Shown piece by piece: positions 1-64,000 of a stretch of 64,000 bases of DNA. The notes under the pieces are model-generated. The model ran no database searches. It saw only the letters and a program-made list of their open reading frames with translations, and was not told the origin of the DNA. The position numbers and the translations under genes were made by a program. This DNA comes from Lysobacteraceae bacterium (lineage in GTDB: Bacteria > Pseudomonadota > Gammaproteobacteria > Xanthomonadales > Rhodanobacteraceae), in the NCBI GenBank assembly GCA_028871555.1, contig JAGWNA010000001.1, positions 62,001 to 126,000 of the forward strand, read 5' to 3'. Every line of letters starts with the position of its first letter. Position 1 is the first letter of the stretch.

Positions 1-1590
1 GACCAATTCGCACGCGCAGGCATCGCCGCCGCCGACGGGGACGAATCCGAAGCCATCCGCCTGCTGCGGGAGATTCCCGCAGGCGATGCCTCCATCGAGG
101 CGCGACGCAACGATTTGCTGGTCATGACCTACGTGCGCGAGAAGCGCCCGGCCGATGCGGTAAAGGTGGCGGCCGACTATGCCGCCAGGAATCCACACGA
201 CAGTGCTGCGCACCTGCTGTACGGAACCGCGCTGCTTGCAGCCGGTCGGCGCACTGAAGCACGCGCCCAATATTCCGAGGCCTACAAGCTGGATCCCAAG
301 AGTCTCACCGCGCTCCTGAACCTGGGCAACCTGGATTCACTCGAGGGCCATTATGGGGATGCCGGCATTCACTACAAAGCGGTGTTGAAAACGGATCCGC
401 GCAACGCCGTGGCCATGACCGCGCTCGGCAAACTTGCCATGCTGCAGGACAACAAGGCAGAGTCACTCAAGTGGTTCGAGCAGGCAATCGATGCAGCGCC
501 GAAGTCCACCACCCCCTATGTCGAACTGGTGGTGCTGTACAGCGAAAGCGGTCAGTTCGACAAAGCCGTAAGCATCGCCAAACGGCTGGTGACTGCCAGC
601 CCCGGCAACCCGGCGGCGCTCAACACCCTCGGTGCGGCTGAACTCAACGCCGGCCATCACGACGAGGCGTTGAGGCCGCTGCTGCAAGCCGTGAAGCTCG
701 CTCCACAGGAGCCCGTGTACCGCACGAATCTGGCGCGTGCGCAGATTCTCAGCATGGACACAAAGGACGCCGAAGACAATCTCGACGAGGTGATAAAGGC
801 CGATCCAGGTCAAGTGACGGCTGTGTCGCTGCGGGCATTCCTGAAGTTGCAGCACCACGATCTGCCGGGTGCCATCTCCCTCGCACAAACACTGCAGAAG
901 CAGCCCGCCACCAGGGCGGCGGGCTTGACGCTGGAAGGCGACCTGTACATGGCCAACAAGTCCTATCGCGAGGCCGCCGAGGCCTACCGGTTGGGATTGA
1001 AGCTGCATTACGACCGGCCTCTGGTGATAAAGAGCTTTCAAGCGCTTAGCGAAGGCGCGGCCAAGGAGCCGGAAGGCGTGCTGCGCGACTGGTTGGCCAA
1101 ACATCCAGACGATGCCGCAACACACCTGCTGTTGGCCCAGTACTATCTGAGCCATGCGCAGAACATGCTGGCTGCCAGCCAGTTCGAACACGTGCTGAAA
1201 GCGTATCCAGCCAACATCGACGCACTCAACAACCTCGCGTGGATTTACACAACGCAACACAATCCCAAGGCGTTGGCACTGGCGGAAAAGGCTTACAAGC
1301 TGGCGCCCAAATCGCCCAGCGTTGCGGATACCTACGGCTGGGCGCTGATCGCCGGTAATCAGCCCGGGCGGGCTCTCCCGATCCTGGTGAAAGCGGCCAA
1401 GGCGGCCCCCAGGGTACCGGCGATCCAGTACCATCTTGCCGTGGCCCAGGCACGCACCGGTGATAAAGCCGGCGCACGCACCACTCTTGAGGCACTGCAG
1501 AAATCAGGCGCGGATTTTCAGAACAAACAGGCAGCTGAAAAGCTCTATGGCGAGCTGGATGGTGCCGGTGTCGGTCCGGGCGACAAGTGA
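1..1590 (+). CDS. prsT: PrsT-type TPR protein of the exosortase locus, 5' partial
   Basis: The frame is open from the first base, so this is the C-terminal 529 residues of a longer protein whose start and possible lipoprotein signal lie outside the window. The visible part is almost entirely 34-residue tetratricopeptide repeats, with the usual small-residue and aromatic pattern (for example ALNNLAWIYT near the C-end). This matches the large TPR lipoprotein family (PrsT) that accompanies exosortase A polysaccharide loci, where it is thought to act as an envelope scaffold for export. The adjacent XrtA operon supports the assignment. It is transcribed towards that operon, not with it. A generic TPR protein cannot be excluded from this fragment alone. 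Confidence 0.8.
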   Translation, partial: DQFARAGIAAADGDESEAIRLLREIPAGDASIEARRNDLLVMTYVREKRPADAVKVAADYAARNPHDSAAHLLYGTALLAAGRRTEARAQYSEAYKLDPKSLTALLNLGNLDSLEGHYGDAGIHYKAVLKTDPRNAVAMTALGKLAMLQDNKAESLKWFEQAIDAAPKSTTPYVELVVLYSESGQFDKAVSIAKRLVTASPGNPAALNTLGAAELNAGHHDEALRPLLQAVKLAPQEPVYRTNLARAQILSMDTKDAEDNLDEVIKADPGQVTAVSLRAFLKLQHHDLPGAISLAQTLQKQPATRAAGLTLEGDLYMANKSYREAAEAYRLGLKLHYDRPLVIKSFQALSEGAAKEPEGVLRDWLAKHPDDAATHLLLAQYYLSHAQNMLAASQFEHVLKAYPANIDALNNLAWIYTTQHNPKALALAEKAYKLAPKSPSVADTYGWALIAGNQPGRALPILVKAAKAAPRVPAIQYHLAVAQARTGDKAGARTTLEALQKSGADFQNKQAAEKLYGELDGAGVGPGDK

Positions 1591-1649
1591 TTTGCCCGTT
1601 GGCATTGATCTACAGATCATTCGACCAGTCGCAAAGGTGTCGGCAACCC

Positions 1650-1930
1650 ATGTCTTTGGGAAGCGGGAAAAGACGGCGCAGTCGCGCGATCACCTGCGCG
1701 TCGAACTGGATCTGGAAGAAATCTTTTTCGCGTACCCTTTTGGCGAACAGGCGGATATGTCCCCCGAAGCGCTGGTAATGGCGAAAAAGGCGGGATACGG
1801 GGCCTGCTTGTCGGCCTATGGCGGCGTCAACCAGGTCCCTGTCGATGCATTCAACGTGTTACGCATGGGGGCGGACTTCAACTTCGGTCCCAACCGATTC
1901 GCGGCCCGGGTCGAAGGTTGGTGGACCCAA
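1650..1930 (+). pseudogene. polysaccharide deacetylase, C-terminal remnant
   Basis: Directly after the TPR gene, one forward frame carries a clear deacetylase tail: FAYPFGEQADM, then AGYGACLSAYGGVNQ, then FNVLRMGADF and RVEGWW. These correspond to the last conserved blocks of NodB-type polysaccharide deacetylases. The N-terminal half with the catalytic Asp and the metal-binding His pair is missing, no convincing start or ribosome site precedes it, and homology stops after the EGWW block. It is therefore a truncated relic. It differs from the intact DUF3473 deacetylase at 30347-31258. Boundaries are approximate. Confidence 0.7.
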
Positions 1931-2028
1931 ATACCGAGTCGTCCAGGATTCCGCAGGCAGTCAAGGCCTGTCGCTTGCCGCATTGCCCCGCTTTTTGCGG
2001 CGACGAACCGTTCGAGGATCGGTGGTTC

Positions 2029-2232
2029 TCACCGAGTGGCGACATAAAGCGCGAGAAGAATCAGCCCGGCGCCAACAATCCAACCGGTCGCCATCGTAGC
2101 CACGAGCCGACCTGCCTTGATGCGATTCAGGCGCCAATACAGATCGGTCAGCAGCCACCACAGGCCGGTGAAGACGGCAAGCGCAAAAATGCCCCAACCC
2201 AGATGACCGCATGTCCAGAAGAAGCCATTCAT
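2029..2232 (-). CDS. small two-helix inner-membrane protein
   Basis: A 67-residue protein with two hydrophobic helices (roughly residues 13-32 and 45-65) separated by a short basic loop containing RLNRIKAGR. Its start overlaps the stop of the decarboxylase-like gene by four bases (ATGA), so it is almost certainly translationally coupled to it. I do not recognise a family. By position it may help or anchor the decarboxylase-like enzyme, but this is inference. The gene ends about 100 bp from the deacetylase relic. Confidence 0.6.
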   Translation of the reverse strand: MNGFFWTCGHLGWGIFALAVFTGLWWLLTDLYWRLNRIKAGRLVATMATGWIVGAGLILLALYVATR

Positions 2233-2918
2233 GGGGCAGTCAAGCCCTCCGCAACAGCCGTTTGTCCCGCCCAGACGCGATCACCCGTACGCACCAACAG
2301 CTTCGTTGCAGCAGGCAGCTCAAGCACCACCGTGCTACCCAGCAAGATCCGGCCGATCCTCTGCCCTCTCTCGATCTCCTCGCCCTCACAAACCCAGGTC
2401 TCTATGCGCCGCGCCGCGAGGCTGGTGATCAAGCGCACCGCGACTTGTCCGGCATTCGTCGCAACCACCAGACGTTTTTGCACCGGACAGGCTTTCTCCC
2501 CAAGAAAAGCAAACTCCCGCCCCTCTCCATCCATGAAGTCGACTCCGTGCGATTCCACCTTGAGCACCCTCCCCGACACCGGGCTGCGTTGCACATGCAT
2601 GTCCCAAAAACTGAGTGCAATCACGAGGTAACGTATCTCCCCGCGCATGTCCGCACTGGTCACCAGACCGTCCGCCGGCGCCAGAATGCTGTTACCCGGA
2701 GACGCCATACGCTCGGGATCACTGTAAAAATGGCGCAGAAATGAACGTTGAAATCTCCCATCCTTCAACCACATGCGGATTTGCGCTTCAGGCCAGCGCT
2801 TGCGAGCAGGAAGCCAGCGCCGTATCAGCGGGGACGGATACGGAAAATAAAGCGCCCACAGCACGATGGCCGCGCCCAGCAGACCCAGGATCAAGATTTG
2901 CAGAACCAGCATCGTCAT
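2229..2918 (-). CDS. phosphatidylserine decarboxylase-family protein
   Basis: A 229-residue membrane-anchored member of the pyruvoyl-dependent phosphatidylserine decarboxylase family, which converts phosphatidylserine to phosphatidylethanolamine. An N-terminal transmembrane helix covers residues 4-24. Family motifs are in order: APADG near residue 80, FWDMHVQRSP near 105-113, and the self-cleavage motif LGST at 193-196, where Ser195 would become the pyruvoyl group. The length fits the short (type II) form. It is coupled to a small membrane protein through an ATGA overlap. The housekeeping psd of a gammaproteobacterium is normally about 280 residues, so this may be a second, specialised copy. 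Its placement beside the polysaccharide locus is unexplained. Confidence 0.8.
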   Translation of the reverse strand: MTMLVLQILILGLLGAAIVLWALYFPYPSPLIRRWLPARKRWPEAQIRMWLKDGRFQRSFLRHFYSDPERMASPGNSILAPADGLVTSADMRGEIRYLVIALSFWDMHVQRSPVSGRVLKVESHGVDFMDGEGREFAFLGEKACPVQKRLVVATNAGQVAVRLITSLAARRIETWVCEGEEIERGQRIGRILLGSTVVLELPAATKLLVRTGDRVWAGQTAVAEGLTAP

Positions 2919-3347
2919 TTCAGTCCGGGCCGGGCATCATGTCAGGCCTGCTGCCGGCGCCAAACCGTGCAACACGGCGCATCTGCGAGGTCGCCCCGCG
3001 ATCCGGGCGCGACTCGAATCCGTGAACTGCTGCGAATCCCGCGGGAGAAAACCCCGCTTTCGCTTCGGCAAAGTGACATGGCGACACGCTCACGATCCGG
3101 CGGAGACAGAGCGACGGCTGGCCATGAGGTTAGCGTAGGCGCGAACCCGCTGCCAAGCTTGCCGGGCGGCCCGAAGCGGCGGCATCCCGGTGGCAACTCA
3201 CATCCCGCTAACACCAGGTTCGGTACAAGACTGGCCCATGGGGCAACACATGGTCGGCGACAGGCCGCATTTGTCGTGGCCGTCTGACTCGATGCGATCG
3301 GCCCGGGCACCTGGTGCGACATCACGAGACGGCAGGATGACAAGTCC
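2919..3347. other. intergenic region between divergent genes
   Basis: This 429-bp stretch separates the decarboxylase-like gene (leftward) from the secreted-protein gene (rightward), so it should hold both promoters. I see no open frame with coding character, no strong sigma-70 hexamer pair and no convincing sigma-54 GG/GC pair at the right spacing. Confidence 0.4.
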
Positions 3348-5633
3348 ATGCGTACGAGCGAGCAAGCCGCACGGTCCAACGGGGAAAACCGGCATGGCCT
3401 GACCGCTGCGAAGATGCTGTGTGGATGCGCCGGCTGCGTGTTGATGCTTGGTGCGGTGCCGGCGTGGGCGGCGACGGTGGTGACGGACAACGTGATCAGC
3501 ACCATCGCGCAAGGGCAGACCAATGTCCTCGTCACCTTCGGCCAGGTCTTCAAGGCTGGCGACATACCCCGTGGCAGTACCGTAACCGCCACCCTCAAGG
3601 GCCAGCCGGTAGCCTTGCAGGTGGACGGCAAGGCCACCTATCCCGACGGCAGCCTGCGCCACGCGGTGCTGACCGTGATGGTGCCAATGCTGCCGGGCAA
3701 AGCAACGCTGCCGTTGACGCTTTCCGCGAGTCCTTCGCCAGCGGCCACCGCAGCGGGCCCGCCCATCAGCCTGTCGCAATTGCTTGCAACGAGCTATGAC
3801 GCCAGCGTGTCGCTCGACATCGGTGGCAGCAAATACACCGCGAACGCCCGTGCCCTGTTGCAGACGGTCAATGCCACGAACGCATGCAAGCCCTGGGGCA
3901 CCCAATGCAACCAGTGGCTTTCCGGCCCGCAGGCCAGCGAATGGATCGTCAACGGCCCGGTGACGGCGGCAGACGGCACGACCGACCCAAACCTGAGAAT
4001 CTACTTCGCGGTGCGCGCCTACGCGAACGGCTCGCATGACACCATACGCCAGGTACAAACCGACGTCATCGTGGAAAACACCTGGGCCTACACGCCACAG
4101 GCGCAGCCGCAGTACACGGCGACCCTGACTTCCGGAAACGAGGTCTACTCCAGTCCGGCACTCACCCAGTACGCCTACACGCGTTGGCACAAGGCGTTGT
4201 GGTGGAACCATGCCGAACCGCAAGTCTACTTGCAGCAGAACACCGGATATATCCAGGCGAGCAAGGCGGTGTCGCGCTACATGCCGTTGACGCCCGCCGA
4301 GAAATTCCTGGCCAGCCTGCGCCAGACCTGTGCGCCGCTGGATCACTGCGACCAGACCCAGAAGATGCACATGGCCGGGGCACAGGCAGCGATCGGTCCG
4401 CTGCCGCGCTGGACCAGCGTATACATCGTCGACCCGGACGTGCGCGCCTACAACTGGATGCTGGCCAACACGGATGCGCTGGGCGCCTACGGCATTCACT
4501 ACCGGGACCAGGCGACCGGCTGGCCGGTCAGCATCCAGCAGCGCCCCTACGTCACGACCGCGGCCTGGACCTACGCAAATGGCGTCGCAAAGCAGGCACT
4601 GGCAGGGTCTGCAGTCCACCAGGAGAAGGTTGCTGCCTACCGGCGTGATCTGCTGCCGACCTGCTTGAACAACACCGTGGTGACGAATTGCACATTGACC
4701 TCATATGCGACGGGTAATCCGAATCTCTGGGACAACGCGCACCAGCCGGCGCAATCGTACGTGCCGTACATGGTGACGGGTTCGTACTACTACATGTCCG
4801 AGCTGGCGTTTGCCGCCTCACTCAACGAAATCTGGTCAAATCCGGAGTACCGCGATTATTCAAAGGGGTTGATTGATCGAGGTCACAGTCAGGTGCGTGG
4901 CAAGGCATGGACGCTGCGCCAGCTGGCGGATGCGGCGTGGTTGTTGCCCGACGACTACCCACTGAAGGCCGAATTCAACGCGAATGTGGAAAACTCGCTG
5001 GCGGACTGGAATCAGAAGTACACCAACAATCCGAGCGCCAATCCGCTGGGACTGATGGACAGCGGTCATAGCTACAGCATGAACGGTGGCGCCAGGAACG
5101 CGATGGCGCCGTGGATGCACAACTTCTTCACCTGGTCGGCGGGCCACGCGGCGGAGCTGGGTTTTGCGGGAGCCGCGGAGCTGCGCAACTGGTTGGCGAA
5201 GTTCGAGATCGGTTTGATGACGGACTGGCAGGCCAGTCCCACCCAGGGTTATTGCTGGCTGGAAGCTTCCGCCTACACGCTGGTAGTTACCGAGCCCACC
5301 GGAAAAACCTACCTGCCGTCGTACAGCGCCATCTACGCGGCGACGTTCCCGAGTCTGGTCGGGCTGGCCTGCAATTCGCCGGCCATGGTGACCGCCATGG
5401 GAACGCTGGAAAAGAAACCGTGGCAAGCCGGCAAGATGCATGGGTATCCGCAGTCGGCAACGGGCTATCCGGCCAATCTGCAAATTGGGCTGGCCGCCGC
5501 TGCCGATAGTGCCGTGCCCAAAGCGCACGAGGCATGGAATCTTTTCGAGTCGCGCAGCATGAAACCCAGCGGCACGACCGCCTACAACAATTACCCCAAT
5601 TTCGCGGTGCTGCCACGATCCGTGCCGCATTGA
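3348..5633 (+). CDS. large secreted protein, possible carbohydrate-active toroid
   Basis: A 761-residue protein with a Sec signal peptide: a basic n-region, hydrophobic core MLCGCAGCVLMLGAVP and an AWAA cleavage region near residue 42. The first third is beta-rich and contains YPDGSLRHAVLTV, typical of RIFT-barrel-type N-domains linked to polysaccharide-acting proteins. The last third is helical, with motifs such as QVRGKAWTLRQLADAAWLLP and SGHSYSMNGGARN, and fits an alpha/alpha toroid as seen in lyases and hydrolases. No catalytic residues can be assigned. Its location beside an exopolysaccharide cluster makes a periplasmic or extracellular role on that polymer plausible. The start is the first ATG before the signal peptide and has only a weak AGGA upstream. 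Confidence 0.65.
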   Translation: MRTSEQAARSNGENRHGLTAAKMLCGCAGCVLMLGAVPAWAATVVTDNVISTIAQGQTNVLVTFGQVFKAGDIPRGSTVTATLKGQPVALQVDGKATYPDGSLRHAVLTVMVPMLPGKATLPLTLSASPSPAATAAGPPISLSQLLATSYDASVSLDIGGSKYTANARALLQTVNATNACKPWGTQCNQWLSGPQASEWIVNGPVTAADGTTDPNLRIYFAVRAYANGSHDTIRQVQTDVIVENTWAYTPQAQPQYTATLTSGNEVYSSPALTQYAYTRWHKALWWNHAEPQVYLQQNTGYIQASKAVSRYMPLTPAEKFLASLRQTCAPLDHCDQTQKMHMAGAQAAIGPLPRWTSVYIVDPDVRAYNWMLANTDALGAYGIHYRDQATGWPVSIQQRPYVTTAAWTYANGVAKQALAGSAVHQEKVAAYRRDLLPTCLNNTVVTNCTLTSYATGNPNLWDNAHQPAQSYVPYMVTGSYYYMSELAFAASLNEIWSNPEYRDYSKGLIDRGHSQVRGKAWTLRQLADAAWLLPDDYPLKAEFNANVENSLADWNQKYTNNPSANPLGLMDSGHSYSMNGGARNAMAPWMHNFFTWSAGHAAELGFAGAAELRNWLAKFEIGLMTDWQASPTQGYCWLEASAYTLVVTEPTGKTYLPSYSAIYAATFPSLVGLACNSPAMVTAMGTLEKKPWQAGKMHGYPQSATGYPANLQIGLAAAADSAVPKAHEAWNLFESRSMKPSGTTAYNNYPNFAVLPRSVPH

Positions 5634-5879
5634 CGAGTGGCTGCGCTGCGTCTCGCCGTACTCCCGTGCGCCGACGCATGTACTCTGCTCCGGCGGAGCC
5701 TCTCGCCAATTGTCTGTCGACGGCACTGGGGGCCGCGCGCGACCGATGAAAGAGAACCGGTCGCCAAAAAAACCGAGCCTCAAGCTTGCGACTTGGCCTC
5801 ACGACGCAGACCCGCGTTGGCGTTGCCGACCTTGCGATCTCCCTTGTGCGTTGGTCGTGGGAAACCGCAAATCGAAGGG

Positions 5880-5885
5880 TACAAT
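5880..5885 (+). promoter_or_regulatory. candidate -10 element for the acyltransferase gene
   Basis: TACAAT lies 27 bp before the chosen ATG at 5912, in a locally A-rich stretch within the 278-bp gap. The -35 region is weak (TTGGTC sits too far upstream), so this is only a candidate. Confidence 0.35.
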
Positions 5886-5911
5886 CCGTCGTCATCCCGA
5901 AAAATCCGTCG

Positions 5912-7975
5912 ATGGCTATGGCTATCCGAGACGTCTGCAACGCCGTGCGCCGCAAGGGGTTTTATCGCCCGGACATCGACGGCGTGCGTGCGCTTGCGGT
6001 GCTGGCGGTAGTCGCCTACCACTATTCACCAGCAAACTTTCCAGGCGGCTTCATTGGGGTCGACGTCTTCTTCGTCATCAGCGGTTACTTGATCACGGGG
6101 ATCCTGCTCAAGGCCATCGAGAACAATGAGTTTCCGACATTTCGTGGAATGCTGGTGGACTTCTACCAGCGCCGGATACGCCGCATCTTTCCATCGCTCA
6201 TCCTGGTACTGGTTGCCTGCCTCGTCGTTGGTTGGCTGGTGTTGTTCTCTTCGGAATATGAGCGCCTCGGGAAGTACGTCGCGGCCGGTGCCGGCTACGT
6301 GGAGAACTTTATCTTATGGAGTGAAGCCGGTTATTTCGACCACGCATCGATCGACAAAACACTGTTGCATCTGTGGAGCTTGTCGGTAGAGGAGCAGTTC
6401 TACATAGCGTGGCCACTACTGCTGTGGCTGATCACCCGCTGGCGCTGGTCGTTGCTGATGTCCATTGGCCTGATCGCGGCACTGACCTTTGTATTGAACG
6501 TGTCGCTGGTTCTCGGCGGCCACATCACTCATGCCTTCTATTCCCCCCTCCCCCGCACCTGGGAACTCATGGTGGGCGCATGGCTCGCAGCAGGGCACCG
6601 ACATGGTGTGCCCTGGTTGGCCAAGTGGCGCTCTGCGCAATCCTGGGCAGGAATTTCCCTCATCATGGCAGCGCTGGCTCTCATCGAGCCCACCAGTGCA
6701 TTTCCGGGTTTCTGGGCGCTACTTCCGGTGCTCGGTACGGCGCTGATCGTCAATGCGGGGCCGAACACGTTCTTGAACCGGCGCGTGCTGAGCTGGCGCC
6801 CGGCGGTATGGGTGGGGCTGATCAGTTACCCGCTGTATCTGTGGCATTGGGCATTGCTCTCGCTGGTGGTCATCGTGTTTGGCGACAGCAACCCGGCGTT
6901 CCGCCACGCATCCAGGCTCGTGCTGGTGGTGGTGTCATTCCTGCTGGCCTGGCTGACCTACCGCTACTTCGAGGATCCCATCCGCAGAAGCCGGCGAGAA
7001 TATACGGCGCTCGGCCTTACGGTCGCCGTTACGGCGTTGGGTGTGGCTGGTCTGGCCGTTTACGCGGCCTCAGGGTTACCGGACCGGCCAGCCAGTTTCG
7101 TTTCAGTCAGGGCCGAACAGTATGTGAAATCCATGCAGATGGGCACTCTCGCCAACTCCAAAGAGTGCTTCAACCCCCAGACGAAAATGACGCTTTTGCA
7201 AAGACAACGCCATGATGCGTATCTGCCAGACAAATGGTACTGCGACATTGGCGACACACGCTCCAAATCGCTGGTTCTGGCTTACGGTGACAGTCACGCG
7301 AGAGCCATGATTCCGACCCTGGACAAATACGGCAAGGCTACAAACACGAGGATTATTTTCTCATCCATCGGCAGTTGCCTGCCGCTGACGAACGTTACAG
7401 TGCGCACCGATTACCCGGACGCATGCCGCGAACTGGGAGACAAAGCCACCCGCCTGGCGAGTGAAATGCGGCCCAAGGCAGTCGTATTGATTGAAGCCTG
7501 GACAAGCTATATCGGCGCGGGGAGAATTCACATCCAAGGTTCCATCACCGGCGCCCAGGCGTTGCGCACCACATTGAGCGAAACGCTCGCGATTTATCAG
7601 ACGCTGGATATCCCCGTCGTGCTCATGCAGGACAACCCGCACCAACGCACGTCGGTCCCCAAGGCCAGCATTCGATTTGCCGTGAATCCGTCGGACCAAC
7701 GGCTGAACGCCGACGCGGTGACGCGACTCGAGTACGTGCGGCAACAAGCGGAAGCCAACTCCATACTCGAATCGGTCGCCGCGCGGTATCCACTGTCGTC
7801 GGTGCTGGAGGTCGGCAACGCGCTGTGCGACGAAGATATCTGCCCATGGGCAACACGGCATGAATTTCTCTACTACGACTCGGATCACCTGAGTGCTGCG
7901 GGAGCCTTGCGGGTTTATCCGGCGTTCGTTGCACACATGAACGCAATATTGATTCGCGGACGCGCGGGAAAGTAA
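5912..7975 (+). CDS. OafA/YrhL-type acyltransferase with SGNH domain
   Basis: A 687-residue integral membrane O-acyltransferase. The N-terminal acyltransferase-3 domain opens with YRPDIDGVRALAVL, then GFIGVDVFFVISGYLITG and LWSLSVEEQFYIAWPLLL, and spans about ten membrane helices to near residue 390. The C-terminal SGNH domain has GDSH at residues 459-462 and the DSDH block at 656-659. This fused architecture transfers acetyl groups to O-antigens and exopolysaccharides, with the membrane part passing the acyl group to the SGNH part on the periplasmic side. ATGs at 5912 and 5918 both fit the conserved N-terminus; a longer in-frame extension upstream looks non-coding. It probably O-acetylates the locus polysaccharide. 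Confidence 0.9.
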   Translation: MAMAIRDVCNAVRRKGFYRPDIDGVRALAVLAVVAYHYSPANFPGGFIGVDVFFVISGYLITGILLKAIENNEFPTFRGMLVDFYQRRIRRIFPSLILVLVACLVVGWLVLFSSEYERLGKYVAAGAGYVENFILWSEAGYFDHASIDKTLLHLWSLSVEEQFYIAWPLLLWLITRWRWSLLMSIGLIAALTFVLNVSLVLGGHITHAFYSPLPRTWELMVGAWLAAGHRHGVPWLAKWRSAQSWAGISLIMAALALIEPTSAFPGFWALLPVLGTALIVNAGPNTFLNRRVLSWRPAVWVGLISYPLYLWHWALLSLVVIVFGDSNPAFRHASRLVLVVVSFLLAWLTYRYFEDPIRRSRREYTALGLTVAVTALGVAGLAVYAASGLPDRPASFVSVRAEQYVKSMQMGTLANSKECFNPQTKMTLLQRQRHDAYLPDKWYCDIGDTRSKSLVLAYGDSHARAMIPTLDKYGKATNTRIIFSSIGSCLPLTNVTVRTDYPDACRELGDKATRLASEMRPKAVVLIEAWTSYIGAGRIHIQGSITGAQALRTTLSETLAIYQTLDIPVVLMQDNPHQRTSVPKASIRFAVNPSDQRLNADAVTRLEYVRQQAEANSILESVAARYPLSSVLEVGNALCDEDICPWATRHEFLYYDSDHLSAAGALRVYPAFVAHMNAILIRGRAGK

Positions 7976-7984
7976 AACCATTCG

Positions 7985-8000
7985 GCGCAACCCATTGCGC
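7985..8000. terminator. small hairpin between convergent genes
   Basis: GCGCAA and TTGCGC flank a 4-base loop in the 44-bp gap between convergent stops. There is no T-run on either side, so terminator function is uncertain. Confidence 0.25.
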
Positions 8001-8019
8001 GATCGACGGACCACGCCGC

Positions 8020-9762
8020 CTACAGTATCCGCCGCCACACTACTTCGATGGCAAGAGCGCGCGCCAAGGCACGATCATCCGGCAACTGGGCGAGATCGAG
8101 CAGCGGGTCCATGCGCCACTCTCCGGGCAGCAGCGTGCGGTATCGTTGCAACAACGCGGGTGCAGCGCGAATGTTCCGCAGGCGCCGGCGGGCGGCATTG
8201 ATTAGCGGCCGCAGCCGCACCGGACGAGCACACGCCGTCCACTCGGCCAGCCGTGCCCGCCAATCCGGCCCGGCATCAAAGCTAAAGCCATAGGCCGAAG
8301 ACTGCGCGGCGACAGCCGGATGCAACGCCGCTATCAGGCGGCTTTCCAAGGCACCTGCATCCTTCCAGCGCAGCGGCACCCGGAGTGCCAGGCGTACGAA
8401 AGCCAGATCCACCAGTGGCGTCGTGTAGTACCCGTGCCGCACCGCTACGCTGTTGTTGACGCTCATCCAATAGTGGCAGCGGAACAATGGGTAGAGAAGC
8501 TCGACCTGCGCGCGCGCGAGGCGTCCGCGCGCGCGACGTCCGTTCCCGGCCGTGGACATGCCAACGGTATTCCGCATCGACGCGGCAAGTCGCGCCTCAT
8601 AGTTCGCCAAGCCATCGGGCTCGCGAAAGGCACCTCGACTGAAACCGCGGTAGAAAGCCCTCACGATGTCGCGTGCATGGAACGCACGATCCGGAAGGTG
8701 GAAGAAGTTGCGGAAGATCTCGCCACCACCGCCATTGAGCGCGATGCGCCCGTCGGCGGTTTGCTGCAAGCGGGTGAGGTGGTCGGCGCCCGGATCATGG
8801 ATACCGTCGTTGGGCAGGCCGTCGAAGAACAGCGCGCTCTGCTCCAGTGATTCGAGGTCCGGCATCGGCCGGCCCTTATCCATCATGCCTTTGTCGATGG
8901 CTTCAAGTTCGAGGCCGGCCGCACCCGCCACCGCTTTCGCTATCGCCACATCGGCGGAGTCGGCATCGCCATACACGAACAGCCGCGGCTGCACGCCTGC
9001 CGCGAGCATCCCCGCCACAATCAGGCGTGAATCGAACCCGCCCGACAGAGCCGCGTTGACCCGGCCCGGAAAGGCTGCAGCCACCTCGTTCGAAACCGTA
9101 CGCAGATGTTCGGCGACAGCTCCGACCGCCGCATCCAGCGAGGCAAACCCGGCGTCGTGCAAGCCAAACCCGTCGGGAAAGCGCTGCCACGTCCGCCGAC
9201 GCCGCAAATCCTGGACGTGACCGAGAGGAAGCAGATCGACCCCGCGCGCCACCGAATGACAAGAATGCGAAGCGCCCACCAGCACGTATTCGATTGCCGA
9301 GGCCGCGTCAACCTCGGCGCGCTGCAGATAGGCGCAGGCTGCAAGCCAGCTGGTACTGAAAAAGCAACGATCCGTACTAGCGTAAATACGCACAAACCCC
9401 AACGCGTCATTCAGCAGCCAGGTGTGTTCGCCAGCGTCGAGGAACAGCGCAAAATTGCCGCGCAATGCGCCTTCTTCCAGCCGCCCGGTTGCGTGGACTT
9501 CATCAAGCAGCGCCACCAGCGCCTGGCGACCAAAATGGCCGCGAAACCACAGCGGACCGACGCAACAGGCGCTACCCGATGACGTCTCGACCGCGCAGTC
9601 CTCGACCTGCTGCTGCCCCGGGCAGCCCCAGGCGACAACGCTACCGCCGTTCCACTCGATTCGCCGGGCACGGAAAAACCCCTGACGCTCAAACGAACGT
9701 TCCGCTCGGGCTTCGCCTTCGGCGTCGCCACTCGCAAGCAAAATCGACAGAGCATTCAGCAT
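8020..9762 (-). CDS. asparagine synthase-like protein lacking glutaminase cysteine
   Basis: A 580-residue homologue of asparagine synthetase B. The ATP-pyrophosphatase half is recognisable from ALSGGFDSRL (SGGFDS at 240-245), which binds ATP/PPi. The N-terminal half keeps the general fold signature (RGNFALFLDA, LLNDALGFVRIY) but begins MLNALS, so the catalytic Cys at position 2 of true glutamine amidotransferases is absent. It should therefore not hydrolyse glutamine and may use another amine donor, or act as an adenylating amide-forming enzyme, as many such paralogues in surface-polysaccharide clusters are thought to do. AGGGA lies 8 bases before the ATG. It stands alone, convergent with the acyltransferase and divergent from the pyruvyl transferase. 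Confidence 0.75.
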   Translation of the reverse strand: MLNALSILLASGDAEGEARAERSFERQGFFRARRIEWNGGSVVAWGCPGQQQVEDCAVETSSGSACCVGPLWFRGHFGRQALVALLDEVHATGRLEEGALRGNFALFLDAGEHTWLLNDALGFVRIYASTDRCFFSTSWLAACAYLQRAEVDAASAIEYVLVGASHSCHSVARGVDLLPLGHVQDLRRRRTWQRFPDGFGLHDAGFASLDAAVGAVAEHLRTVSNEVAAAFPGRVNAALSGGFDSRLIVAGMLAAGVQPRLFVYGDADSADVAIAKAVAGAAGLELEAIDKGMMDKGRPMPDLESLEQSALFFDGLPNDGIHDPGADHLTRLQQTADGRIALNGGGGEIFRNFFHLPDRAFHARDIVRAFYRGFSRGAFREPDGLANYEARLAASMRNTVGMSTAGNGRRARGRLARAQVELLYPLFRCHYWMSVNNSVAVRHGYYTTPLVDLAFVRLALRVPLRWKDAGALESRLIAALHPAVAAQSSAYGFSFDAGPDWRARLAEWTACARPVRLRPLINAARRRLRNIRAAPALLQRYRTLLPGEWRMDPLLDLAQLPDDRALARALAIEVVWRRIL

Positions 9763-10070
9763 GAGCCCGATCCCTGAGCGCTTGCAGTATCAATCTGCAG
9801 TTCAAGCCGCATGTTCATGGAATATTCCACCACCAAGCACAGCCGGGCAAATGAACGCCCATTAGCGACAACCGGTCAACCGTGAGCCGGGCAAACGCGC
9901 CTATCTCTGCGGACGGACAACCCTGCATCCCACCAATCATTGACGATTTGAACGGCCCCGCCCAGACTTCTCCTTGCGATCACGGAAATCGACGTCACTC
10001 CGTCAGCCCATGCAAGCCATCTGCGGTTGAGCCTGAAAATCCGCTGCGATCACGAAGAACGCGTGCCGCC
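9763..10070. other. divergent intergenic region
   Basis: The 308-bp gap between the asparagine synthase-like gene and the pyruvyl transferase must contain two divergent promoters. A TTGACG at 9940-9945 could be a -35 element, but no good -10 follows it. A frame extending the pyruvyl transferase upstream crosses this gap without conserved sequence. Nothing else is recognisable. Confidence 0.35.
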
Positions 10071-10973
10071 ATGAAGCTCTATTATTACATCGACAAGCGC
10101 GGAAACTTTGGTGATGACCTGAACCCCTGGTTATGGTCAAAGCTGATACCCGGCCTGATCGACAATGACGACTCCGAGATCTTTGTTGGCATAGGGACAT
10201 TGCTGAACAACAACATTCCAGCACGCCCCCACAAGATAATATTCGGATCGGGTGCAGGTTATGGCTCCGCCTTGCCAACCGTGGACGAAAAATGGAAGTT
10301 CTACTGCGTCCGTGGCCCCATAACCGCCGCGAGACTCGGGCTCCCCGGCGAATATGCGATAACGGACCCCGCGGCGCTGGTTCCCACCGTGTTCCGTGCC
10401 AATGATTTGAAACGATCCGGCATCGCGTTCATCCCTCACCACCAGAGCGCGTGGAACCTCGACTGGGAGAGTATCTGTCGGGACGTTGGCATACGCTACA
10501 TCGACCCGAGAAAGGATGTCGACACCGTACTCGGGGAGATATCCGGATCCTCAGCCATTATCACCGAGGCCATGCACGGCGCCATCCTGGCGGACTCGTT
10601 CAGAATACCCTGGATGCCGGTCGTGCTGTACGACCATATCCTCCAGCCAAAGTGGCATGACTGGACTGGATCACTTTCTATGGAATACGCCCCCACCGAA
10701 TTGAAGGGCGTGTGGAACCCGGATTACAACTACTCCAAACTGGACCGCGTTAAAATCATTGCCAAGCGATCCCTTGGCAAGATCGGGGTTGACTCCACAA
10801 CCTGGACACCAGCGCCCCTCAGGAGCACAAACAGGGAAATCGAAAGTTTCACCAGACAGTTCGATCGAATGACCAGAAGCCCCTCGCTGACGCTGAGCAA
10901 GGACAGTGTCTTCGATGAAGTCTCGAGCCGTCTTGTGGAGAAGCTTGAGCAGCTCAAGGCGGACTTCTCCTGA
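10071..10973 (+). CDS. polysaccharide pyruvyl transferase family protein
   Basis: A 300-residue protein of the polysaccharide pyruvyl transferase family, which adds pyruvate ketals to sugars of exopolysaccharides using phosphoenolpyruvate. Typical features are the N-terminal YYYIDKRGNFGDDLNPWLW, the GIGTLLN block, the FGSGAG loop, the VRGPITAARLGL segment and the late EAMHGAILADSFRIPW motif with its conserved His. The ATG at 10071 is chosen because it directly precedes the family N-terminus; the longer frame back to 9882 has no conserved sequence. Pyruvylation would add acidic groups to the polymer made by the neighbouring operon. It is transcribed towards, not with, that operon. Confidence 0.85.
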   Translation: MKLYYYIDKRGNFGDDLNPWLWSKLIPGLIDNDDSEIFVGIGTLLNNNIPARPHKIIFGSGAGYGSALPTVDEKWKFYCVRGPITAARLGLPGEYAITDPAALVPTVFRANDLKRSGIAFIPHHQSAWNLDWESICRDVGIRYIDPRKDVDTVLGEISGSSAIITEAMHGAILADSFRIPWMPVVLYDHILQPKWHDWTGSLSMEYAPTELKGVWNPDYNYSKLDRVKIIAKRSLGKIGVDSTTWTPAPLRSTNREIESFTRQFDRMTRSPSLTLSKDSVFDEVSSRLVEKLEQLKADFS

Positions 10974-11081
10974 TCCTGTACACAACAGGGCTCCGCTCTC
11001 CATGTGGGTGTGGGGTTGCAGTTTGCCCCAAGGCGTGCGTCACGCAAGCCATGGCGCCAGTGCGAGACGATCCGCCTGCAA

Positions 11082-12041
11082 CTAACTTTTCGGCGAAGAA
11101 ATCACATAACGCCCCACTGCCTTCAAAAAGCAACCAAGAGTTATGCGACGTTCCGCCAGGAGGCGACGACCGAGGGCGAGGGTGGATCGGGACCGTGTAC
11201 ACGATGCCGCGTACATCCACTGGGAAGCCAGCTTGTGCCGTGCGGCCTGCACGCCAGCAATTTCGGCTGGTGAAAGGCCGAGACCATCTTTGCCCGCCAT
11301 CAGCTTCTGCAGGATCAGGTCCGAATATTTCATGGCGTTGATCGCATTGGAAGCGCTGGTCTTGTTTGACGCATGTCGCTGCCATACGCCCAACGATTCG
11401 TCAAAATAGCCCAACCTTCCCTTCTTCTTGATGAGCTGAAGGAAAAACAGGCGATCTTCATTGAACAACAAGGTCTCGTCAAAGCCGCTCACTTCGTCGA
11501 TGCACGATTTGCGACAGGTGATGGTCATTGGAATGACGCTGCCCGCAATCATGCTGGAAAAAAGATCACCGTCCTCCAGTTCGACAAAGCCGTCTCCCAT
11601 GGCTTTCTTCGCGAGTTGCCGAAACACGGGATGATCCAGGTCGCGGGAAATGAGTTTGCCGTCGGCATCCACCACGTCACGATCACTGAAGCACGCCGCC
11701 CAGTTGGAAAACCGGGTCAACCCCGAAACCGTGCGCTCCAGAAACCTGGGGTAGATCAGGTCATCCGCATCCAGGAAAGTTATCAACTCGCCGACGGCCC
11801 TGCGGACACCATGGTTGCGTGCGGCAGCTGATCCCTGGTTCGACTGGCGCTCCAGCATGAGCGCCAATGCCGAGTGCCGTGCAAATTCTTCCACCCGCGG
11901 CGCCGTGTGATCCGTGGAGCCGTCATCGACGACGATGACCTCGTCGGGCTTGAGCGTCTGGCTCTCGACACTGGCCAGCGCGCGGACTATGAACTTGTCC
12001 GCGTTGTAGGCAGGAATGACGACAGAGATACGTGGACTCAC
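11082..12041 (-). CDS. family 2 glycosyltransferase
   Basis: A 319-residue GT-A-fold enzyme. ISVVIPAYNADKFI at the N-terminus and VIVVDDGSTD form the nucleotide-sugar site, and the metal-binding DADD is at residues 91-94. A later FNEDRLFFLQL segment fits the catalytic-base region. There is no membrane helix, so it is cytosolic or peripheral. It starts at GTG with GGAG 6 bases upstream. It is the last gene of the long leftward operon, 399 bp beyond the flippase. The sugar transferred cannot be told from sequence. Confidence 0.85.
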   Translation of the reverse strand: MSPRISVVIPAYNADKFIVRALASVESQTLKPDEVIVVDDGSTDHTAPRVEEFARHSALALMLERQSNQGSAAARNHGVRRAVGELITFLDADDLIYPRFLERTVSGLTRFSNWAACFSDRDVVDADGKLISRDLDHPVFRQLAKKAMGDGFVELEDGDLFSSMIAGSVIPMTITCRKSCIDEVSGFDETLLFNEDRLFFLQLIKKKGRLGYFDESLGVWQRHASNKTSASNAINAMKYSDLILQKLMAGKDGLGLSPAEIAGVQAARHKLASQWMYAASCTRSRSTLALGRRLLAERRITLGCFLKAVGRYVISSPKS

Positions 12042-12440
12042 GGGCTTCTCCAGGCACGCTGACTTCGATCAATGGCGGCATATGGGTCGCTGATGGCACG
12101 GACCCTCCGGCTCATCCCGCGACACGCATTTCATTCGCAAGTTCCCGCACCAATGGTCCAATCCGCCAGCTTGCACAGCCCGCACCAAGGCGCCCCTTTT
12201 GGCGATAGGCACCCAGGTAGAACAGCGCGAAATACAACTGCGCCCATCGTTGCGCAGGTCGCCCCTTCGACTCGCCTTGGCCACGACCTGCTCCTGACAG
12301 CGCGCACGCCGCAGCCGCCGGATGCCCGAGTTCTGCCTCGGCAAAGGCCTCGTCATCGCGATCCAGCTCCCCGACGCGCGGCACTTGGTGCAGGCGAAAC
12401 GCGCGTTGAGTACTGCAGCGACGTCCAGCCCGGCCACGGC
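12042..12440 (-). other. 399-bp gap, possible decayed coding remnant
   Basis: This is the only large break in the leftward operon. One leftward frame (stop at about 12112) reads with coding-like composition, including RVGELDRDDEAFAEAEL and YFALFYLGAYRQKGRLGAG. It has no start or ribosome site of its own and no family I recognise. It could be the tail of a lost transferase-type gene or simply GC-rich non-coding DNA. Confidence 0.25.
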
Positions 12441-13922
12441 CTAGCCACGCACCAAGTAGTAACGCGAGAAAACACGGGAAACGACCCGCTTGAGCTCGTC
12501 CAGCAAAGGGTGGCGCGCGAGCACGAGGGCCAGCAACCACCCCGCACCACCTCCGACGAGAGCCAACGCAAACGTCATGAGCATGTGTCGCGCCATGAAG
12601 TCAGGCCAAAGGACCACCACTGCCGGTACGGCACAGGCACCCAGCGTGGCCACGATGCTCGGAACCAGTGCCCTGGCGCACTTGCGGACTGCCAGCGCGT
12701 CGTAAATCCGCATATTGCGGTAATACAGCACGGTAGCAATGATGTAGACAAGAACCTGTGAAGCCGCGACCGCCGTGACACCATAAAAGGCTGCGCCGAC
12801 GGTAATGCCGACCCTGGCGGTTTGATATTGAACCTCCACGCGGGTCACCGCCCTTACCCGCCCCAGCGCAACCAGGAACCGGTTGCACTGGAACATCAGT
12901 GTCCCGATGAATGCGGCGAAACACAGCCAACGCATCAGCGGAACCGCCGCGTCCCATTGATCGCCGAACAGGATGTTGATGATCGGATAAGCGAGAATGA
13001 CGCCGCATGCAAAAAACGGCCAGCTGATCCCGGTCGTGTAAACCAGCACCTTCAAGAACAGCTCCGGCGCCGTGGCGTGCTCGCGGTGCTCGCGCGCAAA
13101 CGCGGGAAAGGAAACCGCCCCGATCGCACCAAGCACGTTGGTGCGGTACATGTTGACCACGCCGTATCCCCGCGAAAACAATCCGGCATCCGTCATGCCC
13201 AGCATCCTGCCGATCACCAGGTTGGCGGACTGGTCGCCCAGCTGGCTTGCCAGGTCCGAAACCGTCCGGTTGGAGCCAAAATGCAGCACGCTCTTCCAAT
13301 GGCTGAAACTCACTCCCTTCACACGGTATTGCCAGCCCCAAACCGCACAGCCAACGATCATTACCAGAATGCCAGCCAGCGCCGACCATGCCATGCTCAT
13401 GTATGAAAACCCGGCATAGGCAAGAGCAACCGCGGTGCTGCTGCGCACGACGGATTCGCCGATGCGTATCTTCGTCAGCTTCCCGAACTCCATGTCGCGC
13501 CTCAACAAGGCCATGGTGGTAGTGCCGAACGGCAGCAGAAAGAATACGGCACCCAGAACCCGCAACACCCGCGTCACGCCGATATCGGCATAGAACGCCC
13601 CGACCGCGCCACTGGTCGCGACGATGAGCCCGCCAAGACACCATGCAATGACCAGGTTCACCGTGAAGACGGTGCGTACCAGCGACTCATCAAGAATCGG
13701 CGCCTGCACCACGTATTCGCTGACCCCGAAGTCGCGCAGCATGTGAACCAGGGCAACCAGGCCGGCCGCGATCGAAAACACACCGACTTCCGAAGGAGTG
13801 AGGAGCCGGCTGATGATCGTGACCGAGCCGAAGCTGAAGACCAGGGCGACGAACTGCTGGACGAACGACAGCGACAGCGCCCTGCGCACGCCGTTTCCCT
13901 GTTGTTGGCTCTTATTGGTCAC
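12441..13922 (-). CDS. Wzx-type polysaccharide flippase
   Basis: A 493-residue polytopic membrane protein of the MOP/PST superfamily, which flips lipid-linked oligosaccharide units across the inner membrane. The N-terminal SLSFVQQFVALVFSFGSV and IISRLLTPSEVGVFSIAAG are diagnostic (the RLLTPSEVGVF loop is shared by Wzx/PST proteins), and 12-14 hydrophobic segments can be counted. The GTG start is preceded by a GAGG-containing stretch. It lies between the methyltransferase and the GT2 in the operon. Together with the O-ligase-like polymerase and the chain-length protein it makes the locus look Wzx/Wzy-dependent. Confidence 0.9.
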   Translation of the reverse strand: MTNKSQQQGNGVRRALSLSFVQQFVALVFSFGSVTIISRLLTPSEVGVFSIAAGLVALVHMLRDFGVSEYVVQAPILDESLVRTVFTVNLVIAWCLGGLIVATSGAVGAFYADIGVTRVLRVLGAVFFLLPFGTTTMALLRRDMEFGKLTKIRIGESVVRSSTAVALAYAGFSYMSMAWSALAGILVMIVGCAVWGWQYRVKGVSFSHWKSVLHFGSNRTVSDLASQLGDQSANLVIGRMLGMTDAGLFSRGYGVVNMYRTNVLGAIGAVSFPAFAREHREHATAPELFLKVLVYTTGISWPFFACGVILAYPIINILFGDQWDAAVPLMRWLCFAAFIGTLMFQCNRFLVALGRVRAVTRVEVQYQTARVGITVGAAFYGVTAVAASQVLVYIIATVLYYRNMRIYDALAVRKCARALVPSIVATLGACAVPAVVVLWPDFMARHMLMTFALALVGGGAGWLLALVLARHPLLDELKRVVSRVFSRYYLVRG

Positions 13923-14035
13923 AAGGCCTCGACCTCAACTCCAGCCAAACGCCGCTCATGCGGTCACGGCGGGTGCCACAAGGCAACGCAGTCGGCATTG
14001 CGCAGCGCATCGCTCCACTCTTGTCGCGCCGTTGG

Positions 14036-14698
14036 CTATCCGCGATCCGGAACATCGAACTTCCTTGCAACGATATACACCGCTTCGCTCATGACCGGGA
14101 GCAGTCGATAGCGCCGCACTTCACGCAGGCCCGCTCCTTTCAGCCGAAGCTTGATGTTTTCATCGGTTATCGGGAACCGGGCTGAAGGCTGATTTCCCAC
14201 CCACCGTTTCAGCCTGCGCCGAACCCGTTGATAACCGGAATCGAGACTCTGATTGATGGCCGCAACCGAACGGCTGAGACCGGCCACCCCGGTCAGAAAC
14301 TGCACTTGCTGCTCAGGCGGAAAATGCATCAATACCCGTGCGCACTCCGCGCCATCGCAGACGGGTCCGCTTGGCGGGCGTTCCTTCGAGTCGGCCACCT
14401 CGCAGGTAAAGTTCCCTCCATGCGACGCCAGGCGTTGCCGTGCCACCCCCCGCATGGCCTGGAAGATGTCGAAGCCGTGCACCCGATACCCGGCATCCAG
14501 CCGTGCCTCCGCCAGTCGCCCCGTCCCGCATGGCGCATCGGCGATCGTGCCGCCTTCAGGCAACTGGGAGAAACACTTCGCGACGAGTCGCTTATCCAGA
14601 AAGTTGAACACCTGCCCCGGGATGCTCGAAAACCTGTTCCTGTCATAGTCGGCCGCAACCGTGGTGCTCTTGCAGTGCTCGTCAGGGTTCCGGCTCAT
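14036..14698 (-). CDS. class I SAM-dependent methyltransferase
   Basis: A 220-residue Rossmann-fold methyltransferase. SAM motif I is IADAPCGTGR at residues 52-61, followed by an acidic loop (GYRVHGFDIF) and CARVLMHFPPE as the post-motif helix. The ATG at 14698 is chosen over a GTG 51 bases upstream because GGGAG lies 7 bases before it. Its place in the operon suggests O-methylation of a sugar or a lipid-linked intermediate, but the substrate cannot be read from sequence. Confidence 0.8.
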   Translation of the reverse strand: MSRNPDEHCKSTTVAADYDRNRFSSIPGQVFNFLDKRLVAKCFSQLPEGGTIADAPCGTGRLAEARLDAGYRVHGFDIFQAMRGVARQRLASHGGNFTCEVADSKERPPSGPVCDGAECARVLMHFPPEQQVQFLTGVAGLSRSVAAINQSLDSGYQRVRRRLKRWVGNQPSARFPITDENIKLRLKGAGLREVRRYRLLPVMSEAVYIVARKFDVPDRG

Positions 14699-14757
14699 GC
14701 TTTGTCTCCCGGTCCCGGCATTGGATGGTTCTCGGTTCGATGCGTCCACGAGGCTGG

Positions 14758-16044
14758 TTACCGCGCCGGCGATTGGCGGCGAAAACCTTCGCCAGACGGA
14801 TTCAGGCGCAAAGCCTGATCCAGCACCCCTGCCAGCACGGCGGTCCCCTCGCGCCTTGAATATCGGGATACGACCTCCGGGCGCGCCCGCGGCGCCTGCC
14901 CTTTGCGCAGCGCAAGGACAAACTCGGACAGCTGCTGCGCGATGGCGTCCACGTCTTCCGTTGGCGCGATGACTGCGCCGCCAGCATCCCGCAACAGCGA
15001 CGCCGTGTCCCCCTCCGGCCCGGCGAGCGCGAAGACTGGCCGCCCGATGCGCAGGTACTCATAGACCTTGGCCGGTATCTGCCGATCGAACTTGCTGCCC
15101 TGAAACAGCAGCAATCCGTCCGCAGCGGCTTGCTCGACCAGCGCCTCGCCGTTACCAACGGGCGGCGCCAGGGATACGAGGTCGGCAATCCCGAGGCGGT
15201 CGATGTCCTGCTGGTAGCGGGCCTCCCAGCCACTGGCACGCAAGACCACCTTGAGCAGCGCAGGCCCCACCAGCCCGGCGCTCTTCAGGCCGGCCAGGGC
15301 ATGGAAAAAGGGCACCGGATTGCGACCCTCCGGATACAGCAAGCCGCTGTGCAACAGCATCAACGGCCGCCCCTCCGTTCGCGACGCAACGCGCGGAAGG
15401 TCGACGAAGGCCGCCTCGTCATAGCCATTGCCAATGACCGCCAGGCGTCCGCCGCGGCCAGCCTCGGGATGCCGCTCGGCACAGTCGCGCATGGCACCCG
15501 GCGTAGTGAACACGGCTCGCTTCGCGTCGCGCAGCACACGTCGCTCCCAGCGCTGCTGCGAGGCCACCGAAAAAAGATTCTGTGCCTCGACCGAGCTGGT
15601 CACCGGGTCACGGAAGTCCGCGATCCACGGCAACTTCGTGATGCCGCTCAAGGTCCGCGCAATGCAATGCGCGGTCATGATGGGGTACGTGGACCAGATC
15701 GCCTGCACCCGGTGACGATGGATCAGGCGCAACCCCTGCGCGACTGCCGCTGGCCACCACGAGGCCCAGCGATCGGGCTGCGCGAGGAACCCGGGATATT
15801 TCCCGCCGATACCGAGATGGCGACGGGCGTCAAGCGCCAATGTGCGGTATACCTCGCAGCCTTCCGGAATGACGCCAGCGGCGATGGGCGCGGTGCGCGG
15901 ATAAGCCAATGCCCGCGCCGACAACACGATGGGGTCCCATCCGAATTCCGGCAGATAGCGCGCAAAACCGAGCGTACGCAGGTGTCCGCTGCCCATCGCG
16001 GCCGGCGGGAAGTGGAACGCGATCATCAGGACGGCGCGGCCCAT
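14758..16044 (-). CDS. family 4 glycosyltransferase
   Basis: A 428-residue GT-B-fold enzyme. The N-terminal acceptor domain starts VLMIAFHFPPAAMGSGHLRT, a form common in exosortase loci. The C-terminal donor domain shows LLFQGSKFDRQIPAKVYEYL and RIGRPVFALAGPEGD, matching the nucleotide-sugar site of GT4 enzymes. The ATG at 16044 lies just one base beyond the stop of the O-ligase gene, with a GGGGCGG stretch upstream; an in-frame start 13 codons earlier is less likely. It is cytosolic and adds one sugar to the repeat unit. Confidence 0.8.
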   Translation of the reverse strand: MGRAVLMIAFHFPPAAMGSGHLRTLGFARYLPEFGWDPIVLSARALAYPRTAPIAAGVIPEGCEVYRTLALDARRHLGIGGKYPGFLAQPDRWASWWPAAVAQGLRLIHRHRVQAIWSTYPIMTAHCIARTLSGITKLPWIADFRDPVTSSVEAQNLFSVASQQRWERRVLRDAKRAVFTTPGAMRDCAERHPEAGRGGRLAVIGNGYDEAAFVDLPRVASRTEGRPLMLLHSGLLYPEGRNPVPFFHALAGLKSAGLVGPALLKVVLRASGWEARYQQDIDRLGIADLVSLAPPVGNGEALVEQAAADGLLLFQGSKFDRQIPAKVYEYLRIGRPVFALAGPEGDTASLLRDAGGAVIAPTEDVDAIAQQLSEFVLALRKGQAPRARPEVVSRYSRREGTAVLAGVLDQALRLNPSGEGFRRQSPAR

Positions 16045-16045
16045 G

Positions 16046-17368
16046 TCATCCGCCCCGGATCGGGTTGGCCAATTTGGCGGCACGCGCGCTCAAGTTCCCG
16101 GGCGTGCGCAGCTCGATCGACTGGCTGCTGCGGATCTGTTGCATGCAGAAATCCGCCAGCACCGCGGAAAGCGCCATCAGCTGCAAGCTCAGGTCGAAGT
16201 AGCTCATGGGCAGAAACGTCCCCGTCGCCATGAACGCCACCAGGGAGACTTGCAGCATGGAAGCCATGTCAAAAGCCCAGCGCAGGGCGGGAATATCGCG
16301 AGAGCGCTTTCGCACCTGACTGCAGTTTCTCCAGCTGGCGAACAGCAGCGCGGCGAACAATGCCAGCCCCAGAAAACCCTGTTCGCCCAGGACCCGGAAA
16401 TAGATGCTGTGCACCGCACGCGGGACGGCGCCTTGCGGACCGTAGCGCTCCCATGCCGGAGTGCTTTGATACACGTTGAAGCCGCCACCCAGCCATGGCC
16501 GATGCAAGGCGACGCTGGTCGAGAACTGCCACGACTGTATCCGTGTTTCGCCCGAGTCCGTCTGCTGCGCATTGCGCAGGGTTCCCATGCGGTTGGTCCA
16601 CTGCGCAGGCATGAAGTGCGCGCCAGCCAGGCCCACCACCACGATGACGAGCACCACGGCGACTCGGCCGCGGCTCTTCAGGAACAAGGCGCCTGCGACG
16701 ATAGCCAAGCCGATCAGGCCGCCGCGCGAGTAGGTGCCCAGGATCGCGATGCCGGTCAGCAGCATGCCGAGGCCCAGGCCGACACGCACGGATTTCCGGG
16801 GCGAATGCAGCTGCAGGTAACGCATGAGCGGCAAAGTCATGCACAGCGCAAGCGCCAGGGCGTTGTTGTCGGCGATGAAACTGCCCGGAGGTCCAAGCAC
16901 GTGGTTGGCGCCGCCGCGGGCCAGCGTGAAGACGCCGCCCTTGACACCGTAAAAGCCCAGTGAAACCACGATCATCCATACCAGCCAGTGCAGGCGCTCG
17001 CGGCTGTTGACCAGGATCAGGGTGACAAACACCATGACCATGACCTTGGCGAACTCCTGCAACTTGATCCATGCCGAATCCGGTATCAGCGCGTAGAACG
17101 TGGTCAGCCCTGTCCACAACAGGAACATCAGCAACAACACGCTGACCGCCGACCACGGAATCCTCTTGCTGTCCCTGCTGAACAACAGGCCGGCAGCAGT
17201 GACGATCGCCACCATATACACCCAGGGAAAGGTGACCGCAAAGCCATAGCACAAACGATGCGGGTTCATGTAGCCAAGCCACGACCACACGAGCAGCCCG
17301 ATGTATGGCCGCATCAGGATGCAGGGAAGCGTTCCGAACACGAACAGGGCCAGGACGATGTCGCGCAT
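16046..17368 (-). CDS. exosortase A-associated O-ligase-like polymerase (TIGR03097 type)
   Basis: A 440-residue membrane protein with about ten helices. It starts MRDIVLALFVFGTLP and carries LVWSWLGYMNPHRLCYGFA, the hallmark N-terminus of the probable O-glycosylation ligase family found in exosortase A loci. The periplasmic loop of the Wzy/WaaL fold is visible: LHRPWLGGGFNVYQ, then RAVHSIYFRVLGEQGFLGL, whose His and Arg residues are typical of this superfamily. It may polymerise the lipid-linked repeat (Wzy role) or attach glycans to protein. In this operon, with a flippase and chain-length protein, polymerisation is the simpler view. Confidence 0.85.
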   Translation of the reverse strand: MRDIVLALFVFGTLPCILMRPYIGLLVWSWLGYMNPHRLCYGFAVTFPWVYMVAIVTAAGLLFSRDSKRIPWSAVSVLLLMFLLWTGLTTFYALIPDSAWIKLQEFAKVMVMVFVTLILVNSRERLHWLVWMIVVSLGFYGVKGGVFTLARGGANHVLGPPGSFIADNNALALALCMTLPLMRYLQLHSPRKSVRVGLGLGMLLTGIAILGTYSRGGLIGLAIVAGALFLKSRGRVAVVLVIVVVGLAGAHFMPAQWTNRMGTLRNAQQTDSGETRIQSWQFSTSVALHRPWLGGGFNVYQSTPAWERYGPQGAVPRAVHSIYFRVLGEQGFLGLALFAALLFASWRNCSQVRKRSRDIPALRWAFDMASMLQVSLVAFMATGTFLPMSYFDLSLQLMALSAVLADFCMQQIRSSQSIELRTPGNLSARAAKLANPIRGG

Positions 17369-17371
17369 GCG

Positions 17372-18487
17372 CTAGCCTCCCTGCAGTTGCAGCATGAGCG
17401 CGTCCATGCAGAACTTCGCGGCCCAGTTCGGGTAGCGGTTTCTCATGTAGCCGCCTGACCGCGGGTACGAGCCCGGCATGCCGCCGCGCACCGCCTTGTC
17501 GGTCGCCGTCACATCCTGGATGGAAAGATTGAAGCGATTGGCGCGTTCCGCCGCTGGTTTCCAGCCACGCTCGCCGGTTTCCGCGGCCAGACGCTGCCAG
17601 ATGATCGCCATCTGCGCATTGCCGGTCACGCAGGTCCAGCGGCTCGCCGCTTGCCAGGCGCAATCCAGCCGGCCAGGCAGGGCGCCATCGCGACGCTGGG
17701 TTTGCGCAACGGCTCCCGCCACGCGCGCCGCCGCCTCCACAAAGGCGTCGTTGCCGGCGATCAGGCCGACTTCCAGCATGCCGCGGGTCGCGTACGCGAT
17801 GGTGTGTGTCAGCGGGCGTTCGTTGTCTTCCAGATCGTTGTTTTCCAGCCATCCGTTGGGGCGCATCTGGGAAAGTGCCCACTGCACATTGCGCACGGCC
17901 GCATCGAGATAGCGCGACTCCTGCAAGACCAGGCTGGCCCTGGCCAGCGCAAACGCCACGCGCGTGTTGTAGGTATTGATGCCGTGGGCGGCAAACGGTG
18001 AAGCGTAGCGACGCCATGCGCCATCAGGGTCCTGGGCGGCCACCAGCCAGTCCGCCGCGCGCTGCGCCGAGTCGCGAAAACGCGCGTCCTGCGTCTGCTG
18101 CCATGCCGACAGCCAGCCAAACAACACCTGCCCGGTATTGAAGATGGTCGGCACCAGCGAGCTCGAATCCAGCGTACCGGCACGCACGCCTCCTTCGGGA
18201 AGCTGGATGGCGGTTTCCCACTCGGCCATGCGCAGCGCGCGCTCCCGGTAGTCGTCTTGACCGGAGAACTGCGCGTAGCGCAGGAAGGTCGGAATGATGT
18301 ACCCGGTGGTTTCCGGATAGGCGCCGGCCCATTGCCGCTTCGCTGCATCGTAGTAGGCACTGACACCGCCGCAGCCGGTGGCGTCCTGGGCGCGCGCCAG
18401 CCATTCGGCGGCCGCCTGCAACCCATGGCGCGGATCCACTGCCGGGGGCGTCCGGCGGGCAGACAGCAGCCTGATGACCGCATTCAT
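17372..18487 (-). CDS. prenyltransferase/squalene-oxidase-like alpha/alpha toroid protein
   Basis: A 371-residue soluble protein built of repeated helical hairpins (GLQAAAEWLARAQD, RALRMAEWETAIQLPEGG, AADWLVAAQDPDGAW, AVRNVQWALSQMRPNGW). The QD.DGAW-type repeats are those of terpene-cyclase-like and glycosidase-like toroids. It has no signal peptide and no DXDD or DDXXD motif that would identify a true cyclase. The ATG overlaps the preceding stop (ATGA) and has GAGGAG upstream. It is coupled to the ATP-grasp gene and followed at once by the O-ligase. I cannot assign a reaction; action on a uronic-acid or polyprenyl-linked substrate is a guess. Confidence 0.65.
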   Translation of the reverse strand: MNAVIRLLSARRTPPAVDPRHGLQAAAEWLARAQDATGCGGVSAYYDAAKRQWAGAYPETTGYIIPTFLRYAQFSGQDDYRERALRMAEWETAIQLPEGGVRAGTLDSSSLVPTIFNTGQVLFGWLSAWQQTQDARFRDSAQRAADWLVAAQDPDGAWRRYASPFAAHGINTYNTRVAFALARASLVLQESRYLDAAVRNVQWALSQMRPNGWLENNDLEDNERPLTHTIAYATRGMLEVGLIAGNDAFVEAAARVAGAVAQTQRRDGALPGRLDCAWQAASRWTCVTGNAQMAIIWQRLAAETGERGWKPAAERANRFNLSIQDVTATDKAVRGGMPGSYPRSGGYMRNRYPNWAAKFCMDALMLQLQGG

Positions 18488-19686
18488 GACTTGCTCCTCG
18501 CCGCAATCGATCCCGGCAGCATCTTCGAAGTTCGGTCGTGCAGCGCACGTCGAACGCGCTGCAGGCCCTCGGCCAGGCACGGCATGGGGTCATGCCACCG
18601 GAACAAGGCATCGGCTACCGGGCCGCGTGGATAGCCCTGCGTGAGCCGCTGGCCTTGGGCGGTGGCCGATTGCATGTCCTCGGAGCGCACCCGCCACACG
18701 ACGGGCCGTCTTGCAGCGGCGGGCGGCGGAAGCGGCAGGCCCAGCTCCGAACGCCAGGCCGCAAACGGCAGATTGACGCCATTCAGGCTTGCCACTTCTT
18801 CCTGGTAGTCGGTGCGGCCGATCGTCGGCTCCACCATGCGGAACTCGCCGCTGCGCGCATCGCGCTTGTACTCCATGCTGGCCATGCCGATCACACCCGC
18901 GTCCTGGAAGAACCGGGTGGTCATGGCAGAAAGCTCCGCATGGACTTCCGCAGCCGCGGTGCAACTGGCGGTACCGCCCACCTGTGGCGGCCACGAGCGG
19001 ATCTTGCGGCCGGTGAACGACGCCACCACCTGCCCCTGGCCGGCGAGGTACTGCAGACAGAAATGGATGTCCGAATCCGGACCCTCGATCCACTCCTGCA
19101 CCACCACGTCGGCCATCACCGGCAGGATGCGGCGAACCAGCCCGGCAGCTTCCGCGGCACTCTCCACGCGGTACGCCTTCCTGAACTGCCCGCCATAATC
19201 GGCATTCCGTTCGCCGGGTTTGACCACCACCGGATAATGAAGGCGTTCGAGCGCGGCCAGATCCTCCAGCGTGCGGACGTGCAGCAGCGGCGGAATGGGA
19301 CTGCCGAGTTGTTCGGCGCGGCGCTGGAACCCCTCCTTGTGCAACAAGGTATCCACGACGTCTGCAGGCGGCAGACTGAATCGATAAAAGGCGGACAGCA
19401 GGTCACGGTGGCGCGAAACGGTCTTGACGCTTTCCTCCTGGGTCAGGAACAGCACCGGGCGCACACCTGAGAGCCGCGCCGTGCCCAGGCGCACCAGCTC
19501 CTCGACCAGCGTTTCACCGTGCGTCGCACGTATCTGCAACGGCTTTGCCGCACGGGTGTGCATTTCCGGACGCCGTACATCGGTATCCAGCAACCAGACC
19601 GGGACCCGTGCGCGCGCCAGGCTGCGCGCCACGCCCAGTCCATTGACTCCGGCGCCCAGCACCACGGCTGGCGTATCAGCGATCAT
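18484..19686 (-). CDS. ATP-grasp family ligase
   Basis: A 400-residue cytosolic ATP-grasp enzyme. The N-terminal Rossmann-like domain reads AVVLGAGVNGLGVARSLARA. The ATP-binding core includes YPVVVKPGERNADYGGQF, VVVQEWIEGPDSDIHF and a C-terminal GEFRMVEPTIGRTDYQEE for metal binding. Members of this broad family join carboxylates to amines through acyl-phosphates. The ATG at 19686 has GGAGG 5 bases upstream and overlaps the upstream glycosyltransferase by 11 bases. It probably attaches an amino acid or similar group to a sugar intermediate. This is inference; the substrate is unknown. Confidence 0.75.
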   Translation of the reverse strand: MIADTPAVVLGAGVNGLGVARSLARARVPVWLLDTDVRRPEMHTRAAKPLQIRATHGETLVEELVRLGTARLSGVRPVLFLTQEESVKTVSRHRDLLSAFYRFSLPPADVVDTLLHKEGFQRRAEQLGSPIPPLLHVRTLEDLAALERLHYPVVVKPGERNADYGGQFRKAYRVESAAEAAGLVRRILPVMADVVVQEWIEGPDSDIHFCLQYLAGQGQVVASFTGRKIRSWPPQVGGTASCTAAAEVHAELSAMTTRFFQDAGVIGMASMEYKRDARSGEFRMVEPTIGRTDYQEEVASLNGVNLPFAAWRSELGLPLPPPAAARRPVVWRVRSEDMQSATAQGQRLTQGYPRGPVADALFRWHDPMPCLAEGLQRVRRALHDRTSKMLPGSIAARSKS

Positions 19687-20977
19687 GCGCACCTCCGGCG
19701 CTGCGCCGGCGACGATCGAGTACGTCGGCATAGACGGCGCGGTAGCGCGCCACGCTCGCCGACCAGGTGCGTTCGCGCTCGACGAACTCCTGCCCATTGG
19801 CGATCACCCTGTCCCGACCCGCGTGCGTCTTCAGCAGGGTGGCCAGGCACTGCGCGATGGCCTCGGCCGACCCGGCGGGAAACAGATGACCATTGTGGCC
19901 ATCGCGAATCAGCTCGCGGTGGCCGCCGACATCCGAGGCCGCCACCAGTTTGCCCATGGCCATCGCCTCGAGCGGTTTCAGCGGTGTCACCAGCTCCGTC
20001 AACCGCCGCGAGATACGCGGATAGACCATGATGTCCATGACGCCGTAATAGCGGGTGACTTCGCCGTGCGGCACGCGACCGACGAAGTGCACCACGCGTT
20101 CGAGGCCGAGGCTGTTGGCCAGTGCACGCAAGGCATCCTCCTGCGGGCCGCCACCCAGCAACAGCAGGCGTGCCTGCGGCACCGCCTGCAGCACCAGCGG
20201 CATGGCCCGGAGCAGCAGGTCCAACCCCTCGTAGGCGTAGAACGAGCCGGCGAACCCCAGCGTGTACCCACGCGCGAGTCCGTACTCTTCCAGCAGCTTT
20301 GCATCGACGCTCGCCGTGGATCGAAAGCGTGCAATGTCCACGGCGTTGGGAATGACGGTGACCCTGTCGGCGGAAATGCCGCGCTCCAGCATGTCGCCGC
20401 GCAAGCCGTCGCAGATCGTGGTCACCGCGTCCGCCCGTTGCAGGGCCCGGGTTTCCAGCGCGCGCGTCAACCGATACCGCGCCCCTCCCTCTCTCGCCGT
20501 GCCGAGGTCGACGGCAGCGTCTTCCCAGAACGCGCGGACTTCGTACACCACCGGGATGCCGGTGGCGCGCCCCACCGCCAGCGCCGGTAGCGCGTCCAGC
20601 ACCGGCGAGTGCGCGTGGAGAATGTCCGGACGCACGCTGTCCACCACTTCGGCCAGTCGGGTCTGCAACGCGCGCATCAGGAAGCGATACCGGAGCAGCG
20701 GCAATCCTGCCAGCAAGCCGGACGCCGGCGGCGTGCGGTAGAACATCCAGTCACCGATGTGCTCCTCGCGCTGCTGGCTGCTGCCCTGCTTGGGGCCGGT
20801 CAGTTGCACCGTTTCCCACCCCAGCGCGCGCTGCGCCTCGAGGATGGCGAGCGTGCGGAAGGTATAGCCGCTATGCAGGGGCAGCGAATGATCGAGCACG
20901 TGCAGGATGCGCAGCGGCCGCTCGGCCGATGCCTCTGGCCGGGCTTGGCGCCGCGCAACGCTCAGGATGCCGCTCAT
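19676..20977 (-). CDS. exosortase A-associated glycosyltransferase (TIGR04063, Daro_2409 type)
   Basis: A 433-residue GT4 enzyme. The stretch RILHVLDHSLPLHSGYTFRT followed by QRALGWETVQLTGPKQ is the signature N-terminus of the glycosyltransferase family found only with exosortase A loci. The donor domain shows LGFAGSFYAYEGLDLLLRA, LLLLGGGPQEDAL and PLKPLEAMAMGKLVAASDVG. It is cytosolic. The start overlaps the stop of the preceding glycosyltransferase by four bases, and its own end overlaps the ATP-grasp gene, so translation is coupled. Confidence 0.9.
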   Translation of the reverse strand: MSGILSVARRQARPEASAERPLRILHVLDHSLPLHSGYTFRTLAILEAQRALGWETVQLTGPKQGSSQQREEHIGDWMFYRTPPASGLLAGLPLLRYRFLMRALQTRLAEVVDSVRPDILHAHSPVLDALPALAVGRATGIPVVYEVRAFWEDAAVDLGTAREGGARYRLTRALETRALQRADAVTTICDGLRGDMLERGISADRVTVIPNAVDIARFRSTASVDAKLLEEYGLARGYTLGFAGSFYAYEGLDLLLRAMPLVLQAVPQARLLLLGGGPQEDALRALANSLGLERVVHFVGRVPHGEVTRYYGVMDIMVYPRISRRLTELVTPLKPLEAMAMGKLVAASDVGGHRELIRDGHNGHLFPAGSAEAIAQCLATLLKTHAGRDRVIANGQEFVERERTWSASVARYRAVYADVLDRRRRSAGGAHDR

Positions 20978-22293
20978 GGCTCTGCTCCGAAGGTCGGGCT
21001 ACCGGCAGCGACTGTACGTACCCGCGCATACAGTGCGTGCTGCGCTTCCACCACCGGCGACCAGCCCAGCCGCTCCGCCACGGCGCGGGTGGCGGCACGC
21101 GTCGGCGCCCGATCCCGCAACCGCCGCCAGGCGGCGGCCATGGCTTCGGCACTGCGCTGCGCGGCGATCTCCCCCGCCTCAGGCGCATCCAGCAACTCGC
21201 CGACTCCGGCATACGGTGCAGCCACCACCGGCGTGCCGCAGGCCAGCGATTCCAGCACGACGTTGGGCATGCCTTCACGGCTCGACGCGTGCACCAGCGC
21301 ATCCGCCGCGTTGTAGTAGTCACACAGTTGCGCGTGGGGAATGGTGCCGAGCATCCGCACGCGCGCGTGCAGACCGAGCTGTTCCACCAGGCCGCGCAGC
21401 TTGCTCTGCTCCGGCCCCTCGCCGGCGATCAGCAGCGTCGTATCCGGCACGCGCGCCAGCGCCGCGATGGCAATGTGCACACCCTTGAGGGAGACCAGAT
21501 GGCCCACCGTCAACCACACCGGACCGGTGAGGCCCAGGTCGGCCCGGATCGCCACGCGGTCCCGCGGCCCGAACCGATCAAGGTCGACGCCGTTGCGCAA
21601 GACCGTGACCTTTCCGGGGTCGACGCCCAGGGTGGCCACTTCGTCCTTCAACGCCTGCGATACGGCCACGATGGCGGCGGCGCGCTCCGCTGCCCACTGG
21701 ATTTGCGCTCTGGGTCGACGGTAGTGCGGGATCCACGTCACATCGGTACCGCGCGCGGTGATCACCACCGGCTTGCCCAGGGCCGCACCGAGCCGTGCCG
21801 CTGCCACGCCGTCCGGATAAAAGTAGTGTGCATCGATCAGATCGAAGTCGATCCCGCTGGCTTTCAGTTTTCGGAATACCGGCAGAAGAGCGCGATACAT
21901 CAGGAATGGCGCGATGCTCATGCCCAGTTTCGGAATCACCGGATAACGAGGGTGACTGATATCGATGCCGTAGCGCTGCTCGTGCTCGGGCACCCTGGCG
22001 AACGCCGCATAGGCGCCTAAACGTTGATGCCGAAATGGAAACCACGGCACTGGCGCCATAACCGTCGCCGTAATCCGGCCGGAATCCACCAGATGGCGTA
22101 ACCGCTCCTCGACAAACACACCGTGCCGTGGCTGTGCGGCATTCGGATACAGGCTGGTGAGTACCAGCAGATGAATCTTGCGATTTCCGTCCGCTTCGGC
22201 ACCGGTTCCCACAGCATGCCACGCCACGTTGAAATCCTTTTTTGCTGACGTCGCAACGTCATCGCCGACACACTTGACCAGCGTGGTGCTCAT
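20974..22293 (-). CDS. family 4 glycosyltransferase
   Basis: A 439-residue GT-B-fold enzyme. After a 35-residue N-terminal extension, HLLVLTSLYPNAAQPRHGVF begins the acceptor domain, and DAHYFYPDGVAAARLG follows. The donor domain has LLIAGEGPEQSKLRGLV and VHASSREGMPNVVLESLACG, the E-x7-E motif of retaining GT4 enzymes. It overlaps both neighbours by ATGA junctions. It adds one sugar to the polysaccharide repeat; the specificity is unknown. Confidence 0.85.
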   Translation of the reverse strand: MSTTLVKCVGDDVATSAKKDFNVAWHAVGTGAEADGNRKIHLLVLTSLYPNAAQPRHGVFVEERLRHLVDSGRITATVMAPVPWFPFRHQRLGAYAAFARVPEHEQRYGIDISHPRYPVIPKLGMSIAPFLMYRALLPVFRKLKASGIDFDLIDAHYFYPDGVAAARLGAALGKPVVITARGTDVTWIPHYRRPRAQIQWAAERAAAIVAVSQALKDEVATLGVDPGKVTVLRNGVDLDRFGPRDRVAIRADLGLTGPVWLTVGHLVSLKGVHIAIAALARVPDTTLLIAGEGPEQSKLRGLVEQLGLHARVRMLGTIPHAQLCDYYNAADALVHASSREGMPNVVLESLACGTPVVAAPYAGVGELLDAPEAGEIAAQRSAEAMAAAWRRLRDRAPTRAATRAVAERLGWSPVVEAQHALYARVRTVAAGSPTFGAEP

Positions 22294-23309
22294 GGTGTCG
22301 CCTCCGACAGGGGAGCCACCGGCGTCTGCGCATCGTCGGCGTAAAACCGGTACAGGGGGCTGGTTCGGAAAATCCGCAGGATGCGTTCGATGACTTGCGG
22401 CGCCAGCTCCTCGCGCCAGCGTCCTGCCGATGCCTGCGGGCGTTTGAACACACTGTAATAGCCCGTGTCCGTCGTCTGGTTCGTCGGCTGCGTACTCGCA
22501 CGGATAAAGCCCTCGGTCTGGGATTGCCAGTCGAGACCGGCAAACTCGAACATTCGCCGGGTCATGACGAGGGGCTCGGCGCAGACATCCTCATACCGCA
22601 GCGTGAGCACACGCTCGCAGCCCTCGATATCCGCAAGGATCTTTTCCTGGGTCAGTACCCAGCGCCATGCCAGCCGCTCCTCCGGCGTGAGCCGCTCGAC
22701 ATCGTCCAGACTGAGTCCGCGAGTTTTCCCGGCGGATGTGGCCAGCAGCATTTTGAGCAACCACAAGTCTTCCGCGCTGGGTATCAGATCGCCGAAACGC
22801 CCTGCTGTCTCGCCGCGCAACACCGATGCGACATAGCCGCAAGGATGACGCATCAGGTGAATGGCGCGCGCATTTGGCAGTGCCTCCATGCATGCACCCA
22901 GCCGTCCGGACGACTCAATGGACTTCCACACGATACGCACCCGCGCACAGCCCTCCGCCGTAGGCCGGTAGAGACAAGGGACGTTTCGCTGGACGCGGCT
23001 GGCGGCTTTGGCGAAAGCCACGCTCACACGATACGCGCACAGGGCCGCAGCGGACTGGTAGCTCTTGGGGAACAACGGCTGCTTGCCCACCACCTTGGGA
23101 CAGCGCAGCTCCGGCAGCGATGCGACAAACTGCTCCAGTTCCTCGCGATACTGCGGCGCAACCTGCGTCTCGGGATACAGCGGCAGGCTCAGGCGCCGCA
23201 CGCTGTCCGGTTCATGGCGGTAGAGCGTGTCCGGATGGCTGTCGAACAGTTTGCCGATCCAGGTGGTGCCAGAGCGCGGCATTCCGAACACGAGAATGCA
23301 GCGGTTCAT
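22290..23309 (-). CDS. PAPS-dependent sulfotransferase family protein
   Basis: A 339-residue protein with the 5'-phosphosulfate-binding loop at the extreme N-terminus (MNRCILVFGMPRSGTTW, PRSGTTW at 11-17) and a 3'-phosphate-binding region (AIHLMRHPCGYVASVLRG). GCERVLTLRYEDVCAEP is typical of the carbohydrate sulfotransferase fold. The ATG at 23309 overlaps the stop of the amidotransferase by four bases and directly precedes the conserved loop; a longer upstream frame is not needed. In this setting it would sulfate a sugar hydroxyl of the exopolysaccharide, using PAPS from the cytosol. Some such family members in bacterial loci have no proven activity. Confidence 0.8.
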   Translation of the reverse strand: MNRCILVFGMPRSGTTWIGKLFDSHPDTLYRHEPDSVRRLSLPLYPETQVAPQYREELEQFVASLPELRCPKVVGKQPLFPKSYQSAAALCAYRVSVAFAKAASRVQRNVPCLYRPTAEGCARVRIVWKSIESSGRLGACMEALPNARAIHLMRHPCGYVASVLRGETAGRFGDLIPSAEDLWLLKMLLATSAGKTRGLSLDDVERLTPEERLAWRWVLTQEKILADIEGCERVLTLRYEDVCAEPLVMTRRMFEFAGLDWQSQTEGFIRASTQPTNQTTDTGYYSVFKRPQASAGRWREELAPQVIERILRIFRTSPLYRFYADDAQTPVAPLSEATP

Positions 23310-25258
23310 GACCGTGCCCCGGCAACCAGGACCTTGCCCGCCGGCCCGGATGGTATCGCGGTGGCGGCAGGTTGCTGCATGCGGCGCAGAAACGCGTCCA
23401 GCATCAGCAGGCTCCACAGCGTCGCGCTGTGATCGCGCCGGCCTGACACATGCTGTCGCACCAACCGATCGAGCATGACCGGCTCAAAATACCCGCATTC
23501 GGCGATGGCTCCTGAAAGCAATGCCTCCCGCACGCGCTTGGAGAGTGGGCCACGCAGCCAGGCCGCCAAGGGCACACTGAAACCCATCTTGGTCCTATGT
23601 AGCACCTCGTGGGGTATATCCGGCTCGAGAGCTTTCTTCAGGAGATATTTGCCTGTTCCTCCTTTCAGCTTCAACCCGGGCGGCAAAGAGGATGCCCACT
23701 CGACCAAGCGGTGATCGAGCAGAGGTACGCGGACCTCCAGGCTGTGCGCCATGCTGGCACGATCCACTTTGGTCAGGATGTCGCCGGGAAGCCATGTCTT
23801 CAGGTCCAGGTATTGCGCCAGCAACAGCGGATGATCCGTGGGCGCGCGTTTTGCGTGGGCACGAAACACGGCAAGCGCACTGTAACCTTGAAGTTCGCGC
23901 TTGAAGCGCGTGCTGTAGAGACGCTGGCGCATCGCCGCAGACGTGATGCTGACGCTGTGGTAATAGGCTTCCACGTCGTCGCGGGCAAGAGCCTGCAGCG
24001 TGGTCTTGGCACGCAATGGGCGTGGCGCCCAGTCGGCCTTGGGATAGATGCCTCCCAATAGACCAAACATCCGCTTTCTCAGCGACAGCGGCAATCGTGC
24101 GCGCAGGCCGCTTTCCCATGCATGCAAGCGGTAGCGCCGGTAGCCGGCGAAATTCTCGTCGCCGCCATCGCCGGACAGCGCCACAGTCACCTGGGTGCGC
24201 GCCAACTCGCACACGCGATACGTCGGCAGGGCCGAACTGTCGGAAAACGGTTCGTCGTAAACCGCCGCCAGCGTGTCGAGCAACGCGTAATCGTCGGCGC
24301 CGACCTGCCGCTCGAAATGCCGGGTATGCAGATGCCCGGCGACGCGGCGCGCATAGACGGTTTCGTCGAAACCGCCATGATCAAAGCCGATGGAGCAGGT
24401 ACGCACCGGTTGGCGCGATGCCCGGCTCATGCTGGCCACCACGGCGCTGGAATCCACGCCACCGGAAAGAAACGCCCCAACCGGCACATCCGCAATCATC
24501 TGGCCCGCCACCGCTTCATCCAGCAAGCTGCGGAGCTGTGCTGCAGCCTCATCCGCCGCCACGTCGGCGGTGCGGTCGAAAGGCACATCCCAGTATTGGC
24601 GGGGAGCCGGCTCGGAATCTTCGGCGCGCCAGCTCAGCCAGTGCCCGGGCGGCAGTTTGCGAACCCCCCGATAGATGCTTTTCGGATCGGGCACGTAGCC
24701 GAGCGCCAGATAGTCCTCCAACGCCTGTGGATCGAGCCTGCGTTGCACATCGGGATGCGCCAAAAGCCCCTTGAGTTCGGATGCAAACACCAGGTCGCCG
24801 GCGCTTGTGAAGCCGTAGTAGAGCGGCTTGATGCCTATTTGATCGCGTGCAAGATGGACACGCTGCTCGCGCATGTCCCAAACCGCGAACGCGAACATGC
24901 CAACCAGACGCGGCAGGCAGGCTTCGCCCCACTGCTGCCAGGCACGCAGCAGCACTTCGGTATCGCAGCGGCTTTGAAACACCACACCCAGCGCTTCCAG
25001 TTCGGCCTTGAGCGACTGGAAGTTGTACAGCTCGCCGTTGTAGATCAACGCCAGACCGGCCGCTTCATCCACCATCGGCTGCCGCCCATGGCGCAGATCG
25101 ATGATGGACAGGCGGCGATGCGCCAGGCCCACCCCATCGCCGAGGTACAACCCGGCCTCATCCGGCCCGCGGTGAAGCTGCGCATCCCTCATTGCCAGCA
25201 GGATGCATTCATCCACGCGGAGATGGCGAGATGACACGATTCCTGCCAAACCGCACAC
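23306..25258 (-). CDS. XrtA system amidotransferase (TIGR03108, asparagine synthase-like)
   Basis: A 650-residue asparagine synthetase B homologue with an intact class II glutaminase domain. Cys2 follows the initiator (MCGLAGIV), with RGPDEAG near 30 and YNGELYNF near 73-80. The synthetase domain carries SGGVDS at 265-270. It thus keeps both ammonia-releasing and adenylating halves and should make an amide from a carboxylate, plausibly a uronic acid or acyl group in the polysaccharide. The family is specific to exosortase A loci. The ATG lies one base from the upstream gene. Contrast the glutaminase-dead paralogue at 8020-9762. Confidence 0.9.
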   Translation of the reverse strand: MCGLAGIVSSRHLRVDECILLAMRDAQLHRGPDEAGLYLGDGVGLAHRRLSIIDLRHGRQPMVDEAAGLALIYNGELYNFQSLKAELEALGVVFQSRCDTEVLLRAWQQWGEACLPRLVGMFAFAVWDMREQRVHLARDQIGIKPLYYGFTSAGDLVFASELKGLLAHPDVQRRLDPQALEDYLALGYVPDPKSIYRGVRKLPPGHWLSWRAEDSEPAPRQYWDVPFDRTADVAADEAAAQLRSLLDEAVAGQMIADVPVGAFLSGGVDSSAVVASMSRASRQPVRTCSIGFDHGGFDETVYARRVAGHLHTRHFERQVGADDYALLDTLAAVYDEPFSDSSALPTYRVCELARTQVTVALSGDGGDENFAGYRRYRLHAWESGLRARLPLSLRKRMFGLLGGIYPKADWAPRPLRAKTTLQALARDDVEAYYHSVSITSAAMRQRLYSTRFKRELQGYSALAVFRAHAKRAPTDHPLLLAQYLDLKTWLPGDILTKVDRASMAHSLEVRVPLLDHRLVEWASSLPPGLKLKGGTGKYLLKKALEPDIPHEVLHRTKMGFSVPLAAWLRGPLSKRVREALLSGAIAECGYFEPVMLDRLVRQHVSGRRDHSATLWSLLMLDAFLRRMQQPAATAIPSGPAGKVLVAGARS

Positions 25259-25259
25259 G

Positions 25260-26456
25260 TCAATTCTCCTTGTGCTCGGTCAAACCGGTGATCGCACGCG
25301 GCTGCAGGGCGTACGACCGCCGACCCAGTAATTCATCGTACAGCGCTACATATGCAGACACCATTGTGCTCAAACTGAATTGCGCGGCGACGCGGGCACA
25401 TCCAGCGTCGCCATGTTGACGTCGCAGATTTTCATCTGCGACATAGGCGCTCAGAGCCTCAGCCAGGGCTTGCGGATCGCCGGCCGGCACCAGCGTACCG
25501 GTCACGCCGGCCTCGACCACCGAGGCGACGCCCCCGACGTCGGTCGCGACCACCGGCAGTCCGGTGGCCATGGCTTCCATCAGCGTGAGCGGCATACCTT
25601 CGGCAATGGAAGACAAGGCAAACACATCACATTCCGCCAGCAGATGCGCCACATCAGCACGGTTGCCAAGCAACCGCACCGTTTCCATCAAGCCAAGCCG
25701 GGCAATCTGTCGTTCCAATTCCCCGCGTTGCCGCCCCTCGCCGGCGATGATCAAGCGGGCGCCGGCATTATTTTTCCCGGCCTGCTCGCGCAGGAGCTTG
25801 AACGCGAAAATCAGGCCTTCGTGATCCTTGACCTTGTCAAGGCGTGCGACATTGGCGACAAGCACGGTCCCCGGCGGCGCAAAATCGCCTAGCCGTTTAC
25901 GCGGCTCGAACCCAATGCGTGCCCGACTGAACTTGGCCAGGTCAATTCCGTTCGCGATACAGGTTACCTTGGACGGTCGGATGCCCACGCGATCCGTGAG
26001 CCAGATCTGCAGGTCATGCGACACCACAACATACCGCCTGATCAGCGGCGCCATCCAACGCCGCAGCCATTGGTATCCGGGCTTGTCGCCTTCCGGATCG
26101 GCAGCATCGCGCCCGTGTTCGGCATGGATCAGCCGGTGCACGCCAGCCAATCTGGCGACCGGCGCCAGATCCAGCGTCCCGATGTTGTATGTCTGCACGA
26201 GATCCGGCTTCAGCGTCCGCAAGGCACGCCAGAATCGGAAGTAGCACCACCAGTCCTTGCCCGGCTTCTTTTCAAGCGACAGGCACGCTACAACGGCATC
26301 CTCGATTTCGTGGCGCAAAGCTCCAAAGCCGGTCAGCGAAATCACCGCGTGACGGTAACGATCATGGGTCGCGTTGACCAGCGATACCACGACGCGCTCC
26401 ATGCCACCGGTGTCCAGCCGGTAGACCACGTGCACGATCAGCGGTCTGTCGTTCAC
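25260..26456 (-). CDS. XrtA-associated glycosyltransferase (TIGR03088 type)
   Basis: A 398-residue GT4 enzyme. PLIVHVVYRLDTGGMERVVV opens the acceptor domain and is diagnostic of this exosortase-linked family. The donor domain shows VANVARLDKVKDHEGLIFAF, LIIAGEGRQRGELE and FALSSIAEGMPLTLMEAMAT. The start is GTG at 26456, overlapping the exosortase stop as GTGA. A longer frame upstream runs inside the exosortase gene and is rejected. It is cytosolic. Confidence 0.9.
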   Translation of the reverse strand: MNDRPLIVHVVYRLDTGGMERVVVSLVNATHDRYRHAVISLTGFGALRHEIEDAVVACLSLEKKPGKDWWCYFRFWRALRTLKPDLVQTYNIGTLDLAPVARLAGVHRLIHAEHGRDAADPEGDKPGYQWLRRWMAPLIRRYVVVSHDLQIWLTDRVGIRPSKVTCIANGIDLAKFSRARIGFEPRKRLGDFAPPGTVLVANVARLDKVKDHEGLIFAFKLLREQAGKNNAGARLIIAGEGRQRGELERQIARLGLMETVRLLGNRADVAHLLAECDVFALSSIAEGMPLTLMEAMATGLPVVATDVGGVASVVEAGVTGTLVPAGDPQALAEALSAYVADENLRRQHGDAGCARVAAQFSLSTMVSAYVALYDELLGRRSYALQPRAITGLTEHKEN

Positions 26457-28021
26457 GGCTCGTTCCCCGCAACCTCGGGTCGCCGCTGCGCCTGCAAATC
26501 CGACGCGCCTGCCGCAGGCAGCGACTTCGCAAAAGCGTGCAAGTTCGCCCGTGCCCGATCCGTAGCGCCGTCGGCGACCAGTGACGACAATGCCCACACC
26601 GAAGATCGCGGTACATGCCCACGTAGCACATCCGATGCCTGCAGCAACTTGGTCAGCACTGGCGAACGGGTACAGCGGCGATCGACACAATACCAGTACC
26701 ACACCAGGCGCGGACCGGATGTACCCGCCAGTCGCAGCTCCTCGGCAGTCGTGCTCCGCCCGTTGGCAAGATCAACCTGTTGACTGCCACGGCTCAGAAT
26801 CTTCGAGCGCGCCGGATCGTAGAGGTCGTTTCCGTACGTGATCAGGGTATGGCCACGGCGCGGTTTGCCGGTATAGACGGCGTGATACAACTCGACGACG
26901 TCGCCGTGGGTAGCCGCTCGATAGGATGCTCGTACCTGCCCAGCCGCCCCCTTGAAGGTCGGGCGCCAGCCGTCTTCGGCTGCCTTCGCCCCCCTCCAGC
27001 CCGCGATCGCCGGCGCGGTCAAGTGCATGGTTTCCGACGCTGCCGGTGATGCGAGTCCGGCGGCCAATACCGGACCCGCGACCAACAGCGCGATAGCTGC
27101 CAGCCAGACCACGCTCCGCGCGATGGCGAATGTGTCGTCATGCGCAGGGGAATGCTCATGAACCAGAATGCTGTCCCGGAAAAACCAGCCGGCCAGCAAC
27201 AGCAGTAACAGCACGGTACCGAAGAACTGCCAGCCGAAAATCAGGTGATCCGTGCCGGTGGCGTATTTCAGTCCCCAGGTCTCGCCGATCAGCACGGTGA
27301 AATACACCCGCAAACCGTTCGCGATAACAGGCACCGCTGCCGACAGCGCCACGAAAACCATCCGCTTCCACCAGCGGCGATACATCAGGTAGGCATACAA
27401 GCAGCCGATGGCGGTGCAGGCGATGAAGAATTTCACGCCGCTGCATGCATCTGCCACCATCCATACCGCCGAGGGCGTGATGATCTCGCGACCGTTGAGC
27501 AACACCGGCGTGCCGGTCAGCTCCAGCGCGCGCACGGCAAAATGCGCCGTGATGTCTTGCAACGGACCCACCAGCGCATCGCCCCAGGGAACCGCGAACA
27601 CCACCAGGTAGCCGAGCGGGAACGCCAGAACCCACAGAGCACGCCACCCCCAGCATGCCAGCACCAGCATCGGGAACAGGGCCACGAATGCGAAATGCTG
27701 CGCCAGATTGATATCCAGCAGGTGGCCGGCGTACCAGACAAACACCAGCAAAGCCATCGCTGCCAGGCCCCATACGCTCGGCGCGGGCGGGCTCGCCCGG
27801 AGTCGATGCCGCAGGTTGAATGCCATCCACAGGCTCAACGGAAAGATCAGAAAGGCATACTGATACGTTCCATCGTGATCCCAGACCCACACCAGCGATT
27901 GCACGGTCTGCCAGTAGCAGGCCAGCAACGCGACGACGGCAACGGCGAAGGCGGCCACAGCCAGTACCCAGCCGGGGCGGCGCACGGAAATACCCGTCAT
28001 GGCTGCAAGCGGTCTGTTCAA
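26453..28021 (-). CDS. xrtA: exosortase A fused to an EpsI domain
   Basis: A 522-residue integral membrane cysteine protease/transpeptidase of the exosortase family. About eight helices precede the catalytic block: Cys193 in ADACSGVKFF, Arg238 in ANGLRV and His259 in GTDHLIFGWQFF, the expected Cys/Arg/His set. From about residue 300 a helix and a periplasmic EpsI (DUF3485) domain follow, ending near residue 490; XrtA and EpsI are often fused this way. XrtA recognises PEP-CTERM sorting signals, and EpsI aids polysaccharide production. The start is TTG at 28021, overlapping the upstream stop (TTGA), with GGAGG 7 bases before it; an ATG 7 codons later has no ribosome site. Confidence 0.93.
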   Translation of the reverse strand: MNRPLAAMTGISVRRPGWVLAVAAFAVAVVALLACYWQTVQSLVWVWDHDGTYQYAFLIFPLSLWMAFNLRHRLRASPPAPSVWGLAAMALLVFVWYAGHLLDINLAQHFAFVALFPMLVLACWGWRALWVLAFPLGYLVVFAVPWGDALVGPLQDITAHFAVRALELTGTPVLLNGREIITPSAVWMVADACSGVKFFIACTAIGCLYAYLMYRRWWKRMVFVALSAAVPVIANGLRVYFTVLIGETWGLKYATGTDHLIFGWQFFGTVLLLLLLAGWFFRDSILVHEHSPAHDDTFAIARSVVWLAAIALLVAGPVLAAGLASPAASETMHLTAPAIAGWRGAKAAEDGWRPTFKGAAGQVRASYRAATHGDVVELYHAVYTGKPRRGHTLITYGNDLYDPARSKILSRGSQQVDLANGRSTTAEELRLAGTSGPRLVWYWYCVDRRCTRSPVLTKLLQASDVLRGHVPRSSVWALSSLVADGATDRARANLHAFAKSLPAAGASDLQAQRRPEVAGNEP

Positions 28022-29268
28022 AAGCGCGCCTCCAACCCGTCAACGCACGCGATATTCACAGAGGCCGCAGCGGGCCGGGCATTGCCCAGCACGTTTCCAT
28101 AAACACCGAGATTGCGCACCCAGTCATAGCGGGACAGAACCTTGGCGCGGGCCGCCGGCACACGCACGGCTTGCGGCGCATCCAGCCAACGCAAGGCTTC
28201 CGTCGCCAGGACCTCGGGCGATTCGTCGATGCAGCCTCGGCGACCTTCGAAATCTTCGATACCCTCGTAGGCTTGAGGCGTTGCCAGCAGGACCTTCTCC
28301 ATGGCCAGCGCCTCCAATACCTTGTTCTGAATGCCGCGGGCAATGCGCAACGGTGCCGCCACGACATGTGCATGTGCCAGATATGGCCGCACATCTTCAA
28401 CCCGCCCGGTAACCGTCATGCCCGCGAGCTGGCCCAGCGCGCGGACTGCGGCTGTCGGTCGACTGCCCACGATGTAAAAGCGAGCTTCTTGACGCCGGGC
28501 GAAAATCAGCGGCCAGACTTCGCGTGCGAACCATTGCGCCGCATGCACATTGGCGCGGTAATCCATGGCACCCACGAACACCACCACCCTTTCTCCCGGC
28601 TGGTAGGGACTGGGATAGGTACGTTGCGGATCCCAATACTCGGCATCCACACCATTGGGGATACCGTGCACTTTGCCGGCCGATTCCGGCACTTGATTCC
28701 GAAAAAAAACCGCTTCAGCTTCCGAAACCAGTACGCTGGCGTCAAATTGGGCGGCAATCGTGCGCTCGAACTCTGCCAGCCGCCGCGCTTCCCTCCGGTA
28801 AATCATGCACGTCGCGCCACCATGATTCTGCGCATATTGGCGCCATTTGTCGGAATCTACGTCCACGAAATCCATGACACGGCGCAGTTGGGCGTGCCGC
28901 AAGACAAATGGCGCAACACCGGACGAATAGCACAAGGCCAGATCCAGCTTGTGCTCGGCAAGTAATCGTTCGACCCAACTTTGCATGACGCGGTCGTGGT
29001 AAACCCCGACGGTGAGAGCTTCACCCCGCATCAGTGAGACAAGCGCGCGCCAGCCCGAACGCCAGGGCCCCAAGGGACGGATACAAACCTCGGCGCACAG
29101 GGACTCGACCGGTGCAAGGTACTGCCAGTCGGCCGGATCGTCCACGAATGTGCCCAGATACACGTGATAACGTTCGGCGAGCCACCGCAATACATGGTAC
29201 GAGCGAATCTTGTCGCCCTTGCTGGGTGGCCACGGCATCCGGTGGCAAAGAAACAATACCGATCGCAC
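28018..29268 (-). CDS. XrtA-associated glycosyltransferase (TIGR03087 type)
   Basis: A 416-residue GT4 enzyme. VLFLCHRMPWPPSKGDKIRS is the signature N-terminus of this exosortase-linked family. The middle contains the conserved YDASVLVSEAEA-like segment (here FDASVLVSEAEAVFF) and VVVFVGAMDYRANVHAAQWF, and the donor site includes FYIVGSRPTAAVRAL and GIQNKVLEALAMEK. It is cytosolic. It ends inside the exosortase start and begins three bases after the FemAB stop. Confidence 0.9.
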   Translation of the reverse strand: MRSVLFLCHRMPWPPSKGDKIRSYHVLRWLAERYHVYLGTFVDDPADWQYLAPVESLCAEVCIRPLGPWRSGWRALVSLMRGEALTVGVYHDRVMQSWVERLLAEHKLDLALCYSSGVAPFVLRHAQLRRVMDFVDVDSDKWRQYAQNHGGATCMIYRREARRLAEFERTIAAQFDASVLVSEAEAVFFRNQVPESAGKVHGIPNGVDAEYWDPQRTYPSPYQPGERVVVFVGAMDYRANVHAAQWFAREVWPLIFARRQEARFYIVGSRPTAAVRALGQLAGMTVTGRVEDVRPYLAHAHVVAAPLRIARGIQNKVLEALAMEKVLLATPQAYEGIEDFEGRRGCIDESPEVLATEALRWLDAPQAVRVPAARAKVLSRYDWVRNLGVYGNVLGNARPAAASVNIACVDGLEARF

Positions 29269-29271
29269 GAG

Positions 29272-30333
29272 CTAACCCAGATCCCGCGCGAGCCATGGGC
29301 CCAGCGCACAACTCACCGGCAGCGGCAACTGCTTCCAGGCCCTGATGAACAGGTCGTATTTTCTATTGTCAGGGCTGATATTGGGGATCCCCTTGGCACG
29401 TACCAGGTAATAGGCATAGGGCAGCGGCTGCGGCTCGAAACCCCAGTGCTTCTTGAAGTGATAGGAACCGCTGTCCTGTTTGCTGCGGCCGTAATCGAAC
29501 AGGCGTGCGCCACGCTCCACCGCACGTTGCATGACCGCCCAGTACATGAAATCGTTGGCCTTGAGATCACGGCCACGCACCACGCTGCCACCGTAATAGG
29601 GATGCACTTCGTCGCGGAAGTAGAAGCTCATGACCGCGGATACCGGCTGCCCTTTGTGAGTGACCACGGTAACCTCGCAATCCTCGCCAAACGTCTGCTG
29701 TAGTCTCGTGTAATAGTTGCGGGACAACACGGGCGTACCCAGATTGCGCACGCTCTCGGCGTACACCCGGTAAAACTCGGCAATGCCGCCGTCATGGTGC
29801 GCCTGCAGGCCGGCGCTGATGCCCTTGCGGACCATGGCGCGCTGCTTGCGCGGGATCGCCTTCAGATTTTCGTCATGGTCCGGATGGATCTCTTTGCGGA
29901 AACTGACGTACAGGTCCTTGACTGGCCAAGCGGGGGAACGCAGCTCGCGGTTGCGCAGTTCGAGATAGTCGACTCGCAGTTGGTCGGCGAGGGCGGTGGC
30001 GGCCTGTACCAACCGTGCCTCGCTGTCCGCGTCGCAGGCCACCACGCCGCCATAAACGCAAAATGGCGTCGAAATCAGCGCGTGGCCGAACAGATGACTG
30101 CGTATCTCGGCGAGTGGCAGCACGCCAGTAATGACCCCATGCCGTTCCGCATACAAATAGTGGCAGCGGTGGCCGAGCACCTGCTCCAGGATGCCGCACC
30201 AGGCGGTGCGGTGGAAAAACGTGGCCTGCGGCGCATCTTTGACAAACGCGTCCCAGCGTCCTTCGTCACCACTTCCCATACGCTTTATGACGCAATGGTT
30301 GGCAAAACGACTGTCGTCCAGACGGTCGGACAT
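29272..30333 (-). CDS. FemAB-like protein of the XrtA locus (TIGR03019)
   Basis: A 353-residue protein of the FemAB/GNAT superfamily. Two GNAT-like halves are visible: the first includes AYLEL-type sequence (DYLELRNRELRSP) and IPRKQRAMVRKG; the second has SRNYYTRLQQTFGEDCEVTV, MYWAVMQRAVERGARLFDYG and HFKKHWGFEPQPL. FemAB enzymes use aminoacyl-tRNA to add amino acids to cell-wall precursors; the exosortase-linked branch is thought to decorate the polysaccharide, but its donor is unproven. The ATG at 30333 is preceded by GAGAGGG; the longer frame upstream overlaps the deacetylase and is rejected. Confidence 0.88.
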   Translation of the reverse strand: MSDRLDDSRFANHCVIKRMGSGDEGRWDAFVKDAPQATFFHRTAWCGILEQVLGHRCHYLYAERHGVITGVLPLAEIRSHLFGHALISTPFCVYGGVVACDADSEARLVQAATALADQLRVDYLELRNRELRSPAWPVKDLYVSFRKEIHPDHDENLKAIPRKQRAMVRKGISAGLQAHHDGGIAEFYRVYAESVRNLGTPVLSRNYYTRLQQTFGEDCEVTVVTHKGQPVSAVMSFYFRDEVHPYYGGSVVRGRDLKANDFMYWAVMQRAVERGARLFDYGRSKQDSGSYHFKKHWGFEPQPLPYAYYLVRAKGIPNISPDNRKYDLFIRAWKQLPLPVSCALGPWLARDLG

Positions 30334-30346
30334 ATTGCACCCTCTC

Positions 30347-31258
30347 TCAATGCGCACTGGGTTCGGCGGCCCGAAGCGCCACCACGGGGTAGTCGGCATG
30401 GGCGGGAGCGAGAAATACCCGATCCATGCGGTCGAAGCGGAAATCGCGCATGAGTCGCTCAAGCCGGGGTACCGTGCGCGTCAGATTCAGGTAGTGACGC
30501 ACCCGGTTCTTGAGCGCCACGCCGGGTACCCGTGGCTGTTGCGGATCCACTTCCCATGGATGGAAATAGAACACGCCCGGGCAGCGCTCATCCAGGTTGA
30601 CGTGTCGCAGGCCACGCCTGAACAGCGTGTATGGCAGCAAACGGAAATAACCGCCGCCGCCGCATGGCCAGTTGCGTCCCCCTAGTCGCACCGTCGTCAC
30701 CGGGATTTCGAGTAACCCGGAACGGTCGGCAAAAAACGGAAACCGCGGCGCTCCCGGCATGCCGTAAAGATCATGATGGATCGGTACGATGCTGGAACTG
30801 TAGCGATACCCCGCTTCGAGCAGCTCCTCATGGGCCCACAGCGTGGCAGGCCCGATGGAATAACTGGGCGCACGGTAGCCGTAAACCGCGTTACCCGTAA
30901 GGCCCTCCAGCAGACGTTTCGTGCGGGTAATCCCGTCACGGAACTCGGAGCGACTGAGATTGGCCAAGCGCTCGTGTCCGAACCCGTGGCTCGCGATTTC
31001 ATGGCCGGCGGCGCTGATGTCACGCACCAGCGCGGGGAAGCGTTCGGCCACCCAGCCGAGCACGAAGAAGGTGGCACGCACACCATGACGCTCGAAAAGC
31101 TCCAGCACGCGCCGGGTATTGCCTTCGACGCGGATGGGCCAGTGCGACCAGTCCTCGCGACGGATGCACTTTTCAAAGGCCGCAACCTGGAAATAGTCCT
31201 CCACATCCACCGTCATGACATTGGTGATGGGTTCGTGTTGCGGCGATGCCGTATTCAT
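30347..31258 (-). CDS. polysaccharide deacetylase, DUF3473 subfamily (TIGR03006)
   Basis: A 303-residue NodB-fold deacetylase of the exosortase-locus subfamily. The catalytic-base/metal motif is MTVDVEDYFQV (Asp18, Asp21), and the His-x3-His metal site is SHGFGH (His91, His95). YGYRAPSYSIGPATLWAH and FYFHPWEVDPQQPR are the later motifs; the tail is the DUF3473 extension. It has no signal peptide, so it would act on cytosolic or lipid-linked intermediates, removing N-acetyl groups. It is followed 13 bases on by the FemAB gene, which could then acylate the freed amine. Confidence 0.93.
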   Translation of the reverse strand: MNTASPQHEPITNVMTVDVEDYFQVAAFEKCIRREDWSHWPIRVEGNTRRVLELFERHGVRATFFVLGWVAERFPALVRDISAAGHEIASHGFGHERLANLSRSEFRDGITRTKRLLEGLTGNAVYGYRAPSYSIGPATLWAHEELLEAGYRYSSSIVPIHHDLYGMPGAPRFPFFADRSGLLEIPVTTVRLGGRNWPCGGGGYFRLLPYTLFRRGLRHVNLDERCPGVFYFHPWEVDPQQPRVPGVALKNRVRHYLNLTRTVPRLERLMRDFRFDRMDRVFLAPAHADYPVVALRAAEPSAH

Positions 31259-31264
31259 TTACGC

Positions 31265-32323
31265 TCACTCTCGGAACGAACGCGGACACCGCACGTCGGC
31301 GATAGCCGCGTCATCAGTGGCGGATGCCGGCGACAGTCCGGTCCGCAGCATTCTCTTGAGCCGGACCTCTTCGCGCATCAAGCGCAACAGGATGTTGTTG
31401 CTCTTGAGTTCCAGCGCGGCGAGTTTGGTTTCACGCTCGGCGGGCGTCGTGGTCCGTGCGAGGTCGTGGTTTTGGGGTACGGCGGGCGCTTCCAGCGTCG
31501 GCGGCACACCGGCCATCTCCTCGTGCATTTCGTCGAGCACCGTGGCGAGCTCGGCCAGATCCAGGCTATGCAGCTCTTCCAGATAGCCGTGCAACAGCAG
31601 CCGGTCCATGATGAGGTTGATCTTGCGAGGTATGCCGCGACTGTCTCGGTAGACCTCGTCAAAAATTTCTGGTGCCAGTTCCGGATCGTTGTTCCAGCCG
31701 ACAGCACGCAGGCGATGGAGGATATACGCCTGGCTCTCCTCCTCGCCCATGGGTTCGATTCGGTGTGAGGCAATGATGCGCTGGCGCAACTGCTCCATGT
31801 GGTTGCTTACGATGATTCGCCTCAGCTCAGCCTGGCCGACAAGAAATATTTGCATGAGGGCATGGCCCTTCAGCTCCAAATTCGACAGGATGCGGAGCAT
31901 CTCGAGCGCGGCTGGAGTAAGCGTTTGCGCCTCGTCCACCACCAGCAGTGCATGCGTGTCACCGGCATGAAGTGATATCAGGTACTGCTTCACATCCTGC
32001 AACAGTGCCTCCTTGCTGCGGCGCTCATATGGCAGGCCAAACGCCGAAGCCACGGCGGGCAATATATCCTCGCCATCAAGATTGGCCGAAGCGAGACTGG
32101 CAACCACGATGTTGCGAGGCGCGAGTTCTTCGAACAGCTTCTGGATAAGCAGCGTCTTGCCGGTACCGACCGCGCCGGTGATCATCACGAAGCCTTCGCC
32201 CTGCTCGAAACCGTAGAGCAGGTAGGCCATGGCACGCTTGTGACCCTTGCTGGGAAACAGCATTCCCGGGTCAGGGGTCAACTGGAAAGGCTTGCCGCGC
32301 AGCTTGTAAAACGTCTGATACAT
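31265..32323 (-). CDS. XrtA-associated AAA ATPase, ExeA-like (TIGR03015)
   Basis: A 352-residue ATPase starting MYQTFYKLRGKPFQLTPDPG, the shared N-terminus of ExeA-like and exosortase-locus ATPases. Walker A is GAVGTGKT at 50-57 and Walker B is LLVVDEAQ with Asp130/Glu131. A C-terminal arginine-rich region (LKSNNILLRLMREEVRLKRM) may be a coiled coil. It is cytosolic and probably couples ATP to assembly of the export machinery. It sits six bases from the deacetylase gene. Confidence 0.92.
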   Translation of the reverse strand: MYQTFYKLRGKPFQLTPDPGMLFPSKGHKRAMAYLLYGFEQGEGFVMITGAVGTGKTLLIQKLFEELAPRNIVVASLASANLDGEDILPAVASAFGLPYERRSKEALLQDVKQYLISLHAGDTHALLVVDEAQTLTPAALEMLRILSNLELKGHALMQIFLVGQAELRRIIVSNHMEQLRQRIIASHRIEPMGEEESQAYILHRLRAVGWNNDPELAPEIFDEVYRDSRGIPRKINLIMDRLLLHGYLEELHSLDLAELATVLDEMHEEMAGVPPTLEAPAVPQNHDLARTTTPAERETKLAALELKSNNILLRLMREEVRLKRMLRTGLSPASATDDAAIADVRCPRSFRE

Positions 32324-32330
32324 ATCGTTC

Positions 32331-33905
32331 TCAGAACAGATGGGTCCACTGCAGGAAAATCACGTTCACGTGGTACCCGTGGGCACCCGGCGATCCGGAA
32401 GACACATCGCTGGAGTCATGGCGCAGCTGCACGCTGCCGAAATTTTTTGGGTTGATTTGATGCACGATCGCCAGTTGCTCGTAATGCATGTGGCTGATCT
32501 GCCCGCCCCGAAACTGGTAACGTTGCCAGCGAAAACTGGGCGTGAGCGTGGTGAATGCTCCCACGTTGAACAACCAGGAAACATCGGCGTTCGCCACCCG
32601 CTCATCGCTGTTGTTCTGCGCGAAATAGCTGCGCAACTCGTTATACACCCTTACGCTGAGCGTGCTCTTTGGCATCGTATAGACCGCCGAGGCCGACATG
32701 CGCTTGCTCAGATACGGCTGGCGCTCGGTCAGCGAGGGGATCGCCGACTGGATGTTGACCGGAGGAGTCACCACCGTTCCCGAACTCAGGCCTAGCAACT
32801 GCTGGTTGTAATTGGTCGGTTGCTCCACATAGCTGAGGTCGGTCGTCAGCAGTGCCGCCTGGTGCGTCCAGGAAAGCTGAAAACTGCGCCCGAAGAACCG
32901 ATGTCCGGCCATCAACCTGAATCTATTCCGGGTGATTGACCATTCAAACCCTGCGTCCCAGAACGGAGCCTCCAGTTGCCGCACCGTGCCGTCCGGCAGG
33001 AACTTGTTTTCCTTGCCCGCATCGGCCAGCAACCGGAGATTGTTGACCTGTAACGAAGCTCCCAGTTTGGCCACAGCGAACTGCACGCTCTGCCCGAAGT
33101 CCGGATTCAGCCGCTGCTCGGAATACTCCAGGTTCCAACCCCAAGTTTGATACTTGGGGCTCACCAAACTGAACTGCACCGCATTGCTGGTGACATCGGG
33201 AATGCCGCTCAGCTGGGTATGGTTCTCCGTCGGGATACCGCGGTGGTTATATACCACCCGCCCACGGGTGTAGCGCAGGGTCATGCTGCCGACATTGCCG
33301 AGATCCTGCAGCCAGTAGGGGCTGAGCATGCCGACAGCCACATTGGCGCGGTTATTGTCCAGGAAAAACGTGCCCGACCCGGTCGGTAATTTTTGGTTGA
33401 CGACCTCGCGTCCATACAACGCGCTGCCGTCGAGAAAGAAATGTTGTGGAAGGATGACGAGCGTACCGTGAGCGTCGAGGTTTTGAGCCAACTGGTTATG
33501 GCGCGATTGGTTCCCGTACAGATATCCGGTGAGCGTGTAATCGAACAGTCCGGAAAACCGCGGACCACGGTAGGCCGACTTGATAAACGGCTGGATTTCA
33601 CTGATCCAGCTTGTTTGTTTCGGCTTGCCTTGAGCCGCCAGTGTCAGATTATCGACATACAGCTCACCGAGCGTGACACCCGCGACCACACCAGGAGAGT
33701 CAATGTCCGGCTGCGGAATGACACCCAACGGGACGTTCTCGCTGCCCCCTGCCGGTCCGCCGGGGGAGGAGTTCAGTGCGGGCGGCATCTCAGGATTCTG
33801 GCTCTGGGCTTCAACCCCGGTCACCCAACTGCCGAAGACCATCGATGACAACACAACCGACGCCGACAGCGTGCATCGACGTTTGCCTTTCATGGCGCCT
33901 GGCAT
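32331..33905 (-). CDS. XrtA-associated outer-membrane beta-barrel (TIGR03016)
   Basis: A 524-residue exported protein. A signal peptide (KGKRR n-region, LSASVVLSSMVFGSWV core, VEAQ cleavage region) is followed by alternating polar/hydrophobic strands, and the last residues FLQWTHLF end in Phe, the outer-membrane insertion signal. Family members occur only with exosortase A loci and probably form the outer-membrane exit or a support barrel for the polysaccharide. A start four codons downstream (33893) with AGG nearby is equally possible. It lies between the kinase and the ATPase genes. Confidence 0.85.
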   Translation of the reverse strand: MPGAMKGKRRCTLSASVVLSSMVFGSWVTGVEAQSQNPEMPPALNSSPGGPAGGSENVPLGVIPQPDIDSPGVVAGVTLGELYVDNLTLAAQGKPKQTSWISEIQPFIKSAYRGPRFSGLFDYTLTGYLYGNQSRHNQLAQNLDAHGTLVILPQHFFLDGSALYGREVVNQKLPTGSGTFFLDNNRANVAVGMLSPYWLQDLGNVGSMTLRYTRGRVVYNHRGIPTENHTQLSGIPDVTSNAVQFSLVSPKYQTWGWNLEYSEQRLNPDFGQSVQFAVAKLGASLQVNNLRLLADAGKENKFLPDGTVRQLEAPFWDAGFEWSITRNRFRLMAGHRFFGRSFQLSWTHQAALLTTDLSYVEQPTNYNQQLLGLSSGTVVTPPVNIQSAIPSLTERQPYLSKRMSASAVYTMPKSTLSVRVYNELRSYFAQNNSDERVANADVSWLFNVGAFTTLTPSFRWQRYQFRGGQISHMHYEQLAIVHQINPKNFGSVQLRHDSSDVSSGSPGAHGYHVNVIFLQWTHLF

Positions 33906-33908
33906 GCT

Positions 33909-34790
33909 CTAGCCATAATAGTAGCTGTCATAGTGGTTCTCGCTCGCCGGCAGGCAGCTCATGTTGAGCATGAGGCCAACATATTGCGGTCCATTCAAAC
34001 TTTGCAGTGCCGAATTGACTACTTGCTGACGTGTGCGATCTGCGGCCACCACCATGACAACCTGGCCCATATGAGAAACCAGCACTTGCGATTCCGAGGT
34101 CGCCAGCAACGGCGAAGAGTCAAACACCACCAGACGTCGCAGGTTCGGACCGCCGAATTCTTCGAGTACGTGTTCCATGCGGAGGCTGCCGAACAACTCG
34201 GCGGTAAGCGATTGACGCATTCCTACCGGCACCACCATCAGATTCGGCACATCGGTTCGCACAATGACCTCGGTGGGCTGGCGCTGCTCGTCCGCCAGCA
34301 CATCCATCAGGCCGGGCCGCCCCTCAAGACCCAAAACGCGGGTGATGTCGGATTTCGGTATATCCCCATCCACCAGCAATACCTCGAAATCCCGCTCGCG
34401 CGCCAGGCTCAGGGCAAGATTCACCGCGGTGAAGCTCTTGCCTTCGCCCGGCAACGCGCTGGTTACCACAATGCGTTTTGCGTGAGCCAATACTCTGCCG
34501 CCTTTTCCGATCGCATTGTCCATCAACGGCCGCTTGATGCGACGCAGCTCTTCCGTGAGCCGACCGTTCGTCTCGTCATCGGCGGAAAGCAAACCCATGC
34601 GCTTGAGCGCCATATGATCCACATGCCAAGACGGCACGGTTTCCGTGGTTTGATCCACCACCCGCGCACTGTCCCGCAAACGCTCGATCGTCGGTGCCGG
34701 ATGCGGTGATCCAGCCTCGATGCGTGGCGATACCGGCGGCTCAAGCTGCAGGGTCTTGAGTTTTTCGACCGCTTTCTCAACGATGCTCAT
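33909..34790 (-). CDS. XrtA-associated tyrosine autokinase (TIGR03018)
   Basis: A 293-residue cytosolic BY-kinase. Walker A is SALPGEGKSF at 111-120 and Walker A' is LLVDGD at 138-143; FDSSPLLATSES contains the Walker B Asp. The C-terminus is a tyrosine cluster (YDSYYYG, 287-293), the autophosphorylation site of Wzc/CapB-type kinases. Its start overlaps the stop of the chain-length gene (ATGA), fitting the split transmembrane activator/kinase arrangement. It controls polymer length and export through cycles of phosphorylation. Confidence 0.92.
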   Translation of the reverse strand: MSIVEKAVEKLKTLQLEPPVSPRIEAGSPHPAPTIERLRDSARVVDQTTETVPSWHVDHMALKRMGLLSADDETNGRLTEELRRIKRPLMDNAIGKGGRVLAHAKRIVVTSALPGEGKSFTAVNLALSLARERDFEVLLVDGDIPKSDITRVLGLEGRPGLMDVLADEQRQPTEVIVRTDVPNLMVVPVGMRQSLTAELFGSLRMEHVLEEFGGPNLRRLVVFDSSPLLATSESQVLVSHMGQVVMVVAADRTRQQVVNSALQSLNGPQYVGLMLNMSCLPASENHYDSYYYG

Positions 34791-36409
34791 GCGGCACCCA
34801 TCACAAAGAAATGCTGCACCAGACGCGTAAGCTGTCCGTCAAAGGCGACCCCCAGCACCAGCACTGCCGTGAACAGAGCAGCCCCCGCGCAAAACCCTAC
34901 CACTTCGCGACGCTGCTCCTGACGCCGCGAGCGTGACATCACCAAACTGAGGGCACCAAGCACCGGGTAATCGCCGAACTCCCGCAAACTCTTGAGACTT
35001 ACAAACACCGGCCTTATCTTGTGCGTGAAATACGCAAAACCACTGCCGATAGCCACCGCCAGCGCAAACACCATCAATAGCAACAATCCACGCTTCGGGC
35101 TCACCGGCAGCAATGGAACAGCCGGTGGATTGATAACCCGAAATTTCAAATTGTTGCCACTCTGCGTCGCATCCTGGGACAGTTTGGCCGTGTTCAAACG
35201 CATCACCAATTGATCGTACTGCTTCTTGGTGATGTCGTAATTGCGCGTCAGCCGTTGCAAGGTTGTTTGCACGTCGGAGACCTTGTCCACATTGCCCTTG
35301 AGATCGACGATCTGCCGCTTCTGCAAGGCGATTTGCGTAGCCAGTGTGCGGATGCTTACCTGAGTGGAATACATGGACTTTTGCATTTCCTGGTACACCG
35401 GGTTGTCCGAGATCACGCCCATCACCGAGGCGCCGGCGGCATTCTTCTGCAGCTCTTCTCGCCGCTTCTGAAGCTGCGCGATCATGCGCCGGGTGGAAAT
35501 CACGTCCGGGTATTCATTCGTATAACTCAGCAACAGCTTGTCCAGTTGCTGCCGGTAGGACGCAAGCTGCATGTCGATCGCCTGGGTGCCTGGATCGATA
35601 CCCGAAGAGGTCGAGCCGATTTCCATGGCGCGCATCTGCTGCTGGGTGGTTGCACGGCTGGCGACGGCCGTATCGTACTGGTCTTGCAGGTTCTGCAATC
35701 GGGTCTCGGCCGTCTGCAGGCGCGCGAAGTAGCTGCTGCCACCCTCACTGGGAATGTAGCCGACGTTGGCTCTCTCGAAAGCCGCAAGTTTCTTCTCCTC
35801 CTCGTTCAATCGGCTGCCGTAACTATCAACCTGTTGTTGCAGGAAATTCTGTGCCGTTTCGGTAGATGCGGTATTCGCGCCCAAGGTGTTGTTCACGAGG
35901 ATCTGCAGGAACGCCTGTACCACTTTCTGCGCCATATGCCGGTCGGGATCGGTATAGCTGAGGTTATAAAGACCCTTGGTGCCAGCGTCGCTGACAGTGA
36001 CAGCGGCGCCGAGGTTAGCCAACAACGCGTCCTTATCCGCCGGCGTGGTGGCGCGTAGAGACAGCCCGGTCCTGTCTGCTACCGCCTCGAGATTGGGGCG
36101 CGAAAGCAACGTATGGGTAATGATCTGGAGGAGCTCACGCACATCCGGTCGCACCGCAACTCCTCTGAGCAGCGGGTTTGTCAACGCCTCGGTATCGGCA
36201 TACAGCTGGGCATTGGCCACATACTTGTTGGGGAGGCTGAATACCAGCAGCGCGCCGACAATCATCACGCACCACGCGACGATCAGCGCATGCCAGCGAT
36301 AACGCCAAGTGGCGCGTATCTCCAGCAACAGGTTCTGAAACAGCCCATGGAAATCGATCGATTGCCTCTGCATCGCATTCCATATTTCGATATCTCTGAC
36401 TGTTGCCAT
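34787..36409 (-). CDS. XrtA-associated chain-length determinant (TIGR03007)
   Basis: A 540-residue Wzz/PCP-type protein. One helix at about 38-57 (ALIVAWCVMIVGALLVFSL) and another near 455-475 bracket a large periplasmic region with long coiled coils (QQQVDSYGSRLNEEEKKLAA). NLKFRVINPPAVPLLPVSPK is the conserved proline-rich segment before the second helix, and a third hydrophobic segment lies at the C-end. It sets polysaccharide chain length with the coupled kinase and contacts the export lipoprotein. The first ATG (36409) lacks a clear ribosome site; an ATG 12 codons later is possible. Confidence 0.9.
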   Translation of the reverse strand: MATVRDIEIWNAMQRQSIDFHGLFQNLLLEIRATWRYRWHALIVAWCVMIVGALLVFSLPNKYVANAQLYADTEALTNPLLRGVAVRPDVRELLQIITHTLLSRPNLEAVADRTGLSLRATTPADKDALLANLGAAVTVSDAGTKGLYNLSYTDPDRHMAQKVVQAFLQILVNNTLGANTASTETAQNFLQQQVDSYGSRLNEEEKKLAAFERANVGYIPSEGGSSYFARLQTAETRLQNLQDQYDTAVASRATTQQQMRAMEIGSTSSGIDPGTQAIDMQLASYRQQLDKLLLSYTNEYPDVISTRRMIAQLQKRREELQKNAAGASVMGVISDNPVYQEMQKSMYSTQVSIRTLATQIALQKRQIVDLKGNVDKVSDVQTTLQRLTRNYDITKKQYDQLVMRLNTAKLSQDATQSGNNLKFRVINPPAVPLLPVSPKRGLLLLMVFALAVAIGSGFAYFTHKIRPVFVSLKSLREFGDYPVLGALSLVMSRSRRQEQRREVVGFCAGAALFTAVLVLGVAFDGQLTRLVQHFFVMGAA

Positions 36410-36427
36410 GTACGCATGTCCGTCGTG

Positions 36428-37057
36428 TCAAAATATTGACTGGGGAATGATCAGGATGTCGCCGGGGTGCATGGCTACGTTGTACTTGACCCTGCCGTTC
36501 ATCAAGTCGCCAAGCCGCACCGGTATGGTCTGTTCCTTGCCGTCGGGCAGGTGACGGACGATCTTGGCGCCGTTGCCGGCAGCAAATTTGGTAAGACCGC
36601 CAACGTTGATCATCACATCGAGCAATGTCATGCCGCTGCGGTACGGTACGGCCTCGGGTTTCGCCGCCTGCCCGACCACACGCACCTGCTGGCTATAGGC
36701 ACCCACGAAACTCTCGACGATCACGGTCACCAGCGGAGAACGGATGTAGCGGCTCAACACCTTCTCCAAGTCGCCTGCCAATGCGTCCGGAGTTTTGCCG
36801 GCTGCCATCATCGATTGCACCAGCGGGATTGAGATGCGTCCATCGGGGCGCACTGGCACCGTGGTGGTCAGATTGGGATTGTCACGCACAAAAACTTGCA
36901 GCGAATCACCCGGACCAATGATGTAATTCTCCACGGGCGGAGTTGCCACGGACAAACTACCTACATCAGGTGTAGTGCTGCACCCGCCAAACAGTAGCAA
37001 ACCAGCTGCCATCATCAGCCAGATAATGCAATTTCGCGATAGCGGTTTCACTTGCAT
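36428..37057 (-). CDS. XrtA-associated polysaccharide export lipoprotein (TIGR03027, Wza-like)
   Basis: A 209-residue outer-membrane export protein. The signal ends in a lipobox (LLLFGGC), so the mature protein begins at Cys and is lipidated. The export domain reads YIIGPGDSLQVFVRDNPNLT and RPDGRISIPLV, followed by SLBB-like sequence (VRVVGQAAKPEAVPYRSGMT). MHPGDILIIPQS is the C-terminal signature. The ATG at 37057 has GAGGAG just upstream; a start 11 codons earlier is less likely. It is too short to span the outer membrane as Wza does, so it probably works with the TIGR03016 barrel. Confidence 0.92.
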   Translation of the reverse strand: MQVKPLSRNCIIWLMMAAGLLLFGGCSTTPDVGSLSVATPPVENYIIGPGDSLQVFVRDNPNLTTTVPVRPDGRISIPLVQSMMAAGKTPDALAGDLEKVLSRYIRSPLVTVIVESFVGAYSQQVRVVGQAAKPEAVPYRSGMTLLDVMINVGGLTKFAAGNGAKIVRHLPDGKEQTIPVRLGDLMNGRVKYNVAMHPGDILIIPQSIF

Positions 37058-37070
37058 ATTCTCCTCGATT

Positions 37071-38471
37071 TCAGCGCGCACCGCGTCCAAACAAAACCAC
37101 TTCCAAGGTCTGGATCAAGATGGCCAGATCAAACACCAGGTTGTGGTTTTTCACGTAGAAGAGGTCGAACTTCAGCTTTTCCTCGGCATCCTCCAGGGAG
37201 GAGCCGTAGGGATAGCGCAATTGAGCCCACCCGGTCAGCCCCGGCTTCAGGCAATGGCGCAACGAATAGAGGCGAATGCGGGTGTTGAAATCGGCCACGA
37301 ACTGCGGCCGCTCCGGCCGCGGGCCGATGATGCTCATGTCGCCGCGCAGTACGTTCCAGAGCTGCGGCAACTCATCCAACCGGGCCTTTCGAATGAAACG
37401 TCCGACCCGGGTCACCCGGCCGTCGTTCTTGGCGGCCCAGCGTGCCACACCGTTGCTCTCGGCGTCGGTGCCCATACTGCGGAACTTGATTACCCGGAAG
37501 AGCTTGCCGTTTTCGCCGACCCGTTCCTGGTAGTACAGGATCGGCGCGCCACGGCCCGACTCCAGCCGAATCGCCAAGGCCGTCAGCAGCATGAGCGGCC
37601 ATGCCAACAACAACAACAGCAAGGCGACGACGACATCGAAGGCGCGCTTGACCGTGCGCCTCATGGGGGAGACGTTGAAGCCATCCGAAAATACCAGCCA
37701 CGACGGGTTGGTTGGGTCCATCTTGATTTTGCCGGCTTCGCGCTCCAAAAACTCGGGGAGCTCGGTCACTGCTATGCCGCGCTGCTTGCATTCCAACAGC
37801 GCATCCACCGGCAAGGTACCGCGGCGGTCGTCCGGCCCTACTACAATTTCCTTCACGCCGGACTGGGTCGCCCATTCGCACAAGGCTTCTTCGGGATGCA
37901 GCAGCAGAGGCGCGGAGATGGACACCGGGTCGGTACCGACGGGCACGTAACCCATGATCTTGAACCCGCGTTGATCGCTCTTGCGGCGCATCATGCGGTT
38001 CAACTCAGCGGCACGCTCGCCGGCACCGAGCATCATCACGCGGCGCTTGAACAGTTCGGCGTCCACAAGACTCAGGAACAACACTCGCCATGACGCCACG
38101 ACGAGGTAACCGAGCAGCAACGCAATGCCCAGAACACCGCGCCCCAGATACGTGAGAGGAACCGCGTAATAAAGCACGGTAAGTGTTATGCCGCCCAGCA
38201 CGAAGGCTACGCCTTGCCGGCAGCACCGCCCCAGCCAACCCGCCCGCAGGTGAACCTGGTACAACCCGAGCGATGCCATTGAGGCAATCAGCACCATTGC
38301 CACCAGCGACGCACGCCAATGCAGCACTTGATCGAACGCGGTTTGGGTGCCGGCATCCCCCCAGAAACGCAGCCCCACCGCGGCATAAACACTCGCCATC
38401 AGCAGCAGGAACTCAACCAGCACCAGCAGCAACTGCCAGCGTTGTGCACTGTGTCGGAACAACCGGTACAT
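37071..38471 (-). CDS. epsB: EpsB-type polyprenyl-phosphate sugar phosphotransferase (TIGR03013)
   Basis: A 467-residue initiating sugar-1-phosphate transferase. Four N-terminal membrane helices (residues about 10-140) are followed by a nucleotide-binding-like domain (RVMMLGAGERAAELNRMM) and the C-terminal catalytic domain: KRAFDVVVALLLLLLAWPLM, YYQERVGENGKLFRVIKFRS, KARLDELPQLWNVLRGDMS and IGPRPERPQFV. It transfers the first sugar phosphate to undecaprenyl phosphate. The ATG at 38471 has AGGAGGT 6-7 bases upstream; a longer frame runs through the tRNA and is rejected. It is the first gene of the leftward operon. Confidence 0.94.
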   Translation of the reverse strand: MYRLFRHSAQRWQLLLVLVEFLLLMASVYAAVGLRFWGDAGTQTAFDQVLHWRASLVAMVLIASMASLGLYQVHLRAGWLGRCCRQGVAFVLGGITLTVLYYAVPLTYLGRGVLGIALLLGYLVVASWRVLFLSLVDAELFKRRVMMLGAGERAAELNRMMRRKSDQRGFKIMGYVPVGTDPVSISAPLLLHPEEALCEWATQSGVKEIVVGPDDRRGTLPVDALLECKQRGIAVTELPEFLEREAGKIKMDPTNPSWLVFSDGFNVSPMRRTVKRAFDVVVALLLLLLAWPLMLLTALAIRLESGRGAPILYYQERVGENGKLFRVIKFRSMGTDAESNGVARWAAKNDGRVTRVGRFIRKARLDELPQLWNVLRGDMSIIGPRPERPQFVADFNTRIRLYSLRHCLKPGLTGWAQLRYPYGSSLEDAEEKLKFDLFYVKNHNLVFDLAILIQTLEVVLFGRGAR

Positions 38472-38535
38472 GTTTGCACCTCCTGTACTGATGAATCCCT
38501 CCATCAGCCCCGGCCACAAACCGGGCGGCACATAT

Positions 38536-38541
38536 ATCATA
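38536..38541 (-). promoter_or_regulatory. candidate -10 element of the XrtA operon
   Basis: TATGAT read leftward lies in the only AT-rich patch of the 370-bp region before epsB. It gives a leader of about 58 bases. The corresponding -35 is poor, consistent with dependence on an activator, and the CRP-like site begins right beside it. Confidence 0.4.
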
Positions 38542-38563
38542 AAATGTGACGTAGTGCACATTT
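38542..38563. promoter_or_regulatory. CRP/Clp-type operator upstream of the XrtA operon
   Basis: The 22-bp site has half-sites AAATGTGA and GCACATTT around a 6-base spacer. Against the CRP consensus (AAATGTGA, 6 bases, TCACATTT) only one half-site base differs, and the 8-bp arms AAAATGTG/CACATTTT are perfectly symmetric. In Xanthomonas the CRP homologue Clp binds such sites and controls exopolysaccharide genes in response to c-di-GMP. The centre lies about 24 bp upstream of the start implied by the -10 candidate, closer than a classic activator position, so repression or a different promoter is possible. Confidence 0.65.
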
Positions 38564-38811
38564 TTGGATCGGTCGTGATGCTTGTGGAAGGCAGCTGCAT
38601 GAGGTGGCTGCTATCGGCAGGCACGCTGGCGGGATGGAAAACCCTTCCTTCACGCAAGGCTTGGGTCCGATGCCGCTGTGGGCGGTGACATCGTTCGACT
38701 TCCGTCAGGCGGAAGGGCGATCCTTTTTCAGGCGGACTGCAACACCAAGCGGCTGCCGTGCCCGGCACGCGGGGCAGCAGACCCAAGACTGGCGAGGATG
38801 CCCGGCAACGC

Positions 38812-38830
38812 AAACGCCCCACGCCGGGGC
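38812..38830 (-). terminator. candidate terminator of tRNA-Arg
   Basis: Read leftward, GCCCC-GGCGT-GGGGC forms a hairpin 12 bases beyond the tRNA 3' end, followed by a short TTT. It is weak, but the position fits. Confidence 0.4.
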
Positions 38831-38841
38831 CGGACTTTGAT

Positions 38842-38918
38842 TGGTGCGCCCGGCGGGATTCGAACCCACGACCCCTGCCTTCGGAGGGCAGTACTCTATC
38901 CAGCTGAGCTACGGGCGC
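38842..38918 (-). tRNA. tRNA-Arg (anticodon CCG)
   Basis: The leftward strand gives a complete cloverleaf. The 7-bp acceptor stem is GCGCCCG with CGGGCGC. The D-arm contains AGCTCAGCTGGATAGAG, and the anticodon stem CTGCC/GGCAG encloses loop CTCCGAA, giving anticodon CCG. The T-arm has GGTTCGAATCC, and an encoded CCA end lies at 38844-38842. It reads CGG arginine codons, which suits a GC-rich genome. No repeated 3' end suggesting integration next to it was seen nearby. Confidence 0.95.
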
Positions 38919-39070
38919 AATGATGGCCAACGCGGCGGCCGGCCATGCAGGCGGGTACCGCGGGGAGCGCAGTATAACCGAGTTGCCGGAGGTGGGCAGG
39001 CGGGACACGAGCCGCCCTCGGATCGATCATCGGCGACCGACGCCGCCTGCGCAGGGGGTGTGGCGCACAC

Positions 39071-39098
39071 GCCCCCTCTCCCGCGCGGGAGAGGGGGC
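39071..39098. repeat. perfect 28-bp palindrome, terminator-like
   Basis: GCCCCCTCTCCCGC is followed directly by its reverse complement, giving a loop-less 14-bp inverted repeat 18 bases beyond the stop of the M61 peptidase. No T-run follows in either direction. Its 5' flank (GGGGGTGTG) could instead pair with part of it. It may end transcription of the peptidase gene or belong to a dispersed intergenic palindrome family. Confidence 0.5.
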
Positions 39099-39115
39099 GG
39101 AACACCGGATCCCGC

Positions 39116-41014
39116 TCAGCGCGGCTTGAGCAAGGCAGCCAGCGTGTCGGGCCTGCTCTTGTCGCGCACCAGATGGGGATACTTGAGACCGCCGTGGTAA
39201 TCGATGCGCACGGTCTTGTACTCGTCGAAATTCTTCACCAGCAGCTCGATCGGCTGACTCTTGTTGCCGGCCGCGGCGGTGATGGCGTCCTTGAGATCGT
39301 CGGGGTCGTAGTCGTGGCCGTTGACCGCCACCACCGTCATGCCCGGCGCGATGCCGGCCGTGAACGCCGGCCCGTCCCACAGCACGTCGGCGATCTTGCC
39401 GCCCTTGCCGATCGACAGGCCGATCGAGAAGGCGAGATCGGCGAAGTGCCGGCGCGACTCGAACGCCTTCACCGCGTCGGAGGGCTTGTCGTTGTAGACC
39501 AGCGTCCAGCCGTGCGCCGCGATGCCGCCGATCAGCGGACCATGGCCGTCCAGACGGCTGCGCAGGTAGCTGGTCCAGTCGAACGGCTCGATCCGGTCGA
39601 GCGTCTTGACCACGTCGTCGAAGGTATAGGTATTGACGGTCCAGGCACCGTTGTCCATGCCGAAGAAGGCCTTGCCGAAATCGTCGATCGAGTGCCGGCC
39701 ATGACTGAGCTCGCGCAGCTTGCCATCGACGTCGAGCCAGATCATCTCGCCGGCGGAGTAGTAGTCCTCGCTGGACTGGTAGTTGCGGTACGGCAACGGT
39801 GCGCGCTGGGCGATGGTCGGATCGTTGGTGGTGTCCTGCACGTTGCGCCAGCTGGCCAGACCGGGACGGCCGCGGTCGTAGCTGGCAGCGACGAAGGCGA
39901 GCATGTCGCGGGTCTGCTGGTCGGTCCACAGGCCCGCGCGTGCCGCCATGATCTGGCCCCAGAACTGGGTCTGGCCCTCATACACCCACAGCAGGCTGTC
40001 GCCCATCGGCACGTTGAAATTGGGCGTGGTCAGATCCGCGCCGCGGCGGTACTTGCCGTCCCAGGAGTGGTTGAACTCGTGCGAGAACAGGTCGCGGTCG
40101 TAAATGCTCTTGCCGGCATCGGTGAAGTAGTCGGCAGAGGTACCGTCCTCGCTGGAACGGTGGTGTTCCAGGCCGATGCCGCCCAGCTTGTCGCTCAGCG
40201 TGACCAGGAAGTCGTAGCGGTTGTAGTGGTGCGCGCCATACATCCGGTACATCTGCTGCACCAGGTTGCGGTATGGCTTGATCTGCTCGGGCGTGAAGGC
40301 AAGATACTTCGGCGCATCGGCGAAGAAATCCATGTGCACCGGCGTGGCGGCGCCCGGATCCAGATCCACCCGCTTCGAATACTTGCCCGCGATCATCGGC
40401 GAATCGACCAGCACGTTGTAGGTGACCGGGTTGTAGCTCAGCGTGTCGCCGTTCTTCGAGGCTGGCCGGAGCGCACTGGCGGCCTGCCATCCGGCCGGCA
40501 AGGTCACCTGGGCAGCGGCGGTGATGCCGCGGATGTTGTAGCCGGCCGGGTACAGCGAGACCTTGTCCCACTGCAGGCTCAGCAGCTCGGGCGTCATCAT
40601 CACGCGGCCCTCACCATGATCCAGGGCGCTGAGGAACTGGAACTGGACGTCCACCGCCGTGGCACCCTGCGGTACATCGAGATGGAACGCGTAGACGTTG
40701 AAGGGGTCGCGTTTCCACGAAAGCACCTTGCCACCGGCCTTGACCACCAGCCCGGCAAGCTTGTCGATCGGACCGGTGGGCGAGTGGTTGCCGGGGATCC
40801 ACTGCGGATACAGCAAGGTCAGCGGACCGGGCCGCGCGGGTACCGTTTCGTGCACGCGAAAGATGCGATGCGCCACGTCGGTGGCATCCACGCTGATCTT
40901 CAAGGTGCCCTGGTAGGGCACATCCTGCGGCGGCGGGACATCGGCACGCACGACGGAACCGGCCAGGCCGAAGGTGGCGACAGCGAGGGCGGCAGCAAGG
41001 TGGATGGCTTTCAA
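39116..41014 (-). CDS. M61-family aminopeptidase with PDZ domain
   Basis: A 632-residue exported metallopeptidase. The signal peptide ends around residue 24 (SVVRADVP). The zinc site is HEFNH at 312-316, with a downstream Glu at about 346 in WVYEGQTQF, and GLEHH near 281-285 is another family motif. The N-terminal beta domain contains [15 protein letters not shown], typical of M61 glycyl aminopeptidases. A PDZ-like domain near the C-end reads [20 protein letters not shown]. The start is TTG at 41014 with GGAG 6 bases upstream. It is likely periplasmic, trimming small N-terminal residues from peptides. It is a single-gene unit. Confidence 0.88.
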
Positions 41015-41282
41015 TGCGATCTCCGGTGGACCCTGAAGTGGTTGTCCGTCCCTGACGGCCGCAACGCATGCGGCCTGCGCAACCGGCGGGAAGGCGAACG
41101 GACGCTGATGATCCCTGACGCGAAAACCGCCACGACTTCGGATCCAGAGCCTCGATGCTAGCCCGGCTGCGCCGCCACTGACCCATGCCGAAGGTCATGC
41201 CGCTGTGGTTCGTCCGGCGAAACCGGGCGATCATGGCACCGGTCTTGCTTGAAAACCCACCGAGCCATTTTTTTGACAGCCC

Positions 41283-42404
41283 ATGGACGTTTCCCGGAAC
41301 CGTATGTACGCGTTGTTCAAGGATCTTCCCGGCGCCGACGATTCCGTACAACGCCGGAAATTCACCATCTACCTGGCGCAGCGCATGGCCCCGGCGATCC
41401 ATGCGCTGATGCTGCTGTCCGTGTTTGCCTATCTGCTGGCGACCGCCGGACACGCCTTCGTCAGCGTCTCGCCGATTCCGTTGCTGCTGCGACTGGCGCC
41501 CGCGCTGCCGCTGTTCCTGCTTGCCGCGGCCTCCAGGCGCGTGAAACGGCCGTTGCCGCTCAGTCTGCTGGCGCTGTCATGCATGCTGCTGCTGGAAATC
41601 GGCATCAACCTCAACGGCATCGCCACGATGACAGGGCCGCGCCTGGTGATGCCGGGTCTGTTGCTGCCAGTGGCGACGTCGGTCATCTGGATCGAACGCT
41701 GGGACTTCCTCGCCGCCATGGCGTTGTGCGCTTTCGGCCCGCTGCCGCTGCTACTTGGCGCGGTCGATGGCGCCCCGGTTTTCCAGTACGCCATCTACAT
41801 GACGATCGCCCTTTCGGTGGCGGTCGTGCTGCGCGTCTTCATCCTGCGCACGCTGTTCGAACAATTCCGGCTGGAACAAATGCTGCGAACGCAGGCCAAC
41901 ACCGACAACCTGACCGGACTGCTGCTGCGCAACCGCTTTCTCGAACTGGCGCGGCTCGCGCTGGACGACTGCCTGGGCCAGCGCAAGCCGACCTGCCTGC
42001 TGTACCTGGACGCCGACCGCTTCAAGCAGATCAACGACGATCACGGCCATGCCGTCGGCGACGCGGTGCTCATCGCACTGGCTGCCTGTTTGCGCGCGCA
42101 GCTATGCGATACCGACCTGATCGGCCGCATGGGCGGCGAGGAATTCGCCGTGCTGCTGCCCGGCCTCGATCTGGCGCAGGCCACCCTCCGGGCCGAGCAG
42201 CTGCGGTTGTCCGCGCATGCCGTGCAGCGCCCGGACGGCCCGCTCGCCATCAGCATCGGGATCGCCGAATGCCGACCGGTCGACGATGGCATCGAGGCCT
42301 TGCTGGCGCGCGCCGACAAGGCCATGCGCCAAGCCAAGAAAGGCGGCCGCAACCGGGTGGTCGTCGACAATGCCACCGGCCAGGGAACAAGTACACAGGA
42401 CTGA
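41283..42404 (+). CDS. membrane diguanylate cyclase (GGDEF)
   Basis: A 373-residue protein with about six N-terminal membrane helices (residues 38-190) acting as a sensor of unknown type, then a GGDEF domain. The catalytic signature is GGEEF at 284-288, with DADRFKQINDDHGHAVGD before it and ISIGIAE after it, so it should make c-di-GMP from two GTP. The residues at the usual RxxD inhibitory site read CDTD, so product inhibition is probably lost. No clear ribosome site precedes the ATG. It is convergent with the permease gene. Confidence 0.88.
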   Translation: MDVSRNRMYALFKDLPGADDSVQRRKFTIYLAQRMAPAIHALMLLSVFAYLLATAGHAFVSVSPIPLLLRLAPALPLFLLAAASRRVKRPLPLSLLALSCMLLLEIGINLNGIATMTGPRLVMPGLLLPVATSVIWIERWDFLAAMALCAFGPLPLLLGAVDGAPVFQYAIYMTIALSVAVVLRVFILRTLFEQFRLEQMLRTQANTDNLTGLLLRNRFLELARLALDDCLGQRKPTCLLYLDADRFKQINDDHGHAVGDAVLIALAACLRAQLCDTDLIGRMGGEEFAVLLPGLDLAQATLRAEQLRLSAHAVQRPDGPLAISIGIAECRPVDDGIEALLARADKAMRQAKKGGRNRVVVDNATGQGTSTQD

Positions 42405-42450
42405 GGAACGAGCGTGGGCCTCCACTGGATGGCACTTGTTTTAAGCGCCG

Positions 42451-43947
42451 TCACGACCCGTCGGTCTGCGCCAGCCTGCTGTGCCGGATGCCGTAACCGA
42501 AATAGATCGCCAGGCCCAGCAGCATCCACACCACGAAACGCCAGATGGTGATCATCGGCAGGCCGCCGAGCAGTTCGAACCGGCCGGCGCTGAACCACGG
42601 CCAGCCGACGATCAGGAACAGCGAAAACAGCATGCCCAGCGGCGCCACCAGCCACAGCGCCGGGCTGCGGAACCGGCGTTCGAGACCCGGCTTGCGGATG
42701 CGCAGCAGCAGCACCGAGCCGCAGATCACGATGAACGCGCTGAGCGTGCCGATATTGACCAGCTCGGCAACCTCCCCGATCGGCAGAAAACCGGCCACCA
42801 GCGCGGTGAATACACCAAGGATCATGGTCGGGCGGGCCGGCGTGCCGTACCTCGGATGCACCCGGGCAAACCATTCCGGCAGCAGCCCGTCGCGCGCCAG
42901 CGCAAACCAGATGCGCGCCGCACCCAGCATGAAGGCGAACATCACGCTGGTGATGCCGGCGATCGCCGCCACCGAGATGATGCCGCGCACCCAGTCCAGA
43001 CCCAGCGCCTTGAATGCCGCATCGACCGGCGCCGGGCCGGCCAGCTGGTCATAGGGCACCATCCCGGTCAGCACCAGCGAGACCAGCACATACAGCAGCA
43101 TCGACACCGCCAGCGACAGCAGCACCGCGCGCGGCAGATCGCGTTGCGGGTTCTTCGACTCCTCCGCGGCGGTGGTCAGGGTGTCGTAGCCGAACACGGC
43201 GAAGAACACCACGCTGGAAGCCGCCAGCACGCCGCCCCAGCCGAAGTGGCTCAGGCCGTCTTTGCCGAGCACCGCCGCCGGGATGAACGGATGCCAGTTG
43301 GCCGGGTTCACGTAGAACGCGCCCACGCCGATCACCAGTGCCACGCCGAGCACCTTGATGGAGACGATCGCGGTGTTGGCGCGCGCGCCCCACTCGGTCT
43401 TCACCGTCAGCATCCAGGCAATCAGCAACGTGATCGCCGCGGCGATCAGGTTGAACACCTTGCCGTTTTCCGGGTGCAGCGGGTCATAGGCACCCTGCGC
43501 CCATGCCGGCAGGTGCACGCCCACGACCTGCTCCAGCAGCGCCTGCACGTAACCGGACCAGCCGATCGCGACCACGCCGACGATCAGCGCGTACTCGATC
43601 AGCAGATCCCAGCCGATGATCCACGCGAACAGCTCGCCGAGCACAGCATAGCCGTAGGTATAGGCGCTGCCGGTGACCGGAATCATGCTGGAGAACTCGG
43701 CGTAGGCCAGCGCCGCGCAGCCGCTGCCGAGGCCGGCGATGAGGAAACTCAGCAGCACCGCCGGACCCGCGTTCGCCGCCGCCTGCTGGCCGGCCAGCAC
43801 GAACACGCCCACGCCGATGATCGCACCCACGCCGATCGCGGTGAGCTGCCACAGCCCCAGCACGCGCCGGAAATCGCCGCGCGTGCCGACATCTTCCTGC
43901 AATTGCTCGATCGTCTTGTGCCGAACCAGTTTGCCCGCAAAGCTCAT
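42451..43947 (-). CDS. APC-superfamily amino-acid permease
   Basis: A 498-residue polytopic protein with about 12-13 helices, resembling the cationic amino-acid transporter branch of the APC superfamily. The unwound helix-1 motif is GVGAIIGVGVFVLAG, and TYGYAVLGELFAWIIGWDLL and AAEESKNPQRDLPRAV are typical CAT-family segments. It imports amino acids by proton symport or exchange; the substrate is not decidable. GGGGGAATGCG precedes the ATG. It appears monocistronic, with a striking palindrome upstream. Confidence 0.9.
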   Translation of the reverse strand: MSFAGKLVRHKTIEQLQEDVGTRGDFRRVLGLWQLTAIGVGAIIGVGVFVLAGQQAAANAGPAVLLSFLIAGLGSGCAALAYAEFSSMIPVTGSAYTYGYAVLGELFAWIIGWDLLIEYALIVGVVAIGWSGYVQALLEQVVGVHLPAWAQGAYDPLHPENGKVFNLIAAAITLLIAWMLTVKTEWGARANTAIVSIKVLGVALVIGVGAFYVNPANWHPFIPAAVLGKDGLSHFGWGGVLAASSVVFFAVFGYDTLTTAAEESKNPQRDLPRAVLLSLAVSMLLYVLVSLVLTGMVPYDQLAGPAPVDAAFKALGLDWVRGIISVAAIAGITSVMFAFMLGAARIWFALARDGLLPEWFARVHPRYGTPARPTMILGVFTALVAGFLPIGEVAELVNIGTLSAFIVICGSVLLLRIRKPGLERRFRSPALWLVAPLGMLFSLFLIVGWPWFSAGRFELLGGLPMITIWRFVVWMLLGLAIYFGYGIRHSRLAQTDGS

Positions 43948-44049
43948 CGCATTCCCCCGTAAAACGAGAGCCCATCATAGCGAACGACGGGATTTTCACA
44001 CGGCGCATCGCAGCACCGCGTCACGGACATGCCCTGCACGGCAAATGCA

Positions 44050-44071
44050 TATGGACGTCCGGACGTCCATA
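44050..44071. promoter_or_regulatory. 22-bp perfect palindrome, likely operator
   Basis: The half-site TATGGACGTCC is followed directly by its reverse complement. It can also be read as two adjacent GGACGTCC octamers. It lies 103-124 bp upstream of the permease start and just past the stop of the hydroxylase gene. Symmetry of this quality in a short gap suggests binding of a dimeric repressor. The octamers share a GACGTC core with met boxes, but the flanks differ. Confidence 0.5.
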
Positions 44072-44093
44072 CAATTCCACTATCCGGATGGTT

Positions 44094-45338
44094 TCACGCA
44101 GCTCCGGCGGCAAATACCGCGCGCCGTCCAAGCACCGCCATGCTGGCCGCGGACCACAACGCCAGCGGCAGCGCCAGACGGACATCCGGATGGCCGATGC
44201 CGAACCAGCCGCCGGGCATCCACGGCAGCAGCGCGGTGACCAGCAGCCGCCCCCACTCGAGCCATCGGCCACGGCGGCGCCCCTCCATCAATGCGCCCAG
44301 CACGACAAGGCCGGCCAGCAGATAGCCGGCGTAGCCCAGCAGGGTCGGCAGGCTCGCCGTGCCGCTGAGGCCGAGGAAATGGGTCGTCATGCCCAGCAGC
44401 AGGGCGAACTGCGCGAGGCAGTAGATCGTCAGCGCGTCCGTCATCGGCGGATCGAAGCGCTCGCGATGCAGATCGAACTGCGGCTTCGGGAAGCGCGCCG
44501 CCACATCGGCCGGCCGCCAGCCCGGCGGCTTGATCCACACCAGCAGCTTGTCGCGCCAGCGCCGCGCGTGCCACGCGTCCTTCGCGCTCGCCCAGTACAC
44601 CTCGGCGTTCGCCCACAGCGGGTTCCAGCTGCGCAACGGCGAACGGGTGCCGTACACCGGCGGATCGCGATCGTCCTCCTCGATGAAGGTGCCGAACAGG
44701 CGGTCCCACACGATCAGGATGCCGCCGTAGTTGTGGTCCAGATAGCGGTCGTTCACCGCATGATGGGCGCGATGGTTCGACGGCGAACAGAACACCCGGT
44801 CGAACCAGCCGAGCCGCCCGACCAGCTCGGTGTGCACCCAGAACTGGTACAGCAGGTCGATAAGCGCCACTGCCACGAACACTTCGAACGGAATGCCCAG
44901 CAGCGCCAGCGGCAGGTAGAACAGCCAGCCCAGCAGCATGCCGCTGGCGGTCTGGCGCAGTGCCGTGGAAAGGTTGTAATGCTCGCTCTGGTGATGCACC
45001 ACATGCGCGGCCCACAGGATGTTGACCTCGTGTCCCGCGCGATGCAGCCAGTAGTAGCAGAAGTCGTACAGCACCAGCGCGCCGAGCCATACCCACACGC
45101 TGTCGGCCGGCAACCGCCACAGCGCCAGATGCCCGGCGCACCATGCGTAGATGCCGAACGTCAGCAGCTTGGTGAACACCGCGGCGATCTGCGAGATCAC
45201 GCCCAGCGCCAGGCTGTTGACCGCATCGGCGCTGCGGTACACGGAAACCCCGCGCAACCTCGCCAGCAGCAGCTCCAGCGCGATCAGCAGGAAAAACACC
45301 GGCGTCGCCCAGGTGATGACCAGTGCCTGCGTATTCAT
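44094..45338 (-). CDS. sterol desaturase/fatty-acid hydroxylase family protein
   Basis: A 414-residue membrane di-iron enzyme. The three histidine boxes are clear: HRAGH at 99-103, HVVHH at 112-116 and HRAHH at 189-193, with further ligands near His169 and His202 (DHNYGG). Several helices flank them, and about 150 C-terminal residues form extra helices. It resembles the alkylglycerol-monooxygenase-like branch and should hydroxylate or desaturate a lipid using oxygen. The ATG at 45338 has GGAG 6 bases upstream and is preferred to one four codons earlier. Confidence 0.88.
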   Translation of the reverse strand: MNTQALVITWATPVFFLLIALELLLARLRGVSVYRSADAVNSLALGVISQIAAVFTKLLTFGIYAWCAGHLALWRLPADSVWVWLGALVLYDFCYYWLHRAGHEVNILWAAHVVHHQSEHYNLSTALRQTASGMLLGWLFYLPLALLGIPFEVFVAVALIDLLYQFWVHTELVGRLGWFDRVFCSPSNHRAHHAVNDRYLDHNYGGILIVWDRLFGTFIEEDDRDPPVYGTRSPLRSWNPLWANAEVYWASAKDAWHARRWRDKLLVWIKPPGWRPADVAARFPKPQFDLHRERFDPPMTDALTIYCLAQFALLLGMTTHFLGLSGTASLPTLLGYAGYLLAGLVVLGALMEGRRRGRWLEWGRLLVTALLPWMPGGWFGIGHPDVRLALPLALWSAASMAVLGRRAVFAAGAA

Positions 45339-45419
45339 ACCGCACTCCATTGGAGGAACTGTGTGATCTTAGCGTCGCGGCGGCGGCGGCGCCGTCCGCC
45401 CGCCGCGGCCGCCGGTTTC

Positions 45420-46493
45420 TCAACCGCGCGGGGCATGGCCGTCCACCGCCTTGCGCCCGATCGCCGGGGCGTCGGTGAAGAACGCATCGATGCCTGCCGC
45501 GAGTCCGGCGCGGATGTCGGCGATCGCGCCGGCCTCGTTGCACGTCGCCGGATCGCTGCCCTGCCACAGGCTCTTCGGCAGGAAATGGTTCTCCGGACGG
45601 AACGTGTACGGGTGCACTTCCAGCCCCGCGGCGTGGGCGTCGCGCACCAGCGCGGTGGGCGGCCCGAACCGTCCTTGCGCATCGAGCGGAACGATCGCGC
45701 GGATGTGCGGGCCGATCGCATCGGCATAGCCGGCGACCTCACGCAGGCCGGCCGGCGTCATCATCCGCGCATAGGTCGGCTCGTCGTCGCCGGCCGCCAC
45801 CACGTCCCAGGGCCGCTCGGCGGGATCGCCCAGCAATTGCAGCAGGCGGATATTGGAGCGGCGGCTCGACGACCCCATGCCGTCGAGCCGGCCGCGCAGA
45901 TGGCGCAGGTTGCCGATCTCGAAGGACTGGATCTCCACCGGCGCGCTGCGCGTGTACGCATGGGCCGCCAGCTCGGCCAGCAGCCGGTCTTCCATCGCCA
46001 GATCCAGCGCGCGGAAATAACTGCCGTGCTTGATCTCCGGGATGATGCCGATCACGCGACCACATGCCGCCGACCCGGCCGCCGCCAGCGCGATGATCTC
46101 GGCCAGCGTGGGGATCTCGAACCGGCCGTCGTGCCGGGTGCCACGCAGCTGCGGCAGGCGCTCCCGCGCGCGCAGGGTCTTCAGCTCGGCCAGGGTGAAG
46201 TCCTCGCTGAACCAGCCGCTGACGGGCTGGCCATCCACGATCTTGCAAGTCTTGCGCACCGCGAATTCGGGGTGGCCGGCCACGTCGGTGGTGCTGCCGA
46301 TCTCGTTCTCGTGGCGCGCCACCATCACGCCGTCCCTGGTCATCACCAGATCCGGCTCGATGAAGTCGGCGCCGTCGGCGATCGCCCGGCGGTAGGCCGC
46401 CAGCGTGTGCTCCGGCCGCAGCGCGCTGGCACCGCGGTGGGCGATCACCAGCACCCGGCCGGCCAGTGGCGATTCGTGCGTGCGGACATGCAT
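45420..46493 (-). CDS. glycerophosphodiester phosphodiesterase
   Basis: A 357-residue TIM-barrel phosphodiesterase. VLVIAHRGASALRPEHT holds the catalytic His19 and Arg20, and ADFIEPDLVMTRDGVMVARHE carries the metal-binding Glu/Asp and second His. IGIIPEIKH and the C-terminal GIDAFFTDAP complete the GlpQ/UgpQ pattern. It hydrolyses glycerophosphodiesters to glycerol-3-phosphate and an alcohol. There is no signal peptide, so it is probably cytosolic. The ATG at 46493 has AAGGG upstream. It lies 40 bases after the LTA-synthase-like gene and is probably cotranscribed with it. Confidence 0.9.
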   Translation of the reverse strand: MHVRTHESPLAGRVLVIAHRGASALRPEHTLAAYRRAIADGADFIEPDLVMTRDGVMVARHENEIGSTTDVAGHPEFAVRKTCKIVDGQPVSGWFSEDFTLAELKTLRARERLPQLRGTRHDGRFEIPTLAEIIALAAAGSAACGRVIGIIPEIKHGSYFRALDLAMEDRLLAELAAHAYTRSAPVEIQSFEIGNLRHLRGRLDGMGSSSRRSNIRLLQLLGDPAERPWDVVAAGDDEPTYARMMTPAGLREVAGYADAIGPHIRAIVPLDAQGRFGPPTALVRDAHAAGLEVHPYTFRPENHFLPKSLWQGSDPATCNEAGAIADIRAGLAAGIDAFFTDAPAIGRKAVDGHAPRG

Positions 46494-46533
46494 CAGCGAA
46501 CCCTTCATTGCGTCTGCGCGGCGGTCGACCCGA

Positions 46534-48246
46534 TCACTGATAGACATGCAGCCGGTCGAAGATCCACGCATGATACGAGGCCAGCAGGCCGGGTATCGCG
46601 CAATCGTCGTACAGGCCATTGCAGCGCCTGCGCAGCGCGGTTTCGGCCGCAAAATAGGGGTCTTCCGGCAAGCCGGCCGCCTGCATCACCATGCTGGGCA
46701 GGAAGGCGATGTCGAGCACCGGGTAGCTGGGCAGCGGCGCACCGGCGACGTTGCTCTTGATCATGTAATAGGTAAGGAAGTCCCGCTCCGGCTGCAGCGC
46801 GGCGGGCAGCCGGCGTGGCAGGCCGCGGATCAGGCCGCCGAAGGACGGCTGATGGTCGCCGAAGTGCACCAGCACGGTGGGCTGCGCACGGTCGAGGAAA
46901 ACGTGCTCCAGCGTGCGCATGGCCGCGGCGGAGTCGCGCAGGCGCGCCAGGTAAGTGTCGAAATTGAGCGCGGCAGCCGATGTCAGGCCGTGCAACAGGC
47001 CGCGATAGGGCGGCGGCAGCGACGACATCGGGTCGTCGTCGTGCGGACCGTGCTGGTTCAGCGTCAGGATCATCAGGAACACCGGCTGGCCGGGTTTCTT
47101 CACCTTGTCGTAAATGCGCCTGGCGGCGGCGAACATCTGCGCGTCGCTCTCCTCCCATTCGGCCAGGCCGAGTTCGCCGGCGCCGTACAGGTGATCGAAG
47201 CCGTAGGCTTGGTAGGCATTGCGCCCGTTGATGAAGCCGGCCGAAGTCGGATAGATGCCGATCGTGACGTAGCCCAGCCGCCGCAGCTGCTGCGCCAGGG
47301 CGTCGCGCACATGCGGCGCCAGCACGTACGGCGCATACATCCCGCCCGGCCCGAAGATGTCCTGCGGCATGCCGGTCAGCGCCGCGAACTCGCTCACCCA
47401 GGTACCGCCGCCGAAGGTGTGCACGCGCAGTACGCCGTGTGCCCGGGTGCGGGCTCCGGCCCGGAACAGCGATACGCGGCATTGCGGAACGTTGCAGTCG
47501 GTGTAGTTCGCCGGATCGAACGTGCTCTCCTCCAGCACCTGCACGATGTCCGGGTAGGATGACCGCGGCGCGCCCGGCGCGCCCAGCGCGGTCGCCGCCC
47601 ACTGCCGTTCCGCCTCGGCGTCGCTGGCCAGCGCCGGCAGATGCACATCGGCGTCGTCGAAGTTGACGAAGAAGTTGGTCAACTGGGCGTCGTCGGACAA
47701 TTTTTCCCAGACGCTCCTGGCATGCACGGCCGCGAACGGGCCGCTGGGCAGCATGCATGCCCAGAACGCCAGCACGGACACTGCCGCCCCGCCGACGCGC
47801 AGCGCGAATGCGGCCTGCGCACCGCGGCCGAAGGGCAGCCGCCGATCCCAGTGCCAGAACAGCCACAGCAGCGGCGGCGGCACCAGGAAAAGGGCGATGC
47901 CCAGCGCGTACAGGTGCGGATAGTGGCGCAAGGTATCGAACAGGCTGGTGCGCGCGTAGTAGACGAAATCCGCCGGCATCAGCGACGAGTCGAGATAGCG
48001 CAGCTTCAGCACCGAGACGAACTTGAGCAGCAGGAACAGGCCGCCACCGACGATCAGCGCCATGCCCGGACGCGCGAACGCAAAAAGCAGCACCCCCGAC
48101 GCGCACAACATCAGCGCAAGAATGAACCCCCGCTGCAGCGGCTGCGGTTCGCGCAGCGCCGTTGCCGCGACGCACAGCGCAAAGAAGGCCAGCGCGCACA
48201 GCGCCACCAGCCGTGCCCGCGTGAAGCCTGACCAGATCCTGCGCAT
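46534..48246 (-). CDS. LTA synthase-family membrane phosphoglycerol transferase-like protein
   Basis: A 570-residue protein with four or five N-terminal helices (residues about 13-165) and a periplasmic alkaline-phosphatase-superfamily domain. VQVLEESTFDP gives the first metal Glu, GGGTWVSEFAALTGMPQ contains the likely Thr nucleophile, and VLVHFGDHQP gives the Asp/His pair. This is the LtaS/OpgB architecture that moves phosphoglycerol (or phosphoethanolamine) onto envelope glycans. In a Gram-negative it most likely modifies periplasmic glucans or lipopolysaccharide. AGGGGG lies 10 bases before the ATG. It is divergent from the cyclic phosphodiesterase gene. Confidence 0.8.
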   Translation of the reverse strand: MRRIWSGFTRARLVALCALAFFALCVAATALREPQPLQRGFILALMLCASGVLLFAFARPGMALIVGGGLFLLLKFVSVLKLRYLDSSLMPADFVYYARTSLFDTLRHYPHLYALGIALFLVPPPLLWLFWHWDRRLPFGRGAQAAFALRVGGAAVSVLAFWACMLPSGPFAAVHARSVWEKLSDDAQLTNFFVNFDDADVHLPALASDAEAERQWAATALGAPGAPRSSYPDIVQVLEESTFDPANYTDCNVPQCRVSLFRAGARTRAHGVLRVHTFGGGTWVSEFAALTGMPQDIFGPGGMYAPYVLAPHVRDALAQQLRRLGYVTIGIYPTSAGFINGRNAYQAYGFDHLYGAGELGLAEWEESDAQMFAAARRIYDKVKKPGQPVFLMILTLNQHGPHDDDPMSSLPPPYRGLLHGLTSAAALNFDTYLARLRDSAAAMRTLEHVFLDRAQPTVLVHFGDHQPSFGGLIRGLPRRLPAALQPERDFLTYYMIKSNVAGAPLPSYPVLDIAFLPSMVMQAAGLPEDPYFAAETALRRRCNGLYDDCAIPGLLASYHAWIFDRLHVYQ

Positions 48247-48482
48247 GGATTGCAAGCCCCCTGGGACTCGGCTGTAACCTGCGTGACATCTTACGGTCTT
48301 GCGCGGGCAATGGTTCACTGGCAGGCGCAGCTCGTTGCGCTGCCGTTGGGGAACGTCGAGCCGTCTGACCCGCCGGCTGCCGCGGTAGCCTGCAATCATC
48401 GCCGCGTGCACCGTACGACGGGATGCCATGCCGATCTGCTAGCTTTCGCCGCAAGCGCCCGCACGCCTGCCACGGAACCATC

Positions 48483-50471
48483 ATGTCGCCACGCTTCGCT
48501 TCGCTGCCCGCCCTGGTTGCCACCATCCTGCTTGCCGGTTGCGCCGGCCATCCCCGGCAAGCGGCCAAACTGCCGGACGGCACGCGCGCGAACGTGGCGA
48601 TCCTGGAGACCACCGACATCCATTCGAACGTGCTGAGCTACGACTACTACAAGCTCAGGCCGGACCACTCGCTGGGTTATGAACGCACCGCCACGCTGAT
48701 CCACCGCGCCCGCGAACAGTTCGCGAACAGCTTTCTGTTCGACGACGGCGACACCATCCAGGGCAGCGTGCTGGCGGACTATCAGGCGCTGGCGAAACCG
48801 CCGGCCTGCGACCACGAACTGGCGATCTACCGCGTGATGGATGCAGTGGGCTACGACGGCGGCACGATCGGCAACCACGAATTCAACTACGGCCTGACAT
48901 TCCTGTCACGGGTCACCGGCACGCCGATGAACGTCGCCGGCGGCATGCAGCGGCATTGCGCCGGACCGCACTTTCCGCTGGTGCTGGCCAATGTCTACAG
49001 CGCGCGCGACGGCGCGCCGGTCTTCAAGCCGTGGACCATCGTGACCAGGACCATCGCGGCCTACACGCCTGACGGCAGCCGGATCGAAGTGCCGCTGCGC
49101 GTCGGCATCATCGGTTTCGCGCCGCCGCCGATCATGCTCTGGGACAGGCAGCATCTGGCCGGCAAGGTCGCCGTCAGCGGCGTGGTCGAGGCGGCCCGGA
49201 AATACCTGCCGCAGATCAGGGCGCAGCATCCGGATCTGGTGGTGGCGCTCCTGCACGGCGGCCTGAATACCGCACCGTACGACGCCGGCATGGAAAACGG
49301 CGGCTGGTATCTGGCCGCCGTGCCGGGCATCGACGTGCTGCTGCTCGGTCATTCGCACACCGAGTTCCCCGGCCCGCGCTACGCGGGCATGAAGGATGTC
49401 GACGCCGCGCGCGGCTTCGTGCGTGGCGTGCCGGCGGTGATGGGCGGTTTCTTCGGCAAGGATCTGGGCGTGATCCAGCTGGTGCTTGACCGCAGGCATG
49501 GCCGCTGGGTGATCGATCGCGGCGAAACCCACAGCGAGGTGCGGCCAATCTGCCCGCAGAAGAACCAGTGCGTACCCGCCGATCCGGCCATTGCGCCGCT
49601 GGTCGAAAAAGCGCACCGGGCGGCGATCGCCTACGTCAACACGCCGATCGGCGAGAGCACGCTGCGCATGAGCAGCTACTTCGCCGACGAGGGCAACATG
49701 ACCGCGCTGGCGCCGGTCAATGCCGCCCAGGCCGATTACGTGCGCAGCGCGCTGCCGCGGCTGCGCCCGGAGCTGGCGAACTTGCCGGTGCTGTCGGCCG
49801 CGGCCGCCTTTCGCACCGGCTTCGGCGGACCGGAGGATTACACCGACGTCGCGCCCGGCCCGCTCACCCTGCGCAGCGCCGCCGACCTGTACTTCTATCC
49901 GAACACGCTCGCCGCGGTGAAGATCGACGGTGCCGGTCTCAAGGCGTGGCTGGAGAAGTCCGCCCAGCGCTTCAACCGCATCGATCCGGAAAAAAGCGGC
50001 GAGCAGCCGCTGATCAACGCCCACTACGTCGGCTACAACTTCGACCAGATCCAGGGCGGCATCCGTTACGTCATCGATGTGTCGCGCCCGGTCGGCCAGC
50101 GCATCACGTCACTGACGTATCACGGCAGGCCGGTGCTGCCGGGTCAATCGTTCATCGTGGCCACCAACAACTACCGCGCCGACGGCGGCGGCCATTTCCC
50201 GGGCCTCGACGGCAGCAACATCGTGCTGGCCGCGCCGGACGGCACCCGCGAGATCCTGGCGCAGTGGCTGCAACGCCACCGGCATCTCGGCGCGGCGGAC
50301 CTGGAGCCGACCTCGTGGCGTTTCGCGCCACTGAAGACGCATGCCGCCGTGGTATTCACCGGCGCCAGCAGCAAGCTCGATGCAGCCCGCGCCGCCGGCC
50401 TCCACGACATCCGCCTGGTGCGGGATCACGGCGATGGCACGGCAACCTACGCGATCGATCTTTCGCACTGA
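48483..50471 (+). CDS. 2',3'-cyclic nucleotide phosphodiesterase/3'-nucleotidase-type lipoprotein
   Basis: A 662-residue exported metallophosphatase. The signal ends in a lipobox (ILLAGC), so unlike classical CpdB it should be a lipoprotein. The metallophosphatase domain shows ETTDIHSN, FDDGDTIQGS, GNHEFNYG, LLHGG and GHSHTEFPG, in order. The C-terminal 5'-nucleotidase domain contains NVAGGMQ-independent substrate-site sequence such as DLYFYPNTLAAVKIDG and FIVATNNYRADGGGHF. It would recover nucleosides and phosphate from nucleotides in the periplasm. The ATG at 48483 directly precedes the signal peptide. Confidence 0.87.
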   Translation: MSPRFASLPALVATILLAGCAGHPRQAAKLPDGTRANVAILETTDIHSNVLSYDYYKLRPDHSLGYERTATLIHRAREQFANSFLFDDGDTIQGSVLADYQALAKPPACDHELAIYRVMDAVGYDGGTIGNHEFNYGLTFLSRVTGTPMNVAGGMQRHCAGPHFPLVLANVYSARDGAPVFKPWTIVTRTIAAYTPDGSRIEVPLRVGIIGFAPPPIMLWDRQHLAGKVAVSGVVEAARKYLPQIRAQHPDLVVALLHGGLNTAPYDAGMENGGWYLAAVPGIDVLLLGHSHTEFPGPRYAGMKDVDAARGFVRGVPAVMGGFFGKDLGVIQLVLDRRHGRWVIDRGETHSEVRPICPQKNQCVPADPAIAPLVEKAHRAAIAYVNTPIGESTLRMSSYFADEGNMTALAPVNAAQADYVRSALPRLRPELANLPVLSAAAAFRTGFGGPEDYTDVAPGPLTLRSAADLYFYPNTLAAVKIDGAGLKAWLEKSAQRFNRIDPEKSGEQPLINAHYVGYNFDQIQGGIRYVIDVSRPVGQRITSLTYHGRPVLPGQSFIVATNNYRADGGGHFPGLDGSNIVLAAPDGTREILAQWLQRHRHLGAADLEPTSWRFAPLKTHAAVVFTGASSKLDAARAAGLHDIRLVRDHGDGTATYAIDLSH

Positions 50472-50490
50472 TCGAAAGCGGATGGGTGAA

Positions 50491-50506
50491 CGGCATGCAC
50501 ATGCCG
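50491..50506. terminator. hairpin after the nucleotidase gene
   Basis: CGGCATG and CATGCCG with a 2-base loop, 20 bases past the stop codon. No T-run follows, so terminator function is only possible. Confidence 0.3.
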
Positions 50507-50627
50507 GAACCGCTGACCTGCGCCGTGCGGCGATCGGATCGGCCTGCAACGACTCGCCGCAAGCGCCGGGAGCAAGCGGGCGACACTTGTTCCCTTGCGA
50601 GGAAACCCTTTGCCGTGCTCCCGGCCG

Positions 50628-50647
50628 ACCAGAGTCCGACAGGCTGC
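50628..50647. repeat. solitary terminal arm of the 162-bp palindromic repeat
   Basis: ACCAGAGTCCGACAGGCTGC matches the right-hand end of the repeat that begins two bases later, so it forms a perfect 20-bp inverted repeat with that element's left end (50650-50669). It looks like a leftover arm of a second, mostly lost copy or a rearranged end. Confidence 0.7.
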
Positions 50648-50649
50648 TG

Positions 50650-50811
50650 GCAGCCTGTCGGACTCTGGTGGTCGAGGCGAGAATGCGGCTGTGCGAGGAC
50701 AGATTTCCGCCGCTTCGCCGGCCCATAGTGGTTCTATGGGTCAAGAAGCGGCGGAAATAGGGACCGCACAGACGGATTCGCAGCCCGGCCGACCAGAGTC
50801 CGGCAGGCTGC
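50650..50811 (+). repeat. 162-bp imperfect-palindrome repeat, copy 1
   Basis: The terminal arms GCAGCCTGTCGGACTCTGGT and ACCAGAGTCCGGCAGGCTGC are inverted repeats (19 of 20). The interior is also self-complementary: ATTTCCGCCGCTTC pairs perfectly with GAAGCGGCGGAAAT, and the apex is CCCATAG/CTATGGG around 5 bases. The whole unit can thus fold into one long hairpin. A second copy about 85% identical by hand alignment, 163 bp, lies at 55199-55361 in the opposite orientation. It carries no gene and looks like a small non-autonomous (MITE-like) element. It ends four bases before the next start codon. Confidence 0.8.
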
Positions 50812-50815
50812 TAGC

Positions 50816-52096
50816 ATGGGCAACCGCCCTTTTCCAGCTCCCCTCCCCCCGCGCAGCCTGATGACCCACACGCCTGAGCTCTCCGCCAACGAGGTGCAAA
50901 CCTCGTCCCCTCCGTTGCTCGGGCTGTCCGCGCTTTTGCGCGCCGCCTTCCAGGACGAAGACCTGACGGTTCACGTGCCGGCCCTGATGGCACGCGCCGA
51001 AAGCGCCGGCGATGCCTACGCCATGCTGGACCTGGCCCTGATCCTGCAGCTGCGCTTCCAGAAGGAAAGCGGGCTTGCCGTGCTCGGCGAGGCGTTGAAG
51101 ATCAGGCAGCTTTTCCGTATCGCCAGCGGCGATGAAAACGCCCTGCACCTGCTGGTGATCAAGACTGCGGGCGACCTGATGGCGAACACGCCGCTGGAGT
51201 GCCTGCTCGACGATGCCGGCATCACCATCGACGTGCTTTACGTCGGTCCGGAGCTGCCGTGGCCGGAGCGGTTGCCGCCGCACGACCTGGTGTTCGTGGC
51301 GATCAGCGAGGCGGATGCGCACCGCGCCCTGCTGGACCGGCTGGCGACGTACCTGCAGCACTGGCCACGCCCGGTGCTCAACCTGCCGCAGCGCATTCCA
51401 CGGCTGTCGCGCGACCGGGCCTTCGAGGTGCTGCGCGACGTGCCGGGCATCTGCATGACCACCACCTCCCGCATCGATCGCCAAGCGCTGCAGCAGCTGG
51501 CGCACGAGGGGTCGATCGATCAACCGGTGATGCCCGGCATCCGGTTTCCGGTCATCCTGCGGCCACTGGGCTCGCATGCCGGCACCGACCTGTGCCGGAT
51601 CGATGGCGCGCAAGACATCGCCGCGTATCTGCAAGGCGTCGAGGCAGCGCAGTTTTTCGTCGCCAATTTCATCGATTACGCGTCGGCCGACGGTCTGTTC
51701 CGCAAGCTCCGTGTGGTGCAGATCGACGGCCGCGCCTTCGTCTGCCACATGGGCATTTCCGGGCACTGGATGGTCCACTATCCCTACGAGGAAATGAAAG
51801 CCGATGCCGGCCGGCGCCAGGAGGAAGCCGCGATGATGGCGAACTTCGACGATGACTTCGCGATTCGCCATCGCGATGCGCTGGCCGCGATACACGCGCG
51901 GTTCGGACTGGACTACGTGGGCTTCGACTGCGCACAGACCCGGGACGGCAGGCTGCTCATCTTCGAGATGGCCAATGCACTGGTGATCCACGCGATCGAC
52001 GATCCCGAAGTGTTCCCCTACAAGACCGCGCAGATGCACAAGGTGTTCGCCGCCTTCCTCGACATGCTGCAACGCAAGGCTCTTCCCCGCACCTGA
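50816..52096 (+). CDS. ATP-grasp-type protein with helical N-terminal domain
   Basis: A 426-residue protein. The first 110 residues are helical (LMARAESAGDAYAMLDLALI) with TPR-like character. The remainder resembles ATP-grasp ligases: FPVILRPLGSHAGTDLCRID for the ATP-binding lysine/arginine region, FFVANFIDYASADGLFRKLR, and GRLLIFEMANALVIHA for metal binding. ATP-grasp enzymes form amide or ester bonds from acyl-phosphates, but several residues are unusual here and activity is unproven. The first ATG lies 4 bases beyond the repeat element; an ATG 15 codons later (50861) is an alternative. It is followed at 22 bases by the serC homologue. Confidence 0.65.
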   Translation: MGNRPFPAPLPPRSLMTHTPELSANEVQTSSPPLLGLSALLRAAFQDEDLTVHVPALMARAESAGDAYAMLDLALILQLRFQKESGLAVLGEALKIRQLFRIASGDENALHLLVIKTAGDLMANTPLECLLDDAGITIDVLYVGPELPWPERLPPHDLVFVAISEADAHRALLDRLATYLQHWPRPVLNLPQRIPRLSRDRAFEVLRDVPGICMTTTSRIDRQALQQLAHEGSIDQPVMPGIRFPVILRPLGSHAGTDLCRIDGAQDIAAYLQGVEAAQFFVANFIDYASADGLFRKLRVVQIDGRAFVCHMGISGHWMVHYPYEEMKADAGRRQEEAAMMANFDDDFAIRHRDALAAIHARFGLDYVGFDCAQTRDGRLLIFEMANALVIHAIDDPEVFPYKTAQMHKVFAAFLDMLQRKALPRT

Positions 52097-52118
52097 TCCC
52101 CGGAAACTCATCACGATC

Positions 52119-53213
52119 ATGCTATCGAACCTGCTCAATTTTTCCGGCGGCCCGGGCGCCTTGCCGCCCTCGGTGCTGGACCAGACCCGGCGCGCGATCT
52201 CGGCCCTGCCCGACACCGGCATCTCGATCCTCGGCATGAGCCATCGCTCAGACTGGTTCAAGGCGCTGCTGCAGGAGGCGCAGGACAATATCCGCAGCCT
52301 GCTGGGCGTACCCGGGCGCTATCACATCCTGTTTCTGCAGGGCGGCAGCAGCCTGCAGTTCTCGATGATCCCGATGAACTTCGCCGCCGCACCCCGGGCG
52401 CCTGCGGAGTTCGTCGCCTCCGGTTACTGGAGTCGCAAGGCGATCGGCGAGGCGGCGGCCGTAGCGCCCACGCGCATCGTCTGGGATGGCGCGGACGGTG
52501 GCTACCGCCGTTTGCCGGTGTGGTCGTCGCTGGAGCGTTCGGCCCAATCGCCATTCCTGCACTACATCAGCAACGAGACCGTCGAGGGGCTGCAGTTTCG
52601 TGATGCGCCGCCGGACATCGGCGTGCCGCTGATCGCGGACATGTCCTCGGACTTCCTGTCGCGCCGCTTCGATGTCAACGACTACGCCATGATCTATGCG
52701 CATGCACAGAAAAACCTTGGCCCGGCCGGGGTCACCCTGACCCTGATCGACGACGCCATGCTGTCGCGGATTCCGGCCGGCCTGCCGCCGATGCTCGATT
52801 ACCGCACCCATGTCGAGCATGGCTCCAACTACAACACGCCGCCGGTGTTCTCGATCTACGTGCTCAACCTGGTCAGTCGCTGGCTGCGCGACGAGATCGG
52901 TGGCGTGGATGCGATGGAGGCGATCAACCGGCGCAAGGCGCAGACCTTGTACCAGGCACTGGAAAGGCATGCCGGCATGACCGAGATCCACGCCGACCCC
53001 GCGGCGCGTTCGGCGATGAACGTGGCCTTCCGCTTTCGCGACCCGGCCCTGCACGACGTGTTCCTGGCCGAGGCGCACGAGGCGGGCTTCTCCGGGCTGG
53101 AAGGGCATCGCTCGATCGGCGGCCTGCGCGCTTCGCTCTACAACGCCGTCAGCGAGCAGGCGGTGCGGCAACTGGCCGGGCTGATCGACGATTTCGCGCG
53201 GCGCCACGGCTGA
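52119..53213 (+). CDS. serC: phosphoserine aminotransferase homologue
   Basis: A 364-residue PLP aminotransferase closely similar to SerC. Matching blocks include NFSGGPGALPPSVL at the N-terminus, GMSHRSDWF with His42-Arg43, LFLQGGSSLQFSMIPMN, HYISNETVEGLQF, and YAHAQKNLGPAGVT with the PLP lysine at 198. The end GHRSIGGLRASLYNAVSEQAV is standard. SerC converts 3-phosphohydroxypyruvate to phosphoserine and also acts in pyridoxal synthesis. Here it is paired with an ATP-grasp gene rather than with pheA or aroA, so it may be a paralogue serving a specialised pathway. That point is inference. Confidence 0.88.
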   Translation: MLSNLLNFSGGPGALPPSVLDQTRRAISALPDTGISILGMSHRSDWFKALLQEAQDNIRSLLGVPGRYHILFLQGGSSLQFSMIPMNFAAAPRAPAEFVASGYWSRKAIGEAAAVAPTRIVWDGADGGYRRLPVWSSLERSAQSPFLHYISNETVEGLQFRDAPPDIGVPLIADMSSDFLSRRFDVNDYAMIYAHAQKNLGPAGVTLTLIDDAMLSRIPAGLPPMLDYRTHVEHGSNYNTPPVFSIYVLNLVSRWLRDEIGGVDAMEAINRRKAQTLYQALERHAGMTEIHADPAARSAMNVAFRFRDPALHDVFLAEAHEAGFSGLEGHRSIGGLRASLYNAVSEQAVRQLAGLIDDFARRHG

Positions 53214-53509
53214 TACCGGTCGACCCGGCCGCCAGCCGCTACGCACCGGCAGCACCTGTCGCACTGCTCCGGGCAGGTCGCGCGGGTCCGGCAGCCGGCC
53301 GGGTAGGGTGGACGGGGCCTGCCCGCGTTTGACTGGTTGCAGGGTGGCATCCGTGCGGCGACTGGTTCCCGCCGGCGGGTGCCGCCCTGCCGGTTTCCGG
53401 CCGTGCCGGCCCGGTTCCCCTGCTTGGCGGCCAGGATGCAGCTCAAATTCTCCCGCACGGATGCGGGGGTTCCTTCCGGATCACCACCACTTGCGGTCAA
53501 TGCGATAAT
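53214..53509. other. 296-bp intergenic region before the sigma gene
   Basis: GC-rich and without coding character. A hairpin CCCGCA-cgga-TGCGGG lies at 53452-53467, followed by GGTTCCTT, and might end serC transcription. No Fur-box-like sequence or clear promoter hexamers are visible. Confidence 0.35.
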
Positions 53510-54118
53510 GTGAACACCATCACGCTGATCAACTCCTGGTGCCGCCGCATGGAACTGCAATCGGTCGAGCGCGGGCAATCTGTGCCCATGCTGGACGACC
53601 CGTCCAATTTCGATGCATTCGTTCGCGGCCAGCGCGAGGGGCTGGTGCGCTTCCTGCGTCGGCGTACCCCGCTGGAGGAAGATGCCCAGGATCTGGCGCA
53701 GGAAAGCCTGATCCGCCTGATGCGCTACCGGGGGCACGCACCCACGGCATGGGCTTCGCTGCTGTACCGCATCGCGATCAATGCCCTGAATGATCGCATG
53801 CGTCGAGCCCATACCCACCGTGAAGCGCAGCACGGCAGCCTGGACCTCGACTTTGCCGAACTGGCCTCGCCGGAACCGTCGCACGAGCAGCAGGTCGCCA
53901 CCCAGCAGGAGCTGGCCGTGCTGCAACGCGCGCTGCTCGGCTTGCCGCTGCGCTGCCGCCAGATCTATCTGTTGAACCGGATCGAGGGCATGAGCTACAT
54001 CGAGATCGCCGACCATTGCGGCATCAGTGTCAAAGCCGTGGAAAAGCACATCAGCAAGGCACTCAAGCTGCTGCGCGAACGCCTGGCGCCAGCCAGCCTG
54101 GAGTACGCCCAGCCATGA
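53510..54118 (+). CDS. ECF sigma factor, FecI-like
   Basis: A 202-residue extracytoplasmic-function sigma factor. Region 2 is FDAFVRGQREGLVRFLRRRT with EEDAQDLAQESLIRLMRY. Region 4 is LPLRCRQIYLLNRIEGMSYI with the helix-turn-helix SYIEIADHCGISVKAVEKHI. It ends in an ATGA overlap with a FecR-type gene, the classic iron-starvation-type pair in which the anti-sigma releases the factor when the surface receptor binds ligand. The start is uncertain: GTG at 53510, ATG at 53549 or ATG at 53588 all fit, and none has a good ribosome site. Confidence 0.9.
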   Translation: MNTITLINSWCRRMELQSVERGQSVPMLDDPSNFDAFVRGQREGLVRFLRRRTPLEEDAQDLAQESLIRLMRYRGHAPTAWASLLYRIAINALNDRMRRAHTHREAQHGSLDLDFAELASPEPSHEQQVATQQELAVLQRALLGLPLRCRQIYLLNRIEGMSYIEIADHCGISVKAVEKHISKALKLLRERLAPASLEYAQP

Positions 54119-55131
54119 CCCGCGATCCATCTTCCCGCAGACCGGCAGACGCTCCGCTGAGTGCCGAGGAATGGCTGGCGCATCTGCTCTCGCCGGACAA
54201 CGGCGCCGATGACAGCGAAGTCTTCGAGCGCTGGCGCGTGGCGGATCCCGAGCACGCGGCGGCATATGCCGAGGCCGAACGCATCCACCGCAGTGCGGCG
54301 CTGTTGTCGGACGATCCGCTGTTGCGCGCGGCGGCCCGTGCGGCCCGTCGCGACACCGCCCATCGACGCGGCTCGCCCCAGCGCCGCATGTGGCTGCTGG
54401 CCACCGGGATCGCCGCCAGCGTGTTGCTGACGATCGGGCTGGTTCGCCATGGCGGGGGCGACACCGGCATGGCGCAGCATTACGCCAACGCCGTCGGCCT
54501 GCCGCAGACCCTGCAACTCGCCGACGGTACCAGGCTGCGGCTGGATGCCGAGTCGGCACTCACGGTCCGCCTCGGCCCGGGGCAGCGCGTGGCCACCCTC
54601 GAACATGGCCGCGTCGAGTTCACCGTGGCACACGACCCGCAGCGGCCGTTTCTGGTACGCGCAGGCAACAGCACGATCCGCGACATCGGCACCACTTTCC
54701 AGGTCAGCCGCGACGAGGATGGCGTGACCGTCGGACTGCTCAAGGGCAAGGTCGCGGTCAGTGGCGGCAGCGGCAGCCGGCGGTGGAGCAGCGAGCTCAA
54801 ACCGGCCCAGCAGCTCCACATCGACGTCAGCGGCGTGGCCGGCGCCATCGCCCCGCTCGATCTGGCCGCCGCGCAAGGCTGGACGCACGGCGAGCTGGCG
54901 TTCCGCGAGCGCCGGCTGGACGATCTGCTCGGCGAAATGAACCGCTACTCGAAAACCCGACTGCGTCTGGGCGACCCGTCGCTGGCCGGGCTGGAAGTAA
55001 GTGGCAGCTTCCATGCCGGCGATCAGGACGCCCTGGCCAAGGCACTGGCACGCGGCTGGCAACTGCGCGTGGTGCGCACCGCCGCGAACGAGCTCACCCT
55101 GCTGCCGGCCGACACCGAACGGCAACGCTGA
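54115..55131 (+). CDS. FecR-type transmembrane anti-sigma regulator
   Basis: A 338-residue inner-membrane protein. The N-terminal cytosolic segment has LSAEEWLAHLLSPDNGADD and FERWRVADPEHAAAYAEAE, the sigma-binding DUF4880 type. A single helix lies near residues 92-108. The periplasmic FecR domain includes LADGTRLRLDAESALTV, GTTFQVSRDEDGVTVGLLKG and a C-terminal DUF4974 part (ERRLDDLLGEMNRYS). It holds the upstream sigma factor until signalled by the TonB receptor encoded next. The start overlaps the sigma stop (ATGA). Confidence 0.9.
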   Translation: MTRDPSSRRPADAPLSAEEWLAHLLSPDNGADDSEVFERWRVADPEHAAAYAEAERIHRSAALLSDDPLLRAAARAARRDTAHRRGSPQRRMWLLATGIAASVLLTIGLVRHGGGDTGMAQHYANAVGLPQTLQLADGTRLRLDAESALTVRLGPGQRVATLEHGRVEFTVAHDPQRPFLVRAGNSTIRDIGTTFQVSRDEDGVTVGLLKGKVAVSGGSGSRRWSSELKPAQQLHIDVSGVAGAIAPLDLAAAQGWTHGELAFRERRLDDLLGEMNRYSKTRLRLGDPSLAGLEVSGSFHAGDQDALAKALARGWQLRVVRTAANELTLLPADTERQR

Positions 55132-55198
55132 ACCTGGATGAGCCGAACAGGTACCTGCCGGCTTTCACGCGCCCGACATCGGAGGGCGCCGCTGCCAG

Positions 55199-55361
55199 GC
55201 AGCCCGTCGGACTTCGCTCGGCCGGGCTGCGAATCCGTCCGTGCGGTCCGGATTTCCGCCGCATCCTGGCCCATGAAACCGCCACGGGCCGGCGAAGCGT
55301 CGAAAGTCTGTCCTCGCACAGCCGCATTCCCGCCCCGACCACCATCGGCCCGACAGGCTGC
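55199..55361 (-). repeat. 163-bp imperfect-palindrome repeat, copy 2
   Basis: The reverse strand aligns end to end with copy 1 at 50650-50811. Long stretches are identical, for example GAATGCGGCTGTGCGAGGAC and GACGGATTCGCAGCCCGGCC; the difference over the full length is about 25 bases plus one gap. The terminal arms GCAGCCTGTCGG and TCCGACGGGCTGC are partly decayed. It covers the gap after the FecR gene and runs into the start of the TonB receptor gene, whose first codons and part of the signal peptide it supplies. Confidence 0.8.
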
Positions 55362-58191
55362 CTGGCTCGCACTATGCCTGCTGGGACTTTGCACGGGCCT
55401 GCATGCCGCCGGCCAGCGCCCGAACTACCACATCGCCGCCGGCTCGCTCGACGATGTACTGCGCGTGTTCGTGCAGCAAAGCGGAACCCAGCTGCTGTAC
55501 CCGCCCGAACAGACTGCCCACCGCCGCAGCAGGGGGCTGGAAGGCCGCTATGCCCCCCCGCAGGCGCTGGACATCCTGTTGCGCGACAGTGGCCTGCACG
55601 CCGATGCCGTCGCACCGGACACCTATGTGCTGCGGCGTACCCGGCAAGCCACGCGGCTGGTTGCCCGGATCCCGCGGATACCCGAGCAACATCGCCCCAC
55701 CCAACTGGGCACGATCGAAGTCACCGGCACGCATATTCGCCGTACCGTGCTGGAGACGGCAGCACCGTTGACCGTCATCGACCGCGCCCAGATCGAGCAC
55801 AGCGGCTACCAGACCCTGTTCGAGCTGCTGCGCGCGCAGCCCGGCATCCGCGTCAACAACACGCCGGTGGCGATGACCGACGGCACCGCCTATCAGAACA
55901 ACGGCCTGTCCGGCGCGATCGGGGCCGCCGCCGTGGACCTGCACGGCCTGGGCCCGACTGCCACGCTGTTCCTGATCGACGGCCAGCGCATGGCCGGTTA
56001 CGGATTGGCGCAGGGCGAGTTCGGCCTGGTCAACGATCTGGACAGCATTCCACTGGCCCTGATCGAGCGGATCGAGGTGCTGCGCGACGGCGCCTCGGCG
56101 GTCTACGGTTCCGATGCCATGGCGGGGGTGGTCAACATCATCCTGCGCAAGCAATTCGACGGTGTCGCGCTGGAAGGCAATACCGGCATCTCGGCGCACG
56201 GCGACGCCAACCAGCATCGCGGCACGGCAACCTTCGGCACCACCACCGCCGGCGGCAGCCATCTTCTGCTCAGCATCGACTACCTCAACCGGCTGCCGCT
56301 GCTGGGGCGCCAGCGCACCTGGGTGGCGGATGCGGCGCGTGCTGCGGCGACGCCGGCAGGTGCAAACACCGACTTCTTCTTCTTCGACAACGGCCAGATC
56401 AACCATGCCGGTGGCGAGACCTGCAGCCAGTTCCTTCCGGATGGCCCGTGCACCAGCAATGCGGCCAATCAGACCAACCTGCAGACCGGACTGGAAAGCC
56501 GCTCCATTCTGGGTCATTTCGAGCACCCCATGGGCCCGCTCTCGTTCTACCTGGGCTATCGCTGGACCATGCTTCGACAGCGCCAGCAGATGGCACCGGC
56601 CACGGAGCAGCTGCTGCTCAGCGACCCCAGCCAGCCTGGCGGCTCCCGGCAATTGACCTATGCCTTCGACGATATCGGCCCGGTGAGTGACGTTACCCAG
56701 TCGAACAGCAATCAGCTGACCCTGGGGCTGCGCGGCTCGCCGGGTGCATGGAACTGGGACGTGCACCTGGACGGCCAGCGCAATGCGGGCACCGACCGCG
56801 TCCACGGCCTGTTGCGCACCAGTGTGCTCGACCAGGCACTGAGCGATGGCAGCTACCAGCTCGGCTCCTATGACAACCGGCCCGGACTGCTGGCCCAGTT
56901 GTCGCCCACCCTGGTGCGCACCGGGCACACCAGCCAGACCGGTTTCAGCGCCCATGTCAGCGGCCCGCTCGGAAACTGGAGCAGCGGCACGCCGTCGCTG
57001 GCGGCGGGCATCGAGGGTTACCGCGAGCGGCTGGTGGATCACCCCGATCCGCTGCTGATCCACAACGATGTCTTTCAGTTCCAGTCGCCCTATACACGTC
57101 ATGGCGACCGCTGGATCTCGGCGGCCTACCTCGAACTGGAAGCGCCGCTGGGCCGCCGGTTGACCGTGAACCTGGCCGGCCGCGTCGACCACAGCAGCGG
57201 GTTCGGCTGGGCCGCCTCGCCGAAGCTCGGGCTGAAATGGGACATCTCCGACAGCATCAGCCTGCGCGGCACCGTGGCACGCGGCTATCGCGCACCGACC
57301 CTGCCCGAACTCGAACGCCCGCAGGCGCTGACCCCGAGCGGCGTGGTGGTCGAGGTTCCCAATGCACTGCTGCCCTGCCGCGATCCGACGCCAGCCAGCA
57401 GCAGCACCACGTTCTGCACATTGCGACTGGACAGCGTGGGCAACCCGGGGCTTCGACCGGAACGCTCGCGCAGCATCACCCTGGGACTGGTGCTGGCACC
57501 GACGCCCGCACTGGGCATCGCGCTGGACGTCTTCCAGATCCGCCGCACGCACGAGATCAACCCCCTGCCGGTCTCCTACGCGCTGGAGCATCCGGACATT
57601 TACCCGCAGCTGTTCCAGCGCGATGCCGCAGGCGTACTCAATGCATTCGACCAGCAGTTGGTGAACCTGGGCCACACCACCGTGCGCTCGTACGACCTCG
57701 ATGCGCACTACCGCCTGGAGACCGGCCGGTTCGGGCGGTTCGGCTTCAACCTGAGCGTGGACTGGCTGGCCGAGCTGCGACGCCAGACCCACCCCGGCGC
57801 CGCACTGGAGTCGTTCGCCGGCTACGCCAACCAGCCGCGCACCACCGCGCTGGCCGGTCTGGAATGGGCACGGGGCAACTGGAGCAGCGCCGCCAATCTG
57901 CGCTACATCGGCCACTATGCCTTTGCACCCGGCTCGAACAGCCTGGTCACCTGCCCCGCCGTCCAGCAACAGGCCGGCCACTGCACCACCCCCGCCTTCA
58001 GCCTGCTGGATCTCGACCTGGAGTACGCCGGCATCCGGCACTGGCGGTTCGGTCTCAACGTGCACAACGCGCTCGACCATCGCCCGGTCTATTACGGCAA
58101 TCCCGTCGTGGGCTACAACCCCGCGTTCGACGACGTGGTCGGGCGTTATTTCCTGCTGAGCTTCCGCTACCGCAGCCAGCCGCCCGGTTGA
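55273..58191 (+). CDS. TonB-dependent receptor with STN signalling domain
   Basis: About 972 residues from the ATG at 55273. A signal peptide (AAWLALCLLGLCTGLHAAG) follows an unusually long n-region. The STN domain (NYHIAAGSLDDVLRVFVQQS to DTYVLRR) is the part that contacts FecR-type regulators. The plug contains LGTIEVTGTHIRRTVLETAA, LIERIEVLRDGASAVYGSDA and GVVNIILRK. A 22-stranded barrel follows, ending in VGRYFLLSFRYRSQPPG. It imports a ligand across the outer membrane using TonB energy and signals through the two genes upstream. The 5' end lies inside the palindromic repeat, so the start is uncertain. The ligand is unknown; barrel cysteines may form a disulfide. Confidence 0.88.
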   Translation: MKPPRAGEASKVCPRTAAFPPRPPSARQAAWLALCLLGLCTGLHAAGQRPNYHIAAGSLDDVLRVFVQQSGTQLLYPPEQTAHRRSRGLEGRYAPPQALDILLRDSGLHADAVAPDTYVLRRTRQATRLVARIPRIPEQHRPTQLGTIEVTGTHIRRTVLETAAPLTVIDRAQIEHSGYQTLFELLRAQPGIRVNNTPVAMTDGTAYQNNGLSGAIGAAAVDLHGLGPTATLFLIDGQRMAGYGLAQGEFGLVNDLDSIPLALIERIEVLRDGASAVYGSDAMAGVVNIILRKQFDGVALEGNTGISAHGDANQHRGTATFGTTTAGGSHLLLSIDYLNRLPLLGRQRTWVADAARAAATPAGANTDFFFFDNGQINHAGGETCSQFLPDGPCTSNAANQTNLQTGLESRSILGHFEHPMGPLSFYLGYRWTMLRQRQQMAPATEQLLLSDPSQPGGSRQLTYAFDDIGPVSDVTQSNSNQLTLGLRGSPGAWNWDVHLDGQRNAGTDRVHGLLRTSVLDQALSDGSYQLGSYDNRPGLLAQLSPTLVRTGHTSQTGFSAHVSGPLGNWSSGTPSLAAGIEGYRERLVDHPDPLLIHNDVFQFQSPYTRHGDRWISAAYLELEAPLGRRLTVNLAGRVDHSSGFGWAASPKLGLKWDISDSISLRGTVARGYRAPTLPELERPQALTPSGVVVEVPNALLPCRDPTPASSSTTFCTLRLDSVGNPGLRPERSRSITLGLVLAPTPALGIALDVFQIRRTHEINPLPVSYALEHPDIYPQLFQRDAAGVLNAFDQQLVNLGHTTVRSYDLDAHYRLETGRFGRFGFNLSVDWLAELRRQTHPGAALESFAGYANQPRTTALAGLEWARGNWSSAANLRYIGHYAFAPGSNSLVTCPAVQQQAGHCTTPAFSLLDLDLEYAGIRHWRFGLNVHNALDHRPVYYGNPVVGYNPAFDDVVGRYFLLSFRYRSQPPG

Positions 58192-58301
58192 GCCCGTGCG
58201 CCGCTTCACGCCAGGCCCTCCGAAAAGGTCGCCAAGCGTGAAACGGCAAGCGGTAGGGTAACTGCGCGCTGCCGCGTTTATGCTCTGGTACGTTTGCCCG
58301 C

Positions 58302-58343
58302 GCGGCCCGGAATCTGGATGCCAGAATTCCGGGCCGCGTTTTT
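58302..58343 (+). terminator. strong intrinsic terminator
   Basis: GCGGCCCGGAAT-CTGG pairs with CCAG-AATTCCGGGCCGC (one bulged T) around a 3-base loop, followed by GTTTTTG. It lies 110 bases past the receptor stop and only 43 bases before the autotransporter start. It can end the receptor transcript or act as a leader attenuator for the autotransporter. Confidence 0.8.
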
Positions 58344-58385
58344 GTCCACAACAAGTTCATCGAGTTCGATCTACCAGGGGGAGTC

Positions 58386-61300
58386 ATGAAACAACGCAGT
58401 ACCCGTCCGTTCGCCGGTCGTCAAGGCGCGCCGAAGCTGTTGACGGCGATGATCGCCGTGGCCCTTGCCGCACCGTCGCTGAGTCATGCGCAAAGCTTCG
58501 TGTCCGCCGGGCCGGGGATCGAAACGGGACCGTACTTTTTCCTGAATGGCGCCGACAGTCCGCAACCGGGGCAACCCACGGACACGGTGCCCTATTTCGC
58601 GACGCAGTCCGGCGCGATCCAGTCGATCGCGGTCGATCCGTTCAACGCCAACATCATGCTGGCCGGTTCGCCCAGCGGCGGCATTTTCCGCAGCACGGAC
58701 GGCGGCCAGCACTGGGCCGCCATGACCGACCAGCAAGGTTCGCTGGCCATCTCCAATATCAGTTTCGACCCGACCGATCCGACCGGCATGACCGTCGTGG
58801 CCAGCATTGGCAGCACGACCAACGGCGCCACCGGCACGTCTTTCGACCGCGGCGGCCTGACCAACCAGGGCCTGCTGTATTCCACCGACGGCGGCAAGAC
58901 CTGGAGCACGATCGGCCAGAACGCCTTGCCGGACGTGAGCATGCTCAGCGTGCTGGCACGCGGCCAGACGATCATGGCGGCCGGCTTCGAGGAAGAAGGC
59001 GAGAAGGCCAATGGCCCAGGCTCCGGCCTTTATCGCAGCACCGACGGCGGCGTGACCTTCACCCAGGTCGCCCAGACTGCCGGCTCCGGACTGCCGCCCG
59101 GCCCCACCTCGGCGCTGGTCGGCGATCCCACCGATCCGAACCGCTTCTACGTCGGTGTCACCGGCACCAGCGATACGGCGGTCTATACCAGCGACGACGG
59201 CGGCAAGACCTGGAGCAAGGTCTTCAGCGCCGCCAACGCCAACGGCGCGATCAACGCCAATACGCCCACCATGCTGCGCGTAGCGGCCGGACCCAATGGT
59301 TCGGTGGTGGTCGGCGTGGTCGACATGGCGCTGGGCCAGCTGAACAACGCCTTCCTGTCGCAGGACGGCGGCAAGAGCTGGGTCGACCTGAGCTCCTCGC
59401 TGGCCCCCGGCACGGTATCGAACGAGCCTGCTGCCGGCAGGTCGCGCGCCGCCGCCTACCAGCTCAAGCGCTATGGCGAGGTGATCCCCGGTCTGGCGAT
59501 CAACCAGGGCGGGCAGGCCGCGACCAACTCGCTGGTGGCAATCGACCCCAACCACCCCAACGTGGTCTACATCGCGGGCGACGGCCGCTACGACAGCGTC
59601 ACCGGCAGCACCATCGAGGGCGTATCGGCCATCCGCGTGACGGTGAATGCCGACGGCTCTGTGACCTATGCACCGCTGACCGACAACTTCACCAGCGATC
59701 ACTCCACCGTGCACCCCGACGCCCGCGCCTTCGCCTTCGACGCGCAGGGCAATCTGCTGATGAGCACCGACGGCGGCCTGTACTTCCGCACCAACCCCAC
59801 CAGCGACAACGGCGTCTGGCGCGGACTGAACAACGGCCGCCAGGCGCTGGAGATCTACAGCCTCGGGCTGGATCCCAATACCGGGCAGCTCGCCGTGGCG
59901 GCGCAGGACAACGGCGCGGCCCGGCAGATGCCGACGAACCGCTCCGTCTACCAGCAGATCGGCGGCGGCGACGGCACGCTGGCCCTGATCAACGGCCAGA
60001 GCACGCCGGGCTACAGCTACACCTACGTGGCCAGCCAGTATCTGGGCGGCCTGACCCGCTACAAGACCGACGCGCAGGGCAACTACGTCGACACCGTGCC
60101 GTGGACGGATGCCAACGGCAACCTGATCACCAACTTCCCGTTGAGCACGGACATCTACTTCGCGCCGGACAGCGGTGGCCAGTTCTTCACGGTGGCCGGC
60201 CCCGGCGGCGGCGACATCGTGGAGCTGGACTCCAACACGGTCAACTTCGTCAATCCGTTCGTTCTCAACAACGTCGACAAGAGCCTGATGGCAACCGGCG
60301 TGTCGCCGGGCGTGCTGGTGTCGCAGGACAACTTCAACGTGGCGCCGACGCCCTACGTCGCCGGCGACACCGCGTGCACCCAGTATTGCTACCAGATCCT
60401 GCCGTCGTACTTCGCGGGCACCACGGGTTTCGTGTCCGCGCTGGACTTCGGTACCCGCGACAACACCTACGCCCTGCTGGCCGGCACCTACCTCTACCAG
60501 GATCCGCAGTCCGGCAACTACGCACGGCTGTTCCGCAGCACCGGCACCTCGCTCGACAGCATCGACCTGCAGCCGGTGTTTTCCTATCCGGTGGCGATGC
60601 ATGCGCCCAATGCGGTGCTGTTCGACCCGCGCAGCGAAAACCGCTTCTTCGCCGCCGCGCCCGGCGCCAGCGGCGACGGCTTCCTGTGGGGCACCGTGGA
60701 CGGCGGCGCCACCGGCAAGGACCTGACGGCGAACCTGCCGGCGAACTTCATCCGCCCTGACGCGCTCGGCTTCATCAGCAACAACGGCGTCAACGCGCTG
60801 CTGGTCGGCGGCTTGAATTCGGCGGCCAATGCCGGCGATCCGCTGGTATCGGCCGACAGCGACGCCAACGGCAACCTCGGCAACTGGCGGCGGCTGGGCA
60901 ACGGGCTGCCGAACGCGCAGATCACCGTGATCGACTACCAGCCCGGCCTGGACGCGCTGGCCATCGGCACCTACGGGCGCGGCGCCTGGATGCTGTACGA
61001 CGTCACCAGCAACTACGCCGACGCCACGGTGCTGCAGTTCGGCCTGGCCAACAACGACTCCAACCCCGATGCGTCCCTGCTCACCGGCAATCGCCCGCTG
61101 ATCAAGTACGGCACCGGCACACTGACCATCGCCGGCAACGCCACCTATACCGGCGGCACCAGCATCGACAAGGGCAATGTGGTGCTTAACGGCGCCGTGC
61201 TCAACGGCGTCAAACTGGCGGCGGCGGCAACGCTGGCCGGCAGCGGTTCGGCATCGGGCCAGCTCGATGTACAGGGCGGTCTGGTGGCACCGGGCAGCGC

Positions 61301-62795
61301 CAGCGGCAATACGCTGACCGTCGGCAGCCTGACCAACCAGGGCGGCACCATGCTGTTCGCCTATGGCCCGGCCAGCGGACAGAACACGCATTTGACGGTG
61401 AACGGCCATGCCGACATCAGCGGGATGCAGCTGATGCTGACACCGACATCGGCAACGATACCGTTCTACGCCGACTACAGCCTGCTGAGCGCCGGCAGCC
61501 TGAGCGGCCAGTTCGCCAACGCCGCCAGCACGTCGAACACGACGGCCTGGCTCGATCTCGCCTCGCTGAAACCAGCCGCCAACAGTTCCACGCCCGTCCC
61601 GACGGCTGTGCCATCGGGCCAGCTGGCGCGCCTGGATTATCTCAACAACATCTCGCTGGAAATCCTCAACCCGATCAACTGGACGGCCGGCACCAGCAAC
61701 AGCAACCAGAACGCGGTCGGCCAGGTGCTGAACAGCCTGCAGTACACGGCTTCGGGCAACCTGCTCGGCGCACTCGACACGGTGGCCAGCGGCAACATAC
61801 CGTTGAACCTGGAGGCCATCTCCGGCGAGAGCAGCGTGGCGTCGGCGCGCGCGATCAACCTGGCCGGCGATCGCTTCCTCGCCACGATCGGCGGCCAGAT
61901 GCTCGATGCACCGGGTTGCCACGACAGCCAGGGCGACCGCCCAGGCTGCCGCAATCCCGGCCAGAATGTGGGCGACCACCGGTTCTGGGCGCAGACCATG
62001 AGCACCACCACCCGCCTGAGCGGCGAGTTCCAGAACAACTATTTCGACGGCAGCGGCATCGCCATCGGTGGCGAGATCGCCTTGGGAGAACGGATCAGGG
62101 CCGGCGTCGCGCTGGGCTACAGCGACATGTCAACCAGCACCCCGGCGCTGTCGTCGAACGTGCGCTCGCAATACGACATGCTGGCAGCCTATGCCGACTA
62201 TCAGCACGACCACTGGTTCATCGGCGGCGTGCTGAGCCACAGCAACGGCTGGAGCCAGGCCGATCACGCCAGCGCAGCCGGCGCGCAGACCGCCAGCGCC
62301 AAGCCCAGCGCATCGTCCACGGCGCTGCAGGTGACCTCGGGGCTGGACTACCGGCTTGCCCGGGACTGGTTCGTGCAACCGTACGCCGACCTGATGGCGG
62401 CGAAATCCACGCAGGATGCCTACAGCGAGTACGGTGCCGGCGCGCTGTCGTTGCACTACGGCAAGATCGACCAGACCCGTTACCAGGGCGATCTGGGCGT
62501 GAAGCTGGGCACCTCGTTCGGGAAGGGGAACACGATCTTCAAGCCCTACGTGGGCCTGGCCGAAGCCGCCGCATGGGGCGACCGCCGGCCACAGGCGCAG
62601 GTGAGCTTCGAAGGCGCACCGGGCACCAGCTTCCGGATCCGTGGCAACAGCGTGCCCCGCTCGTGGTTGAATGGGCAGGCGGGCGTGCACATGGCCTTCG
62701 GCAAGTCGGTGTTGTTCGACGTGAGCTACCAGGGCGCGCTGACCGGCCGTCTGCACAACGACTTCTTCAATGCCGGCCTGGCGTGGCGATTCTGA
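58386..62795 (+). CDS. autotransporter with Asp-box beta-propeller passenger
   Basis: A 1469-residue type Va autotransporter. The signal peptide covers residues 1-35 (LLTAMIAVALAAPSLSHAQ). The passenger (about 40-880) carries repeated Asp-box/BNR motifs, including RSTDGGQHW at 102-110, YSTDGGKTW at 165-173, later RSTDGGVTF and TSDDGGKTW, typical of sialidase-like or VPS10-like beta-propellers. About residues 900-950 hold an autotransporter-associated beta-strand repeat (GTGTLTIAGNATYTGGTSI). The translocator barrel starts near 1198 (RFWAQTMSTTTRLSGEFQ) and ends in FNAGLAWRF. GGGGGAG lies just before the ATG. Adhesion or glycan binding is plausible; sialidase catalytic residues were not identified. 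Confidence 0.9.
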   Translation: MKQRSTRPFAGRQGAPKLLTAMIAVALAAPSLSHAQSFVSAGPGIETGPYFFLNGADSPQPGQPTDTVPYFATQSGAIQSIAVDPFNANIMLAGSPSGGIFRSTDGGQHWAAMTDQQGSLAISNISFDPTDPTGMTVVASIGSTTNGATGTSFDRGGLTNQGLLYSTDGGKTWSTIGQNALPDVSMLSVLARGQTIMAAGFEEEGEKANGPGSGLYRSTDGGVTFTQVAQTAGSGLPPGPTSALVGDPTDPNRFYVGVTGTSDTAVYTSDDGGKTWSKVFSAANANGAINANTPTMLRVAAGPNGSVVVGVVDMALGQLNNAFLSQDGGKSWVDLSSSLAPGTVSNEPAAGRSRAAAYQLKRYGEVIPGLAINQGGQAATNSLVAIDPNHPNVVYIAGDGRYDSVTGSTIEGVSAIRVTVNADGSVTYAPLTDNFTSDHSTVHPDARAFAFDAQGNLLMSTDGGLYFRTNPTSDNGVWRGLNNGRQALEIYSLGLDPNTGQLAVAAQDNGAARQMPTNRSVYQQIGGGDGTLALINGQSTPGYSYTYVASQYLGGLTRYKTDAQGNYVDTVPWTDANGNLITNFPLSTDIYFAPDSGGQFFTVAGPGGGDIVELDSNTVNFVNPFVLNNVDKSLMATGVSPGVLVSQDNFNVAPTPYVAGDTACTQYCYQILPSYFAGTTGFVSALDFGTRDNTYALLAGTYLYQDPQSGNYARLFRSTGTSLDSIDLQPVFSYPVAMHAPNAVLFDPRSENRFFAAAPGASGDGFLWGTVDGGATGKDLTANLPANFIRPDALGFISNNGVNALLVGGLNSAANAGDPLVSADSDANGNLGNWRRLGNGLPNAQITVIDYQPGLDALAIGTYGRGAWMLYDVTSNYADATVLQFGLANNDSNPDASLLTGNRPLIKYGTGTLTIAGNATYTGGTSIDKGNVVLNGAVLNGVKLAAAATLAGSGSASGQLDVQGGLVAPGSASGNTLTVGSLTNQGGTMLFAYGPASGQNTHLTVNGHADISGMQLMLTPTSATIPFYADYSLLSAGSLSGQFANAASTSNTTAWLDLASLKPAANSSTPVPTAVPSGQLARLDYLNNISLEILNPINWTAGTSNSNQNAVGQVLNSLQYTASGNLLGALDTVASGNIPLNLEAISGESSVASARAINLAGDRFLATIGGQMLDAPGCHDSQGDRPGCRNPGQNVGDHRFWAQTMSTTTRLSGEFQNNYFDGSGIAIGGEIALGERIRAGVALGYSDMSTSTPALSSNVRSQYDMLAAYADYQHDHWFIGGVLSHSNGWSQADHASAAGAQTASAKPSASSTALQVTSGLDYRLARDWFVQPYADLMAAKSTQDAYSEYGAGALSLHYGKIDQTRYQGDLGVKLGTSFGKGNTIFKPYVGLAEAAAWGDRRPQAQVSFEGAPGTSFRIRGNSVPRSWLNGQAGVHMAFGKSVLFDVSYQGALTGRLHNDFFNAGLAWRF

Positions 62796-62827
62796 AGAGG
62801 AGTCTGCCGGAGTCATCAGATGTGCAC

Positions 62828-62862
62828 CCGAAGGGCCAGCGTCGAGCTGGCCCTTCGGCTTT
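62828..62862 (+). terminator. terminator of the autotransporter gene
   Basis: CCGAAGGGCCAGC pairs with GCTGGCCCTTCGG around GTCGA, a 13-bp stem, followed by CTTTG. It lies 33 bases beyond the stop codon. Confidence 0.75.
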
Positions 62863-62944
62863 GTCGGCCTTCAGGACGCAGCGAACCGGCCGATCAAGCA
62901 ACTGTGTGAACTCATGGCCGTCCATGAAGTTTCAAATGAATCTG

Positions 62945-62974
62945 TTGACCGCAGCGCAGCAATCCCTCTAAGGT
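62945..62974 (+). promoter_or_regulatory. candidate promoter of the threonine operon
   Basis: TTGACC at 62945-62950 and TAAGGT at 62969-62974 are separated by 18 bases. The predicted transcript start lies close to 62981, upstream of the shorter leader-peptide start. Confidence 0.45.
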
Positions 62975-63038
62975 TGGTTCCATGCCGCATCTTTCCGCAC
63001 CAGCACGCAGCCACCTTGCTCCGGTTTCCGCCGGGCGC

Positions 63039-63155
63039 ATGACGTTGCCGGCCTGGCGTCGCGGACCCGGCTGCGGCACGCTTTCCCTCGCCACCACGAT
63101 TACCACCACGACCACGATTACCACTCGGTCGGGGTGGGTGTCCGTGCGCGAATAG
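63039..63155 (+). CDS. thrL: threonine operon leader peptide
   Basis: A 38-residue frame whose centre reads ATTITTTTTITT: nine Thr and two Ile codons in eleven. This is the hallmark of the thr attenuation leader, where ribosome stalling on scarce Thr/Ile-tRNA prevents terminator formation. It lies 92 bases before the homoserine dehydrogenase start, with a hairpin between. An in-frame ATG at 62982, with AAGG upstream, would give a 57-residue version, so the true start is uncertain. The stop is TAG at 63153. Confidence 0.85.
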   Translation: MTLPAWRRGPGCGTLSLATTITTTTTITTRSGWVSVRE

Positions 63156-63171
63156 GTTCTTCCACTACGCA

Positions 63172-63200
63172 ACGGCCCCGCCCTCGACGAGGCGGGCCGT
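63172..63200 (+). promoter_or_regulatory. attenuator hairpin of the threonine operon
   Basis: ACGGCCC pairs with GGGCCGT, and inner GCC/GGC and TCG/CGA pairs extend the stem with small bulges. It sits 17 bases after the leader stop, where an attenuator is expected. No T-run follows, so termination may be Rho-assisted or the stem may act on translation. Confidence 0.6.
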
Positions 63201-63247
63201 CGCACTCCGACACCGCCAGCGAGCACGGGCCTCATCCGGAGGCTATC

Positions 63248-64000
63248 GTGAACACCTGTGCATCCCAACTCGCCGAACACCCGCTGCCGCCGCGGCGGCT
63301 GCCGGTTCAGCCGGCACAGGCCGCGCGCCGCCGTGTGCTGGCCGTGGGCCTGATCGGGCCTGGCCGGGTCGGCAGTGCCCTGCTCGACCAGCTGCGCGCT
63401 GCGCAACCGCGTCTGGCCCGCGACAGCGGACTGGACCTGAAGCTGTGCGGGGTGGTGGCCAGCAAGCGCATGTGGCTGGACTGCGACGATGCCGAGCTCA
63501 ACGGCCGCCACGACGGCGCGCAGATCTGGCGGCCGAACGACCTCGACGCCTTTGCCGCGCACATCCGCGGCAACGACGCACGCCACGCGCTGCTGATCGA
63601 CTGCAGCGCCAACGACGATGTGGCCGCGCACTACGCCCACTGGCTGGCCGCCGGCATCCATGTGGTGACCCCGAACAAGCTTGCCGGCAGCGGTCCGCTG
63701 GCACGCTGGCAGGCGATTCGCGCGGCCGGCGCCAGCGGTGCGCGCTTCCGCTACGAAGCCACCGTGTGTGCCGGCCTGCCGGTAGTGCAGACGTTGCGCG
63801 ACCTGCTCGATACCGGCGACGAACTGCTCGCAGTCGAGGGCATGTTCTCCGGCACGCTGGCCTGGCTGTGCAACCGCCACGACGGTCGCCAGCCCTTCTC
63901 CGCGCTGGTGCGCGAGGCGCATGCGCTGGGCTATACCGAGCCCGATCCGCGCGACGACCTGTCGGGTATCGATGTGGCACGCAAGCTGGTGATCCTGGCG
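63248..64000 (+). CDS. hom: homoserine dehydrogenase, 3' partial
   Basis: 251 codons are visible and the frame runs off the window end. After about 28 residues comes the NADP-binding fold VLAVGLIGPGRVGSALLDQL. It is followed by VTPNKLAGSG, the substrate-site YEATVCAGLPVVQTL, EGMFSGTLAWL and EPDPRDDLSGIDVARKLVIL, all standard for the ThrA/MetL dehydrogenase domain. It reduces aspartate semialdehyde to homoserine. The GTG start has GGAGG 5 bases upstream, so the protein lacks the N-terminal aspartokinase domain of fused ThrA. It is controlled by the leader peptide just upstream. Confidence 0.93.
   Translation, partial: MNTCASQLAEHPLPPRRLPVQPAQAARRRVLAVGLIGPGRVGSALLDQLRAAQPRLARDSGLDLKLCGVVASKRMWLDCDDAELNGRHDGAQIWRPNDLDAFAAHIRGNDARHALLIDCSANDDVAAHYAHWLAAGIHVVTPNKLAGSGPLARWQAIRAAGASGARFRYEATVCAGLPVVQTLRDLLDTGDELLAVEGMFSGTLAWLCNRHDGRQPFSALVREAHALGYTEPDPRDDLSGIDVARKLVILA

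Follow-up and report, generated by a model that had tools for sequence, protein, structure and literature searches.

A palindrome 70 bp upstream of epsB, the first gene of an exopolysaccharide (EPS) locus of the XrtA/PEP-CTERM type, is the putative operator of Clp, which belongs to the CRP family and serves this bacterial family as a c-di-GMP receptor. The locus lies in the 64,000-nucleotide stretch of DNA analysed here (the window). Binding by Clp is considered very likely. We further consider it probable that Clp represses the operon and that c-di-GMP lifts this repression. At low c-di-GMP, Clp would sit over the epsB core promoter and keep RNA polymerase off, leaving the operon silent; a rise in c-di-GMP would release Clp and allow transcription. 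Repression as the sign of control is held as probable in its own right, and relief by c-di-GMP in the source organism with somewhat less confidence.

The palindrome and the exopolysaccharide locus

The features on which the argument draws are the following.

38542-38563, no strand assigned: putative Clp/CRP-type operator, palindrome AAATGTGACGTAGTGCACATTT, core 38545-38560 (sequence match and conservation in relatives)
38536-38541, minus strand: candidate -10 TATGAT of the first-pass annotation (5/6 match; operator centre at about -23.5 by arithmetic)
38531-38536, minus strand: candidate -10 TATATG, homologous in position to the TATAA that relatives have (alignment; operator centre at about -28.5)
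38488-38507, minus strand: leader hairpin CTGATGGA-GGGA-TTCATCAG with ANGGA in the loop, possible RsmA/CsrA site (suggestive)
38479-38484, minus strand: Shine-Dalgarno AGGAGG of epsB (sequence)
37071-38471, minus strand: epsB, first gene, XrtA/PEP-CTERM system glycosyltransferase (TIGR03013), 466 aa (profile match)
11082-37090, minus strand: 21 further same-strand XrtA exopolysaccharide ORFs (family matches, gap lengths)

The 16-base core TGTGACGTAGTGCACA at 38545-38560 has a single mismatch to TGTGA-N6-TCACA (9/10 core positions) and is bordered by AAA and TTT, that is, by AT flanks. At 0.68 AT, the segment 38532-38571 is the peak of the interval that runs from the start codon of epsB (38471) to a tRNA-Arg gene (38842-38918), the remaining 40-base segments scanned there having 0.23-0.53 AT, and the TATGAT candidate (minus strand, 38541-38536) directly adjoins the operator. 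The first-pass annotation had described a 22-bp site one base off the CRP half-site consensus, lying in an AT-rich patch before the first operon gene and touching a TATGAT -10 candidate, and each of these statements was borne out.

The locus is of the XrtA/PEP-CTERM EPS type, with EpsB, the export protein, the chain length factor and exosortase A above curated cut-offs (TIGR03013, 03027, 03007 and 03109, respectively); TIGR03018 falls below its own cut-off. The 21 further ORFs match an export protein, a chain length determinant, a tyrosine kinase relative, an outer membrane protein, an ATPase, a deacetylase, FemAB, glycosyltransferases, exosortase A, an amidotransferase, a sulfotransferase, a Wzy_C protein, a methyltransferase and a flippase. 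Among the first ten ORFs of the locus, the families are TIGR03013 (EpsB), 03027 (export), 03007 (chain length), 03018 (tyrosine kinase), 03016, 03015, 03006 (deacetylase), 03019 (FemAB), 03087 (glycosyltransferase) and XrtA. The remaining twelve, assigned by Pfam only, comprise about six glycosyltransferases, an Asn-synthase-type amidotransferase, a sulfotransferase, Wzy_C, a methyltransferase and a flippase-type protein; the ORF at 17372-18580 has weak glycosidase-like Pfam matches only, and that at 18484-19797 has no Pfam match.

With the longest ORF starts taken, the first 19 inter-ORF gaps are at most 18 bp and many ORFs overlap. We infer a single transcript, from which the last two ORFs may be excluded because their gaps are 113 and 399 bp. 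The earlier claim of one site before an operon of about 22 genes therefore stands as to the 22 same-strand ORFs from epsB to 11082 and is weakened for the last two, which may lie outside the transcript. The assembly that contains the locus comprises 3.36 Mb in 126 contigs and is 91% complete.

On its upstream side, the EPS locus is bordered by tRNA-Arg(CCG) (38842-38918, minus strand), on the same strand as epsB. This tRNA gene occurs in none of the epsB upstream stretches of 23 of the 24 other genomes closest by EpsB (L044 left out), and we rejected it as part of the unit. These relatives lack a counterpart to the border, and no more than 27 of the 45 genomes of the genus have an epsB above cut-off; together, the two observations hint at a mobile locus.

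Conservation upstream of epsB

Conservation upstream of epsB is the decisive test of the site, and motif counting is weak evidence. TIGR03013 scores above cut-off in 136 of the 233 family genomes, and 134 epsB upstream regions were used, G004 and G169 being excluded for matches that start at profile positions 51 and 63. We scanned the 350 bp before the profile match, a stretch that takes in the first codons and reaches about 290 bp upstream of the start codon; the upstream stretch of G010 is 398 bp only. Sites with at least 9/10 core positions were found in 27 of the 134 regions, compared with 0/134 for the reversed control and a mean of 1.09 (maximum 4) in 100 shuffles. At the threshold of at least 8/10, there were 44 regions, compared with 7 for the reversed control and a shuffle mean of 14.2 (maximum 23). 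Three of the 27 sites are doubtful, leaving 24 without them: that of G025 overlaps a perfect sigma-54 element, and those of G019 and G021 are distant from the others, some 230 bp upstream of the start.

The 134 genomes were ranked by how well a 39-residue stretch from the EpsB N-terminus aligned locally with that of the window. Among the 25 nearest, 23 carry a site of at least 8/10 and 16 a site of at least 9/10, with 3 at the former threshold in the reversed control; the exceptions are G168 (rank 3, no site) and G177 (7/10). The cut at 25 is our choice and coincides with no wide score gap, the scores around it being 105 (G193, site), 102 (G189, none), 92 (G019, none within the 260 bp scanned) and 89 (G020, none), followed by three g7 genomes with 8/10.

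Counted by genus within 260 bp, a site of at least 8/10 is present in all genomes of g2 (10/10), g20 (2/2), g19 (2/2, both perfect) and g18 (2/2), and all six g23 genomes carry one of at least 9/10. Partial genera are g7 (3/4), g1 (12/26), g4 (2/9), g25 (1/3) and g6 (2/19). No site of at least 8/10 was found within 260 bp in g17 (0/23), g5 (0/10), g8 (0/7), g12 (0/3), g24 (0/3), g10 (0/2) or in g15, g16 and g21 (0/1 each). The operator is thus a feature of certain lineages that other lineages lack.

Column conservation was computed from 18 genomes aligned without gaps on the box, ten of which belong to g2 and hence are not independent. The remaining seven of the 25 were left out, G168 for having no site and G143, G193, G149, G156, G181 and G191 for a different layout; for G145, the second box (9/10) was taken for conservation and genus counts instead of the aligned one (8/10). 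Positions T2, G3, C12 and C14 are invariant, and the other half-site columns range up to 0.79, the lowest score, 0.37, belonging to the second base on the left side, which is T in g2. Spacer columns range from 0.29 to 0.69 and the AAA flank reaches 0.89, and the upstream flank has a mean of 0.29 and a maximum of 0.41. The first-pass annotation had made the site depend on conservation upstream of orthologous epsB genes. This conservation holds among the closest EpsB relatives, whose half-sites are conserved and whose flank upstream of the box is not, and fails in g17, g5 and g8 and nearly so in g6.

Promoter geometry and sigma-54 elements

No sigma-70 promoter was reported by the prediction tool in 38000-39200. 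A looser sigma-70 scan of the window ranks TCCACA-17-AAAAAT first, which would place the operator centre at +1.5, and TATATG second. The promoter of the window itself is ambiguous, with the operator centre at +1.5, -23.5 or -28.5 depending on the candidate -10, and our sole reason for preferring TATATG to the top-ranked pair is its homology with the TATAA seen in relatives.

In 11 of the 25 close relatives (nine of the ten g2 genomes, G155 and G177), a TATAAN begins 6-9 bp past the box, and the operator centre falls at about -26.5 to -29.5 (by the scan for three, by the same arithmetic for the others). In G149, G156, G181 and G191, a TAAGAT, TAGAAT or TAAAAT stands directly before the box with the centre at +2.5; the -35 is poor, and in G156 the pair ranks second. 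Other promoter pairs rank first in G152, G167 and G186, and the place of G168 was set by hand in the looser scan. A CRP-type dimer should hinder polymerase when bound within the core promoter or across the start, and the centres at about -27 (TATAA relatives) and +2.5 are both predicted promoter-blocking places, as are the three candidate centres in the window. The earlier suggestion that the spacing hints at repression or an unmapped promoter is thus strengthened in its first part by the TATAA downstream of the box in relatives, and left ambiguous for the promoter of the window.

A different geometry is seen in g23. In five of the six genomes, the box lies at about -77.5 to -78.5 of TGGACA-17-TACTCT-like promoters, between the usual class I positions; in G194, G197 and G207, the second-ranked pair would place it at -25.5. 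Because of the box at about -77.5 to -78.5, we claim no sign of control in g23, where it may differ.

Sigma-54 elements were scored as GG-N10-GC with at least 13 of 16.5 to TGGCACG-N4-TTGCA. They occur in 30 of the 134 epsB upstream regions, compared with 7 in the reversed control and a mean of 3.98 (maximum 8) in 50 shuffles; a stricter scan gave 8 versus 2 reversed. In g2 (for example L178, L168 and L165), a sigma-54-like GGCACG-N4-ATGCA precedes the Clp box by a nearly constant distance. The element is found in eight of the ten g2 genomes, and the box centre lies at +21/+22 of the inferred start in six, at +18 in G009 and at +33 in G007, suggesting that the g2 epsB operon may have two promoters. 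Elsewhere, the element occurs at varying distances in g4 (5/9) and g5 (5/10), and in 5 of 26 genomes of g1, the window not included.

The operon might accordingly be controlled mainly by PrsK/PrsR and sigma-54 with Clp as a minor modifier, a reading that is compatible with Clp repression and that we consider unlikely. PrsR (TIGR02915, above cut-off) is encoded 1.3-2.6 kb left of the window start (C8:59393-60712), and the g2 genomes have their -24/-12 element before epsB. Against this, no -24 GG/-12 GC element over threshold is present upstream of the epsB of the window, for which we rejected a sigma-54 promoter. In Aquincola, moreover, the EPS genes appear independent of RpoN1 according to the available part of PMC9850573, so that the g2 elements, if real, would differ from that system.

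Alternatively, Clp may bind the site and activate the operon from an unrecognised class I or class II promoter, which we regard as improbable. Clp is reported to activate manA and engXCA in Xanthomonas and, going by a title cited in PMC8042644, to upregulate gum in Xcc; the upstream boxes of the five g23 genomes may also point to activation. However, inspection of the window by eye showed no -10-like sequence at the distance required for a class II (-41.5) or class I (-61.5) start, and the g2 box is misplaced for activation of both the sigma-54 promoter (+18 to +33) and the TATAA promoter (about -27).

The leader hairpin lies 16-36 nt before the epsB start, and a CsrA gene is present in the genome. 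Near the Shine-Dalgarno, an ANGGA hairpin is found in 5 of 25 leaders, compared with a mean of 0.12 (maximum 2) in 300 shuffles; the hairpin is kept in a subset of relatives and not in others. Minimum-free-energy folding of the 25 leaders gave no shared fold. Among six hairpin sequences picked for looking alike, so that the counts lean toward structure, two-sided changes occur in 2 of 8 pairs and were matched by 192 of 500 shuffles, which is not above shuffles. The hairpin is a possible RsmA/CsrA site, and the sequences are suggestive only.

A broader reading, which we find doubtful, takes the Clp box as the fixed element and the promoter around it as turning over. Its basis is that g2 has a sigma-54 element upstream plus TATAA, that the window has no sigma-54 element and that most g23 genomes have the box about 77 bp upstream of another promoter. 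Clp would then act as a portable c-di-GMP gate on XrtA exopolysaccharide operons that can block sigma-54 and sigma-70 polymerases alike, with the sign possibly reversed in g23, and RsmA would gate the messenger in addition. With the operator placed on the core promoter, downstream of a sigma-54 start, farther upstream or lacking altogether, the genomes offer a natural promoter series for the question of how Clp switches from repressor to activator.

Separately, a perfect sigma-54 element, TGGCACCGGTCTTGC (41234-41248, plus strand), stands about 35 bp before a GGDEF diguanylate cyclase gene (41283-42404). Relatives of this protein are found in 41 of 45 genus genomes, and a GG-N10-GC element scoring at least 13 lies within 250 bp upstream in 20 of the 20 best-matching loci (reversed control 0/20). 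A conserved sigma-54-dependent diguanylate cyclase near the EPS locus seems likely.

Clp and known Clp-controlled systems

The genome encodes four proteins with a cNMP-binding domain. One of them, L016, has as its best PDB match 3iwz, the Xanthomonas Clp (7.9e-83; 59% identity over the compared part), and is the only one of the four with the CRP-type recognition helix R-E-M-V-G-R. The other three carry E-T-V-S-R, which we take to be the FNR type; FNR-type proteins are expected to prefer TTGAT-N4-ATCAA, which the site does not match. Binding by one of these proteins instead of Clp is therefore very unlikely, Clp being the sole CRP-type helix found, with the proviso that at 91% completeness a paralogue may have been missed.

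Clp matches at E <= 1e-40 occur in 221 of the 233 family genomes (189 of the 192 good ones). We read the 31 loci with the best matches of these 221, from 30 genomes that exclude g2, g19, g20 and g23 (L016 and L246 are one gene). Aligned to Xanthomonas Clp, the c-di-GMP glutamate E99 is kept in 31 of 31, the window's genome included, as are R150, R154, D170 and R195; R166 is kept in 30, and D70 is E in all 31. The proposal of Clp as candidate regulator thus agrees with the one Clp that the genome carries. The available parts of PMC6637768 name D70 and E99 as key residues, with E99 elsewhere listed among promoter-binding residues, and PMC10333796 and PMC6637768 implicate E99, D70 and R166 in the c-di-GMP role of Clp, which c-di-GMP inhibits (PMC10333796). 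The substitution at D70, the ambiguous promoter of the window, the many epsB genera without a site and the absence of a site in G168 all speak against repression. The chosen cut at 25, the competing -10 pair, the three doubtful sites and the reading of E99 outside g2 qualify the case without overturning it.

A chance match without function in the source genome is highly improbable, since relatives carry the half-sites and the AT flank at the same place next to upstream sequence that is not conserved, even if the motif counts favour it: at two mismatches or fewer, the window has 8 matches against a shuffle mean of 19, fewer than chance, and the whole genome at one mismatch or fewer has 23 places against 10 with the reversed pattern, only about twice the control. 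A further one-mismatch match in the window, TGTGAACACCATCACG, lies at 53509-53524 (plus strand). Because of this second match and the window count below shuffles, the motif alone proves little, and we rejected motif counting alone as evidence.

Elsewhere in the genome, a perfect Clp-type palindrome, TGTGAGCTGCATCACA (L002, G000:C79:11220-11235), is located about 85 bp upstream of the gene for a FleQ-like sigma-54 activator, a parallel to Pseudomonas Vfr, which acts on fleQ. Three one-mismatch sites within a span of about 400 bp (L233, G000:C94:25308, 25331 and 25699) lie upstream of a multicopper oxidase gene.

The regulators homologous to Clp, E. coli CRP-cAMP and Pseudomonas Vfr, have the same operator consensus. 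For E. coli CRP and Vfr, cAMP promotes DNA binding, whereas c-di-GMP inhibits Clp, according to the available text of PMC10333796. The closest likeness in target is the xag operon of Xanthomonas campestris, which has a Clp half-site (TGTGA-N6) in an EPS promoter. As the accessible portion of PMC3528676 describes it, Clp binds the xagA promoter, binding is lost and expression rises when the TGTGA in TGTGA-N6-TCGAT is altered, xag expression is higher in a clp mutant, and c-di-GMP inhibits Clp binding. The remark in the first-pass annotation that Clp links c-di-GMP to EPS genes in Xanthomonas is confirmed by xag, in the form of repression relieved by c-di-GMP. The xag genes are other EPS genes than the XrtA-type locus of 22 ORFs, and the site here is nearer a full palindrome and is known from sequence.

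The gum (xanthan) operon likewise has Clp binding ahead of an EPS operon, but with two non-consensus sites and upregulation, unlike the site here (PMC8042644, as far as available), and in X. oryzae, Clp reportedly promotes both EPS and biofilm (PMC6637768, in part). The Aquincola XrtA/PEP-CTERM EPS loci share gene families with the present one (TIGR03013 and others), and PrsR is nearby here too. The published control of the XrtA/PEP-CTERM system, in the sources as available, concerns PrsK/PrsR and RpoN; in Aquincola, RpoN is shown to act on a PEP-CTERM gene, and a Clp site is not among the features described in the available part of PMC9850573. Judged by title, the open-licence literature searched yielded no report of Clp/c-di-GMP control of XrtA/PEP-CTERM exopolysaccharide. 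If true, our reading would connect this exopolysaccharide with c-di-GMP by way of an established receptor, and a single 22-bp site open to mutation would serve as the handle. We regard the finding as sound; it would carry a known kind of regulator-target pair over to another EPS system and is no categorical novelty.
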